DNA of 64,000 bases from Auraticoccus cholistanensis. GTDB lineage: Bacteria; Actinomycetota; Actinomycetes; Propionibacteriales; Propionibacteriaceae. The stretch spans positions 1-64,000 of the forward strand of contig NZ_WPCU01000008.1 of NCBI RefSeq assembly GCF_009742705.1, given 5' to 3'. Below, piece by piece: positions 1 to 64,000 of the stretch. The position numbers and the translations under genes are program-made. Each line of letters starts with the position of its first letter. Position 1 is the first letter of the stretch. The notes beneath the pieces were generated by a model. It ran no database searches. It saw only the letters and a list, made by a program, of their open reading frames with translations, and was not told where the DNA came from.

Positions 1-53
1 CCTACAAGCGCTCGGTGCAGATGTGGCGCCGGCACGCCGGCGTCCTGGCCTGA
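1..53 (+). CDS. 3' end of an unidentified upstream gene
   Basis: The window opens inside a reading frame from base 3 that gives YKRSVQMWRRHAGVLA and stops with TGA at 51-53. Only 16 residues are visible, too few to assign a family. The tail does not look like the acidic, lysine-ended C-terminus of ribosomal protein L7/L12, which often precedes rpoB in actinobacteria. The next recognisable gene (rpoB) starts almost 490 nt later and a strong hairpin lies between, which suits the end of a transcription unit. Confidence 0.35.
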   Translation, partial: YKRSVQMWRRHAGVLA

Positions 54-190
54 CCGGAAGAATCTTGTCAAGAATGTTGACAGGATGCTCCGGAGGGTGT
101 TTGCTTGAGTCATCGGGTTAGACCCCGTGACGGCAGGACCGCTGCGAGGTGGTTCGGCGGACGTCGAGCTGCTGTACGCGCGCTGTCGAG

Positions 191-225
191 AATGGCCCCT
201 GGCACCCCCGAAGCCAGGGGCCATT
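191..225 (+). terminator. Strong hairpin upstream of rpoB
   Basis: A perfect 13-bp stem (AATGGCCCCTGGC / GCCAGGGGCCATT) encloses a 9-nt loop. There is no U-tract, as is common in high-GC actinobacteria. It could end the upstream transcript or act as an attenuator for readthrough into rpoB. Confidence 0.6.
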
Positions 226-326
226 CGCCTGTCCGGAGGAGCTGCCGGGCCGCGGGTCCTGGTGGCGCCGCCGCCGGCCCCGGGAGCGATCCGGGCGCGA
301 CACGCCGAACTGGTCCGCCGTTGTGG

Positions 327-355
327 TTGGTCACCCGGTCGGGGCTGACTATGCT
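327..355 (+). promoter_or_regulatory. Candidate rpoB promoter P1
   Basis: TTGGTC (327-332), a 17-nt spacer and TATGCT (350-355) resemble a housekeeping sigma-factor promoter. It would give a leader of about 180 nt before the rpoB TTG. Confidence 0.4.
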
Positions 356-415
356 GACGCCCAGCGATCGTCCCGCGAGGGGCTTGACCGCTCCGCTGAC
401 TCCTGCCCGCACGGC

Positions 416-444
416 TTGCGTGTGCGATGGCCCCGGGGTAACCT
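416..444 (+). promoter_or_regulatory. Candidate rpoB promoter P2
   Basis: TTGCGT (416-421), a 17-nt spacer and TAACCT (439-444) match the actinobacterial TANNNT type of -10 element. This is the candidate closest to the rpoB start, giving a leader of about 90 nt. Confidence 0.4.
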
Positions 445-541
445 GCTTACTTGCCCCATGTGTGCTGACGACCCGTCTCTTCGACACGGGTCCGTCTTCG
501 TGCCCACGTATCGCTCAGCGAGTCTCGGAAGGACCCAACAG

Positions 542-4035
<3,494 letters not shown>

Positions 4036-4039
<4 letters not shown>

Positions 4040-4091
4040 GTCTGCTCAGTCCCCCTGACGATCAGTATGAGTTTCTGTGGCTCGGCCACAG
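4036..4091 (+). other. Two small hairpins in the rpoB-rpoC spacer
   Basis: CTGAG-tctg-CTCAG (4036-4049) includes the rpoB stop codon. CTGTGGC-tcg-GCCACAG (4075-4091) abuts and partly covers the GGGGAAAGAG ribosome binding site of rpoC. Either could modulate RpoC translation or mark an RNA-processing point; function is inferred from position only. Confidence 0.4.
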
Positions 4092-4110
4092 GGGAAAGAG
4101 ATCAAGCAAC

Positions 4111-7959
<3,849 letters not shown>

Positions 7960-7977
7960 GGCAGGTCGTAGCAGTCA

Positions 7978-8015
7978 CCGCAGGGGCGGTCGGGATCTCC
8001 CGGCCGCCCCTGCGG
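7978..8015 (+). terminator. rpoBC terminator
   Basis: A 17-bp stem, CCGCAGGGGCGGTCGGG pairing with CCCGGCCGCCCCTGCGG (one G-U pair), with a 4-nt loop, directly follows rpoC. The facing gene is convergent, so it may work in both directions. Confidence 0.85.
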
Positions 8016-8070
8016 CGTTCCTGGGCTTCCGCCGCCTCTGCGGCGTTCCCTGGCGGGGGTGCCGCGGGTG

Positions 8071-9018
8071 TCAGAGGCCGAGGACGCGCCAGACGGGGCT
8101 GGCGGGCGGGGCCAGCCGGTGCGGCTGCCCGGTCTCCGCGGCGACGACCCGGTGCAGCGTCCAGGCGCCCAGCTCGGCCATCGTCGGGTTGCTGCCGAGG
8201 TAGCACCAGAAGGCTCCCAGCGCCTGCTCGAAGGCCCAGGCCGCGCCCCGCCGCCACTCGACGTCGCCGCAGCCCAGCAGCTCGCGGAAGCGGGCCCGCG
8301 GCCGGGCGTCGAGCACGTGCCAGCCGGCGACCAGGTCGAGGGCGGGGTCGGCGGGGCCCGAGTCGCCGACGTCCAGGACGCCGGTGAGGCGCCGGCCGTC
8401 GGTGAGGAGGTTGGCCGGGATGAGGTCGGTGTGGCTCATCACGTCGGCACCGGCGGCGGGCAGCTCCCGGAAGCCCTGCCACAGCTCGCGCAGCAGGCCC
8501 ACGTCGAGCAGCTGCCGGCTCTCGGCGAGGCACTGCTCCACCCAGCCGTCGTGCCGGGGCAGGCTGCCGCCCCGGCCCGGGCCGGAGAAGGACCGGCCAC
8601 CGGTGTCGGCGCGCCGCAGCGCGGCCACCAGCGCGGCGAGGTCCTCGGCCAGCTCCTGGGAGCCGGCGCAGGAGGTGCTGGTCACCGTCCGGCCCGGCAA
8701 CCAGGTCTGCACCGACCACGGCAGCGGGTAGCCGTGGCCGGGCGAGCCGAGGGCGACGACCCGGGGCACCGGGACGGGGCACGAGGCCGCCAGCTGCTCG
8801 GCCGCGGCGCGCTCGGCCCGCAGCTCGGCCTCGACGGCGTCGGGGTCGCCCGGGCGCAGCCGGAAGCGGGCCGCCAGGTCGTCCCCGATCCGGAAGATCC
8901 GGTTCACCGTCCCCGACGGGGGCAGCGGCGTGACCGGCAGGTGCCGCCAGCGGGGGAGCTGCTCGCGGACGAGCCGGGCCGCCGTGGCCGGCGAGAGGTC
9001 GATCTGGTCCGCGTGCAC
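8071..9018 (-). CDS. APH-family phosphotransferase
   Basis: Aminoglycoside/choline-kinase-like enzyme of 315 aa. The Brenner motif HTDLIPANLL and the downstream DVGDSGPADPALDL metal-binding segment give the catalytic Asp, Asn and Asp expected of the family. The GTG start at 9018 is preceded by GGGAGGGAG. It is the second gene after trmL (16-nt gap), so probably co-transcribed. The substrate cannot be read from sequence: the family includes antibiotic kinases, macrolide phosphotransferases and metabolite kinases. There is no resistance-gene context. Confidence 0.8.
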   Translation of the reverse strand: MHADQIDLSPATAARLVREQLPRWRHLPVTPLPPSGTVNRIFRIGDDLAARFRLRPGDPDAVEAELRAERAAAEQLAASCPVPVPRVVALGSPGHGYPLPWSVQTWLPGRTVTSTSCAGSQELAEDLAALVAALRRADTGGRSFSGPGRGGSLPRHDGWVEQCLAESRQLLDVGLLRELWQGFRELPAAGADVMSHTDLIPANLLTDGRRLTGVLDVGDSGPADPALDLVAGWHVLDARPRARFRELLGCGDVEWRRGAAWAFEQALGAFWCYLGSNPTMAELGAWTLHRVVAAETGQPHRLAPPASPVWRVLGL

Positions 9019-9034
9019 GCGCTCCCTCCCCGGC

Positions 9035-9499
9035 TCAGCCGAAGCCGTGCTGGCGCCAGGCCTCGTAGACGGCGATCGAGGCGGCGTTGGCCAGGTTGAG
9101 CGAGCGGCGTCCGGGCAGCATCGGGATGCGCACCCGGTCGGTGACGCGCGGGTCGGCCATCACCTCCTCGTCCAGCCCGGTCGGCTCGGGGCCGAACAGC
9201 AGGACGTCCCCGGCCCGGTAGGCGAGGTCGGTGAAGGTGGTCGTGGCGTGGGCGGTGAAGGCGAACACCCGGGCCGGCAGCAGCGCGGCGTAGGCGGCCT
9301 CGAGGTCGTCGTGGACGGTGAAGCTGGCGAGCTCGTGGTAGTCGAGCCCGGCGCGCTTGAGCCGGGCGTCGGTCAGCTCGAACCCCAGCGGTCCGGCCAG
9401 GTGCAGCTCGGCCCCGGTGACCGCGGCCAGCCGGATCGCGTTGCCGGAGTTCTGCGGGATCCGCGGTGAGTGGAAGAGGATGCGCACCGGACAGGCCAT
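9035..9499 (-). CDS. trmL: tRNA (cytidine/uridine-34-2'-O)-methyltransferase
   Basis: SPOUT-class methyltransferase, 154 aa, matching the small single-domain TrmL family. Visible signatures are the N-terminal RILFHSPRIPQNSGNAIRL, the central LLFGPEPTGLDE and the C-terminal RSLNLANAASIAVYE, which form the trefoil-knot S-adenosylmethionine site. TrmL methylates the wobble ribose of tRNA-Leu in characterised bacteria. The ATG at 9499 is 7 nt from CAGACT (9512-9507), implying a leaderless transcript. It heads a two-gene unit with the APH-type kinase. Confidence 0.85.
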   Translation of the reverse strand: MACPVRILFHSPRIPQNSGNAIRLAAVTGAELHLAGPLGFELTDARLKRAGLDYHELASFTVHDDLEAAYAALLPARVFAFTAHATTTFTDLAYRAGDVLLFGPEPTGLDEEVMADPRVTDRVRIPMLPGRRSLNLANAASIAVYEAWRQHGFG

Positions 9500-9570
9500 G
9501 GCGCCCAGTCTGTCGGCTGCCCGGCCGCCCCGGGTGCCCCGCCGGCAGCCGAGACCCGCCCCGCGCGGTC

Positions 9571-10494
9571 TCAGCCCGCCGCCGGGAGGGGGAGGGTGCG
9601 CTCGCTGCGGAAGCTGCGCGGGCGCCCGTCCACGGGGTCGCGGAAGGACAGCTCCGCGGCGAGCAGCTGCAGCGGGTCGCTGAAGTCGTCGACCTCCACG
9701 TCGCGGACGGTCGGGTAGAGCGGGTCCCCGACGATGGGGATCCCCAGCGAGCACAGGTGCAGCCGGAGCTGGTGGGTGCGTCCGGTGCGGGGCTCGAGGC
9801 GGTACTCGCCGTGGGCCCCGTGGACCCGGTCGAGCTGGACCAGGGTCTCGGCGTTGACCGCCGCGCCGGGCACCTCCTCGGCCTGCAGCACCCCCCGCTG
9901 CTTGCGGATGTGGCTGCGGACCAGCACCGGCTCGGCCAGGTCGGTGCGCAGCGGGGCCAGCGCGCGGTACACCTTGCCCACCGCCCGCTGCTCGAACAGC
10001 GACTGGTAGGGCCCGCGCCAGCGCCGGGCCGTGGTCAGCAGCAGCAGCCCGGAGGTGATCCGGTCCAGCCGGTGCGCCGGGGTCAGCTCGGGCAGCCCGA
10101 GCTGGTCGCGCAGCCGGACCACCACGCTCTGGGTGACGTGGCGCCCGCGCGGGATGGAGGACAGGAAGGGCGGCTTGTCCACCACGACCACACGGTCGTC
10201 GCGGTGCAGCACCGTCAGCCCGCCGGGCACCTCCGGCTCGGCCCGCAGCTCGCGGTGGAACCAGACGAAGGTGTGCGGGCGGTAGGGCTCCTCGGCGAGC
10301 ACGGCGGAGCCGTCGGCGTGGACGAAGCGTCCCTCGGCCAGCATCGCCGCCACGTCGACCTCGGCGGGCAGCCGCTCGACCAGCCACCCGCCGAAGGTGC
10401 GCCAGCGGGGCGCGGCCGCCGGGTCCCGGTCGGGCGTGCGCAACCACGCGGCGGCGAGGCCGTGACGGGTCGGCAGCGGTGAACGCGGGGGCAC
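9571..10494 (-). CDS. RluA-family rRNA/tRNA pseudouridine synthase
   Basis: 307-aa protein. The catalytic RluA motif is PAHRLDRITSGLLLL, with the Asp that attacks the target uridine; GRTHQLRLHL and the preceding VVVDKPPFLSSIPRG are the other family blocks. The N-terminal 80 residues carry a short S4-like or extension region with no clear motif. Start chosen at GTG 10494: TACCAT (10507-10502) lies exactly 7 nt away, the leaderless spacing used by many genes here. It diverges from the DinB-like gene across a 45-nt spacer. Which uridine it modifies is not determinable. Confidence 0.85.
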   Translation of the reverse strand: MPPRSPLPTRHGLAAAWLRTPDRDPAAAPRWRTFGGWLVERLPAEVDVAAMLAEGRFVHADGSAVLAEEPYRPHTFVWFHRELRAEPEVPGGLTVLHRDDRVVVVDKPPFLSSIPRGRHVTQSVVVRLRDQLGLPELTPAHRLDRITSGLLLLTTARRWRGPYQSLFEQRAVGKVYRALAPLRTDLAEPVLVRSHIRKQRGVLQAEEVPGAAVNAETLVQLDRVHGAHGEYRLEPRTGRTHQLRLHLCSLGIPIVGDPLYPTVRDVEVDDFSDPLQLLAAELSFRDPVDGRPRSFRSERTLPLPAAG

Positions 10495-10501
10495 GGAGGT
10501 G

Positions 10502-10532
10502 ATGGTAGGTGGCCGGGTCGCGCTGCCAGACT
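10502..10532. promoter_or_regulatory. Back-to-back leaderless promoters
   Basis: On the minus strand TACCAT (10507-10502) precedes the GTG of the pseudouridine synthase by 7 nt. On the plus strand CAGACT (10527-10532) precedes the ATG at 10540 by 7 nt. The two -10 elements lie 19 nt apart. Confidence 0.5.
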
Positions 10533-10539
10533 GGCACGC

Positions 10540-11325
10540 ATGCGACTGCGCCTGGAGATCGACCTCGACCGGCTGCCCACCGACCCCGGCGGTGAGGCCG
10601 CGCGGATCCTGCGCTCCTGGGCCGACGTGGTGGAGCGGGCCGACCTCGCCACCCCGGCCCGGCACGAGCTGCGGGGCTCCTCGCAGGCCGTGGTCGGCAC
10701 CCTCGAGGTCGACCCGGTTCCGGCCGGCGACGCCGACCAGGAGCGCAAGGCGCTGCTGCACCGCTACCTGCGCGCCTCGCGCCGGGCCCTGCTGTGGAAG
10801 CTGGAGGGGCTGGGGGAGCGGGACGCCCGCTGGCCCCGCACCCCCACCGGCACCAACCTGCTCGGGCTGGTCAAGCACGTGGCCACGGTGGAGGCGGAGT
10901 ACTTCGGCGCGGTCTTCGCCCGCCCCTTCCCCGAGGAGCTGCCCTGGGCGGCCGAGGACGCCGAGGACAACGCCGACATGTGGGCGGGCCCGGAGGAGAC
11001 GACCGCCTCCGTCCTCGCGCTCGCGGAGCGGGCCTGGGCGCACTGCGACGCCACCATCGAGGCGCTCGGCCTCGACGCCACCGGGCACGTCCCGTGGTGG
11101 GGTCCGCAGGGCGAGGACGTCACCCTGCACACGGTGCTGGTGCACGTCGCGGTCGAGGTCGCCCGCCACGCCGGGCACGCCGACGTGCTGCGCGAGCTCC
11201 ACGACGGCCGCAGCGGGCTGCGCGAGGGCGGCACGAACCTCCCCGACCGCGACGAGCGGTGGTGGAGCGACTACCTCGCCGGGCTGCAGCGGGTGGCCGA
11301 GGAGGCCGGCGCCCGCGAGAGCTGA
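10540..11325 (+). CDS. DinB/DUF664-like metal-binding protein
   Basis: 261 aa. An N-terminal segment of about 60 residues precedes a four-helix DinB-type domain with the family's spaced histidines: LVKHVATVEAEYFG, and then HTVLVHVAVEVARHAGHADVLRE near residue 200-225. These would form the divalent-metal site. Actinobacterial members include mycothiol-dependent transferases and many uncharacterised proteins; the reaction here is unknown. ATG at 10540 fits a leaderless transcript. Confidence 0.75.
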   Translation: MRLRLEIDLDRLPTDPGGEAARILRSWADVVERADLATPARHELRGSSQAVVGTLEVDPVPAGDADQERKALLHRYLRASRRALLWKLEGLGERDARWPRTPTGTNLLGLVKHVATVEAEYFGAVFARPFPEELPWAAEDAEDNADMWAGPEETTASVLALAERAWAHCDATIEALGLDATGHVPWWGPQGEDVTLHTVLVHVAVEVARHAGHADVLRELHDGRSGLREGGTNLPDRDERWWSDYLAGLQRVAEEAGARES

Positions 11326-11347
11326 GGGCACCGGTCGGCCCCACCGG

Positions 11348-11908
11348 TCAGCCCGGCACGCCCCGGCCGCTGCCGGCTCCCCGGCGGCGGTGCCGCAGCA
11401 GCCAGCGGGTGCCGCCGACCACGACGGTGCCGGCGGCGGTGAGCAGGGCGCTGAGGGCCACGGCGTCGGCGGAGGACCGCTGCCCCTCCCGGGCCGGTGG
11501 CGGCTCCTCGTGCGGTGCGGGGTCCGCAGCGGCGTGCGTCGACCCGTGACCGACGGTGAAGGAGAAGACCCCCGAGACCGGGTGCCCGTCGGACCCCGTC
11601 GTCTGCCACCGCACCTCGTACTCGCCGTCCGGCAGGGCGTCGCCGAGCTCGACGACCAGCGTCCTGCCGTCCAGCCGCGGCTCCCCGCTGACGCGGTCAC
11701 GTCCGTCGGCGCCCACGACCGCCGCCCCACCGCCGAGCAGGGGGTCGGAGAAGGAGAGCACCACCTCCCGGGGCGGGTCGGGCACCGACTGGCCCGCCGC
11801 CGGGGCGCTGCCCACCAGCGAGCCGTGGGCCAGTGCCCCGGGCGCCGCCGCGAGGGCGGCGACGAGGGCGAGCAGGAGCACCAGCACGAGCTGCCGCACT
11901 GCGGGCAC
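11348..11908 (-). CDS. copC: CopC-domain copper-binding protein
   Basis: 186 aa with an N-terminal signal peptide ending LAAAPGALA, so that mature protein begins with H (the AHGSLVGSAPA motif), as in CopC/YobA proteins where the N-terminal His binds Cu(II). The cupredoxin-like beta barrel includes the DGHPVSGVFSFTVG segment with a second conserved His. A C-terminal transmembrane helix (ALSALLTAAGTVVVGGTRWLL) and RHRRR tail anchor it outside the membrane. GTG start at 11908 has GAGGAGG 5 nt upstream. Its upstream region carries three in-phase copies of the cluster palindrome. A copper role is inferred from family and neighbours. Confidence 0.85.
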   Translation of the reverse strand: MPAVRQLVLVLLLALVAALAAAPGALAHGSLVGSAPAAGQSVPDPPREVVLSFSDPLLGGGAAVVGADGRDRVSGEPRLDGRTLVVELGDALPDGEYEVRWQTTGSDGHPVSGVFSFTVGHGSTHAAADPAPHEEPPPAREGQRSSADAVALSALLTAAGTVVVGGTRWLLRHRRRGAGSGRGVPG

Positions 11909-11940
11909 GGGAACCTCCTCGTGGTCGATGGGTCCCGCCC

Positions 11941-12030
11941 ATGCTGGTGGCGGGCCCCGGTGTCCCGGCAGCGTCCGGGGTCGGCACCGGCGGTCGTGCT
12001 GCGACGTAGCGGCAGTCGCCCGGGGGCGAC
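11941..12030 (-). promoter_or_regulatory. copC promoter with triple palindrome array
   Basis: Read on the minus strand: GTCGCCCCCGGGCGAC (12030-12015, perfect palindrome), TACGTCGCAGCACGAC (12008-11993, right half conserved), GCCGACCCCGGACGCT (11985-11970, imperfect), then 23 nt and CAGCAT (11946-11941) as -10. Starts are 22 and 23 bp apart. The same architecture precedes five other genes in this cluster. The two proximal copies are weak matches and would not stand alone as evidence. Confidence 0.5.
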
Positions 12031-12088
12031 CGGTGGGGCTGGGGTCCCCCGGTCCCCGTCGCGGGTGCTCCCGGCCGGGTTCCGCGGC

Positions 12089-12946
12089 TCAGCCGCGCTC
12101 GCCGAAGGTGTGGGCGAACGTGCGCCGGGCGTTCTCGAGGTAGACGCCGCGCCCGGCGGGGTCCTGCAGGCCGTAGGCCACGTCCTCCAGCCAGCGGCAC
12201 CGGGCGTGGAAGCGGACGCGACCCGCCTCGTCCTCCGTCAGCGGCTGGCCGAGCGCCTCGGCCACCCGGTGGGCGGTGGCTCCGCCGAGGTCGCGGTAGA
12301 GGGAGCCGAGGTCGCGGGCGGGGTCGGTGCGGGCCGCGTCGCTCCAGTCGATGACCCCGGTGAGGTGCCCACGCGCGTCCACCAGCAGGTGCTCGGCCCC
12401 GAGGTCGTTGTGCTGCGGGACCCTGCCGACCCGCGGCGGAGGCGGCTCGCGGTCCAGGAAGGCGGCCACCAGCGAGGCCTCGCCGGCCCCGAGGTGGGAA
12501 CGGACCCGGCCGAACGCCTCGACCGCGTCCCGGTGCCACTCCTGTGCGGCGTAGTCGTCGGTGGGCAGCTCCAGCCCGGCCCCCACGCTGCGCAGCGCGC
12601 CGAGCACCTCGACCAGACCGCGGACGAGCGACGGGGAGCTCCGGTCCTGCCGGCTGATCAGCGGCGTCCCCGGGACCCGCCGGTAGACGAGCAGGCCGAG
12701 CTCGGGGCGGTGCACCAGCGGGGCCGGGACGGCGACGGCGGTGCGGCTCCCGAGGGCCCGCAGCAGCGCGACCTCGCGGGCGACCGCATCCCGGTCGGCG
12801 CCGAGGCGCACGATGCAGTCCCCGACCGCGAACGTCGTGTTCTCCGACCCGCGCGCCAGGACGACCGGCTCGGCCCCGGCCGGCCAGAGCCGGTGCTCGT
12901 CGGTCAGGGCGGCCAGCAGCGACCTCTCCTGCTGCTCCAGCTGCAC
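12089..12946 (-). CDS. APH-family phosphotransferase
   Basis: 285 aa. Kinase signatures are HNDLGAEHLLVD (catalytic loop) and DWSDAARTDPARDLGSL (metal-binding Asp), with an N-terminal nucleotide-binding region containing RGSENTTFAVGD. GTG start at 12946 is fixed by AGGAGGG just upstream, which overlaps the region of the dyp stop codon; the two genes are 16 nt apart and likely translationally linked. Why a small-molecule kinase follows a peroxidase is unclear. It is unrelated at motif level to the kinase at 8.1-9.0 kb beyond the shared fold. Confidence 0.8.
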   Translation of the reverse strand: MQLEQQERSLLAALTDEHRLWPAGAEPVVLARGSENTTFAVGDCIVRLGADRDAVAREVALLRALGSRTAVAVPAPLVHRPELGLLVYRRVPGTPLISRQDRSSPSLVRGLVEVLGALRSVGAGLELPTDDYAAQEWHRDAVEAFGRVRSHLGAGEASLVAAFLDREPPPPRVGRVPQHNDLGAEHLLVDARGHLTGVIDWSDAARTDPARDLGSLYRDLGGATAHRVAEALGQPLTEDEAGRVRFHARCRWLEDVAYGLQDPAGRGVYLENARRTFAHTFGERG

Positions 12947-12962
12947 GGTGCTGCCCTCCTGC

Positions 12963-14300
12963 TCAGCCCAGGGTCGGGGTCCTGAGCAGCGTCTCACCCA
13001 GGTAGCCCTCCGGCGAGCACCCGGGGAGGACCGCGAAGATCGCGCTGCCGGTGTGGGTGACGAACCGGTTCAGCCGGTCCGCGGCGGCGCTGCGGCGCTG
13101 CGCGGCCACGAACTGGGCGTCCGGGTCGTTGCCGTAGGCGCAGAACAGCAGGCCGACGTCGAGCGCGCCGTGACCGCCGTGGGTGTGCTCGGGGGTCCCG
13201 GGCGCGTGCTCGTGCTCCTGGGTCGCGGCCGTGGGGTCGGGTTCCCCGCCGGCGGTGGCGATCAGCTGCCCGTAGTCGTAGCTGTAGCTGCGACGGAGCA
13301 TCGAGAACCCGCGGACCCGTCGCACGTGGGCGTCGGCGGCGATCACCGGACGGCCGCCAGCCGTCGCCTCGAGGTCGGGCTCGTCGTGCTCCTCACGACC
13401 GGTCAGCGGGGCGCCGTCGGAGCGCCGCCGGCCGATCACCGCGTCCTGCTCGTCGCGGGGGGTCAGGTCCCAGTCGGCGGTCCTCATCCGGATCTTGCGG
13501 AAGACGAGGTAGGTCCCGCCGGCGAACCAGGCGGGTTCGTCGTCCCGCGCCCACACCGTCTGCTCCAGCTCGGCGCTGCCCGGACGCGGGTTCGACGTGC
13601 CGTCCTTGTGGCCGAACATGTTGCGCGGCGTCCCGCCGTCCACCGGCGTGCTCAGGAACCCCGACTGCGTCCACCGCAGCCGGGCGTAGCCGGGGATGCG
13701 TGCCCGCAGCGACCGCATCGCCGCGCTCACCACCTGGGGGTCGTCCGCGCAGATCTGCAGCAGCAGGTCGCCGCCGGCCCAGCGCGGGTCGAGGGCGTCC
13801 CCCTCGAACTCGGGCAGCGGACGCAGCCGCCGGGGCGGCGGCTCCCCGACGCCGGGGAGGTCGAACACCGCCGGCCCGACGCCCACCGTGACGGTCAGCC
13901 GCGACGGCGGCAGACCGGTGGCGAAGTCGGTGGGGACCACGGCCCCGTCGCGGAAGAGCGGGGACGGCGGCGGGTCCTCGCCCCGGGTGATCCGGGCGAT
14001 CGTGGCGGTGAGGTCCCGCAGCAGCCGTCGCAGCGCGCCGGCGTCCCCGACCGTCAGGTCGGCCGCCACCAGCATCGCGTAGCGCTGCTGCGGGGTGTCG
14101 ACGCCCGCCTGGTGCGCCCCGAAGACCGGCACCACCTCCTCGGGCGGCGACGGCGGCGACGGGCGTGCGCCCAGCCCGCCGCCGGCCAGGCCGATGGCCG
14201 CCGCGCCACCCACGGTGGCGATCGCCGAGCCCAGCAGCACCCGCCGGGTGCTCGTCGGGCTGCGGGGGGTCGGGTCGGCGGGGGTCTCGTGCTGGCTCAT
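12963..14300 (-). CDS. Tat-exported Dyp-type peroxidase (EfeB-like)
   Basis: 445-aa haem peroxidase of the DyP/EfeB (deferrochelatase) family. The N-terminus STRRVLLGSAIATVGGAAAIGLAGG is a twin-arginine signal. The family hallmark GXXDG is FGHKDGTSNP (residues about 218-227), whose Asp acts in peroxide cleavage; the proximal haem ligand is probably the His in ADAHVRRVRGFSMLRRSYSY. A His-rich stretch (EHEHAPGTPEHTHGGHG) near residue 350 is an insertion that could bind metal. No efeU or efeO neighbours are visible, so an iron-uptake EfeUOB system is not supported here. ATG 14300 has GGAAGGA upstream. Its promoter carries two copies of the cluster palindrome. Confidence 0.88.
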   Translation of the reverse strand: MSQHETPADPTPRSPTSTRRVLLGSAIATVGGAAAIGLAGGGLGARPSPPSPPEEVVPVFGAHQAGVDTPQQRYAMLVAADLTVGDAGALRRLLRDLTATIARITRGEDPPPSPLFRDGAVVPTDFATGLPPSRLTVTVGVGPAVFDLPGVGEPPPRRLRPLPEFEGDALDPRWAGGDLLLQICADDPQVVSAAMRSLRARIPGYARLRWTQSGFLSTPVDGGTPRNMFGHKDGTSNPRPGSAELEQTVWARDDEPAWFAGGTYLVFRKIRMRTADWDLTPRDEQDAVIGRRRSDGAPLTGREEHDEPDLEATAGGRPVIAADAHVRRVRGFSMLRRSYSYDYGQLIATAGGEPDPTAATQEHEHAPGTPEHTHGGHGALDVGLLFCAYGNDPDAQFVAAQRRSAAADRLNRFVTHTGSAIFAVLPGCSPEGYLGETLLRTPTLG

Positions 14301-14336
14301 GGCTGCGTCCTTCCTGGTGCCGGTCGTCGTGCGGGC

Positions 14337-14403
14337 ACGCTAGGTCGGCCACGGGGACCGCCGGCGCCGTCGGAGATCGACACCGTGGTCATCGCGGGGC
14401 GAC
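14337..14403 (-). promoter_or_regulatory. dyp promoter with two palindrome copies
   Basis: Minus strand: GTCGCCCCGCGATGAC (14403-14388), then GTCGATCTCCGACGGC (14381-14366), start-to-start 22 bp; 23 nt further is TAGCGT (14342-14337) as -10. Transcription would start near 14330, leaving a leader of about 30 nt with a GGAAGGA ribosome binding site. Confidence 0.55.
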
Positions 14404-14436
14404 GCCGGCGCCGGTGGCGCCGGCGTGGCGGCAGGT

Positions 14437-14480
14437 GTCGTCCCCAGGCGACGGCCTGGCGTCGCTCGGCTGCCTAGCAT
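14437..14480 (+). promoter_or_regulatory. Sensor-kinase promoter with palindrome
   Basis: GTCGTCCCCAGGCGAC (14437-14452) ends 22 nt before TAGCAT (14475-14480), which is 6 nt before the ATG at 14487. The palindrome would cover about -50 to -35, where class II activators and NarL-type regulators bind. Confidence 0.6.
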
Positions 14481-14486
14481 GAGCCC

Positions 14487-15656
14487 ATGGGGCGAGCGGC
14501 GGCCGTGCGCGGCGGGGTCGGTCCCCGGGCCGCGCCGTGGCTGCTCGACGTGCTGCTCGCCGTCGGGGTGGCGCTCACCGTGAGCTGGCTCGTCGCCGCG
14601 GGCGTCGGCGGCTCCGGGGCCGACCCCTGGGCCTACACCTGGGCGGTCGCGCTGGGCGCCCTCATGCTGGTCCGCCGCCGCTACCCGGGCGTCGTCGTCG
14701 TGCTGAGCGGCGCGGCGGTCATCGCCTACCACGCCGCCGACCACCCGCCGATCGGGGTCGCCGTGCCGCTGGCGGCGGCGGTGTTCTCCGCCGCCGAGCA
14801 CGGGCGGGCCCTGGTCGCCGTGGTCACCTCGGCCGCCGTCGTCCTGCTCGGCCTGGGCTACCGGCTCGCGGTGGGGCAGGACCCGGGCTTCGTCATCGGC
14901 TACGAGCTGCCCGGTCAGGCGCTGCTGCTGGCCGGCGCGGCGGCCTTCGGCGACAGCGTGCGCTCCCGTCGCGAGGTGCGGCGCAAGTCCGAGGAAGTCG
15001 CCGCGCTGACCGCCGACCGGTACGCCCGTGAGGCCGAGCAGCGGATCATGGCCGAACGGCTCGACATCGCCCGGGAGCTGCACGACTCGATCGGGCACGC
15101 GCTGACCGTCATCACCCTGCACAGCGAGGTGCTGGAGGAGGCGATGACCTCCGAGGACCCCGAGGTGCGCAGGTCGCTGCGCGCCATCACCGACACCACC
15201 TCGGCCACCTTCGCCGACCTGCGCCGGACGGTGCTCGGCCTGCGGGACGGCGCCCGGACGTCCCGGCACCCGCCCGACCTCGGACAGCTCGGGTCGGCCA
15301 CCCTGCCCGCGCGGCAGGCGGGGGTGGAGGTGAGCACGCACCTGGACCTCCGGTCCGCGGTGCCGGCCCCGGTGGAGGCGGCCATCTACCGCATCGTGCA
15401 GGAGTCGATCACCAACGTGGTCCGCCACGCCCGCGCGACGCGGGTCGAGGTCAGGGTCGAGGAGTCCGACGGCTCGGTGGCGGTGAGCGTCGCCGACGAC
15501 GGCCGTGGCGGCCGGCAGCCCTCACCCGCAGGCGCGGCCGAGCCCGGCACCGGGATCGTCGGCATGCGCGAGAGGGCCCAGCTCCTCGGCGGCGACCTCT
15601 CCGCCGGGCCGTCGGCCCACGGGTTCGAGGTGCGGGCCACCATCCCGCTGCGGTGA
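14487..15656 (+). CDS. NarL-family sensor histidine kinase
   Basis: 389 aa. The first 160 residues hold about five hydrophobic segments without a large extracellular domain, so the signal may be sensed in or near the membrane. The HisKA_3 dimerisation domain carries the phospho-acceptor in ERLDIARELHDSIGHALT (His about 199). The HATPase domain follows with the N box QESITNVVRHA and the G boxes VADDGRG and GTGIVGMRER. ATG at 14487 is leaderless by promoter position. The response regulator gene is not adjacent but lies one gene downstream, after the multicopper oxidase. Confidence 0.9.
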   Translation: MGRAAAVRGGVGPRAAPWLLDVLLAVGVALTVSWLVAAGVGGSGADPWAYTWAVALGALMLVRRRYPGVVVVLSGAAVIAYHAADHPPIGVAVPLAAAVFSAAEHGRALVAVVTSAAVVLLGLGYRLAVGQDPGFVIGYELPGQALLLAGAAAFGDSVRSRREVRRKSEEVAALTADRYAREAEQRIMAERLDIARELHDSIGHALTVITLHSEVLEEAMTSEDPEVRRSLRAITDTTSATFADLRRTVLGLRDGARTSRHPPDLGQLGSATLPARQAGVEVSTHLDLRSAVPAPVEAAIYRIVQESITNVVRHARATRVEVRVEESDGSVAVSVADDGRGGRQPSPAGAAEPGTGIVGMRERAQLLGGDLSAGPSAHGFEVRATIPLR

Positions 15657-15700
15657 GGCGGTCGCCCGCACCGTCCGTGGTCCGCGGCGCGACCCGGGTT

Positions 15701-15767
15701 GTCGCCCGGGAGCGACCCGGCAGTCGTCCGCCGGCAGATCCGCGGCCCGGCACCGCGTCCCTAGCGT
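15701..15767 (+). promoter_or_regulatory. Multicopper oxidase promoter with two palindrome copies
   Basis: GTCGCCCGGGAGCGAC (15701-15716, near-perfect) and GTCGTCCGCCGGCAGA (15723-15738, left half conserved) are 22 bp apart. The second ends 23 nt before TAGCGT (15762-15767), itself 7 nt before the ATG at 15775. Confidence 0.6.
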
Positions 15768-15774
15768 CGCGGCC

Positions 15775-17361
15775 ATGGACCAGACCCGCACCACCGCCGG
15801 CCCCCGCACGTCGCCCGCCGCCGCCGGACCCGCCCACCGCACGCCCGCCCGTCCCGGCCGGACGGGGCGACGGGTGCTCGCCGTGGTGACCGCGGCCGCC
15901 CTGGTCGCCGCCGCGCTGAGCGGCTGCAGCGGCGCGCAGGAGGCGCCCGTCGTCGACACCGTCGGGCAGGTCGACTTCGACAACCGGCTGGCCGTCCCGC
16001 CGCTGGACCGCGGCACCCTGGCCCCCGACGGCGTCCGCGAGTTCGACCTCGTCGCGGACGAGGGGACCACAGAGTTCCGGCCGGGGATCAGCACCCGGAC
16101 CTGGGGCTTCGACGGCAGCTACCTGGGTCCCACCCTCGCGGCGACGGTCGGGGACCGGGTGCGGGTGCGGGTCGACAACCAGCTCGCCACCGCGACCACG
16201 GTGCACTGGCACGGCATGCACCTGCCGGCGGAGATGGACGGCGGACCGCACCAGATGATTGAGCCGGGTCGGACGTGGACCCCCTCCTGGCGCGTCGACC
16301 AGGAGCCCACGACGCTCTGGTACCACCCGCACCCCCACGGCGAGACCGAGGAGCACGTGGAGATGGGGCTGGCCGGGATGTTCCTGCTCGAACCCGCCGA
16401 GCCGGACCGCTCCGGGCTCCCGCACGAGTACGGCGTGGACGACGTCCCCGTCGTGGTGCAGGACAAGAACTTCGGCCCCGACGGAGCCATCTCGCTCGAC
16501 ACCCGCGGCTTCGTCGGCTCGCTGGGCGACCAGGTGCTGGTGAACGGCACCCACTCGCCCTACCTGGACGTGACGACCGAGCGCGTGCGGCTCCGGCTGC
16601 TGAACGGGTCCTCGGCCCGCACCTACCGCTTCACCTTCGACGACCGGCGCACCTTCGACCTCGTCGGCACCGACGGCGGGCTGCTCGAGGCCCCGCACCC
16701 CACGGCGCAGGTCCAGCTCTCACCGGGGGAGCGGGCCGAGATCGTGGTGCGGCTGCAGCCCGGTGAGCGGCCCGTGCTGCGCTCGGAGGCGCCGGACCTC
16801 GGCATGCCGGCCGTGCTGGCGGAGATGAACGGCGGCGCGGACCGGCTCGACGTGCTGCAGCTGCGGGCCGCCGACCGTCTCGCCCCGAGCCCGCGGCCCG
16901 CGCGCCAGCTCGCCGACATCCCGCGGATCGACCCCGGCTCGGCGAGCCAGCGGCGACGCTTCGACATGGACGGCCTGCAGATCAACGGCCGGTCGATGCA
17001 GATGCACACCGTGGACGAGGTCGTCGAGGTCGACACCGTCGAGATCTGGGAGGTGCGCAACCAGATGCAGTTCGCGCACTCCTTCCACGTCCACGACGTG
17101 CAGTTCCAGGTCCTGGACGTCGACGGGCAGGCGCCCCCGCCGGAGCTGGCCGGGTGGAAGGACACCATCTACACCCGCCCCGGGGTGCTGTACCGGATCA
17201 TCATGCGCTTCGAGGACTACACCGACCCCGACACCCCGTACATGTACCACTGCCACTTCCTCGCCCACGAGGACGCCGGGATGATGGGGCAGTTCATCGT
17301 GGTCGAGGACGCCTCCAGCGCCCCCGACCGGCTGCCGGAGAGCGAGCACGGTGGTCACTGA
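15775..17361 (+). CDS. Multicopper oxidase lipoprotein
   Basis: 528 aa, three-cupredoxin multicopper oxidase. The N-terminus ends in a lipobox (ALSGCSG), predicting an exported, lipid-anchored protein. All copper ligand motifs are present: HWHGMH (about 143-148), HPHPHG (184-189), HSFHVHD (about 435) and HCHFLAHEDAGMM (about 491-503) with the type-1 Cys and Met ligand. Such enzymes oxidise Cu(I), metals, bilirubin or phenols; the substrate is not shown. The start ATG 15775 is leaderless by promoter position, and gives a proper signal peptide. It lies between the sensor kinase and response regulator genes, and its promoter shares their palindrome, so it is probably a direct target. Confidence 0.9.
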   Translation: MDQTRTTAGPRTSPAAAGPAHRTPARPGRTGRRVLAVVTAAALVAAALSGCSGAQEAPVVDTVGQVDFDNRLAVPPLDRGTLAPDGVREFDLVADEGTTEFRPGISTRTWGFDGSYLGPTLAATVGDRVRVRVDNQLATATTVHWHGMHLPAEMDGGPHQMIEPGRTWTPSWRVDQEPTTLWYHPHPHGETEEHVEMGLAGMFLLEPAEPDRSGLPHEYGVDDVPVVVQDKNFGPDGAISLDTRGFVGSLGDQVLVNGTHSPYLDVTTERVRLRLLNGSSARTYRFTFDDRRTFDLVGTDGGLLEAPHPTAQVQLSPGERAEIVVRLQPGERPVLRSEAPDLGMPAVLAEMNGGADRLDVLQLRAADRLAPSPRPARQLADIPRIDPGSASQRRRFDMDGLQINGRSMQMHTVDEVVEVDTVEIWEVRNQMQFAHSFHVHDVQFQVLDVDGQAPPPELAGWKDTIYTRPGVLYRIIMRFEDYTDPDTPYMYHCHFLAHEDAGMMGQFIVVEDASSAPDRLPESEHGGH

Positions 17362-17382
17362 GCGGGCCGGCGCAGGTCGGTC

Positions 17383-17426
17383 GTCGCCCTCGGACGACCC
17401 CGCGGCCGGCGGAGCAGACCTAGCAT
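17383..17426 (+). promoter_or_regulatory. Response-regulator promoter with palindrome
   Basis: GTCGCCCTCGGACGAC (17383-17398) ends 22 nt before TAGCAT (17421-17426), which is 7 nt before GTG 17434. The arrangement suggests autoregulation. Confidence 0.6.
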
Positions 17427-17433
17427 GGCGACC

Positions 17434-18102
17434 GTGACCGGGCCGGTGCCGTGCTCCGTCGTCCTCGTGGACGACCAGGACCTGGTGCGTGCCGGTCTGC
17501 GGGCCCTGCTGACCCGCGACGAGTCGATCCGCGTCGTCGCCGAGGCCACCGACGGGCGGCGCGGCGTGGACACCGTCCGCCGGTACCGCCCGGACGTGGT
17601 GCTGATGGACCTGCGGATGCCGGTGATGGACGGGATCGAGGCGACCCGGGCCATCCGCGCCGACGAGCAGCTGGTCCGCACCTCCGTCGTCGTCCTCACG
17701 ACGTTCGACGACGACGCCGACGTCGTCGAGGCGATCCGGGCCGGGGCGGACGGCTACCTGCTCAAGAACACCCCCCGGGCCGACCTGCGCGACGCGGTGG
17801 CCCGGGCCGCCCGCGGCGAGCGGCTGCTCTCGCCGTCCATCACCGCACGGCTGATGGACATGGTCGCGGTGGGCCCGGCCGCTCCCACCCCCGACCCGCG
17901 GCTGGCCCGCCTCAGCACCCGGGAGGTCGAGGTCCTGGCCCGCATCGGGCACGGCGACACCAACGACGAGATCGCCGCCGTGCTGCACCTCAGCCCGGCG
18001 ACCGCACGCACCTATGTCAGCCGCATCCTCGCCAAGCTGGGCGCCCGCGACCGCCCCGAGCTGGTGGTGATCGCGCACCGGTCCGGGCTCGTCGTCCCCT
18101 GA
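17434..18102 (+). CDS. NarL/FixJ-family response regulator
   Basis: 222 aa. Receiver domain with acidic pocket VLVDDQDLV, phospho-acceptor Asp about 59 in VVLMDLRMPVMDG, and conserved Thr and Lys in LTTFDDDA and YLLKNTPR. The C-terminal LuxR-type helix-turn-helix reads LSTREVEVLARIGHGDTNDEIA followed by SPATARTYVSRILAKLGARDR. GTG 17434 is preferred over the ATG at 17425 because that ATG lies inside the -10 hexamer TAGCAT. It likely pairs with the kinase at 14.5 kb and is the best candidate to bind the 16-bp palindrome found at its own and neighbouring promoters. Confidence 0.9.
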   Translation: MTGPVPCSVVLVDDQDLVRAGLRALLTRDESIRVVAEATDGRRGVDTVRRYRPDVVLMDLRMPVMDGIEATRAIRADEQLVRTSVVVLTTFDDDADVVEAIRAGADGYLLKNTPRADLRDAVARAARGERLLSPSITARLMDMVAVGPAAPTPDPRLARLSTREVEVLARIGHGDTNDEIAAVLHLSPATARTYVSRILAKLGARDRPELVVIAHRSGLVVP

Positions 18103-18105
18103 GGG

Positions 18106-18717
18106 TCAGGCCGGAGGGCGCCGCATGAACCAGGTGGGGACGCCGAGGACCTCCGCCCGCCCGACGACGGTGTAGCCGAACCGGCGGTAGAAGCCGACCG
18201 CGCCGGGGCGGTCGGTCTCCAGGTAGCCCACCAGCCCCGCGGCGTCGAGCTCGGCGACGTGCCCCCGCAGCAGCAGCCCGCCGTACCCCCTCCCCGCCAG
18301 CTGCCGGTCGACCGAGACCGGTCCCAGGTGGACGTGGTCCTCGGCCGGGTCGTGACGGGCCCAGGCCCGGTTCCAGCGCAGCAGCCGCGCGGCCGTCCGC
18401 GGGCCGAGGGTCAGCGCGGTGGCCAGCAGCCGCAGCCGGACCGGTGCCGCCGGCTGGCAGCGTCCGGGCGGCACCGACGCGGCGACGCCCCGCAGCGTCT
18501 GGCCGTGCACCACCCCGGCGAGGGAGGCGGCCGGTGAGGCGGCGAGCAGGGCGCGCACCATCCGTGCGTGGCAGCGGGCCCGGTGCTCCTCGTCACCGCC
18601 GTAGACCGCCAGGTGCAGCGGGTTGGTGGCCATGCCGCGACCCAGCAGGGCGGCGACCTCGTCCAGGTCGCCGCCTCCCAGCACGGTCAGGCGGGGTCGG
18701 TCGTCACAGCTGTCCAT
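18106..18717 (-). CDS. GNAT-family N-acetyltransferase
   Basis: 203 aa. The acetyl-CoA site is visible in LGPVSVDRQLAGRGYGGLLLRGHVAE (motif A, R-G-x-G type, split here only by position about 140-165) and the C-terminal VGYLETDRPGAVGFYRRFGYTVVG segment typical of GNAT domains. ATG at 18717 has AGGAG upstream. The substrate is unknown. It converges on the response regulator (3-nt gap) and is divergent from the small membrane protein gene; no good -10 was found for it at the expected distance from the palindrome. Confidence 0.75.
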   Translation of the reverse strand: MDSCDDRPRLTVLGGGDLDEVAALLGRGMATNPLHLAVYGGDEEHRARCHARMVRALLAASPAASLAGVVHGQTLRGVAASVPPGRCQPAAPVRLRLLATALTLGPRTAARLLRWNRAWARHDPAEDHVHLGPVSVDRQLAGRGYGGLLLRGHVAELDAAGLVGYLETDRPGAVGFYRRFGYTVVGRAEVLGVPTWFMRRPPA

Positions 18718-18827
18718 GGGGGCTGCTCCTGGGCCGGGAACGGGTGGGCCGGCATCGTCGGACGGGGACCTCCGCCGCGGCCGCCCGCCGCCGGCGACTG
18801 CGGGAGTCGACCTCGGACCGGTCGCGG

Positions 18828-18893
18828 GTCGAGTGGGGGCGACCCTGCTGTCGCCTCCGGAGGACGTGCGCCCCGGCCGTGGCCGCCTACGGT
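18828..18893 (+). promoter_or_regulatory. Membrane-protein promoter with two palindrome copies
   Basis: GTCGAGTGGGGGCGAC (18828-18843) and GTCGCCTCCGGAGGAC (18850-18865) are 22 bp apart. The second ends 22 nt before TACGGT (18888-18893), which is 7 nt before GTG 18901. Confidence 0.55.
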
Positions 18894-18900
18894 GTCCGCC

Positions 18901-19350
18901 GTGCACCCGACGCCCCCTGCCGCCGGCCCGCGCGAGGCGCTGGGTCTGCCACCCGCCGCGCTGGTCGGGCTGGCGGCCGTCGGCCTCCCCGGGGCGGTGC
19001 TGCGCCAGCTCCACCTCGTCGGCGACGACGGCCCCGTGCCGCTGCTGCTCGCGGTCGGGCCGGTCGTGCTGTGGATCGCCGTCGCCGTGGTGAGGCGGGT
19101 GCCCAACCCCTTCCTGGCCGTGCTGGTGACGGGGACGCTGCTGGGGGTGATGACGGTGGTCAGCCACCAGCTGCTGTGGGAGGCCTCCTTCCGGGGGACG
19201 CCGCCCGCGATCGGCGTCGGCCCGGCGGCGACCGTGCTGCCCCGGGTGGGGGCGGTCCTCGGCGGGCTGTCCGCGGGTGCGGTGACCGGTGCGGTCGGCG
19301 GGCTGGTGGCCTGGGGGCTGCAGCGGCTCAGCTCCGTGGGCAGGCGGTGA
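18901..19350 (+). CDS. Small membrane protein, function unknown
   Basis: 149 aa with about four hydrophobic segments (AALVGLAAVGLPGAVL, LLLAVGPVVLWIAVAVV, FLAVLVTGTLLGVMTVV, VLGGLSAGAVTGAVGGLVAWGL). No known family is recognised. GTG 18901 is chosen because TACGGT sits 7 nt upstream and because the frame upstream is uncharacteristic. It is the last member of the palindrome-bearing cluster, so it may serve the same stress response; that is inference. Confidence 0.6.
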   Translation: MHPTPPAAGPREALGLPPAALVGLAAVGLPGAVLRQLHLVGDDGPVPLLLAVGPVVLWIAVAVVRRVPNPFLAVLVTGTLLGVMTVVSHQLLWEASFRGTPPAIGVGPAATVLPRVGAVLGGLSAGAVTGAVGGLVAWGLQRLSSVGRR

Positions 19351-19369
19351 CGTCCCGGCTGCCCCCGGC

Positions 19370-19918
19370 TCAGATCCGGGCGTCCTCCAGGTGGGCGAGG
19401 ATGTCGTCGACGGTCTCGTCGGGGGTCTGCGCGCTGGAGTCCAGCCAGTAGCCGATGCGGGCCGTCTGCTGGCGCAGCGTGGCGTCCAGGGCCACCGGGG
19501 TGTAGTGCGTGTAGCCCTCCTTCGCCCGCTGCCGCTCCCGCTCGGCGAGGGCCGACACGGTGGGGGAGAGCACCACCAGGTACCGGCGCGGGCAGCGGAT
19601 CTGCGCCACGAACCGGGCCAGCTCGGCGCCGATCACCACGTCCTGCACGATGGCGTCGAAGCCCGCCGCGGCGTAGGTGTCGGCGGCGTGGGTGGCCAGC
19701 CCGTAGCGCAGCCGCAGCTGGGCCAGCGCCTCCTCGTCCGGCTCCGGGGTCATGTCGGCGCGGCCGTTGACCACCATCTTGCGGAAGATGTCCCCGCGGA
19801 TGTGCACCGAGCGCTCCAGCCGTGACGCCAGCAGCTCGGCCACCGTGGACTTGCCCGCCGCCATCGCCCCGGTGATCACGACCACCCGACCGCCGCCGTC
19901 CCCCGTCATGTCGACCAT
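19370..19918 (-). CDS. P-loop kinase (AAA/adenylate-kinase-like)
   Basis: 182 aa with Walker A GAMAAGKST at residues 17-25, a following HIRGDIFRKM segment (as in small-molecule kinases with a lid and nucleoside or sugar substrate) and RERQRAKEGYTHYTP near the C-terminus. Resembles the phosphotransferase/AAA kinases annotated in many actinobacteria without a known substrate. The start is either ATG 19918 or ATG 19909; neither has a clear ribosome binding site. It is convergent with the small membrane protein and divergent from modA. Confidence 0.7.
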   Translation of the reverse strand: MVDMTGDGGGRVVVITGAMAAGKSTVAELLASRLERSVHIRGDIFRKMVVNGRADMTPEPDEEALAQLRLRYGLATHAADTYAAAGFDAIVQDVVIGAELARFVAQIRCPRRYLVVLSPTVSALAERERQRAKEGYTHYTPVALDATLRQQTARIGYWLDSSAQTPDETVDDILAHLEDARI

Positions 19919-19984
19919 CCTGCCCCGGCCCGGTGAACCCCGGGGGACGGGGTGGTGACGACCCGGCGCGCCGGGGGCCGCTCG

Positions 19985-19990
19985 CTAGGC
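19985..19990 (+). promoter_or_regulatory. Candidate modABC -10 element
   Basis: TAGGCT at 19985-19990 would start transcription near 19998, leaving a leader of about 37 nt with GGGAGG before the modA GTG. No good ModE palindrome was recognised. Confidence 0.4.
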
Positions 19991-20034
19991 TGACGGCGCG
20001 CCGGGTGCGGGAGGCGCGGGCGACGGGAGGACGC

Positions 20035-20775
20035 GTGCGGGAGCTGACGGCGGTGCTGGCCGCGCTGCTGCTGCTGACCGTCTCCGCGGGCTGCTCGCCC
20101 GGCCCGCAGCCGCTGGTGGTGCACGCCGCCGCCTCCCTCACCGACGTGCTGCCCCGCATCGGGTCCCGCTTCAGCGCCGAGCACGGCGGCGTCGAGCTGG
20201 TCTACGACTTCGGCGGAAGCTCCTCGCTGGCCGAGCGCATCCGCCAGGGCAGCCCCGGCGACGTGTTCGTCTCCGCCAGCGAGCCGGTGATGGAGTCGCT
20301 GGCCGGCACCGGTCTGGTGGAGCAGCCGGTGGTGGTCGCCGGCAACGTGCTGCAGATCGCCACCCCGCCCCGCAACCCCGCGGCGGTCGACACCCTCGAC
20401 GACTTCACCCGCGCCGAGCTGCGGCTGGTGGCCTGCGACCCCTCGGTGCCCTGCGGTGCGGCGGCCGAGCAGCTGTTCACCACCGCGGGCGTCGAGCCGA
20501 GGCTGGACAGCCTGGAGGGCGACGTCCGCGCCGTGCTGACCAAGGTGGCCGCGGACGAGGCCGACGCCGGGCTGGTGTACCGCACCGACGTGCTGGCCGC
20601 CGCCGGCCGGGTCGAGGGCGTCGACGTGCCCGGCGCCGAGGCGGCGTCCACCCGCTACCCCGCCGCCGTGGTCACCACGGGGGAGCGCACCGAGGAGGCC
20701 CGGGAGCTGGTGGCCTACCTGCTCACCCCGCCGGCCCAGCAGCTGCTCGCCGGAGCCGGCTTCCGTGCGCCCTGA
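20035..20775 (+). CDS. modA: Molybdate ABC transporter substrate-binding lipoprotein
   Basis: 246 aa. The N-terminus (AVLAALLLLTVSAGCSPG) is a lipoprotein signal with the acceptor Cys. The mature protein has ModA hallmarks: VHAAASLTDVLPRI, YDFGGSSSLAERIRQGSPGDVFVSAS, and the C-terminal ADAGLVYRTDV block, whose Ser/Tyr residues coordinate the oxyanion. GTG at 20035 follows GGGAGG. Genes modB and modC follow with overlapping ends, giving a complete high-affinity molybdate (or tungstate) importer. Confidence 0.9.
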   Translation: MRELTAVLAALLLLTVSAGCSPGPQPLVVHAAASLTDVLPRIGSRFSAEHGGVELVYDFGGSSSLAERIRQGSPGDVFVSASEPVMESLAGTGLVEQPVVVAGNVLQIATPPRNPAAVDTLDDFTRAELRLVACDPSVPCGAAAEQLFTTAGVEPRLDSLEGDVRAVLTKVAADEADAGLVYRTDVLAAAGRVEGVDVPGAEAASTRYPAAVVTTGERTEEARELVAYLLTPPAQQLLAGAGFRAP

Positions 20776-21595
20776 CCGGGTGCCGGCCGGGCGCGGGACG
20801 CCGCTGCGCCCGCCGCGCGAGCGCGCCCCGTGGCCGCTGCTGGCAGCGGCGGGGCTGGCGCTGCTGTGGCTGACCGTGCCGCTGCTCGGGCTCGTCGCCC
20901 GGGCCCCCTGGGCCCGGCTGGGGGAGGTGCTGGGCTCGACCCCCGCCCGCCAGGCGCTGGCGCTGTCGGCCGGCACGGCCGGCCTGGCCACCGTCGTCGT
21001 CGTGCTGCTGGGGGTGCCGCTGGCCTGGCTGCTGGCCCGGCCCCGCTCCCGCGCCGCGGGGTGGCTGCGGGCGCTGGTGACCGTCCCGCTGATCCTGCCG
21101 CCCGTCGTCGGCGGGGTGGCGCTGCTCAGCGTGTGGGGGCGTTCGGGGCTGCTCGGCGGCCCGCTGCACGACCTCACCGGGTGGGCGCTGCCCTTCACCC
21201 CGTGGGCGGTGGTGGTGGCCCAGGTGTTCGTCGGGCTGCCCTTCCTGGTGCTGTCGGTGGAGGGCAGCCTGCGGGCCCTGGACCGCCGCCACGAGGAGGT
21301 CTCGGCCACCCTGGGCGCGACCGGCTGGCAGACCTTCACGCGGGTGACGCTGCCGCTGCTGGCCCCCGGCGTGCTGGCGGGTGCGGTGCTGGCGTGGGCG
21401 CGGGCGCTGGGCGAGTTCGGGGCCACCATCACCTTCGCCGGCAACTTCCCCGGCACCACCCGCACGGTCCCGCTGCAGGTGTACCTGTCGCTGGAGGACG
21501 ACCCCGGTGCGGCGCTGGTGCTGTCGGTGCTGCTGATGGGTGTCCCGCTCGTGGTGCTGCTGCTGCTGCGCGGACGCTGGACGGCCCGGTGGTGA
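20765..21595 (+). CDS. modB: Molybdate ABC transporter permease
   Basis: 276 aa, about six transmembrane helices. The cytoplasmic EAA loop that docks on ModC reads EEVSATLGATGWQTFTRVTLP (position about 180-200; quoted only in part as key residues E, G and P). GTG start at 20765 overlaps the end of modA by 11 nt, and its own stop overlaps the modC GTG, so the three proteins are translationally coupled. Specificity for molybdate rests on ModA and operon order. Confidence 0.9.
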   Translation: MRPDRVPAGRGTPLRPPRERAPWPLLAAAGLALLWLTVPLLGLVARAPWARLGEVLGSTPARQALALSAGTAGLATVVVVLLGVPLAWLLARPRSRAAGWLRALVTVPLILPPVVGGVALLSVWGRSGLLGGPLHDLTGWALPFTPWAVVVAQVFVGLPFLVLSVEGSLRALDRRHEEVSATLGATGWQTFTRVTLPLLAPGVLAGAVLAWARALGEFGATITFAGNFPGTTRTVPLQVYLSLEDDPGAALVLSVLLMGVPLVVLLLLRGRWTARW

Positions 21596-22647
21596 GCGGG
21601 CTGCGGGCGTCGCTGCGGGTGCCGCGCCCCGACTTCGAGGTGGGCGTGGACCTCGCGGCCGACCCGGGGGAGGTGGTGGCGCTGGTCGGCCCCAACGGCG
21701 CCGGCAAGTCGACGGTGCTGCGGGCGCTGGCCGGGCTGGAGCCGGCGGCCGGCGGCAGCATCCGCCTCGACGGGCGCGAGCTGGCCACCCTGCCCGCCCA
21801 CCGCCGCCGGGTCGGGCTGGTCTTCCAGGACCCGCTGCTGTTCCCCCACCTGAGCGCGGTCGACAACGTGGCCCACGGGCTGCGCAGCCAGGGCCTGCGC
21901 CGCCGGGCGGCGCGGGAGCGCGCGCTGGCGCTGCTGCGGCGCTGGGAGCTGGGTCCGCTGGCCGACCGCGGCGGCCGGCAGCTCTCCGGCGGTGAGGCCC
22001 AGCGGGTGGCGCTGGCGCGGGCGCTGGCTCCCGAGCCCGACCTGCTGCTGCTCGACGAGCCGCTGTCGGCCCTGGACGCGCGCACCCGGCTGCTCACCCG
22101 CGGCGAGCTGGCGGTCCGGCTGGGCGAGTTCGCGGGGCCGTCGGTGCTGGTCACCCACGACCCGGTGGACGCCGCGGTGCTGGCCGACCGGGTGGTCGTC
22201 CTCGAGCGGGGACGGGTGGTGCAGGTGGGCACCCCGGCGGAGGTCACCCGCCGGCCGGCCACCGACTACGTCGCCCGGCTGGTGGGGCTCAACCTGCTCC
22301 GCGGCCGGGCCGAGGGCACCACGGTGCGGTGCCCCTCCGGGCTGGTGCTCACCGTCGCCGCACCCGTGCAGGGGCCGGTGCACTGCGTGTTCCGCCCCTC
22401 CGCCGTGTCGGTGTTCGCCAGCCGGCCCGAGGGCAGCCCGCGCAACGTGCTGCCCGGTGTGCTGCGCGGGATGGCCCCGCACGGCGACGGCGTCCGCCTC
22501 GACGTCCAGCTCGGCACCGGGGACCGCGTCCAGGCCGAGGTCACCCCGGCCGCGGTGGCCGAGCTGCGGCTCGGTGCGGCCAGCCCGCTGTGGCTGGCGG
22601 TGAAGGCCAGCGAGATCCAGGTGGAGCGGGCCGGCGGGCCCATCTAG
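21592..22647 (+). CDS. modC: Molybdate ABC transporter ATP-binding protein
   Basis: 351 aa. Walker A GPNGAGKST (33-41), Q-loop VFQDPLLFPH, signature LSGGEAQRVALARAL, Walker B LLLLDEPLSALDA and switch His in VTHDPVDA are all intact. A C-terminal TOBE-like domain (about 285-345) is present, as expected for ModC. GTG start overlaps the modB stop (GTGA). The stop codon TAG (22645-22647) is also the first three bases of TAGGCT, the -10 of the next gene. Confidence 0.93.
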   Translation: MSGLRASLRVPRPDFEVGVDLAADPGEVVALVGPNGAGKSTVLRALAGLEPAAGGSIRLDGRELATLPAHRRRVGLVFQDPLLFPHLSAVDNVAHGLRSQGLRRRAARERALALLRRWELGPLADRGGRQLSGGEAQRVALARALAPEPDLLLLDEPLSALDARTRLLTRGELAVRLGEFAGPSVLVTHDPVDAAVLADRVVVLERGRVVQVGTPAEVTRRPATDYVARLVGLNLLRGRAEGTTVRCPSGLVLTVAAPVQGPVHCVFRPSAVSVFASRPEGSPRNVLPGVLRGMAPHGDGVRLDVQLGTGDRVQAEVTPAAVAELRLGAASPLWLAVKASEIQVERAGGPI

Positions 22648-22650
22648 GCT
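22645..22650 (+). promoter_or_regulatory. Leaderless -10 of the MOSC gene, overlapping modC stop
   Basis: TAGGCT at 22645-22650 lies 7 nt before GTG 22658 and begins with the TAG stop codon of modC. The MOSC gene could therefore be read both from the modABC transcript and from its own start. Confidence 0.5.
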
Positions 22651-22657
22651 GCTGCGG

Positions 22658-23329
22658 GTGCAGGTGATCTCGGTCAACGTCGGACGGGCGCGTCCGAACC
22701 CCTACAAGGCCGCGCACACCACCGGGATCGAGAAGCTGCCGCAGTCGGGTCCGGTCGAGGTGCGCGCCCCCGGCCCCCGCTCCGGCGGGCTGGGCAGCGG
22801 CGTGGTCGGCGACCACATCGGCGACCGCCGCCACCACGGCGGGGACGTGCAGGCCGTCTACGCCTTCGCCCGCGAGGACCTGGACCGCTGGCAGCACGAG
22901 CTCGGCCGGGAGCTGGCCTCCGGGGCCTTCGGGGAGAACCTGACCACCGCCGGGCTGGACCTGTCCGGCTGCCTGCTGGGGGAGCGGTGGCGGGTCGGCA
23001 CCGCCGAGCTGGTGGTCACCGTGCCGCGCATCCCCTGCTCCACCTTCCGCGGCTGGCTCGGGGTGCGGGGCTGGCTGCGCCGCTTCACCCTCGACGGCCG
23101 CCCCGGCACCTACCTGTCGGTGGCCCAGCCGGGGCTCGTCGCCCCCGGCGACCCGGTGCAGGTGCTGCACCGGCCCGACCACGGGGTGACGGTGGGCCAG
23201 ACGTTCCGGGCCATGACCACCGAGCCGGGCACGCTGCCCGACCTGCTGGCCGCCGGCGACGACCTCAGCGAGGAGCTCCGTCGGGCGGCCACGGCCCGTC
23301 TGGCCGAGCCGGCGACCGCGGAGGGCTGA
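22658..23329 (+). CDS. MOSC-domain protein (YiiM-like)
   Basis: 223 aa. The MOSC core shows GDHIGDRRHHGGDVQAVYAF, ELASGAFGENLTTAGLDL and the invariant Cys (residue 127) in VPRIPCSTFRGW, the ligand for the molybdenum cofactor in characterised YiiM/mARC-type proteins. YiiM supports reduction of N-hydroxylated bases. The position directly behind modABC links molybdate uptake to a molybdenum-cofactor enzyme. GTG 22658 is leaderless by promoter position. A partner reductase is not encoded nearby. Confidence 0.85.
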   Translation: MQVISVNVGRARPNPYKAAHTTGIEKLPQSGPVEVRAPGPRSGGLGSGVVGDHIGDRRHHGGDVQAVYAFAREDLDRWQHELGRELASGAFGENLTTAGLDLSGCLLGERWRVGTAELVVTVPRIPCSTFRGWLGVRGWLRRFTLDGRPGTYLSVAQPGLVAPGDPVQVLHRPDHGVTVGQTFRAMTTEPGTLPDLLAAGDDLSEELRRAATARLAEPATAEG

Positions 23330-23339
23330 CCGCCCGGGC

Positions 23340-23843
23340 TCAGGACGCGGCGGCGCGGGGGACCAGCAGCGGGGCGCCGTCGGGAGTGGCCAGCGACCGC
23401 TCGATCTCGGGCAGCGACGCCTGCGCGCAGCGGCTGAGCCGGACCAGCAGCTGCTCCCGCTGCCCGAGCGCCCCCACCCGCACCCGGTGGTGCTCGCCGG
23501 CGGCGTCGCTCCACGCCGCGCCCGCCCCGTCCTGACCGAGGTCGAGGGTGACGCCGGGGCCGAGGTCGTCCGGCCGCAGCTGCGGCGCCCGGCTGGGCAG
23601 CACCGCCAGGGCCAGCAGCCGGAGGGCGTCGTCGAGGTGGGTGGCGCCCGCCACGGGGCGCAGGGAGCTGTGGCTGGCCCGCAGCAGCTCGAACCCCTCG
23701 CCGCCCGCCCGGACGGCGTAGCTCGTCTCCCCGTCGCCGAAGGCCAGCAGCACGTCGTCGCGGGGCCCCAGCGGGTGGAAGCCTGTGCGCTCGGCGAACC
23801 ACCGCTCCAGCGCCGGCCGGTCGACGTGGGCGGCGCCGGTCAC
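23340..23843 (-). CDS. Hypothetical protein
   Basis: 167 aa, no recognised family. GTG 23843 is chosen because GGGAGG lies 7 nt upstream and because the sequence beyond it is arginine/proline-rich shadow frame. The N-terminal half ([47 protein letters not shown]) has the look of a small beta-rich domain. No signal peptide or membrane segment. It is convergent with the MOSC gene (10-nt gap). Confidence 0.6.
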
Positions 23844-24318
23844 GCCCCGTCCTCCCGGCGCCCCGCGCGGCCGGCCGGGAGCAGGGCGGGTCTCCGGGAG
23901 GGCGCGGTGGCGCGACCGGGGGCTGCGGCAACGGGCACGGCGGGATCCAGGGTCGTCGGCGGCGGGACGCGGCCAGTGTAGGCAGCCGCCGGGGGCGGCA
24001 CGCCGGCGTGCCGGTGCGCCCGCCGCAGCGGCCTGCTCCGGTAGGCTGCCCGTCCGGCGGGCGCGACCGGGGTCGCGACGAACCGCCCAGCTCCCGGGCA
24101 GCCTGCGCGCTTTGACCCTGCCCGAACCCCGAGGTAGTCTTGGCCCTCGTGTTCGGCCTGCCCGAACCTGTGTGCGTGCCCTGACACGGGGGCGGCTGGT
24201 GCCCCTCCGGTGTGGCGGCGCCTGCACGGCAGTCCGCCCCGCGTCACCGTCACGGTGCAGGGGGCCGGTCTGCGCCCCACTTCAGGAGTACATCCGACGT
24301 AGGAAAGAGATTCACCAG
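23844..24318 (+). promoter_or_regulatory. 475-nt non-coding region with str-operon promoter and leader
   Basis: No gene is supported here. The first 260 nt are GC-rich with several short inverted repeats. A strong promoter follows (24112-24140), then a leader of about 170 nt ending in AGGAAAGAG (24301-24309), the ribosome binding site of rpsL. Leader hairpins could provide regulation but none is distinctive enough to name. Confidence 0.7.
24112..24140 (+). promoter_or_regulatory. str operon promoter
   Basis: TTGACC (24112-24117), a 17-nt spacer and TAGTCT (24135-24140) make the best housekeeping-type promoter in the window. Transcription would begin near 24147, about 170 nt before rpsL. Confidence 0.7.
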
Positions 24319-24690
24319 GTGCCCACCATCCAGCAGCTGGTCCGCAAGGGCCGCGCCGACAAGGCCAGCAAGAAGAAGACGCCCGCCCTCAAGGGCGCAC
24401 CGCAGCGCCGTGGCGTCTGCACGCGCGTCTACACCGTGCCGCCGAAGAAGCCGAACTCGGCGCTGCGCAAGGTGGCGCGCGTGAAGCTGTCCAGCGGCAT
24501 GGAGGTGACCGCCTACATCCCCGGTGTCGGTCACAACCTCCAGGAGCACTCGATGGTGCTGGTGCGTGGCGGTCGTGTGAAGGACCTGCCGGGCGTGCGC
24601 TACAAGATCATCCGCGGCTCTCTGGACACGCAGGGCGTGAAGAACCGCAAGCAGGCTCGCAGCCGCTACGGCGCGAAGAAGGAGAAGTAA
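24319..24690 (+). CDS. rpsL: 30S ribosomal protein S12
   Basis: 123 aa, beginning [16 protein letters not shown]12 lies at the decoding centre of the small subunit. The [10 protein letters not shown] and [13 protein letters not shown] loops are intact, with Lys43, Lys88 and Pro91 as in streptomycin-sensitive strains and the Asp89 that is often methylthiolated. GTG 24319 follows AGGAAAGAG by 9 nt. First gene of the str operon; its TAA overlaps the rpsG ATG by one base. Confidence 0.98.
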
Positions 24691-25160
24691 TGTCTCGCAA
24701 GGGTCCGGCCCCCAAGCGGCCTGTCCTCGTCGACCCCGTCTACGGCTCGCCGCTGGTCTCCCAGCTGGTCAGCAAGGTGCTGCAGGACGGCAAGAAGACC
24801 ATCGCCCAGGGCATCGTGTACACGGCGCTGGAGGGCACCCGCGCCAAGACCGGTGTCGACCCGGTGCAGACCCTCAAGCGGGCGCTGGACAACGTCAAGC
24901 CCGCCCTCGAGGTCCGCAGCCGCCGCGTCGGTGGTGCCACCTACCAGGTGCCGATCGAGGTCCGTCCGGCCCGGTCCAACACCCTGGCGATGCGCTGGCT
25001 GGTCGGCTTCGCCCGGCAGCGCCGCGAGAAGACGATGTCCGAGCGTCTGATGAACGAGATCCTGGACGCCTCCAACGGTCTGGGCGCGGCGGTCAAGCGT
25101 CGCGAGGACACCCACAAGATGGCCGAGGCCAACAAGCCCTTCGCTCACTACCGCTGGTGA
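24690..25160 (+). CDS. rpsG: 30S ribosomal protein S7
   Basis: 156 aa, the usual actinobacterial length. Primary 16S rRNA 3'-domain binder and nucleator of head assembly. Recognised from [26 protein letters not shown] and the C-terminal [23 protein letters not shown] 24690 overlaps the rpsL stop by one base, so translation is coupled. A strong hairpin follows 6 nt after the stop. Confidence 0.98.
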
Positions 25161-25166
25161 GCCCCC

Positions 25167-25196
25167 GCGACCCCGTGCCCACCGGCACGGGGTCGC
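25167..25196 (+). terminator. Hairpin between rpsG and fusA
   Basis: GCGACCCCGTGCC pairs perfectly with GGCACGGGGTCGC (13 bp) around the loop CACC. It may terminate part of the transcripts, setting ribosomal protein and EF-G levels apart, or be an RNase processing site. Confidence 0.6.
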
Positions 25197-25239
25197 ACCC
25201 CTGAATCCTCACGATCAACAGATAGAGGTTGAAGCTTTC

Positions 25240-27336
<2,097 letters not shown>

Positions 27337-27378
27337 TCCTGGCGCGTCGTCGCCCGGTACGACCGGGTCCACGACCCT

Positions 27379-27409
27379 CCTCGCGGCTCGGCTCGACCGG
27401 GCCGCGAGG
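27379..27409 (+). other. Hairpin after fusA
   Basis: CCTCGCGGC (27379-27387) pairs with GCCGCGAGG (27401-27409) across a 13-nt loop. It may be a weak terminator separating fusA from tuf. Confidence 0.4.
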
Positions 27410-27424
27410 GGGTGGTGGCCCAGT

Positions 27425-27453
27425 TTGACCTCGGAGACGGCGTGCACAAAACT
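27425..27453 (+). promoter_or_regulatory. Candidate tuf promoter
   Basis: TTGACC (27425-27430), a 17-nt spacer and AAAACT (27448-27453). The -35 is identical to that of the str promoter; the -10 is weaker. Its position fits independent expression of tuf with a leader of about 80 nt. Confidence 0.45.
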
Positions 27454-27539
27454 TGGTCCGGTCCTCGGATCGACCGAGCAGTCAGTAAGACCAACGAATC
27501 GCCGCGCGACCGTGCGGTGAACACCCAGAAGGAGCCCCA

Positions 27540-28733
<1,194 letters not shown>

Positions 28734-28763
28734 CCCACCCGTCACGATGATCTGCTGATCGAC

Positions 28764-28799
28764 GCAGAGGGCCCCGTGCTTCGGCACGGGGCCCTCTGC
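28764..28799 (+). terminator. tuf terminator
   Basis: GCAGAGGGCCCCGTGC pairs perfectly with GCACGGGGCCCTCTGC (16 bp) around a TTCG loop closed by C-G, the very stable UUCG tetraloop. No U-tract. Confidence 0.9.
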
Positions 28800-28924
28800 C
28801 GTTCCCGGGGGGTAGGGGCCGGCAGGAGTCGGCGGACGAGCCCCGGCGCGTCACCGGGGCGACCCGGGCCGTTCACCCGGCGCGGGCAGGGTGTCGGGGT
28901 CCGTCCCGACCCCCGAGGAGCCCC

Positions 28925-30469
28925 ATGCCCGACCGGCCGCCGCGCCTGACCCGACGACGACTGCTCCAGGCCGGTGGCGTGGGTGCCACCGTCATCGCCC
29001 TGGGCGTCTCCGCCCCCGCCCCGGCCACCGCGGACCCCATCGGTCGCGACGAGCTGTTCGGCCTCGGCGTGGCCAGCGGCGCCCCGCGGCACGACCAGAT
29101 GGTGCTGTGGACCCGGCTCGCCCCCGAGCCGCTGGCCGAGGACGGCCACGGCGGCATGCCGCTGCGTCCGGTGCCGGTCCGCTGGGAGGTGGCCACGGAC
29201 CGCGGCTTCCGGGACGTGGTGCGCCGGGGCCACGCGCTGGCCCAGCCCGAGCTCGCGCACTCCGTGCACCCGCGCGTGGAGGGGCTGCAGCCGGGGACGG
29301 AGTACTTCTACCGCTTCCGCGTGGGGCGGGGCACCAGCCCGGTGGGCCGCTTCCGGACCCTGCCGGCCCCCGGGGAGACCCCGGCCTCCTTCGCCGTCGG
29401 CCTGGTCTCCTGCCAGGCCTGGTACCACGGCCACTTCACCGCCTACCGCCACCTGGTGGCCGAGGACGAGCTCGACCTGGTGGTCTTCGCCGGCGACTAC
29501 GTCTACGAGTACGGCATCACCGCGGCCAACCTGTGGCGCGAGGGTGCCGAGGTCGGTCCGGCGCACGCGGTCGAGGTGGAGACGCTGGAGCAGTACCGGC
29601 TGCGCTACGGGCTGTTCAAGAGCGACCCGCACCTGCAGGCGCTGCACGCCCGGGTGCCGGCCGTGGTGACGTGGGACGACCACGAGGTGCAGAACAACTA
29701 CGTCGGCCGCTCCTCGGCCTACGGTCTCGGTGACGACCTGTTCGCCCACCGGGTGGCGGTCGCCTACCGCGCCTTCTACGAGAACCTCCCGCTCGACGTC
29801 GACGCCCTGCCCGAGGGGCCGGCCGGGGACGTCACCACCGGCTTCGACGTGGGACGGCTGGCCCGCTTCTCCGTGCTCGACACCCGCCAGTTCCGCGACC
29901 CGGTCCCGGCCGACCGTGAGGAGCAGCACGCGCCCGGGCGCACCATGCTCGGCCGGGAGCAGGAGCAGTGGGTCACCGACCGGCTGGTCGGCTCCCCGGC
30001 CACCTGGAACGTGCTGGCCGGCGGCGTGGTGCTGACCGCGGTGACCGAGGACCGCACCGACCAGTGGGACGGCTACCCGGCGGCCCGGCAGCGGCTGCTG
30101 GACGCGATGGGCCGCAGCCGCAACGCGGTGATGCTCACCGGCGACATCCACCGCCACGTCGCCGCGGAGCTGCGCGCCGACTTCACGCGGCCGGCGGCGG
30201 GCAACGTCGGCGTGGAGCTGATCTGCACCTCGGTGGCCTCCGACGGCGACGGTGCGCCGACCGACGCCTACACCCCCGACTGGACCCAGCACGAGCACGT
30301 GAAGCTCTACGACGGCCGGCGCGGCTACGTGCACGTCCGGTTCACGCCGTCGGAGATGCGCTCGACCTTCGTGGTCGTGCCCTGGGTCCGCGCCGACGAC
30401 ACCGCCCCGCGGCAGGTGGCGGCCCGTTTCGTCACCCCCGCCGGCCACCCCCGCCTCGAGCGGGTCTGA
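28925..30469 (+). CDS. phoD: PhoD-family alkaline phosphatase, Tat-exported
   Basis: 514 aa. Twin-arginine signal (LTRRRLLQAGGVGATVIAL) directs folded export. The PhoD N-terminal beta domain ends near FRTLPAPGE; the metallophosphatase core has GLVSCQAW, VVFAGDYVYEYG, TWDDHEVQNNYV and MLTGDIHRHV, which supply the Fe/Ca ligands. PhoD enzymes hydrolyse phosphomonoesters and diesters, including teichoic acid. ATG 28925 follows GAGGAGCCCC. The next gene starts 10 nt after its stop with AAGGAG, so the two form an operon. Confidence 0.92.
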   Translation: MPDRPPRLTRRRLLQAGGVGATVIALGVSAPAPATADPIGRDELFGLGVASGAPRHDQMVLWTRLAPEPLAEDGHGGMPLRPVPVRWEVATDRGFRDVVRRGHALAQPELAHSVHPRVEGLQPGTEYFYRFRVGRGTSPVGRFRTLPAPGETPASFAVGLVSCQAWYHGHFTAYRHLVAEDELDLVVFAGDYVYEYGITAANLWREGAEVGPAHAVEVETLEQYRLRYGLFKSDPHLQALHARVPAVVTWDDHEVQNNYVGRSSAYGLGDDLFAHRVAVAYRAFYENLPLDVDALPEGPAGDVTTGFDVGRLARFSVLDTRQFRDPVPADREEQHAPGRTMLGREQEQWVTDRLVGSPATWNVLAGGVVLTAVTEDRTDQWDGYPAARQRLLDAMGRSRNAVMLTGDIHRHVAAELRADFTRPAAGNVGVELICTSVASDGDGAPTDAYTPDWTQHEHVKLYDGRRGYVHVRFTPSEMRSTFVVVPWVRADDTAPRQVAARFVTPAGHPRLERV

Positions 30470-30479
30470 AGGAGAACCG

Positions 30480-31325
30480 ATGAGCCCCCGACCCCCGGCC
30501 GTCACCGGCCTGCGCACCGAGGCCGCGATCACCCGCACCACGCTCAGCTGGCGCTCCCTCGGCTTCGACCCGCTGATCGACCACTACCGGGTGCACGGCG
30601 AGCCCGGCGAGCACGCCGGCCTCGACCCCCGCCCGGACAACCTCGTCGGCAAGACGGTGTACCCGCGCTTCCTGCACCAGGGGCTGGACCCGCTGGGGGA
30701 GACCTGGACGTACGCGGTGGTCGCGGTGAGCGACGCCGGCGAGGTGGGACGTCCCAGCGCGGCGACCCGGGGGCGCTCCGCCCCCTCGGTGGTGGGCACC
30801 GGCATCCCGGTGGCCACGATCGGCAGCTTCGACGGCCGCACCCTGGAGCACCGCTTCGCCCCCGCCGACTACGCCCGCATCCCCACCGCCCACCCCGACG
30901 CCGTCGTGGAGTACGTGCAGGGCCGCGACACCCCGGGACAGGGCTGGCCCTACCTGCTGCCGGGGCCCGGGGACGCCTGGGCGGGGCGACGCGCCTACAC
31001 CGCACGCTGGCACCTCGAGCTGCCCGCCGCCCCGGCCGCCGACCACGACCTCGCTCTCTGGCTGGTCGACACCACCCGTCTCGGCGGGACGCTGGAGGTC
31101 TCGGTCAACGGCACGCCGCTGCAGGCGGTCCGGCTGGCCGTGGGCGCCACCCGCGGCTCCCGCGAGGGCGACGCCACGCTGCCCGGCTCGACGCTCGTCC
31201 GCGCCTACCACGAGCTGGCGGTGCCCGCCGGGCGGCTGCGGGCCGGCCGCAACACCGTCGAGCTGGTGCTCGCCGACGGCGGCTGGGTGGCCTGGGACGC
31301 GGTGGGTCTGTTCGCCCGCCGCTGA
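30480..31325 (+). CDS. Fibronectin-III and carbohydrate-lyase-like beta-domain protein
   Basis: 281 aa. The first 100 residues look like a fibronectin type III domain (VTGLRTEAAITRTTLSWRS to WTYAVVAVSDAGEVG). The rest (from about residue 115) resembles the C-terminal jelly-roll domain of polysaccharide lyase family 4, with GTLEVSVNGTP and AGRNTVELVLADGGWVAWDAV. There is no signal peptide, which is odd beside an exported phosphatase. Ending with the lectin-like domain and lacking a catalytic one, it may bind a sugar or polymer. ATG 30480 has AAGGAG 5 nt upstream. Confidence 0.65.
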   Translation: MSPRPPAVTGLRTEAAITRTTLSWRSLGFDPLIDHYRVHGEPGEHAGLDPRPDNLVGKTVYPRFLHQGLDPLGETWTYAVVAVSDAGEVGRPSAATRGRSAPSVVGTGIPVATIGSFDGRTLEHRFAPADYARIPTAHPDAVVEYVQGRDTPGQGWPYLLPGPGDAWAGRRAYTARWHLELPAAPAADHDLALWLVDTTRLGGTLEVSVNGTPLQAVRLAVGATRGSREGDATLPGSTLVRAYHELAVPAGRLRAGRNTVELVLADGGWVAWDAVGLFARR

Positions 31326-31331
31326 GGCCAC

Positions 31332-31763
31332 CTAGAGCAGCACCGGGTCGCCGACGCGGATCGTCCCCGACCCCAGCAGCCGGAAGACGGTGCCGCCCCG
31401 GGCGTGCATCGCCCGGCGGGCGCCGTCGCCGATCCAGTCGTCGAGCAGCCGGCAGGGGGCCGCGATCCGCACCACCTCCAGCTCGACACCGGCGATCCGG
31501 ATCCGCTCGCCGGGGCGGGTGGGCAGCGGCCCCTCGGTGGTGGTGATGTTGCGCCGGGTCGCGCCGGGCTCCACCGGCGAGCCCAGGTCGGCCGCGGCCG
31601 CGGCGAGGTCGGGCAGCGTCTGCACCGTGACGTGGCGGTGGCGGGTGCCGTGGTAGCGGTCGCCGACCAGCCCCCGGCCGGCCTCGGCCTCCACCGACGC
31701 CACCGGGCGGGTGGGCAGGCGGGAGGCGGGGGCGATGTGGATGGCGTGCACGGTGGGGCTCAC
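31332..31763 (-). CDS. MOSC-domain protein
   Basis: 143-aa single-domain MOSC protein. Visible are GLVGDRYHGTRHRHVTVQ, RRNITTTE and the likely cofactor-binding Cys104 in APCRLLDDW. It belongs to a different MOSC subgroup from the YiiM-like protein at 22.7 kb. GTG 31763 follows AGGAGGA. Convergent with the fibronectin-III gene (6-nt gap). The substrate or partner is unknown. Confidence 0.8.
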   Translation of the reverse strand: MSPTVHAIHIAPASRLPTRPVASVEAEAGRGLVGDRYHGTRHRHVTVQTLPDLAAAAADLGSPVEPGATRRNITTTEGPLPTRPGERIRIAGVELEVVRIAAPCRLLDDWIGDGARRAMHARGGTVFRLLGSGTIRVGDPVLL

Positions 31764-31807
31764 GCCCCCATCCTCCTCCTGCCGCCTCCGGGTTCGGGTG
31801 CGGTCGT

Positions 31808-31813
31808 TAGGCT
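31808..31813 (+). promoter_or_regulatory. Leaderless -10 element
   Basis: TAGGCT at 31808-31813 lies 7 nt before GTG 31821. Confidence 0.5.
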
Positions 31814-31820
31814 CCCGCGG

Positions 31821-32504
31821 GTGGACGCCAACACCGAGGCCATCGTCCGGCTCTGCTTCGCCCGCCAGCTGGGGCTGGCCGACGACGCCCTCGAGGGAGA
31901 GGGCCGGGTCGCGGTCGTCCGCGACGACCTGCTGATGACGCTGCGGCTGTGGCGCACGGTGGTGGTGGTCGCGCCGGCGGACCTCCAGCGGGGGCTCGCC
32001 GAGCTGGACGACCGGGCGGTGACCGACCCCTCGGCGCTGCTGGCCCGCTCCGGCGGCGGTCGGCTGCTCGGCGAGGCGCAGCTGTCGGTGGCGGTCGACT
32101 TCGACTCCCACCCCGAGCTCCGGCGCCTCGAGATCGAGCCGGACCCGGGGGCCGCGGTCGCCCTGGAGCGGCGGTGCCCGCCCGACGACGTCACCGAGGT
32201 CGGGCTCTCGGAGATGGAGCAGGTGTTCGTGCACGCGGCCCCCGACGGGACGCCGCTGGCCGGCTCCGGCCACAGCGCCTGGGCCGGGCTGGTCGCCGAC
32301 ATCGGCGTGCTGACGGCCCCCGACGCCCGTCGCGGTGGGCTCGGCCGGCTGCTGGCCGGCATCGCCGTCAACGACGCCCTCGACTCGGGTCTGGTCCCGG
32401 TGTGGCGGGCGCGGCGGGGGAGCGCAGTCAGCGAGCGGCTCGCGCAGCGGCTGGGGTTCGTGCCCTTCGGGGCGCAGACCACCGTGGCGGTGCCCGGGCG
32501 GTGA
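31821..32504 (+). CDS. GNAT-family N-acetyltransferase
   Basis: 227 aa. The acetyl-CoA binding segment is VADIGVLTAPDARRGGLGRLLAGIAV (residues about 160-185) and the C-terminus VSERLAQRLGFVPFG is typical of GNAT domains. The N-terminal 120 residues diverge from known members. GTG 31821 is leaderless by promoter position. A second GNAT gene follows 52 nt later. Confidence 0.7.
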   Translation: MDANTEAIVRLCFARQLGLADDALEGEGRVAVVRDDLLMTLRLWRTVVVVAPADLQRGLAELDDRAVTDPSALLARSGGGRLLGEAQLSVAVDFDSHPELRRLEIEPDPGAAVALERRCPPDDVTEVGLSEMEQVFVHAAPDGTPLAGSGHSAWAGLVADIGVLTAPDARRGGLGRLLAGIAVNDALDSGLVPVWRARRGSAVSERLAQRLGFVPFGAQTTVAVPGR

Positions 32505-32556
32505 GACCCGGGGGTGGCAGGATGAGCCGGCACACCACCCGAGCCGGAGGACCGAG

Positions 32557-33072
32557 ATGGCCCAGCTGACCCTCGTCGCCGACCTCTCCGGCGACCCGAT
32601 CACCCTGACCACCCGGCTGGCGCCCTCGGCGCTGCCGCTGGGCGTGCAGCTTCGGGCCGCGGCGGAGGACGACGCCGCGGAGGTCGCACGGCTCCGTCTC
32701 GAGTGCCACCCGTCGGGGGGCGGGGCCGCCGACCTGGCCACGGCCACCTCGGAGGTCCGCTCCCGCCTCGGCGGCGGGTACGGCCCGCCGCTGGAGGGCG
32801 GGTGCCAGGTCGCCGTCGACGAGCAGGGCGGGGTGGTCGCCTGCGTGCTGGCGGTCGCCTCCTCGCCCTGGCCCGAGCTGGCCGGGTCGCCCTGCGTGCT
32901 CGACCTGTTCACCGCACCGCCGTGGCGCGGGCGCGGGCTGGGACGGGCGCTGCTGGTCGAGTCGATGCGTGCCGCCGCCGCGTCCGCGGACCGGATCGGT
33001 CTGCGCGTCGACGACGCCGACGGCGCGGCGGTCAGCCTCTGCCGCTCGCTGGGCTTCACCGAGGCCGGCTGA
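32557..33072 (+). CDS. GNAT-family N-acetyltransferase
   Basis: 171 aa. Motif A reads CVLDLFTAPPWRGRGLGRALL and motif B ends AVSLCRSLGFTEAG. The first 40 residues lie outside the domain. ATG 32557 has CCGGAGG upstream. It is probably co-transcribed with the preceding GNAT gene; the substrate is unknown. The gene ends 40 nt from treY, to which it is convergent. Confidence 0.75.
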   Translation: MAQLTLVADLSGDPITLTTRLAPSALPLGVQLRAAAEDDAAEVARLRLECHPSGGGAADLATATSEVRSRLGGGYGPPLEGGCQVAVDEQGGVVACVLAVASSPWPELAGSPCVLDLFTAPPWRGRGLGRALLVESMRAAAASADRIGLRVDDADGAAVSLCRSLGFTEAG

Positions 33073-33088
33073 CGCCGAGGTCGGCTGA

Positions 33089-39781
<6,693 letters not shown>

Positions 39782-39785
39782 GCGC

Positions 39786-40820
39786 TCAGGCCGAGGCCGC
39801 CAGCCGGGCGGCCTCGGCCTCCCGGTGCCCGGCCAGCACGGCGTCGACCACCTGGGCGGTGCGGATCGCCGTGCGGCCGGTGCTCGGGCACGTCCCGTGC
39901 CCGGTCAGCTCGTCCACCACCGACTGCACCAGCGGCAGCTGGACGGTGGCGGGGTGCGGTGTCCCGATCTCCACCGTCCGCCCGCGCTCGACGAGTCGCC
40001 CGTGCTCGATCAACCGCAGGGGCTCGCTGCCGAAGCAGGAGAAGGCGAGGCTCCCGCCGTCGCCGACCACCTCGACCAGGTCCAGCGGCTCGGCCGCGTC
40101 GAAGTCCCACAGCCCCACGCCGCGGACCCCGCCGGCGAGGTCGAAGGTGGCGGTGACCAGGTCCTCCGCGCGCGGGCCGGGACGGTCGGCGTCGCGGTCG
40201 GCACGGCTGCTGGCCGAGCCGCTGACCCGGGTGACGGGGCCGAACAACCAGTCCAGCAGGTCCAGGGTGTGCGAGCCGAGGTCGACGAAGTAGCCGCCGC
40301 CGGACACCTCGGGCCGCTCCCGCCAGGGCAGCTCGCCCCCGGTGCGGGCCGGCTGCTGGGTGCGGACCAGCACCGAGCGCGGTGTGCCGATCCGGCCGGC
40401 GGCCAGCAGCTCGGCCACCGCCCGGAAGCGCGGCAGCGCCCGCCGGTAGTAGGCCACGAACAGGGGCACCCCGGCCCGCTCGGCCGCCTCGACCATGGCC
40501 TGGCACTCCTCGGTGGTGCGGGCCATCGGCTTCTCGACGTAGACCGGCTTGCCCGCGGCGGCCACCCGCACCGCGTAGTCGGCGTGGGAGTCCGGCGGGG
40601 TGGCCACGTAGACCGCGTCCACCTCCGGGTCCTCGATCAGCGCGTCGGCGTCGGCGTACCACCGTCCGACCCCGTGGCGGCGGGCCCAGTCCTCGGCCCG
40701 CGCGGCGTCGCGGCGCATCACCGCCACCAGCTCCGAGCGCTCGGCCTGCTGGAAGGCCGGTCCGCTCTTGCGCTCGGTCACGTCGCCGACCCCGATGATC
40801 CCCCACCGCACCGTCTCCAC
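39786..40820 (-). CDS. Gfo/Idh/MocA-family oxidoreductase
   Basis: 344 aa. Rossmann motif WGIIGVGDVTERK at the N-terminus binds NAD(P); the family's conserved VEKPMARTTEE contains the catalytic Lys (EKP), and GGYFVDLGSHTLDLLDWL is the substrate-side helix. GTG 40820 is 6 nt from TACCGT (40832-40827). It is convergent with lacZ (4-nt gap), so a role in sugar metabolism is plausible but the sugar substrate is not known. Confidence 0.85.
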   Translation of the reverse strand: METVRWGIIGVGDVTERKSGPAFQQAERSELVAVMRRDAARAEDWARRHGVGRWYADADALIEDPEVDAVYVATPPDSHADYAVRVAAAGKPVYVEKPMARTTEECQAMVEAAERAGVPLFVAYYRRALPRFRAVAELLAAGRIGTPRSVLVRTQQPARTGGELPWRERPEVSGGGYFVDLGSHTLDLLDWLFGPVTRVSGSASSRADRDADRPGPRAEDLVTATFDLAGGVRGVGLWDFDAAEPLDLVEVVGDGGSLAFSCFGSEPLRLIEHGRLVERGRTVEIGTPHPATVQLPLVQSVVDELTGHGTCPSTGRTAIRTAQVVDAVLAGHREAEAARLAASA

Positions 40821-40857
40821 GCGGACACGGTAGCCAGCCCGGTCGCCGGAGGGCGCG

Positions 40858-42297
40858 CTAGTCCTCGACCAGCACCCACTCCCCGCTGCGGCGGGGGTCG
40901 GCACCGGCGCCCAGCGGGCTGATCGCGCTCACCCCGCCGAAGAAGGGCAATTGGCGCTCGGTCTCGAAGACGGTGCTGCCGGCGGCGACCAGCGCCTCCA
41001 GCACCTCCGGGGAGAAGCCTGGCTCGAGCCGGACGTGGCCGCCGGGGAGCGCCGCCAGCCGGGGCCGGTCGATGGCCTCCTGCGGCGGCGTGCCGCGCAG
41101 CATCCGCAGCACGGTCTGCACCAGCGCCGGACGGATCCGGCTGCCGCCGGCGGCGCCGGCCACCAGCCGCAGCCTGCCGGCGTCGTCGAGCACCACCATC
41201 GGCGACATCATGGAGTTGACCCGCTGCCCCGGCACCGGCTCGCCGCGGACCAGCTCGCCCTCGCCGAGCATGGAGTTCAGGTGCACCCCGTAGCCGGGGA
41301 CGTAGACCGAGGAGCCCAGGCCCAGGCTGGTGGTGGCGACGCAGGCGTTGCCGTCGGCGTCCACGGCGCAGACGTTGGTGGTGTCGGACAGCCGCGGGTG
41401 GGCGCGCAGCGCCTCGACCAGGGCGCAGGCCGCCGCCGGGTCGGTGACCGGGTCGCCGTGGCTGGTCCGGGCGGCGGAGGCGAGGGTGGCCAGCACGTCG
41501 TCCATGTCGTCGCCACGGGCGAGCGCGCGGACCCGGCCGTCGGGCAGGTCCAGCGCCACCTCGGCCGCCGGCGACTCCCGCACCCGGTACGCGGCCAGGT
41601 CGGTGGCGCTGAGCCCGCCGCCGTCGGCCACCGCCGCCAGCACGGCGTCGGCGTAGGGCCCGGAGTAGAAGGCCTCGGGGGAGTCCTTGAGCAGCTCGAA
41701 GGCCCGCCAGTGCTCGGGGTGGACCAGCGGGTCGCCGGCCTGCAGCAGCGTCCCGTCGGGGCGGCAGAAGACCTTCGCCCCCTCCCCGGCGCACATCGCC
41801 TCGGTGATCGAGGGCAGCAGCTGGGCGTGGGTCAGCGGGAAGGGCGTGCCGTAGGAGGCCAGCAGCGCCGGCTCGACCAGGCTGGCCCAGTCCGTCCGCC
41901 CCCAGCGCTGCCACAGGTGACGCACCCCGGCGGGCACCCCGGGGACGGCCACCGTGGCGGGACCGATCTCGTAGGGGACCGGGTGGCCGCCCAGGTAGAC
42001 CTCGATGGGCACGCCGCGGCCGGCGCGGCGCTCGCCCAGCCCCGGCACGGCGACGAAGAAGTCCACGCAGGTGGTCTCGCCGGTGCCCGCGTCGTGCACG
42101 ACGGCGAACCCGCCTCCGCTGAGACCGGTGAACAGCGTCTCGGCCGCGCAGCTGACCAGCACCATGGCCACCGCGGCGTCCACGGCGTGGCCGCCGTGCC
42201 GCAGCACGTTGGCGCCGGCGCCTGCGGTGGTGGGGTGGGCCGCCGCCACACCGGGCCGCACCGGCGCGACCGCGGCCGGCGACCCGGCGGCGCTCAC
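40858..42297 (-). CDS. Gamma-glutamyltransferase family protein
   Basis: 479-aa Ntn hydrolase that removes or transfers gamma-glutamyl groups. The mature small subunit should begin at the Thr (residue about 305) of DTTNVCAVDADGNACVATTS. The C-terminal VNSMMSPMVVLDDAGRLRLVAGAAGGSRI matches the family. No signal peptide is seen, so it may be cytosolic. GTG 42297 overlaps the serB stop (GTGA). Coupling to serB is unusual, and the physiological substrate (glutathione is not made by most actinobacteria) is unclear. Confidence 0.85.
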   Translation of the reverse strand: MSAAGSPAAVAPVRPGVAAAHPTTAGAGANVLRHGGHAVDAAVAMVLVSCAAETLFTGLSGGGFAVVHDAGTGETTCVDFFVAVPGLGERRAGRGVPIEVYLGGHPVPYEIGPATVAVPGVPAGVRHLWQRWGRTDWASLVEPALLASYGTPFPLTHAQLLPSITEAMCAGEGAKVFCRPDGTLLQAGDPLVHPEHWRAFELLKDSPEAFYSGPYADAVLAAVADGGGLSATDLAAYRVRESPAAEVALDLPDGRVRALARGDDMDDVLATLASAARTSHGDPVTDPAAACALVEALRAHPRLSDTTNVCAVDADGNACVATTSLGLGSSVYVPGYGVHLNSMLGEGELVRGEPVPGQRVNSMMSPMVVLDDAGRLRLVAGAAGGSRIRPALVQTVLRMLRGTPPQEAIDRPRLAALPGGHVRLEPGFSPEVLEALVAAGSTVFETERQLPFFGGVSAISPLGAGADPRRSGEWVLVED

Positions 42298-43169
42298 CAC
42301 CGCAGCAGTCCCGCGACCACGTCCAGCCGGGGCACCTCGATCGAGACGTCGGCCGCGGCGGCGACCACCGGCTTGGCGCGGTAGGCCACGCCCAGGCCGG
42401 CCGCGGCGAGCATGTCCAGGTCGTTGGCGCCGTCGCCCACGGCCACCGTCGCCGCGGGGTCCACGCCGAGCTGCCCCGCCCACTCCAGCAGCGCGGCCGC
42501 CTTGGCCGCCCGGTCGACCACCGGGCCGAGCACCCGGCCGGTGAGCCGGCCGTCGGCGATCTCGAGGCTGTTGGCCCGCACGTGGGAGATGCCGAGCAGG
42601 GCGGCCAGCGGGTTGACCACCTCGGCGAACCCGCCCGAGACCAGGCCGACGGTGGCCCCGTGCTCGCGGGCCCGGGCCACCAGCGCGCTGGCGCCGGGAG
42701 AGAGCTCCACCCGCTGCAGCACCTCGGCCAGCGCGGTCGCCGGCACCCCGGTCAGGGTGGCGACCCGCGCCCGCAGGCTCTCGGCGAAGTCGATCTCACC
42801 GCGCATCGCGCGCTCGGTGACGGCCGCGACCTCCGCACGGGTGCCGGCGTGCTCGGCGAGCATCTCGATCACCTCGCCGGTGATGAGGGTGGAGTCGACG
42901 TCCATCACCAGCAGCCCGACCGGGCCCAGCAGGGCGCCGTCCAGCACCGCGACCTCCCAGCCGGCGGCGCGCGCGGCGGGTACCACCGCGGCCCGCACGG
43001 CGGCCCGGTCGGCGTCCGTGCGCCCCTCGAGCTCGACGGCCACCAGACCGTCCTCGGCCACCGGCTCGCCGACCCGCAGGTCGGCGACCAGGGCGGCGGC
43101 GGCCTCGGCCACCGCGGCGGCTCCTCCGGCTGGCTCGGGACGGACGAGGCTGATGCGCACGAGTTCCAC
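42294..43169 (-). CDS. serB: Phosphoserine phosphatase
   Basis: 291 aa. HAD motif I is DVDSTLI (D90, D92), motif II GLVSGGF, and motif III-IV KAAALLEWAGQLGVDPAATVAVGDGANDLDML supplies the Lys and Asp ligands. The N-terminal 80 residues form an ACT-like regulatory domain as in SerB of actinobacteria. It dephosphorylates phosphoserine in serine synthesis. GTG 43169 is 6 nt from TAGGAT (43181-43176), so leaderless. Ends overlapping the gamma-glutamyltransferase start. Confidence 0.9.
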   Translation of the reverse strand: MELVRISLVRPEPAGGAAAVAEAAAALVADLRVGEPVAEDGLVAVELEGRTDADRAAVRAAVVPAARAAGWEVAVLDGALLGPVGLLVMDVDSTLITGEVIEMLAEHAGTRAEVAAVTERAMRGEIDFAESLRARVATLTGVPATALAEVLQRVELSPGASALVARAREHGATVGLVSGGFAEVVNPLAALLGISHVRANSLEIADGRLTGRVLGPVVDRAAKAAALLEWAGQLGVDPAATVAVGDGANDLDMLAAAGLGVAYRAKPVVAAAADVSIEVPRLDVVAGLLRW

Positions 43170-43196
43170 GCACCGATCCTAGGGGCGCACAGGCGG

Positions 43197-43202
43197 TAGG
43201 GT
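43197..43202 (+). promoter_or_regulatory. Candidate -10 of the RNase HI gene
   Basis: TAGGGT at 43197-43202 would start transcription near 43209 and leave a leader of about 27 nt with GAGGAG before ATG 43236. Confidence 0.4.
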
Positions 43203-43235
43203 CCTGCGCGCAGCCGCCGAACCCGAGGAGACCCG

Positions 43236-44294
43236 ATGAGCCGCGACGCCCGCAGCCGGGGCGCCACCCTGGTCGCCGCCGCCGACGGCTCCGCCCTGGG
43301 CAACCCCGGCCCGGCCGGCTGGGCCTGGTACGTCGACGACGACACCTGGGCCGCCGGCGGCTGGCCGCACGGCACCAACAACATGGGTGAGCTGATGGCC
43401 GTGCTGGACCTGCTGCGGGCCACCGAGCCGCTGGGCGTCCCGCTGCGGGTGCTGTGCGACAGCACCTACGTCATCAAGGCCGTCACCGAGTGGATGCCGG
43501 GCTGGAAGCGGCGCGGCTGGCGTCGCGCCGACGGCAAGCCGGTGCTCAACCAGGACCTGCTGCGCGAGCTGGACGCCGCCCTGCAGGGGCGCACCGTCGA
43601 GCTGGAGTGGGTCAAGGGCCACGCCGGGCACGCCATGAACGAGGCCGCGGACGCCCGGGCGCGGGCCGCCGCCACCGCCTACCAGCGCGGCACCGAGCCC
43701 GACACCGGCCCCGGGCTGGCGCACTGGCGCCCGCCCGTGGTGGCCACCGTCGACGACGGCGAGCCCGAGGACGTCGCACCCGTGGACCAGGCGACGGGGG
43801 ACGCGGCGGCGGGGGACGGGGCGACGGTGGACGGGCCGGCGGTGGACGGGTCGGCGGGGGACGGGCCGGCGGTGGACGGGTCGGCGGGGGACGGGCTGCC
43901 GTCCGACGCGGAGGAGGGTGTCGAGGACGCCCTCTTCGCCGTCACCGAGCCCACGGACGAGGAGGTGGTGGTCGCCCTCGAGCGCGAGCTCCTCGACCCC
44001 CGCGTCAGGGCCGACCCCGAGCGGCTGGAGCAGCTGCTGCACCCGCACTGGCGCGAGATCGGCGCCTCGGGCCGGCTGTGGACGCGGGCGGAGATGATCG
44101 AGCACCTGGGGGCCCAGACCGGGACGGGCCGGACCTCGCTGGAGGTGCTCGAGGTGGCCCGCGTGGACGCAGCGACGATCCTGCTGCTGTGGCGCAGCAG
44201 CGGCCCGGCGGCCCCCGCGCTGCGCAGCTCGCTGTGGGTGCTGACCCCCTCCGGCTGGCGGCAGCGCCACCACCAGGGCACCCCGGAGGCGTGA
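43236..44294 (+). CDS. rnhA: RNase HI fused to a DUF4440 domain
   Basis: 352 aa, more than twice the length of RNase HI. The N-terminal 150 residues are RNase HI: AADGSALGNPGP (D), NNMGELMAVLDLL (E), LCDSTYVIK (D) and the EAADARARAA Asp near the end of the domain. They hydrolyse the RNA strand of RNA/DNA hybrids. A flexible Asp/Gly/Pro-rich linker (about 165-225) contains a 30-bp perfect tandem repeat. Residues about 235-350 resemble a DUF4440 (NTF2-like) domain: ERELLDPRVRADPERLEQLLHPHWREIG, quoted in part. The added role is unknown. ATG 43236 has GAGGAG upstream. Confidence 0.85.
   Translation: MSRDARSRGATLVAAADGSALGNPGPAGWAWYVDDDTWAAGGWPHGTNNMGELMAVLDLLRATEPLGVPLRVLCDSTYVIKAVTEWMPGWKRRGWRRADGKPVLNQDLLRELDAALQGRTVELEWVKGHAGHAMNEAADARARAAATAYQRGTEPDTGPGLAHWRPPVVATVDDGEPEDVAPVDQATGDAAAGDGATVDGPAVDGSAGDGPAVDGSAGDGLPSDAEEGVEDALFAVTEPTDEEVVVALERELLDPRVRADPERLEQLLHPHWREIGASGRLWTRAEMIEHLGAQTGTGRTSLEVLEVARVDAATILLLWRSSGPAAPALRSSLWVLTPSGWRQRHHQGTPEA
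43831..43890 (+). repeat. Perfect 30-bp tandem duplication in the rnhA linker
   Basis: Bases 43831-43860 are repeated exactly at 43861-43890, with degenerate units on both sides. In frame, each copy encodes a DGPAVDGSAG-type decapeptide. The phase is preserved. Confidence 0.85.
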
Positions 44295-44306
44295 CCCCCG
44301 GGGGAT

Positions 44307-44335
44307 TTGGTTTCGAGGGCGATCTCTGACAGTAT
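44307..44335 (+). promoter_or_regulatory. Candidate S10 operon promoter
   Basis: TTGGTT (44307-44312), a 17-nt spacer and CAGTAT (44330-44335). It gives a leader of about 235 nt before rpsJ that contains a hairpin CCCGACC-N5-GGTCGGG (44494-44512). Confidence 0.45.
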
Positions 44336-44576
44336 TGCCGGGTTGCTCCGACGTGGTCGCCGGGGTGTGCTGTGCCCTCAGGGTACCGGCCACCGCACCG
44401 AGAGACCCGATCGAGGCCGGGCGCGTTGCGCCGGGTGCCTCAGCTCAGGCAGGGAAGACTCCGCCTCGCTGTGTGCCCGAAGTGCGCGACACGCCCGACC
44501 GCGTGGGTCGGGGACGGGACGAACGGTCGCCCGCCGTGGGCGGCCGGCACTGCAGGACGGATAGTTAGGACGAACT

Positions 44577-44885
44577 GTGGCGGGACAAAAGATCCGCATC
44601 AGGCTGAAGGCCTATGACCACGAGGTCATCGACACCTCGGCGCGCACGATCGTCGACACGGTCACCCGCACCGGGGCCCGCGTGGCCGGCCCGGTGCCGC
44701 TCCCCACGGAGAAGAACGTGTACTGCGTCATTCGTTCGCCCCACAAGTACAAGGACAGCCGCGAGCACTTCGAGATGCGCACGCACAAGCGGCTGATCGA
44801 CATCATCGACCCCACCCCGAAGACCGTCGACTCGCTCATGCGTCTCGACCTGCCCGCGGGTGTCGACATCGAGATCAAGCTCTGA
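44577..44885 (+). CDS. rpsJ: 30S ribosomal protein S10
   Basis: 102 aa, complete; S10 also acts as NusE in transcription antitermination with Nus[21 protein letters not shown] and the loop [13 protein letters not shown] are typical. GTG 44577 has an AGGA. First gene of the long S10-spc transcription unit. Confidence 0.98.
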
Positions 44886-44898
44886 GGACTGACGAACA

Positions 44899-45555
44899 AT
44901 GAGCAACCGCAAGCTGAAGGGGCTGCTGGGCACCAAGCTCGGCATGACCCAACTCTGGGACGAGAACAACCGCGTGGTCCCGGTGACCGTGATCCAGGCC
45001 GGCCCCTGCGTCGTGACCCAGGTCCGCACCCCCGAGAAGGACGGCTACTCCGCCGTGCAGCTCGGCTTCGGGGCCGTCAAGGCCAAGAAGGTCACCAAGC
45101 CCGCCGCCGGGCACTTCGCCCAGGCCGGTGTCACCCCGCGCAAGCACCTGGTCGAGCTGCGCACGAACGACGCCGCTGAGTACACCCTGGGCCAGGAGCT
45201 CGGCGCCGACGTCTTCGCCGCCGCGGACGTGGTCGACGTGACCGGCGTGAGCCGGGGCAAGGGCACCGCCGGTGTCATGAAGCGCCACGGCTTCCACGGT
45301 CTGCGCGCCAGCCACGGTGTGCACCGCAAGCACCGCTCGCCCGGCTCCATCGGTGGCTGCGCCACCCCCGGCCGTGTCTTCAAGGGCATGCGGATGGCCG
45401 GCCGGATGGGCCTGGAGAAGGTCACCGTGCAGAACCTCTCCGTCCACGCTGTCGACGCCGAGCGCGGCCTGATCCTGGTCAAGGGCGCCGTGCCCGGGGC
45501 CAAGGGCGGGCTGGTCGTGCTGCGCAGCGCCGCCAAGAAGGGAGACGCCGCATGA
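44899..45555 (+). CDS. rplC: 50S ribosomal protein L3
   Basis: 218 aa. L3 binds 23S rRNA near the peptidyl transferase centre; the extended loop with [20 protein letters not shown] and [10 protein letters not shown] is visible (quoted in pieces). ATG 44899; its stop overlaps rplD (ATGA), coupling their translation. Confidence 0.98.
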
Positions 45556-46241
45556 GCACCGTCGACGTCATCGACGCCAGCGGCAACAAGTCCGGCACCA
45601 CCGAGCTGCCGGGCGAGCTGTTCGACGTCCAGGTCAACGTCCCGCTGATCCACCAGGTCGTGGTGGCCCAGCTGGCCGCCGCCCGCCAGGGCACCCACTC
45701 CACCAAGACCCGCGGCGAGGTCCGCGGCGGTGGGGCCAAGCCGTGGCGCCAGAAGGGCACCGGCCGCGCCCGCCAGGGCTCGCGCCGCGCCCCGCAGTGG
45801 ACCGGTGGTGGCATCGTCCACGGGCCGGTGCCGCACGGGTACGCCCAGCGCACCCCCAAGAAGATGATCGCCGCCGCGCTGCGCGGTGCGCTCAGCGACC
45901 GGGCCCGTGAGGGCCGCGTGCACGTGGTCAGCGAGCTGGTGACGGGGGAGACCCCCAGCACCAAGCAGGCGCTGGCCGCGGTGACCGCCGCCGCCGGTGC
46001 GGTCAGCACCCTGGTGGTGCTGCACCGCGACGAGGACGCCGCCTGGCTGAGCCTGCGCAACGTCCCGCACGTGCACACGCTGGCCGTCGACCAGCTGAAC
46101 GCCTACGACGTGCTGTGCGCCGAGGCGGTGGTCTTCACCGCCGCCGCCCTGGAGAGCTTCGTGGACGGCCCCTCGGCCGGCCGCGGCGCCAAGGCCGTCG
46201 CCCGTGAGGGCGAGCTCGAGGCCGGAGAGGACGAGAAGTGA
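45552..46241 (+). CDS. rplD: 50S ribosomal protein L4
   Basis: 229 aa, including the long loop that reaches the exit tunnel ([20 protein letters not shown]). The C-terminal tail is acidic. L4 is an autoregulator of S10 in some bacteria, but no leader element for this is recognised here. ATG 45552 overlaps rplC by 4 nt and its stop overlaps rplW. Confidence 0.98.
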
Positions 46242-46549
46242 CCGAGAGCCTGAAGATCCGCGACCACCGCGACGTGCTGCTGGCACCCGTGGTGAGCGAG
46301 AAGAGCTACGCGCTGCTGGACCAGAACAAGTACACGTTCCTGGTCGACCCGCGCGCCAACAAGACCGAGATCAAGATCGCGGTCGAGAAGGTGTGGGGCG
46401 TCAAGGTCACCAGCGTGAACACGATGAACCGGCGCGGCAAGACCCGTCGCACCCGGTTCGGGACCGGCAAGCGCGCCGACACCAAGCGGGCGATCGTCAC
46501 GGTCGCCGAGGGCCAGCGCATCGACATCTTCGGCGGATCGGCCGCCTGA
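46238..46549 (+). CDS. rplW: 50S ribosomal protein L23
   Basis: 103 aa. L23 sits at the tunnel exit and docks trigger factor and SRP. Recognised by [20 protein letters not shown] and [23 protein letters not shown] 46238 overlaps the rplD stop by 4 nt. A strong hairpin follows before rplB. Confidence 0.98.
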
Positions 46550-46564
46550 GCGGACCGGCTGCCG

Positions 46565-46586
46565 GCACCGGGTCTGGACCCGGTGC
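46565..46586 (+). other. Hairpin between rplW and rplB
   Basis: GCACCGGGTC (46565-46574) and GACCCGGTGC (46577-46586) form a near-perfect stem. Inside an operon it is more likely a processing or pause site than a terminator. Confidence 0.5.
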
Positions 46587-46619
46587 GCGACACCACAGAA
46601 GACAAGGACGAAAAGACCT

Positions 46620-47456
<837 letters not shown>

Positions 47457-47472
47457 TCAGGAGTTCTGGAAG

Positions 47473-47754
47473 ATGCCACGCAGCTTGAAGAAGGGTCCCT
47501 TCGTGGACGACCACCTCGCCAAGAAGGTCGAGGTGCAGAACGACAAGGGCACCAAGAACGTCATCAAGACCTGGTCGCGCCGCTCGATGATCGTGCCGGA
47601 CATGATCGGCCACACCATCGCCGTGCACGACGGCCGCAAGCACGTCCCGGTCTTCGTCAGCGAGGCCATGGTGGGTCACAAGCTCGGGGAGTTCGCGCCC
47701 ACGCGGACCTTCAGGGGCCACGTGAAGGACGACCGGAAGGCCCGCCGGCGCTGA
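47473..47754 (+). CDS. rpsS: 30S ribosomal protein S19
   Basis: 93 aa. Head protein contacting A-site tRNA and S13. [15 protein letters not shown] and [20 protein letters not shown] match the family. ATG 47473 follows AGGAG-like sequence. Confidence 0.98.
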
Positions 47755-47784
47755 CGCGCGGCGAGCCGACAGATAAGGAAGAGA

Positions 47785-48210
47785 ATGAGCACCTCGGAGA
47801 AGCAGCGCCCCTCGCGGCGCGCGGCCCTGCTCGGTGACCGTCCTGGTTCGTACGCGATCGCCCGCCACGTCCGGATGTCGCCGACCAAGGTCCGCCGCGT
47901 CGTGGACATGGTCCGTGGCCTGGACGTGAACGAGGCCCTGACCGTGCTGCGGTTCGCGCCGCAGGCGGCCAGCGAGCCCGTCTACAAGGTGGTGGCCAGC
48001 GCCGCCGCCAACGCGGAGAGCACCGCGGACCTGCGCGCCGACGACCTCTACGTCAGCCAGGCGTTCGTGGACGAGGGCGTCACCATGCGCCGCATCCGCC
48101 CCCGCGCCAAGGGCTCCGCCTCGCGGATCCTCAAGCGCGGCAGCCACATCACCGTCGTCGTCGAACCGCGTTCGCAGTCGAACACCGAGCCCCGCAGCAA
48201 GGAGGCCTGA
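47785..48210 (+). CDS. rplV: 50S ribosomal protein L22
   Basis: 141 aa. Lines the exit tunnel; the beta-hairpin region near [15 protein letters not shown] is typical of the macrolide-sensitive form. ATG 47785, AAGGAAGAG upstream. Confidence 0.97.
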
Positions 48211-48212
48211 GC

Positions 48213-49019
<807 letters not shown>

Positions 49020-49023
49020 GCAG

Positions 49024-49443
49024 ATGCTGATCCCACGCAGGGTCAAGTTCCGCAAGCAGCACCACCCCAAGCGGAGCGGTGCGGCCAAGGGCGGGACGAC
49101 GCTGGCCTTCGGTGACTTCGGCATCCAGGCCCTCGAGGGCGCCTACGTCACCAACCGCCAGATCGAGTCGGCGCGTATCGCGATGACCCGTCACATCAAG
49201 CGAGGCGGGAAGGTGTGGATCAACATCTACCCCGACCGTCCGCTGACCAAGAAGCCCGCCGAGACCCGGATGGGTTCGGGCAAGGGCTCCCCCGAGTGGT
49301 GGGTGGCCAACGTCAAGCCGGGCCGGGTGCTCTTCGAGCTCTCCGGCGTCGAGGAGAGCGTGGCCCGCGAGGCCATGCGACTGGCTATCCACAAGTTGCC
49401 GATGAAGGCCCGCTTCATCCGGCGTGAGGCAGGTGAGAACTGA
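49024..49443 (+). CDS. rplP: 50S ribosomal protein L16
   Basis: 139 aa. Binds near the A and P sites; start [19 protein letters not shown] is typical. ATG 49024 is preceded by the rpsC stop and a weak ribosome binding site. The stop TGA overlaps the rpmC start. Confidence 0.98.
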
Positions 49444-49700
49444 TGGCGAACGCCCTGAACGCCACCGAGCTGCGCGGTCTGAGCCGTGAGGCGCTGGACA
49501 AGCAGGTGCGCGAGCTGAAGGAGGAGCTGTTCACGCTCCGCTTCCAGGCCGCCACCGGCCAGCTGGAGTCGCACGGCCGGCTGCGCGAGGTCCGCAAGGA
49601 CATCGCCCGGATCTACACCGTGATCCAGGAGCGCAACCTCGGCATCGTCAGCGACCCCGAGGTCGATGCTGCCGTCGAGACCGAGACCGAGAAGGCCTGA
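49443..49700 (+). CDS. rpmC: 50S ribosomal protein L29
   Basis: 85 aa, slightly longer than E. coli L29, with an acidic C-terminal extension ([16 protein letters not shown]). [26 protein letters not shown] is the family core. ATG 49443 overlaps the rplP stop by one base. Confidence 0.97.
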
Positions 49701-49702
49701 GC

Positions 49703-49990
49703 ATGAGCGAGACCACCGAGAACACCCAGACCGCCACCGCGCGCAGCGCGCGCAAGGTGCGTGAGGGCATCGTCGTCAGCGACAAGATGGACAAGACCAT
49801 CACCGTGCTGGTCGAGGACCGCGTCAAGCACAAGCTGTACGGCAAGGTCCTGCGGACCTCCGAGCGGCTGAAGGCCCACGACGAGGAGAACACCGCCGGC
49901 GTGGGCGACCGCGTGCAGGTGATGGAGACCCGTCCGCTGTCGGCGACCAAGCGCTGGCGGCTGACGAAGATCATCGAGCGGGCCAAGTAA
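49703..49990 (+). CDS. rpsQ: 30S ribosomal protein S17
   Basis: 95 aa. [20 protein letters not shown] and the [16 protein letters not shown] segment identify it; it has an N-terminal extension of about 15 residues. ATG 49703 is 3 nt after rpmC. Confidence 0.97.
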
Positions 49991-50020
49991 GCCACCACCA
50001 GACCCATCCGTTCCACCAGG

Positions 50021-50040
50021 CCCGGTCCGGGGTGACCGGG
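50021..50040 (+). other. Hairpin between rpsQ and rplN
   Basis: CCCGGTC (50021-50027) pairs with GACCGGG (50034-50040). It divides the classic S10 and spc units, which are continuous here across a 78-nt gap. A leader-like ribosome binding site follows (AGGAG). Confidence 0.4.
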
Positions 50041-50068
50041 AACCGGTGAGACAACCAGGAGACAGACA

Positions 50069-50437
50069 ATGATCCAGCAGGAGGCGCGGCTCAAGGTCGC
50101 CGACAACACGGGTGCGAAGGAGATCCTCTGCATCCGCGTGCTCGGTGGCTCCGGCCGCCGCTACGCCGGCATCGGTGACACCATCGTTGCCACCGTCAAG
50201 GACGCCATCCCCGGCGGCAACGTCAAGAAGGGCGACGTCGTCAAGGCGGTCGTCGTGCGCACCGTCAAGGAGCGCCGGCGTCCGGACGGCTCGTACATCA
50301 AGTTCGACGAGAACGCCGCGGTGATCCTCCGCGCCGACGGGGAGCCCCGGGGCACCCGCATCTTCGGTCCGGTGGGGCGCGAGCTGCGGGAGAAGAAGTT
50401 CATGCGCATCGTGTCGCTCGCACCGGAGGTGATCTGA
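50069..50437 (+). CDS. rplN: 50S ribosomal protein L14
   Basis: 122 aa. Start [20 protein letters not shown] and the central [20 protein letters not shown] are invariant features of L14, which sits at the inter-subunit bridge. ATG 50069. Confidence 0.98.
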
Positions 50438-50818
50438 ATGGCACAGCACAAGCTCCACGTCCGCAAGGGCGACCGGGTCAAGGTCGTGGCCGGCAAGGAC
50501 AAGGGCACCGTCGGCGAGATCATCGCCGTCGACCCGGCCAACCAGCGGGTGACCGTCGAGGGCGTCAACGTGGTGAAGCGTCACCGCCGTGAGACCCAGA
50601 CCCAGGCCGGGCGCCGCACCGAGGGCGGGATCATCGCCTCCGAGGCCCCGATCCACGCCTCGAACGTGCAGCTCGTGGTCAAGGACGACGAGGGCAACGA
50701 GGTCGTGACCCGGGTGGGCCACCGCCGCGACGAGGTCACCAAGCGTCGTCCCGACGGCACCGAGTACCAGGGCTTCCGCTCCGTGCGGATCGCCCGCAAG
50801 ACCGGCAAGGAGATCTGA
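50438..50818 (+). CDS. rplX: 50S ribosomal protein L24
   Basis: 126 aa, longer than E. coli by a C-terminal segment, with the KOW motif [19 protein letters not shown]. Initiator of 50S assembly. The gene directly abuts the rplN stop. Confidence 0.97.
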
Positions 50819-50819
50819 G

Positions 50820-51449
50820 ATGTCGACCACGACGACGGACTCGAGCGTCCAGGCGCTCCCGCGTCTGCAGCAGCGGTACCGCGAGGTGATCGTGCCCGCG
50901 CTGCAGGAGGAGTTCTCCTACGCCAACCCGATGCAGATCCCCGGCCTGGTCAAGGTCGTGGTGAACATGGGTGTCGGCGACGCCGCCCGGGACTCCAAGG
51001 TGATCGACGGCGCCATCCGGGACCTCACCACCATCACCGGCCAGAAGCCGCAGGTGACCAAGGCCCGCAAGTCCATCGCGCAGTTCAAGCTGCGCGAGGG
51101 GCAGGCGATCGGCTGCCACGTCACCCTGCGCAACCGCCGGATGTGGGAGTTCGCCGACCGGCTGCTGTCGCTGGCGCTGCCGCGCATCCGCGACTTCCGC
51201 GGTCTGAACGCCCACCAGTTCGACGGTCAGGGGAACTACACCTTCGGCCTGAACGAGCAGGTGATGTTCCACGAGATCGACCAGGACCGCATCGACCGGG
51301 TCCGCGGCATGGACATCACCTTCGTGACCAGTGCCACCAACGACGCGGAGGGCCGGGCGCTGCTCAAGCACCTCGGCTTCCCGTTCAACGACAACCCGAA
51401 GCCGGCCAAGGTCCGCGCCAAGGGTCCGGCCTACGCACGGAAGAAGTGA
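50820..51449 (+). CDS. rplE: 50S ribosomal protein L5
   Basis: 209 aa. 5S rRNA binding protein; the conserved [22 protein letters not shown] core appears as [20 protein letters not shown], and [18 protein letters not shown] follows. ATG 50820. Confidence 0.97.
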
Positions 51450-51456
51450 GCAGGAG

Positions 51457-51642
51457 ATGGCCAAGACAGCTCTGAAGGTCAAGCAGTCCCGGAAGCAGAA
51501 GTTCGCCGTCCGGGCCTACACCCGGTGCCAGCGCTGCGGCCGGCCCCGCGCCGTGTTCCGCAAGTTCAACCTGTGCCGGATCTGCGTGCGCCAGCTCGCC
51601 CACGCCGGTCAGCTGCCCGGTATCACCAAGTCCTCCTGGTGA
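51457..51642 (+). CDS. rpsN: 30S ribosomal protein S14, zinc type
   Basis: 61 aa: [24 protein letters not shown]... is the zinc-containing S14 form, with four Cys in CQRCG and CRICVRQ; the ATG at 51457 is the true start. Confidence 0.95.
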
Positions 51643-51663
51643 GTGCGCCGACGTCCGCCCCGT

Positions 51664-51690
51664 CCTCACCGGCCACCCGGCCGGCTGAGG
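51664..51690 (+). other. Hairpin between rpsN and rpsH
   Basis: CCTCA-CCGGCC (51664-51674) pairs with GGCCGG-c-TGAGG (51679-51690) with a one-base bulge. The 142-nt spacer between these genes otherwise contains no gene. Probably an RNA processing or attenuation point. Confidence 0.45.
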
Positions 51691-51784
51691 GGGAGCGGCG
51701 TCCGGGTGCCCACCGCCTCCACTTCTTCACCGCACCGCTGAAGGTCCCCGAGGGAAACCACGGCGAGAAAGAAGCTCATCAGCC

Positions 51785-52192
51785 ATGACCATGACCGACC
51801 CGATCGCAGACATGCTGACCCGTCTGCGCAACGCCAACCAGGCGTACCACGAGACCACCTCGATGCCGCACAGCAAGATCAAGGTGGGGATCGCCCAGAT
51901 CCTGGCCGAGGAGGGCTACATCTCCTCCTTCGAGGTCACCGAGCCGGCCGAGGGCGAGGTGGGCAAGACCCTCACCCTGACGCTGAAGTACGGCCAGAAC
52001 CGGGAGCGCTCGCTCGCTGGTGTGCGCCGCATCTCCAAGCCCGGTCTGCGCGTCTACGCCAAGTCCACCGGCCTGCCGAAGGTCCTGGGTGGTCTGGGCA
52101 TCGCGATCATCTCGACCTCGCAGGGTCTGCTGACCGATCGCGCGGCCAAGTCCAAGAGCGTCGGCGGCGAAGTGCTCGCCTACGTCTGGTGA
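51785..52192 (+). CDS. rpsH: 30S ribosomal protein S8
   Basis: 135 aa, starting [18 protein letters not shown] as in most actinobacteria, so the first of two ATGs (51785) is chosen. S8 is an early-binding platform protein and autogenous regulator in E. coli. Confidence 0.97.
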
Positions 52193-52233
52193 TCGCACCG
52201 GACTGTCGAGCAGAGTTCTGAAGGAGAACGCAC

Positions 52234-52776
52234 ATGTCCCGCATCGGTAAGCTCCCGATCCCCGTCCCCAGCGGCGTCGAGGTCACCCTCGACGGCCAGG
52301 TGGTGCAGGTCAAGGGCCCCAAGGGCACGCTGTCGCACACGGTGGCCGCCCCCATCACCGTCAGCCGCGCCGAGTCCGGCGAGATCGAGGTCAGCCGGCC
52401 CGACGACGAGCGCGAGAGCCGCTCGCTGCACGGCCTGACCCGGACCCTGGTCGCCAACATGGTCACCGGCGTGACCGACGGCTACGAGAAGAAGCTCGAG
52501 ATCGTCGGCGTCGGCTACCGCGTGATCAGCAAGGGCCCGAACCAGCTGGAGTTCAACCTCGGCTTCAGCCACCCGGTCACGGTCGACGCCCCCGAGGGCA
52601 TCACCTTCACCGTGGAGGCGCCGACGCGGTTCACCGTGGTCGGCATCGACAAGCAGGCCGTCGGCGAGACGGCCGCACGTATTCGTAAGATCCGCAAGCC
52701 CGAGCCGTACAAGGGCAAGGGCGTGCGGTACGCGGGCGAGCAGGTCCGCCGCAAGGTCGGAAAGGCTGGTAAGTGA
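52234..52776 (+). CDS. rplF: 50S ribosomal protein L6
   Basis: 180 aa, two RNA-binding subdomains. [17 protein letters not shown] and the C-terminal [18 protein letters not shown] match the family. ATG 52234 with AAGGAG; stop overlaps the rplR GTG. Confidence 0.97.
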
Positions 52777-53162
52777 CGATGGGCATCTCCCTGTCCGCCC
52801 CCCGGGGCACCGCGCCCAAGCGCGCCTCGCGCCTGCGGCGCCAGGTCCGTGGCCGCAAGAAGGTCTTCGGTGCGGCCGACCGTCCCCGGATGGTCGTCTC
52901 CCGCTCCTCGAAGCACCTCTTCGTCCAGGTCATCGACGACGTCCGGGGTCACACCCTGGCCTCGGCCTCGACCATGGAGCCCGAGCTGCGCAGCGCCGAG
53001 GGCGACAAGTCGGCCAAGGCCCGCCAGGTCGGTGCGCTGGTCGCCGAGCGCGCCAAGGCCGCCGGCGTCAGCCAGGTCGTCTTCGACCGGGCCGGCAACA
53101 AGTACCACGGCCGGGTCGCCGCGCTGGCCGACGGGGCCCGCGAGGCCGGCCTCGGTCTCTGA
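52773..53162 (+). CDS. rplR: 50S ribosomal protein L18
   Basis: 129 aa. 5S rRNA binder, with [20 protein letters not shown] and [19 protein letters not shown] 52773 overlaps the rplF stop and is 7 nt from GGAAAGG; an in-frame ATG at 52779 is a second possibility with poorer spacing. Confidence 0.95.
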
Positions 53163-53190
53163 CCACGACAGACATACGGAAGGTAGAGCG

Positions 53191-53784
53191 ATGAGTGGAA
53201 CACAGCGCCGCGGGAGCGGTGGCGGTGAGCGTCGCGGCCGTGACGACCGTCGTGGCCAGGCGCAGGACAAGAACCAGTACCTCGAGCGCGTGGTGGACAT
53301 CAACCGCGTCGCCAAGGTCGTGAAGGGTGGCCGCCGGTTCAGCTTCACCGCGCTGGTCGTCGTCGGTGACGGCGAGGGCATGGTGGGCGTGGGCTACGGC
53401 AAGGCCAAGGAGGTCCCCGCCGCGATCGCCAAGGGCGTGGAGGAGGCGAAGAAGAACTTCTTCCGCGTCCCCCGCATCCAGGGCACCATCCCGCACCCCG
53501 TGCAGGGCGAGAAGGCGGCCGGCGTGGTCATGCTGCGCCCGGCCTCCCCGGGTACCGGTGTGATCGCCGGTGGCGCCTGCCGCGCGGTGCTGGAGTGCGC
53601 CGGCGTGCACGACGTGCTCGCCAAGTCGCTCGGCTCGTCGAACTCCATCAACGTGGTGCACGCGACCGTGGCGGCCCTGAAGACGCTGGAGCAGCCCGAG
53701 GCCGTGGCCGCGCGCCGTGGCAAGCGGGTCGAGGACGTGGCCCCGGCCGCGCTGCTGCGGGCCCGTCAGGAGGTGGCGTCCTGA
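53191..53784 (+). CDS. rpsE: 30S ribosomal protein S5
   Basis: 197 aa. The N-terminal 25 residues are disordered and Arg-rich. [21 protein letters not shown] and [21 protein letters not shown] (given in pieces) are the core; the loop that mutates to spectinomycin resistance is unchanged. ATG 53191 has GGAAGG. Confidence 0.97.
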
Positions 53785-53966
53785 TGTCCACCCTGAAGGT
53801 CACCCAGACCCGGTCCGAGATCGGGTGCAAGCAGAACCAGCGGCAGACCCTGCGCAGCCTCGGGCTGAAGCGCATCGGCGACTCGGTCGAGCAGCAGGAC
53901 CGTCCCGAGATCCGCGGGATGATCAGCACGGTGAGCCACCTGGTCACCGTCGAGGAGGTCAACTGA
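53784..53966 (+). CDS. rpmD: 50S ribosomal protein L30
   Basis: 60 aa, usual length. [20 protein letters not shown] and [14 protein letters not shown] are characteristic. ATG 53784 overlaps the rpsE stop by one base. Confidence 0.96.
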
Positions 53967-53967
53967 C

Positions 53968-54408
53968 ATGGCACTGAAGGTGCACCACCTGCGCCCCGCC
54001 CCGGGCGCCAAGACCGCCAAGACCCGCGTCGGCCGCGGTGAGGGCTCCAAGGGCAAGACCGCCGGCCGCGGCACCAAGGGCACCGGCGCGCGCAAGGGCG
54101 TCGGCGAGAACTTCGAGGGTGGGCAGATGCCGCTGCACATGCGCACCCCCAAGCTGCGCGGGTTCAAGAACCCGTTCCGCACCGAGTACCAGGTGGTCAA
54201 CCTGGACCGGATCCAGACGCTGTTCCCCGAGGGCGGGCAGGTCGGCGTGGCCGACCTGGTCGCCAAGGGAGCGGTCCGTGACGGACAGCTCGTCAAGGTG
54301 CTCGGCACCGGCGAGATCTCGGTCGCCGTCCAGGTGAGCGCGCACGCGTTCTCCGCCTCGGCCCGGGACAAGATCGCCGCCGCGGGCGGCAGCACCAGCC
54401 AGGCCTGA
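53968..54408 (+). CDS. rplO: 50S ribosomal protein L15
   Basis: 146 aa. [20 protein letters not shown] and the [14 protein letters not shown] Gly/Arg-rich segment identify it. It ends the ribosomal stretch; a 198-nt spacer with a strong hairpin precedes secY. Confidence 0.97.
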
Positions 54409-54437
54409 CGCCGAGGCGTCCAGCCAGGAACTGCACG

Positions 54438-54483
54438 GCACGAGCGGGGGCGTGCTCCACCAGGAGCCGTCCCCGCTTCGTGC
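54438..54483 (+). terminator. Hairpin between rplO and secY
   Basis: GCACGAGCGGGG (54438 on) pairs with CCCCGCTTCGTGC (54471-54483) with one bulge; an inner CTCC-acca-GGAG stem stacks inside. It may attenuate ribosomal-gene transcripts before secY. Confidence 0.5.
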
Positions 54484-54606
54484 ACCTGCGGACCCGAGCC
54501 GGCGCCGCCGGCTCACGGTGCCCCGGTGCGGGCCCACCTTGATAGGGTTCGACGGTTGCCGGAGGGCGACCGATGGCCAACCACCAGCGAGAGAGAGGGC
54601 AGGCGC

Positions 54607-55914
54607 GTGCTTTCCGCCTTCGTCAACGCGTTCAGGACCGCCGACCTGCGCAAGAAGATCTTCTTCACCCTGATGATCATCGCGGTCTTCCGGCTGGGCT
54701 CGGTCGTCCCGGTGCCCAACGTCAACATCCAGCAGGTCGACACCTGCCGGCGGCTGGCCGAGACGGGTGAGCAGGCGGGGCTGTACTCCCTCATCAACCT
54801 GTTCTCCGGCGGCGCGCTGCTGCAGCTGGCCATCTTCGCGCTGGGGATCATGCCCTACATCACCGCGAGCATCATCCTGCAGCTGCTGACGGTGGTGATC
54901 CCGCGGCTGGAGGCCCTCAAGAAGGAGGGACAGAGCGGCACGGCGAAGATCACCCAGTACACGCGCTACCTGACGCTGGTGCTGGCGGTGCTGAACTCGA
55001 CCGCCTTCGTCACCCTGGCCGTCAACGACCAGCTCTTCCAGGGCTGCCCCGGCATCGTCTACAGCAAGGACGTCTTCCCGGTCGTCGTGATGGTGCTGAC
55101 GATGACCGCCGGCACCGCGCTGGTGATGTGGCTGGGCGAGCTGATCACCGAGCGCGGCGTCGGCAACGGCATGTCGGTGATGATCTTCACCCAGATCGCG
55201 GCCACCTTCCCGACCGCGCTGTGGTCGATCAAGACCGCCCGCCCCGGCGCCAGCGGCTGGATCGTGCTGCTGATGGTGCTCGCCGTCGGTCTGGTCGTGA
55301 TGGCCGCGGTCATCTTCATGGAGCAGGGCCAGCGCCGCATCCCGGTGCAGTACGCCAAGAAGATGGTCGGCGGGCGGATGCTCGGCGGGACCACCACCTA
55401 CATCCCGCTCAAGGTGAACCAGGCCGGCGTCATCCCGGTGATCTTCGCCTCCTCGATGATGTACATCCCGGTGCTGTACTCCCAGTTCCGTCCCGAGAGC
55501 GAGTTCTCCGGCTGGGTGCAGCAGTACTTCGTCACCGGCGGGCACCCGATCTACATGGTCACCCAGTTCCTGCTGATCGTGTTCTTCGCCTACTTCTACG
55601 TGGCGATCACGTTCAACCCCCAGGACGTCGCCGAGAACATGGCCAAGTACGGCGGGTTCATCCCCGGCATCCGCGCCGGCCGGCCGACCGAGCGCTACCT
55701 GTCCTTCGTGCTGAGCCGGCTCACGCTGCCGGGCTCGATCTACCTGGGGCTGATCGCGCTGATCCCGTCGCTGGCGTTCATCCTGCTCAACGCCAACCAG
55801 AACTTCCCCTTCGGCGGCACCTCGCTGCTCATCATCGTCGGCGTCGGCCTCGACACCGTGAAGCAGATCGAGAGCCAGCTGCAGCAACGCAACTACGAGG
55901 GATTCCTGAGATGA
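54607..55914 (+). CDS. secY: Preprotein translocase subunit SecY
   Basis: 435-aa channel subunit with ten predicted transmembrane helices. The start GTG 54607 (LSAFVNAFRTADLRKKIFF) is chosen by family length and a GAGAGAGGG. Conserved SecY features include the plug region, LGIMPYITASIILQLLTVV in helix 2, the QSGTAKI cytoplasmic loop and RPESEFSGW..YNPQD-type C-terminal loop. The remainder of the C4 loop (GIRAGRPTERYL) docks SecA and ribosomes. adk follows 13 nt later. Confidence 0.97.
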   Translation: MLSAFVNAFRTADLRKKIFFTLMIIAVFRLGSVVPVPNVNIQQVDTCRRLAETGEQAGLYSLINLFSGGALLQLAIFALGIMPYITASIILQLLTVVIPRLEALKKEGQSGTAKITQYTRYLTLVLAVLNSTAFVTLAVNDQLFQGCPGIVYSKDVFPVVVMVLTMTAGTALVMWLGELITERGVGNGMSVMIFTQIAATFPTALWSIKTARPGASGWIVLLMVLAVGLVVMAAVIFMEQGQRRIPVQYAKKMVGGRMLGGTTTYIPLKVNQAGVIPVIFASSMMYIPVLYSQFRPESEFSGWVQQYFVTGGHPIYMVTQFLLIVFFAYFYVAITFNPQDVAENMAKYGGFIPGIRAGRPTERYLSFVLSRLTLPGSIYLGLIALIPSLAFILLNANQNFPFGGTSLLIIVGVGLDTVKQIESQLQQRNYEGFLR

Positions 55915-55927
55915 GAGGGTCGTGCCA

Positions 55928-56494
55928 GTGAGGATGCTGATCATGGGTCCGCCCGGGGCCGGCAAGGGCACCCAGGCCCGCGCCATCGCCGACCGGTACG
56001 CCATCCCGGCGATCTCCACCGGCGACATCTTCCGGGCCAACGTCAGCCAGGGCACCCCGCTCGGCCTCGAGGTCAAGCGGATCATGGCCGAGGGCGGCTA
56101 CGTCGGCGACGACGTCACCAACGCCATCGTGGCCGACCGGCTGGCCGAGCCCGACGCCCGCGAGGGCTTCCTGCTCGACGGCTACCCCCGCACCCTCGCC
56201 CAGGTGGAGGCCCTCGACGCGCTGCTGGCCGAGCAGCAGGCCGCCCTCGACGCGGTCGTGGTGCTCACCGCCGACACCGACGAGCTGGTGGCCAGGCTGC
56301 TGCGCCGGGCCGAGACCGACGGCCGTGAGGACGACACCGAGGACGCCATCCGGGTGCGGCAGGCCAAGTACACCGAGGAGACCGCGCCGCTGCTGGACGT
56401 CTACCGCCAGCGCGGGCTGCTGGTCGAGGTGGACGGCATCGGCACCGTGGACGAGGTCGGGCAGCGGATCCTCGCCGGGCTCGACGCCCGCTGA
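55928..56494 (+). CDS. adk: Adenylate kinase
   Basis: 188-aa short-type enzyme (no zinc-finger LID), catalysing ATP + AMP to 2 ADP. P-loop GPPGAGKGTQ at 7-16, AMP-binding STGDIFRAN, and GYPRTLAQ are intact. GTG 55928 is chosen because GAGAGGG lies 8 nt upstream; GTG 55922 (two residues longer) and ATG 55934 are alternatives in frame. Confidence 0.95.
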   Translation: MRMLIMGPPGAGKGTQARAIADRYAIPAISTGDIFRANVSQGTPLGLEVKRIMAEGGYVGDDVTNAIVADRLAEPDAREGFLLDGYPRTLAQVEALDALLAEQQAALDAVVVLTADTDELVARLLRRAETDGREDDTEDAIRVRQAKYTEETAPLLDVYRQRGLLVEVDGIGTVDEVGQRILAGLDAR

Positions 56495-56495
56495 C

Positions 56496-57329
56496 GTGTT
56501 CGGCCGGGAGCGGATCGAGCTGAAGACCCCGGCGCAGCTGGAGCGGATGCGCGCCGCCGGGCTGGTCGTCGACGCCGCCCTCCGAGCGGTGACCGAGGCC
56601 GTCCGACCCGGTGTCACCACCGCCGAGCTGGACGCGGTGGCCGCGGAGGTCATCGCCCGGCACGGCGCCACCTCGAACTTCCTGCACTACCTGGCCGACG
56701 AGCAGGGCCACGGCGGCTTCACCGGCGTCGTCTGCCTCAGCGTGGGAGCCGAGGTCGTCCACGGGGTGCCGGGGGAGCGGGTCCTCGCCGAGGGCGACCT
56801 GCTGTCGGTCGACTGCGGGGCGGTCGTCGACGGCTGGCACGCCGACGCCGCCCGGACCGTGTTCGTGGGCGAGCCGGACCCCGAGCTGGTGGCGCTGTCG
56901 GAGGCCACCCGCCGCGCCATGTGGGCCGGGATCGCCGCGGTGCGGCTGGGCGGGCGCATCGGCGACGTGTCCGCCGCCGTCGAGGCCAGCGTGGCCGCCG
57001 AGGACCGCCGCTACGGGATCGTGGCCGACTACACCGGGCACGGCATCGGCTCGGCCATGCACATGGCCCCCGACGTGCCCAACACCGGGCGGGCCGGCCG
57101 GGGTCCGCGGATCCGCCCCGGGATGGTGCTGTGCATCGAGCCGATGCTCACCCTGGGCGACCCCGACACCGTCGAGCTGGCCGACGGCTGGACCGTCGTC
57201 ACCCGCGACGGCTCGCCGGCGGCCCACTGGGAGAGCATGGTGACCGCCACCGAGGACGGCATCCGGGTGCTGACCGAGCCCGACGAGGGTCTGTCGGTGC
57301 TGGGCGCCGCCGCCGCGGCGGCGCGCTGA
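56496..57329 (+). CDS. map: Methionine aminopeptidase, type I
   Basis: 277 aa. Removes initiator Met from nascent chains. Metal ligands appear as the two Asp in SVDCGAVVDGWHADAART, His in YTGHGIGSAMH, Glu in LCIEPMLT and Glu in HWESMVTA. GTG 56496 follows the adk stop by 1 nt, so coupled. The usual followers (infA, rpmJ, rpsM) are absent: the next gene is convergent, 3 nt away. Confidence 0.95.
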   Translation: MFGRERIELKTPAQLERMRAAGLVVDAALRAVTEAVRPGVTTAELDAVAAEVIARHGATSNFLHYLADEQGHGGFTGVVCLSVGAEVVHGVPGERVLAEGDLLSVDCGAVVDGWHADAARTVFVGEPDPELVALSEATRRAMWAGIAAVRLGGRIGDVSAAVEASVAAEDRRYGIVADYTGHGIGSAMHMAPDVPNTGRAGRGPRIRPGMVLCIEPMLTLGDPDTVELADGWTVVTRDGSPAAHWESMVTATEDGIRVLTEPDEGLSVLGAAAAAAR

Positions 57330-57332
57330 GGC

Positions 57333-58598
57333 TCAGGCCTCCGCGGTGTCGGCGGCCTCCATCGAGGAGGCGTGCTTGACGTGGCGCGTCAGCTTCTGGC
57401 GGCGGTCGCCGACCAGCTCGGCCACCGCGGCCCGGAAGCGGGCGGTGGAGGAGCCGGGGGCGGCGTCGCCGAAGTAGAAGGCGCGCATCTGCTGGCGCTC
57501 CGCCGCGTGGCTGTCCTCGTCGATGGCGCTGCGCAGCAGCGACGCCAGGTCGGGCAGCGTGGTCTCGTCGACCACCGCGCAGCTGCGCGAGACCGGGGCG
57601 TTCTCCGCCAGCTGCTCGGGGTCGCTGCGACGGTCGGTGAGCACCAGCGGGCGGTCGGGGTGGAGGTAGAGGAAGTCCAGGCCGACGCTGGAGACGTCGG
57701 TCACCAGGGCGTCCACCCGGGCGAACATGGCCAGGATGTCGCCCTCCACCGACACCACGTGGGTCGGGTCGGACTGCAGCAGCTCGACGATCTGCTGGTG
57801 GGCCGCCGCCACGGCGGGCACCGGGCTCTCGGCCACCCGCGGGTGCGGCTTGTAGACCACCCGGGTGCCCGGCCGGCGCAGCAGCTCGGTGACGACGGCG
57901 ACGCCGTAGCGGTCGAGGGAGGTGTAGTTGTTGCCCTCGTTCTCGCCCTCCCAGGTGGGGGCGTACATGACGGTGTGCAGGTCCGAGGCGGGCAGCGAGG
58001 GCGCGGGCACCTCGTCCAGCTGGGGACGTCCCACCTCGACCAGCTTCGACTCGTCGAAGTCGATCAGCGCCTTGCGGTGCCGCTCCAGGGCGGCCCGGCC
58101 GGCGATGAACACCCGGTCGTAGGCCTTGGCCTGGTTGGAGACCATCGAGATCTTGTCGCTCTCGCCGTGGTTGACGTGGACGTGCACCATCCGCGGGTGG
58201 CTCAGCGACTGGAAGTTGGTCACCCCGTTGTTGACGTAGATGCCCAGCGCGTACTCGTTGGCGTCGTAGAGGGCCATCAGGTCGGCGAACCGTCGCACGA
58301 ACAGCCGGGGGAGCGTGGTGTGGCCGCGGACGGCGCGCAGCGCGTCGAGCTTGCGGAACACCAGCAGCACCCGGTGCTGGGCGTGCAGCCCCTCCAGCAC
58401 GGGCAGCCACTGGGTCAGCTGGTAGATCTTGCTGGCGCCGTCGCCGAAGTAGACGACCACGTCGGCGGGGACCTCGACCCCCTCGATCTCGTGCCCGGCC
58501 GCCGGCCCGCGCGCACCGCCCCGGATCCACAGGCTGGTCCGGCGCCAGGCGCTGGACCGCACCGCCTTCCGCAGCGTGGTCCGCATCAGCTCCGCCAT
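57333..58598 (-). CDS. CDP-glycerol glycerophosphotransferase-family protein
   Basis: 421 aa, PF04464-like. TagB/TagF features visible are HVHVNHGESDKISMVSNQAK (His-Gly and Ser/Lys), YAPTWEGENEGNNYTSL, VVYKPHPRV and ALVTDVSSVGLDFLY. Such enzymes transfer glycerol-phosphate or related polyol-phosphate units in wall teichoic acid-like glycopolymers. ATG 58598 has GGGGAA. It lies next to a GT4 gene in divergent orientation. The polymer is not identifiable. Confidence 0.8.
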   Translation of the reverse strand: MAELMRTTLRKAVRSSAWRRTSLWIRGGARGPAAGHEIEGVEVPADVVVYFGDGASKIYQLTQWLPVLEGLHAQHRVLLVFRKLDALRAVRGHTTLPRLFVRRFADLMALYDANEYALGIYVNNGVTNFQSLSHPRMVHVHVNHGESDKISMVSNQAKAYDRVFIAGRAALERHRKALIDFDESKLVEVGRPQLDEVPAPSLPASDLHTVMYAPTWEGENEGNNYTSLDRYGVAVVTELLRRPGTRVVYKPHPRVAESPVPAVAAAHQQIVELLQSDPTHVVSVEGDILAMFARVDALVTDVSSVGLDFLYLHPDRPLVLTDRRSDPEQLAENAPVSRSCAVVDETTLPDLASLLRSAIDEDSHAAERQQMRAFYFGDAAPGSSTARFRAAVAELVGDRRQKLTRHVKHASSMEAADTAEA

Positions 58599-58732
58599 CC
58601 GTTCCCCACTTCCGTCCCGGCCCGTCCTGCTGCTGCGGTCGCGCAGCCACCAAGGCCAGAAGTGTACGGTGAGCGCGACCGACCAGCGCGGCGCCGGACC
58701 GGCGCGGCCGCCTTCGACTGAGGAGCTCCGCG

Positions 58733-60583
58733 GTGGCCCACCCGTTGCCCCCCGGGCGCTACGCCATGCTGACCTGGGCGATCCCCGACGACTTCGGCGG
58801 GGTGACGAGCGTGCTGCTGCAGCGCAGCCGGCTGCTCGCCGGGTGCGGTGCGTCCGTCGAGGTCCTCACCCTCGCGGGCGGGCGCAGCCACGCCGAGGTG
58901 CGGGCCCGGCTGCAGCGCGAGGGCCACCTCGGTCCCGGGGTCGTGCTCCGCAACCTGTGGGAGGACCTCGCCGGCAGGCGGGACACCGACCTCGGGCGGC
59001 GTCGCTGGCACCGCCCGCCACCGCCGCCGGAGGGCTTCGAACCGCTGACCGCCGCCACCACCGACCGGGTCGAGGAGCAGGACGGCCGGGTGGTGCGCCG
59101 GGTGCGCACCACCGCCGACGGCTCGGCCACCGCCCAGACCGACCACCTGCGTCCCGACGGCTCGCTGCTGGTCTCCGACCGCCGCGACGCCGACCTCCCC
59201 ACCGGTCGCCGGCTGGTCACCGTGTGCGACCGGCGCGGCCGTCCGCTGCAGTCGTGGCCGTCGGCCAGGGCCTTCTACTTCTGGTGGCTGGACCTCGTGC
59301 TCGGCGGGGGGCCGGCCCACCTGATCAGCGACTCCAAGTTCGTCGGCAGCTTCCTGCACGAGTACCGGCGCCCGGACGTGGTGGTGGCGCAGGTCGTCCA
59401 CAGCAGCCACCTGTCCGACCAGGCGGACGGCACGCTGGGCGAGCTCAGCGAGGGCAAGGCGGCCCTGCTCCGCTCCGCGCAGGACTTCGACGCGCTGGTG
59501 CTGCTGACCGCCACGCAGGCCCGCGAGCTGGAGGACGTGCTCGGGCCGGCGAGGAACCGCTACGTCGTCCCCAACGCGCGTGCGATCCCGGAGGTCGACG
59601 TCTCCGCCCCGCGGGACCCCGCCAGGGGCGTCCTGGTCGGCCGCCTCACGAACCAGAAGCGGATCGACCACGCGGTCCGGGCGGTGGCCCGGGTCGGGCC
59701 GGTCGGGGCCCGCGAGCCCCGGCCCGTGGTGCTGCGCGTGCTGGGTGAGGGCGAGGACCGGGAGCAGCTGCAGGGGCTGGTCGAGGAGCTGGGGCTCGGT
59801 GACCGCGTGGTGCTGGCCGGGCACAGCCGGCAGGTGGTCCGGGAGCTGGCGGAGGCGTCCTTCTCGGTGCTCAGCAGCCGCGAGGAGGGCATGCCGCTGG
59901 CCCTGGTGGAGAGCATGGCGGCGGGCTGCGTCCCGGTCGCCTACGACGTCCGCTACGGCCCCGCCGACATCATCCGCGACGGCGTGGACGGCTTCCTGGT
60001 CCCGGCCGGCGACGTCGACGCCCTCGCCGCCGCCATCGGACGGGTGGTCACCATGCCGGAGGCCGAGCGGGCCGCGATGCGCTCGGCGGCGAGGGAGCGG
60101 GCCCACGAGTTCTCCGAGGAGGCGATGGTGCGGCGCTGGGCCGAGACCCTGCGCGCCGCCCGGGCCGCCAAGGTGCCTCCCCGGCCGCTGGAGGTCGGGG
60201 CCGGACCGGTCGAGGCCCACAGCACCGCCACCGGGGCGGTGCTGTCGCTGACGGTGTCCACCACCGCCGACGACGTCGTGGACCCCGCCGCCTTCCTGGT
60301 GCTGCGGGGCCGCGGCAGCCTGGCCTACCTGCGCCGACCGCTGCGGCTGCGGCCCGCCGGCGCCCGGGCCTGGCACGTCGAGGGGTCGGTGGAGGCCGCG
60401 GAGGTCGGCTGGGTGACGCGCGGCACCCTGGACGTGAACCTCGAGCTGCGCGACGCCCGCGGCGCCGGCACCGTCCGGCTGGCCGCCCCGGGGGCGGATC
60501 CCGTCCTGCTCGGCCCCGGCCCGGTGCGCCTCGTCGTCACCCGGCACGGCAACCTCAGCCTGCGGGGGTTCGCCGGCGGCTGA
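58733..60583 (+). CDS. GT4 glycosyltransferase (teichoic-acid glycosylation type)
   Basis: 616 aa. A long N-terminal region (about 1-280) has the acceptor-side fold with HLISDSKFVGSFLHEY and VVHSSHLSD, and the GT-B C-terminal half holds the sugar-nucleotide site: LVGRLTNQKRIDHAVRA, then SSREEGMPLALVESMAAGCVPVAYDVRYGP with the E-x7-E motif. The last 130 residues form an extra beta-rich domain. This arrangement resembles TagE/TarM-type poly(polyol-phosphate) glycosyltransferases. GTG 58733 follows GAGGAG. Confidence 0.8.
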   Translation: MAHPLPPGRYAMLTWAIPDDFGGVTSVLLQRSRLLAGCGASVEVLTLAGGRSHAEVRARLQREGHLGPGVVLRNLWEDLAGRRDTDLGRRRWHRPPPPPEGFEPLTAATTDRVEEQDGRVVRRVRTTADGSATAQTDHLRPDGSLLVSDRRDADLPTGRRLVTVCDRRGRPLQSWPSARAFYFWWLDLVLGGGPAHLISDSKFVGSFLHEYRRPDVVVAQVVHSSHLSDQADGTLGELSEGKAALLRSAQDFDALVLLTATQARELEDVLGPARNRYVVPNARAIPEVDVSAPRDPARGVLVGRLTNQKRIDHAVRAVARVGPVGAREPRPVVLRVLGEGEDREQLQGLVEELGLGDRVVLAGHSRQVVRELAEASFSVLSSREEGMPLALVESMAAGCVPVAYDVRYGPADIIRDGVDGFLVPAGDVDALAAAIGRVVTMPEAERAAMRSAARERAHEFSEEAMVRRWAETLRAARAAKVPPRPLEVGAGPVEAHSTATGAVLSLTVSTTADDVVDPAAFLVLRGRGSLAYLRRPLRLRPAGARAWHVEGSVEAAEVGWVTRGTLDVNLELRDARGAGTVRLAAPGADPVLLGPGPVRLVVTRHGNLSLRGFAGG

Positions 60584-60695
60584 GCCGGTCCGGCCGGACT
60601 CCGCCGGGCGCCCGCCGCGGGTCGCCGTGCCCGGTGCGCCCGCGCCACGGGCTCGTGGCAGGATCACCAGTTGACCGCCCGACCAAGGAGACGAG

Positions 60696-61718
60696 ATGAA
60701 GGTCCTGCTCACCGGTGGCGCCGGCTACATCGGCTCGCACACCGCGGTGGTGCTGCTGGAGGCCGGCCACGAGGTCGTGGTGCTGGACGACCTCAGCAAC
60801 TCCAGCGAGGAGAGCCTGCGCCGGGTCCACGAGATCACCGGCCGCCCGCTGCTCTTCGTCGCCGGCGACATCGCCGACCAGGCGCTGGTCGAGCGGACGC
60901 TGCGCGAGCAGGGCGTCGAGGCCGTGATCCACTTCGCCGGCAAGAAGGCGGTGGGGGAGTCGGTGCGCCAGCCGCTGGACTACTACTCGGTGAACGTGGG
61001 CGGCACCCTGGCCCTGCTGCGGGCGATGGACGCCGCGGAGGTGCGCACCATCGTCTTCTCCTCCTCGGCCACGGTCTACGGCGAGAACGCGGTCGCGCCC
61101 TACCTGGAGAAGATGCCGCGGGACGCCTTCAACCCCTACGGGCGGACGAAGGAGCAGATCGAGGACATCCTGGCCGACGTGGGTGCCGCCGACGACCGGT
61201 GGCGGATCGGGCTGCTGCGCTACTTCAACCCGGTCGGCGCCCACCCGTCGGGGCGGATCGGGGAGGACCCGCAGGGGGTGCCCAACAACCTGGTGCCCTT
61301 CATCGCCCAGGTCGCGGTCGGCCAGCGCGAGAAGCTCGTCGTCTTCGGAGACGACTACGACACCCCCGACGGCACCTGCGTGCGCGACTACCTGCACGTG
61401 ATGGACCTCGCCGACGGCCACGTCGCCGCCATGGACTTCGTCGCCGGCCACCCCGGCGTGCACGTGTGGAACCTGGGCACGGGCCGCGGGCACTCCGTGC
61501 TGGAGGTGCTGGCCTCCTTCGAGCGGGCGGTGGGCCGGCCCATCCCCTACGAGATCGGGCCCCGGCGCGACGGCGACATCGCCGCCTTCTGGGCCGACGC
61601 CTCGCAGGCGCTGACCGACCTCGGCTGGGTGGCCACCAAGAGCCTGGACGAGATGACGGCCGACCACTGGCGCTGGCAGGAGCAGAACCCGTACGGCTAC
61701 GCCGGCGCCCCGCGCTGA
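60696..61718 (+). CDS. galE: UDP-glucose 4-epimerase
   Basis: 340 aa, extended SDR. NAD-binding GGAGYIGSHT at the start; the catalytic Ser and Tyr-x-x-x-Lys are FSSSATVYGE and NPYGRTKEQ (Tyr148, Lys152); FNPVGAHPSGRIGEDP follows. It makes UDP-galactose, the sugar donor likely needed by the neighbouring glycosyltransferase. ATG 60696 follows AAGGAG by 6 nt. Confidence 0.93.
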   Translation: MKVLLTGGAGYIGSHTAVVLLEAGHEVVVLDDLSNSSEESLRRVHEITGRPLLFVAGDIADQALVERTLREQGVEAVIHFAGKKAVGESVRQPLDYYSVNVGGTLALLRAMDAAEVRTIVFSSSATVYGENAVAPYLEKMPRDAFNPYGRTKEQIEDILADVGAADDRWRIGLLRYFNPVGAHPSGRIGEDPQGVPNNLVPFIAQVAVGQREKLVVFGDDYDTPDGTCVRDYLHVMDLADGHVAAMDFVAGHPGVHVWNLGTGRGHSVLEVLASFERAVGRPIPYEIGPRRDGDIAAFWADASQALTDLGWVATKSLDEMTADHWRWQEQNPYGYAGAPR

Positions 61719-61726
61719 GGCGCGCG

Positions 61727-63838
61727 GTGGCGGACCGGCCGGACCAGCACCTCCCGCGGGGCCGCGGCGGCGAGCTCCGCCGCGACCGCTGGGGCATCCC
61801 GCACCTGCGCGCCGACGACCTGCTGTCCCTGGCGCACCTGCAGGGCCGGGTCACCGCCCGCGACCGGGCCTGGCAGGTCGAGCGAGGACGCTGGCGGGCG
61901 GAGGGGCGCACCGCCGAGCACCTGGGCGCCGCCGGGCTGGGCTGGGACGTGTTCGCCCGGCAGGTCCGGCTGGAGGAGACCGCCCGGACGGCCTTCGCCC
62001 GGCTCGACGAGGAGACCCGGGCCTGGGTGGGCGCCTACGTCGACGGGGTGAACGCCGAGCTGCCGGCGGCCGCCGCCAGCTCCGCGGAGCTGGCCTCGCT
62101 CGGGCTGGGCGGGGACGACGTGCGGCCCTGGCAGCCGTGGACCCCGCTGGGGGTCTTCTGGTCCCAGCAGGTGCTGTTCGGCACCTTCCCGCTCAAGCTG
62201 TTCCGGGCCCGGGTGGCCGAGCGCCTCGGCCCCGCGGCGGTCGGGCTGTTCTCGTCCGAGGGAGCGACCGGCGGCAGCAACGCCGTCGGCCTCGCCGGTG
62301 GGCTGACCGCGAGCGGGCTGCCGCTCGTGCTCGGCGACCCGCACCGCACCGTCGAGCTGCCGGGGGTGTACAGCCAGGTGCGGCTGTCCTGCCCCGGGGT
62401 CGACGTCGCCGGGTTCTGCTTCCCCGGTGTGCCGGGGGTGCAGCACTTCGGGCACGCCGGCTCGGTGGCCTGGGCCATCACCAACGCCATGGCCGACTAC
62501 CAGGACCTCTACCGCGAGCAGCTGCGCCGCGACGGCTCCCGGCTGCAGGTGCGCGATCCGGACGGCTGGGCCGACCTGGAGGTGCGCACCGAGACCGTCG
62601 CCGTCCGCGGCACGCACCCCGTCGCGGTGCCGGTGGCCGTGACCGCCCGCGGCCCCCTGGTCACCGGGCTCGACCCGGCGCACCCGCCGGGGACCGACCC
62701 CGCCCCGGCGCACTCGCTGCGGGTGCCCTGCCAGGTGTCGGGCGACCTCGGCTTCGGCGCCCTGCTGCCGCTGCTGCGCAGCCGTGACGTCGAGGACGTC
62801 ACCGCGGCCCTGGCGGCCTGGGTGGAGCCGGTGAACAGCGTGGTCGTCGCCGACCGCAGCGGCCGGCTGCGCCACCTGCTGGCCGGCCGCGTGCCCCGGC
62901 GCGACCCGCGGCTGCAGCAGCTGCCCGGCACCGGCGCCGAGCCGGCCGACGGGTGGTGGCCCGGCTGGGCGGAGCGGGCCGTCACCGACGTCGCCGACCT
63001 CGTGGTCAGCGCCAACGACCGCGCCAGCGGCGGCGGCCTGGGGGACGACTACGCCGCCCCCCACCGGGCCGAGCGGCTGCGCCGGCTGGTCGCCGACCGG
63101 GCCGCGGCGGGTCAGCCGGTCGGTCCCGCCGAGGCGGCGCAGCTCTGCCTGGACACCCGCACCGGCCCGCTCGACGTGGCCCGGCCGCTGCTGGCCGCCG
63201 CCCGGGTCGAGGGTGCGGCCGAGACGCTGCGCCGGCGGCTGCTCGCCTGGGACGGGCACTGCGGGCCGGAGTCGCTCGAGGCCGGCGCGTGGGCCGACTG
63301 GCGCCACGAGCTGGTCCGCTGGCTGGTGGCCCACCCCGCCCTGGCCCCGCTGCGCCAGCCCCACCCGTACCCGGCGCTGCTCGCACCCTGGCTCGACCTG
63401 ACCGCCCGGGTCGGGGTGGCGTGGGAGCGGCTGCTGCTGCGCGGCGGCGAGCTGGGCATCGACGCGGCCGAGGGCGTCCGCGCCGCGCTCGTCGCCGCCG
63501 CGGCGCGGGAACCCGCACCGTGGGGGGAGCGGCACCGGCTGGCGCCGCTGCACGCCCTGGGCTGGAGCGACGGCACCGACGTCCCGGTCGCCGGCGACAA
63601 CGGCAGCGTGCTCGCGGCGGCCAGCTCGCCCGGGGTGGACGACCGCGTGGTCAAGGGGCCGGTGGCCCGTTACGTGTGGGACCTCTCCGACCGCGGGCGC
63701 AGCGGGTGGGTCGTCCCCTTCGGCGCGGCGGGGGACCCCGCCGACCCCCACCACCTCGACCAGCTGCCGATGTGGCAGCAGGGGAGCCTGGCGGATCTGT
63801 CCAGTGACTGGAATGATCTGGAGGTCGAACCCGTCTGA
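61727..63838 (+). CDS. Penicillin acylase family hydrolase
   Basis: 703-aa Ntn hydrolase. N-terminal A-chain: RDRWGIPHLRADDLLSLAHLQGRVTARDRAWQ (shown in part); the predicted self-cleavage site and nucleophile is Ser in TGGSNAVGLAG (about residue 184). Later the family blocks GDPHRTVELPGVYSQVRLSC, GHAGSVAWAITNAMADYQDLY and VVSANDR-type Asn/Arg are present. No signal peptide, so it may be cytosolic. Substrates in this family range from beta-lactams to acyl-homoserine lactones; the choice is not determinable. GTG 61727 is 9 nt after galE. Confidence 0.85.
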   Translation: MADRPDQHLPRGRGGELRRDRWGIPHLRADDLLSLAHLQGRVTARDRAWQVERGRWRAEGRTAEHLGAAGLGWDVFARQVRLEETARTAFARLDEETRAWVGAYVDGVNAELPAAAASSAELASLGLGGDDVRPWQPWTPLGVFWSQQVLFGTFPLKLFRARVAERLGPAAVGLFSSEGATGGSNAVGLAGGLTASGLPLVLGDPHRTVELPGVYSQVRLSCPGVDVAGFCFPGVPGVQHFGHAGSVAWAITNAMADYQDLYREQLRRDGSRLQVRDPDGWADLEVRTETVAVRGTHPVAVPVAVTARGPLVTGLDPAHPPGTDPAPAHSLRVPCQVSGDLGFGALLPLLRSRDVEDVTAALAAWVEPVNSVVVADRSGRLRHLLAGRVPRRDPRLQQLPGTGAEPADGWWPGWAERAVTDVADLVVSANDRASGGGLGDDYAAPHRAERLRRLVADRAAAGQPVGPAEAAQLCLDTRTGPLDVARPLLAAARVEGAAETLRRRLLAWDGHCGPESLEAGAWADWRHELVRWLVAHPALAPLRQPHPYPALLAPWLDLTARVGVAWERLLLRGGELGIDAAEGVRAALVAAAAREPAPWGERHRLAPLHALGWSDGTDVPVAGDNGSVLAAASSPGVDDRVVKGPVARYVWDLSDRGRSGWVVPFGAAGDPADPHHLDQLPMWQQGSLADLSSDWNDLEVEPV

Positions 63839-63851
63839 CCGAGGAGCAGCG

Positions 63852-64000
63852 ATGCGCGTCCCCGCCTGGACCACCTCCGACCCGGAGCTGGGCCGGGTCA
63901 GCGTGGCCCCGCTGCAGACCGGGCCCGACGGCTCAGAGCTCGCCCTGGTGCACTCCTGGGTGGGCTCGGAGCGGGCGCGCTACTGGGAGATGGCCGGCGC
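63852..64000 (+). CDS. Start of a siderophore-type N-acyltransferase (partial)
   Basis: The first 49 codons are visible, from ATG 63852 after GAGGAG. The segment LVHSWVGSERARYWEMAGA resembles the LHxWVxxPRARFW motif of GNAT-like acyltransferases of hydroxamate siderophore synthesis (IucB/MbtK type). The gene runs off the end, so the identity rests on one motif. It is 13 nt from the penicillin-acylase gene and likely co-transcribed. Confidence 0.55.
   Translation, partial: MRVPAWTTSDPELGRVSVAPLQTGPDGSELALVHSWVGSERARYWEMAG

Follow-up and report, generated by a model that had tools for sequence, protein, structure and literature searches.

Tandem inverted-repeat boxes upstream of copC in Auraticoccus cholistanensis as candidate sites of a local two-component regulator

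Which protein might read the repeated 16-mers in front of the copC gene of Auraticoccus cholistanensis, and do all copies count? The gene lies in a contiguous stretch of 64,000 nucleotides, which was analysed as a whole and is called the window in the following. According to Pfam and the sequence, copC (minus strand, 11348..11908) encodes a CopC domain (PF04234) and starts with GTG after GAGGAGG; a spacer of 181 bp, which harbours the array, separates it from a phosphotransferase gene (12089-12946). The latter belongs to the APH family and is located between dyp and copC. The initial annotation had placed three minus-strand 16-mers in the spacer, and re-reading the sequence confirmed their starts at 12030, 12008 and 11985, the distances of 22 and 23 bp, and the 23 nt between the third copy and the hexamer CAGCAT (minus strand, 11946-11941), which is presumably a weak -10 element. 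The distal box GTCGCCCCCGGGCGAC (12015..12030) agrees with the consensus given below at 14/14 positions; the middle box TACGTCGCAGCACGAC (11993..12008; 10/14, window top 0.16%) and the proximal box GCCGACCCCGGACGCT (11970..11985; 10/14, window top 0.42%) are degenerate. The distal copy had been described as a perfect palindrome: this is true of its arms, two inverted 7-base elements 2 bp apart that pair fully, as in 7-2-7 sites of the NarL type, but not of the central CC, which is unpaired (7/8 half-pairs). That the two other copies are imperfect is evident from their 3/8 and 4/8 half-pairs. Both TANNNT and TTGAC are absent from the spacer; an inspection of the same DNA for a sigma-70 promoter gave nothing convincing.

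Judged alone, the three 16-mers are inconspicuous. When the 181-bp spacer was shuffled 500 times with its dinucleotides preserved, the same total mutual similarity was reached in 281 cases; among 353 window pieces, 146 attained an equal value. As shuffles and window pieces match it this often, the copC observation would not stand by itself. A comparison with other copC genes added little: close orthologues were not found, the relatives being about 30-46% identical, and when 22 further copC-like genes were compared over 200 nt of upstream DNA, the best matches to the 16-mers were within the range of random window pieces. A DNA search with the spacer in 147 genomes of the family gave, outside the own genome, only matches of 24-57 bases with E-values of at least 5.8e-5; these are read as GC-rich chance matches.

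Six promoters between 11.9 and 18.9 kb, those of copC, dyp, a histidine kinase, a multicopper oxidase, a response regulator and a small membrane protein, have one box in common, the 7-2-7 inverted repeat GTCGYCC-NN-GGRCGAC. Additional boxes follow at a spacing of 22-23 bp in four of them, and at 6/6 promoters the last box is located 22 or 23 nt before a hexamer, which is TAGCRT or TACGGT, and CAGCAT at copC. On the minus strand, the gene of the Dyp-type peroxidase (dyp, 12963..14300; Pfam and NCBIfam, with a twin-arginine-like N-terminus by eye) is preceded by a distal box GTCGCCCCGCGATGAC (14388..14403, 12/14) and, 22 bp on, by a proximal box GTCGATCTCCGACGGC (14366..14381, 10/14), which has a distance of 23 nt to TAGCGT (14342-14337). 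The remaining four genes are located on the plus strand. The histidine kinase gene (14487..15656; HisKA_3 and HATPase according to Pfam) has the box GTCGTCCCCAGGCGAC (14437..14452, 13/14), with 22 nt to TAGCAT (14475-14480) and an ATG at 14487. The multicopper oxidase gene (15775..17361; Pfam, NCBIfam) has a distal box GTCGCCCGGGAGCGAC (15701..15716, 13/14) and, 22 bp on, a proximal box GTCGTCCGCCGGCAGA (15723..15738, 10/14), followed after 23 nt by TAGCGT (15762-15767) and by an ATG at 15775. The box GTCGCCCTCGGACGAC of the regulator gene (17383..17398, 14/14) is followed after 22 nt by TAGCAT (17421-17426), with a GTG at 17434. Finally, three boxes, GTCGACCTCGGACCGG, GTCGAGTGGGGGCGAC and GTCGCCTCCGGAGGAC (starting at 18806, 18828 and 18850, thus 22 bp apart and spanning 18806..18865; 10, 11 and 12 of 14), precede the gene of the membrane protein (18901..19350), 22 nt separating the last one from TACGGT (18888-18893), and the gene starts with GTG at 18901; a weak further match (plus strand, 10/14) lies ahead of this array at 18783. 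For this small protein hydropathy predicts four membrane segments, and searches of Pfam and NCBIfam gave no family match. A small membrane protein of this kind recurs behind the same boxes in other genomes.

The arrangement of strong and weak boxes is similar at copC, dyp and the oxidase gene, where the distal box is the stronger one; at 18.8 kb the order is reversed and the proximal box is the best. The kinase and the regulator promoters have one strong box each. From the hexamer to the start codon there are 6-7 nt at the kinase, oxidase, regulator and membrane-protein genes, the transcripts of which are predicted to be leaderless; the leaders of dyp and copC are longer. If the start codons of these four genes are the transcript starts, their proximal boxes centre 42.5-44.5 bp upstream. 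In the regulator gene, the first ATG (17425) falls partly within the presumed -10 hexamer; the spacing seen at these leaderless genes suggests that translation more probably begins at GTG 17434.

How often such arrangements arise by chance was determined with the consensus GTCGYCCNNGGRCGAC, which was written after the strongest window boxes had been seen, and with a threshold of at least 10/14, which 371 places in the window pass. Triples with 22/23-bp spacing numbered four and belonged to three promoters (copC, dyp and 18.8 kb), against about 0.05 expected for the window. Scanning all spacing classes from 10 to 60, the class 21/22 gave three triples, of which two belong to the dyp and 18.8-kb arrays already counted and one is shifted at dyp; the classes 25/26 and 26/27 shared one triple, and the remaining classes had none in the window. 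Among 30 shuffles of the whole window, two contained one triple and none contained more. A matrix was also trained on 44 boxes, all from other genomes, which had been found with the window-derived consensus; it is symmetric by construction, and single sites score 9 to 14 of 14. With this matrix, the distal copC box is rank 1 of 63,985 window positions, and ranks 1-4 are occupied by the distal copC, the distal oxidase, the regulator and the kinase boxes. Boxes with a score of at least 6 that precede TANNNT were seen at gaps of 22 and 23 only (gaps 14 to 32), namely at the five promoters other than copC. In the genome, the distal box occurs with at most one mismatch at 14 places, three of which are inside 5.4 kb of the window, each intergenic. 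For a wider pattern of near-perfect boxes, 4 of 30 genome places are within 5.4 kb, whereas chance would give about 0.0003 groups of this kind. Across the genome as a whole, the box occurs less often than its reversed control does (14 vs 25; wider pattern 30 vs 66). Judged with their neighbourhood, the copC boxes are real by the measure of the window statistics.

The same arrangement was sought in relatives. In an order sample of 391 genomes, 45 had a homologue of the regulator at E<=1e-58; two of these homologues were 79% and 77% identical, the others among the matches listed 51-61%. In a class sample of 394 genomes, a close orthologue was present at E<=1e-78 in the present genome only, the 79% and 77% orthologues being evidently outside this sample or unscored there. 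From the places found, 29 regulator loci were fetched, and 29/29 contain a homologue of the kinase. Five loci, where the kinase start was out of reach, were dropped from the module count. In 14 of the other 24, a module of box and hexamer is located upstream of the kinase gene; this corresponds to 1.66 modules per kb, compared to 0.051 (8 modules in 158 kb) in the other locus DNA, which may itself contain true modules. The gap is 22 in 11 loci and 23 in three; apart from a single case of 27, no further gap between 14 and 32 was seen. At the threshold used, 10/24 kinase loci are without a module, and the 14 with one are not independent, as they stem from four families, 10 from one, with several of one genus. 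For the spacing between boxes, 28 promoters were picked by hand, the divergent arrays of the loci L104 and L071 being counted twice, once per strand; modules that were weak or could not be placed (e.g. L081, L100, L102) were excluded, as were the ones that follow the regulator gene in L082, L085, L086 and L090. Of the 27 promoters besides copC, 12 have a second box (at least 10/14) at 22 bp and six have one at 23 bp; the remaining offsets between 14 and 33 are without any.

In L104, the locus of the 79% orthologue, modules are located before the kinase gene, a phosphotransferase gene (product 36% identical to that of 12089-12946), a GNAT acetyltransferase gene, an MMPL-family transporter gene that is followed by a dyp gene (76% identical to the window dyp), and the gene of a small membrane protein that weakly resembles 18901-19350 (39% over 84 aa, E 3e-4). 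The phosphotransferase gene of L104 has its own box array and is divergent from the MMPL transporter and dyp genes. In the locus of the 77% orthologue (L105), modules are found before the genes of an FAD-binding oxidoreductase, of a membrane protein 50% identical to 18901-19350, and of the kinase, whose box is identical to the distal copC box. Tandem boxes also occur at an oxidase relative in L070 and, in L066 and L071, at a gene of a small membrane protein (29% identical to 18901-19350 over 102 aa, E 3e-4) that precedes an oxidase gene. One box pair in L066 (3430-3546; the same DNA is present in L071) has a spacing of 23 bp and hexamers 23 nt away on both sides; it seemingly serves two divergent genes.

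The presumed binder of the boxes is the response regulator encoded at 17434..18102 (plus strand; Response_reg PF00072 and GerE PF00196), which combines a receiver domain with a LuxR-type (GerE) helix-turn-helix, as is typical of the NarL/FixJ family. It contains in order the conserved stretches DDQ, LMDLRMP, LTTF and LLKN, which we take to be the phospho-acceptor stretch and the partner residues T and K; VraR, ChrA, NarL and DevR are among the solved chains that are closest to it. As its gene is inside the cluster and behind its own box, this regulator would be the natural binder, and two papers describe 7-2-7 sites as the targets of NarL-family regulators (PMC9314961, PMC2718512). We infer that the local regulator binds the boxes cooperatively and activates; the transcript starts are likewise deduced from sequence. 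In the mechanism that we propose, the kinase (14487-15656) would phosphorylate the NarL-family regulator, which is encoded 5.5 kb from the copC array and would bind the 7-2-7 boxes as dimers. The near-perfect distal copC box would anchor the first dimer; the two degenerate boxes, about two helical turns apart and on the same face of the DNA, would be filled through contact with the anchored dimer. The dimer on the proximal box, its centre about 43-44 bp upstream of the point where the transcript is predicted to start, would contact RNA polymerase and switch copC on, the promoter having no -35 element that can be recognised. As a sigma-70-like site is lacking at copC, activation is more probable than repression. 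Several observations stand against this explanation: the three copC sites alone do not exceed chance, the box is outnumbered by its reversed control in the genome, the scanned loci of relatives gave no module beside copC, 10/24 kinase loci are without one and 10 of the 14 others come from a single family, copC has CAGCAT where the five other promoters have TANNNT, and the order of strong and weak boxes is reversed at 18.8 kb. All in all, we regard it as probable that the copC array represents sites of the two-component regulator. Of the in-phase operator array that had been proposed at copC, one strong distal and two degenerate sites stand, but boxes of an activator fit better than targets of a copper repressor.

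The family of the regulator, the type of site and the cooperative tandem arrangement are already known, and a literature search of limited depth gave no recognised account of the box or of a copper-linked NarL system. The box sequence of DevR/DosR from Mycobacterium tuberculosis and the heptamer of E. coli NarL both differ from the box here. DevR/DosR responds to hypoxia and related stresses; the targets here, unlike those of DevR/DosR, are copC, the multicopper oxidase, the Dyp peroxidase and the small membrane protein. Similar in both cases is the architecture: DevR/DosR promoters have closely packed strong and weak sites with the proximal one at -35, DevR, which is of the NarL family, binds a high- and a low-affinity site cooperatively, and it regulates itself, which resembles the position of the present regulator behind its own box (PMC3029386). 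At copC strong and weak sites are likewise adjacent, the proximal one being at the -35 position by spacing only. Two things make graded, cooperative filling of the copC boxes plausible, the recurrence of the grammar and the reported cooperative binding of DevR to high- and low-affinity sites; the response of copC may then be switch-like, as the initial annotation had suggested. The NarL promoters of E. coli (ogt, nirB and others) have 7-2-7 inverted repeats as well, and at ogt1052 a site centred at -44.5 suffices for activation (PMC9314961), to which the 42.5-44.5 bp of the proximal boxes at the four presumed leaderless genes come close; unlike there, the boxes here repeat every 22-23 bp and have a fixed distance to the hexamer. 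In the sco-ecuc-dtpA operon of Streptomyces lividans, a Dyp-type peroxidase gene is likewise combined with a putative copper transport gene (PMC4736821), but these genes form one operon, whereas here dyp and copC have box arrays of their own, with the phosphotransferase gene between them. The redox-linked two-component system HbpS-SenS-SenR of Streptomyces has sites that include an imperfect inverted repeat, and their consensus CGGGCCGCGTCCCG is unlike the present box (PMC4991794).

That each of the three copC boxes matters is favoured by a small margin of belief only. It is unlikely, though deserving of attention, that only the distal box is functional and the weaker 16-mers are GC-rich chance matches, copC being activated from one upstream dimer or by read-through from dyp and the phosphotransferase gene. 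Boxes 2 and 3 match at just 10/14 positions, which 371 places in the window equal, the kinase and regulator promoters, if functional, make do with one strong box, and dyp, the phosphotransferase gene and copC are on the same strand. However, the offsets of both weak boxes are those that the grammar prescribes, and 23 nt separate the third from the hexamer; two partner boxes as good as these exist at only 20 of 127,870 positions. Moreover, with the box at 12030 as the sole site, the distance to the hexamer would be 68 nt, for which the promoters analysed give no example.

Rather improbable is a different binder, either one of two regulator paralogues of the own genome, which are 60% (contig C17) and 57% (contig C9) identical, or another transcription factor, the local kinase-regulator pair itself being a target. 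On C17 (L055:1501-1599), a perfect box and a second one 23 bp on are located before the gene of a 44%-identical paralogue of the membrane protein; the perfect box is about 10 kb from the gene of the 60%-identical regulator. The second box is 45 nt from TACCGT, so that the proximal box position is regarded as empty or degenerate; a module search of this array was negative. What argues for the local regulator is that in other genomes the module tracks kinase genes adjoining homologues of this regulator, whereas the box-module scan saw none at the C17 kinase.

Very improbable are repressor operators, possibly copper-responsive and of the CsoR or BlaI/CopY type, although the genome has CsoR and BlaI-type genes and copC is often linked to copper. 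The CsoR operators of Streptomyces lividans are, like the boxes here, short GC-rich palindromes at copper genes. Their TAC/GTA dyads around G-tracts, as described in PMC3902906, are not evident in the copC boxes, and the copC spacer mismatches the Streptomyces consensus of that source at 6/14 positions. A short CsoR core fits at 12053 with 2/10 mismatches, yet there are at least 10 such matches in the window. Dyads of this kind do occur at the site of a copZ-like gene, and the boxes stop upstream of the hexamer and do not cover it. The scan of the copC spacer covered CsoR-type sites; for the BlaI type, two BlaI promoters were inspected. The copZ-like gene (heavy-metal-associated domain), on contig C5 of the own genome, has just before it a large inverted repeat TACCGGTAGGGGGTA ... 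TACCCCCTACCGGTA (L054:2774-2820), which is located some 3.6 kb upstream of the single CsoR-family gene in this genome; this repeat is likely a CsoR operator. The weakest alternative, that the distal palindrome is a hairpin in RNA or a terminator behind the phosphotransferase gene, is hardly credible: the distal copy can form an 8-pair hairpin, but the folding of the spacer is ordinary (z -0.29; hairpin z -1.54), a terminator-like site is absent, Rfam gave no match at gathering score and one at chance level nearby, and the same box recurs upstream of promoters.

Least well fared the copper signal assumed in the initial annotation. The CsoR-like site at the copZ-like gene looks different from the boxes, none of 26 copC loci of relatives that were scanned has a module beside copC (one lies about 0.9 kb upstream, in L005), and the boxes of relatives also precede genes without an obvious copper role. 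The gene content here is suggestive of copper; the targets in relatives are mixed, a transporter and a phosphotransferase being among them. As the signal, one may guess at copper, redox or envelope stress.

Taken together, and held with somewhat more doubt than conviction, the data would fit an actinobacterial two-component family with one rigid promoter code: boxes every 22-23 bp, the last of them 22-23 nt before the -10 element, often in front of leaderless genes, the number and strength of boxes setting the order in which targets are induced. Within the same tentative reading, copC, the multicopper oxidase and the Dyp peroxidase would have been recruited by gaining boxes and would constitute a regulon for envelope redox or copper stress. 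As the regulator, the kinase, the sites and the six promoters are contained in one stretch of 8 kb, the signal, the order of binding and the effect of box number are directly testable. The spacing grammar also allows the targets of an uncharacterised regulator family to be predicted in other genomes. In four related loci a second tandem module lies directly downstream of the regulator gene (L085:2182, L086:2188, L090:2185, L082:1454).
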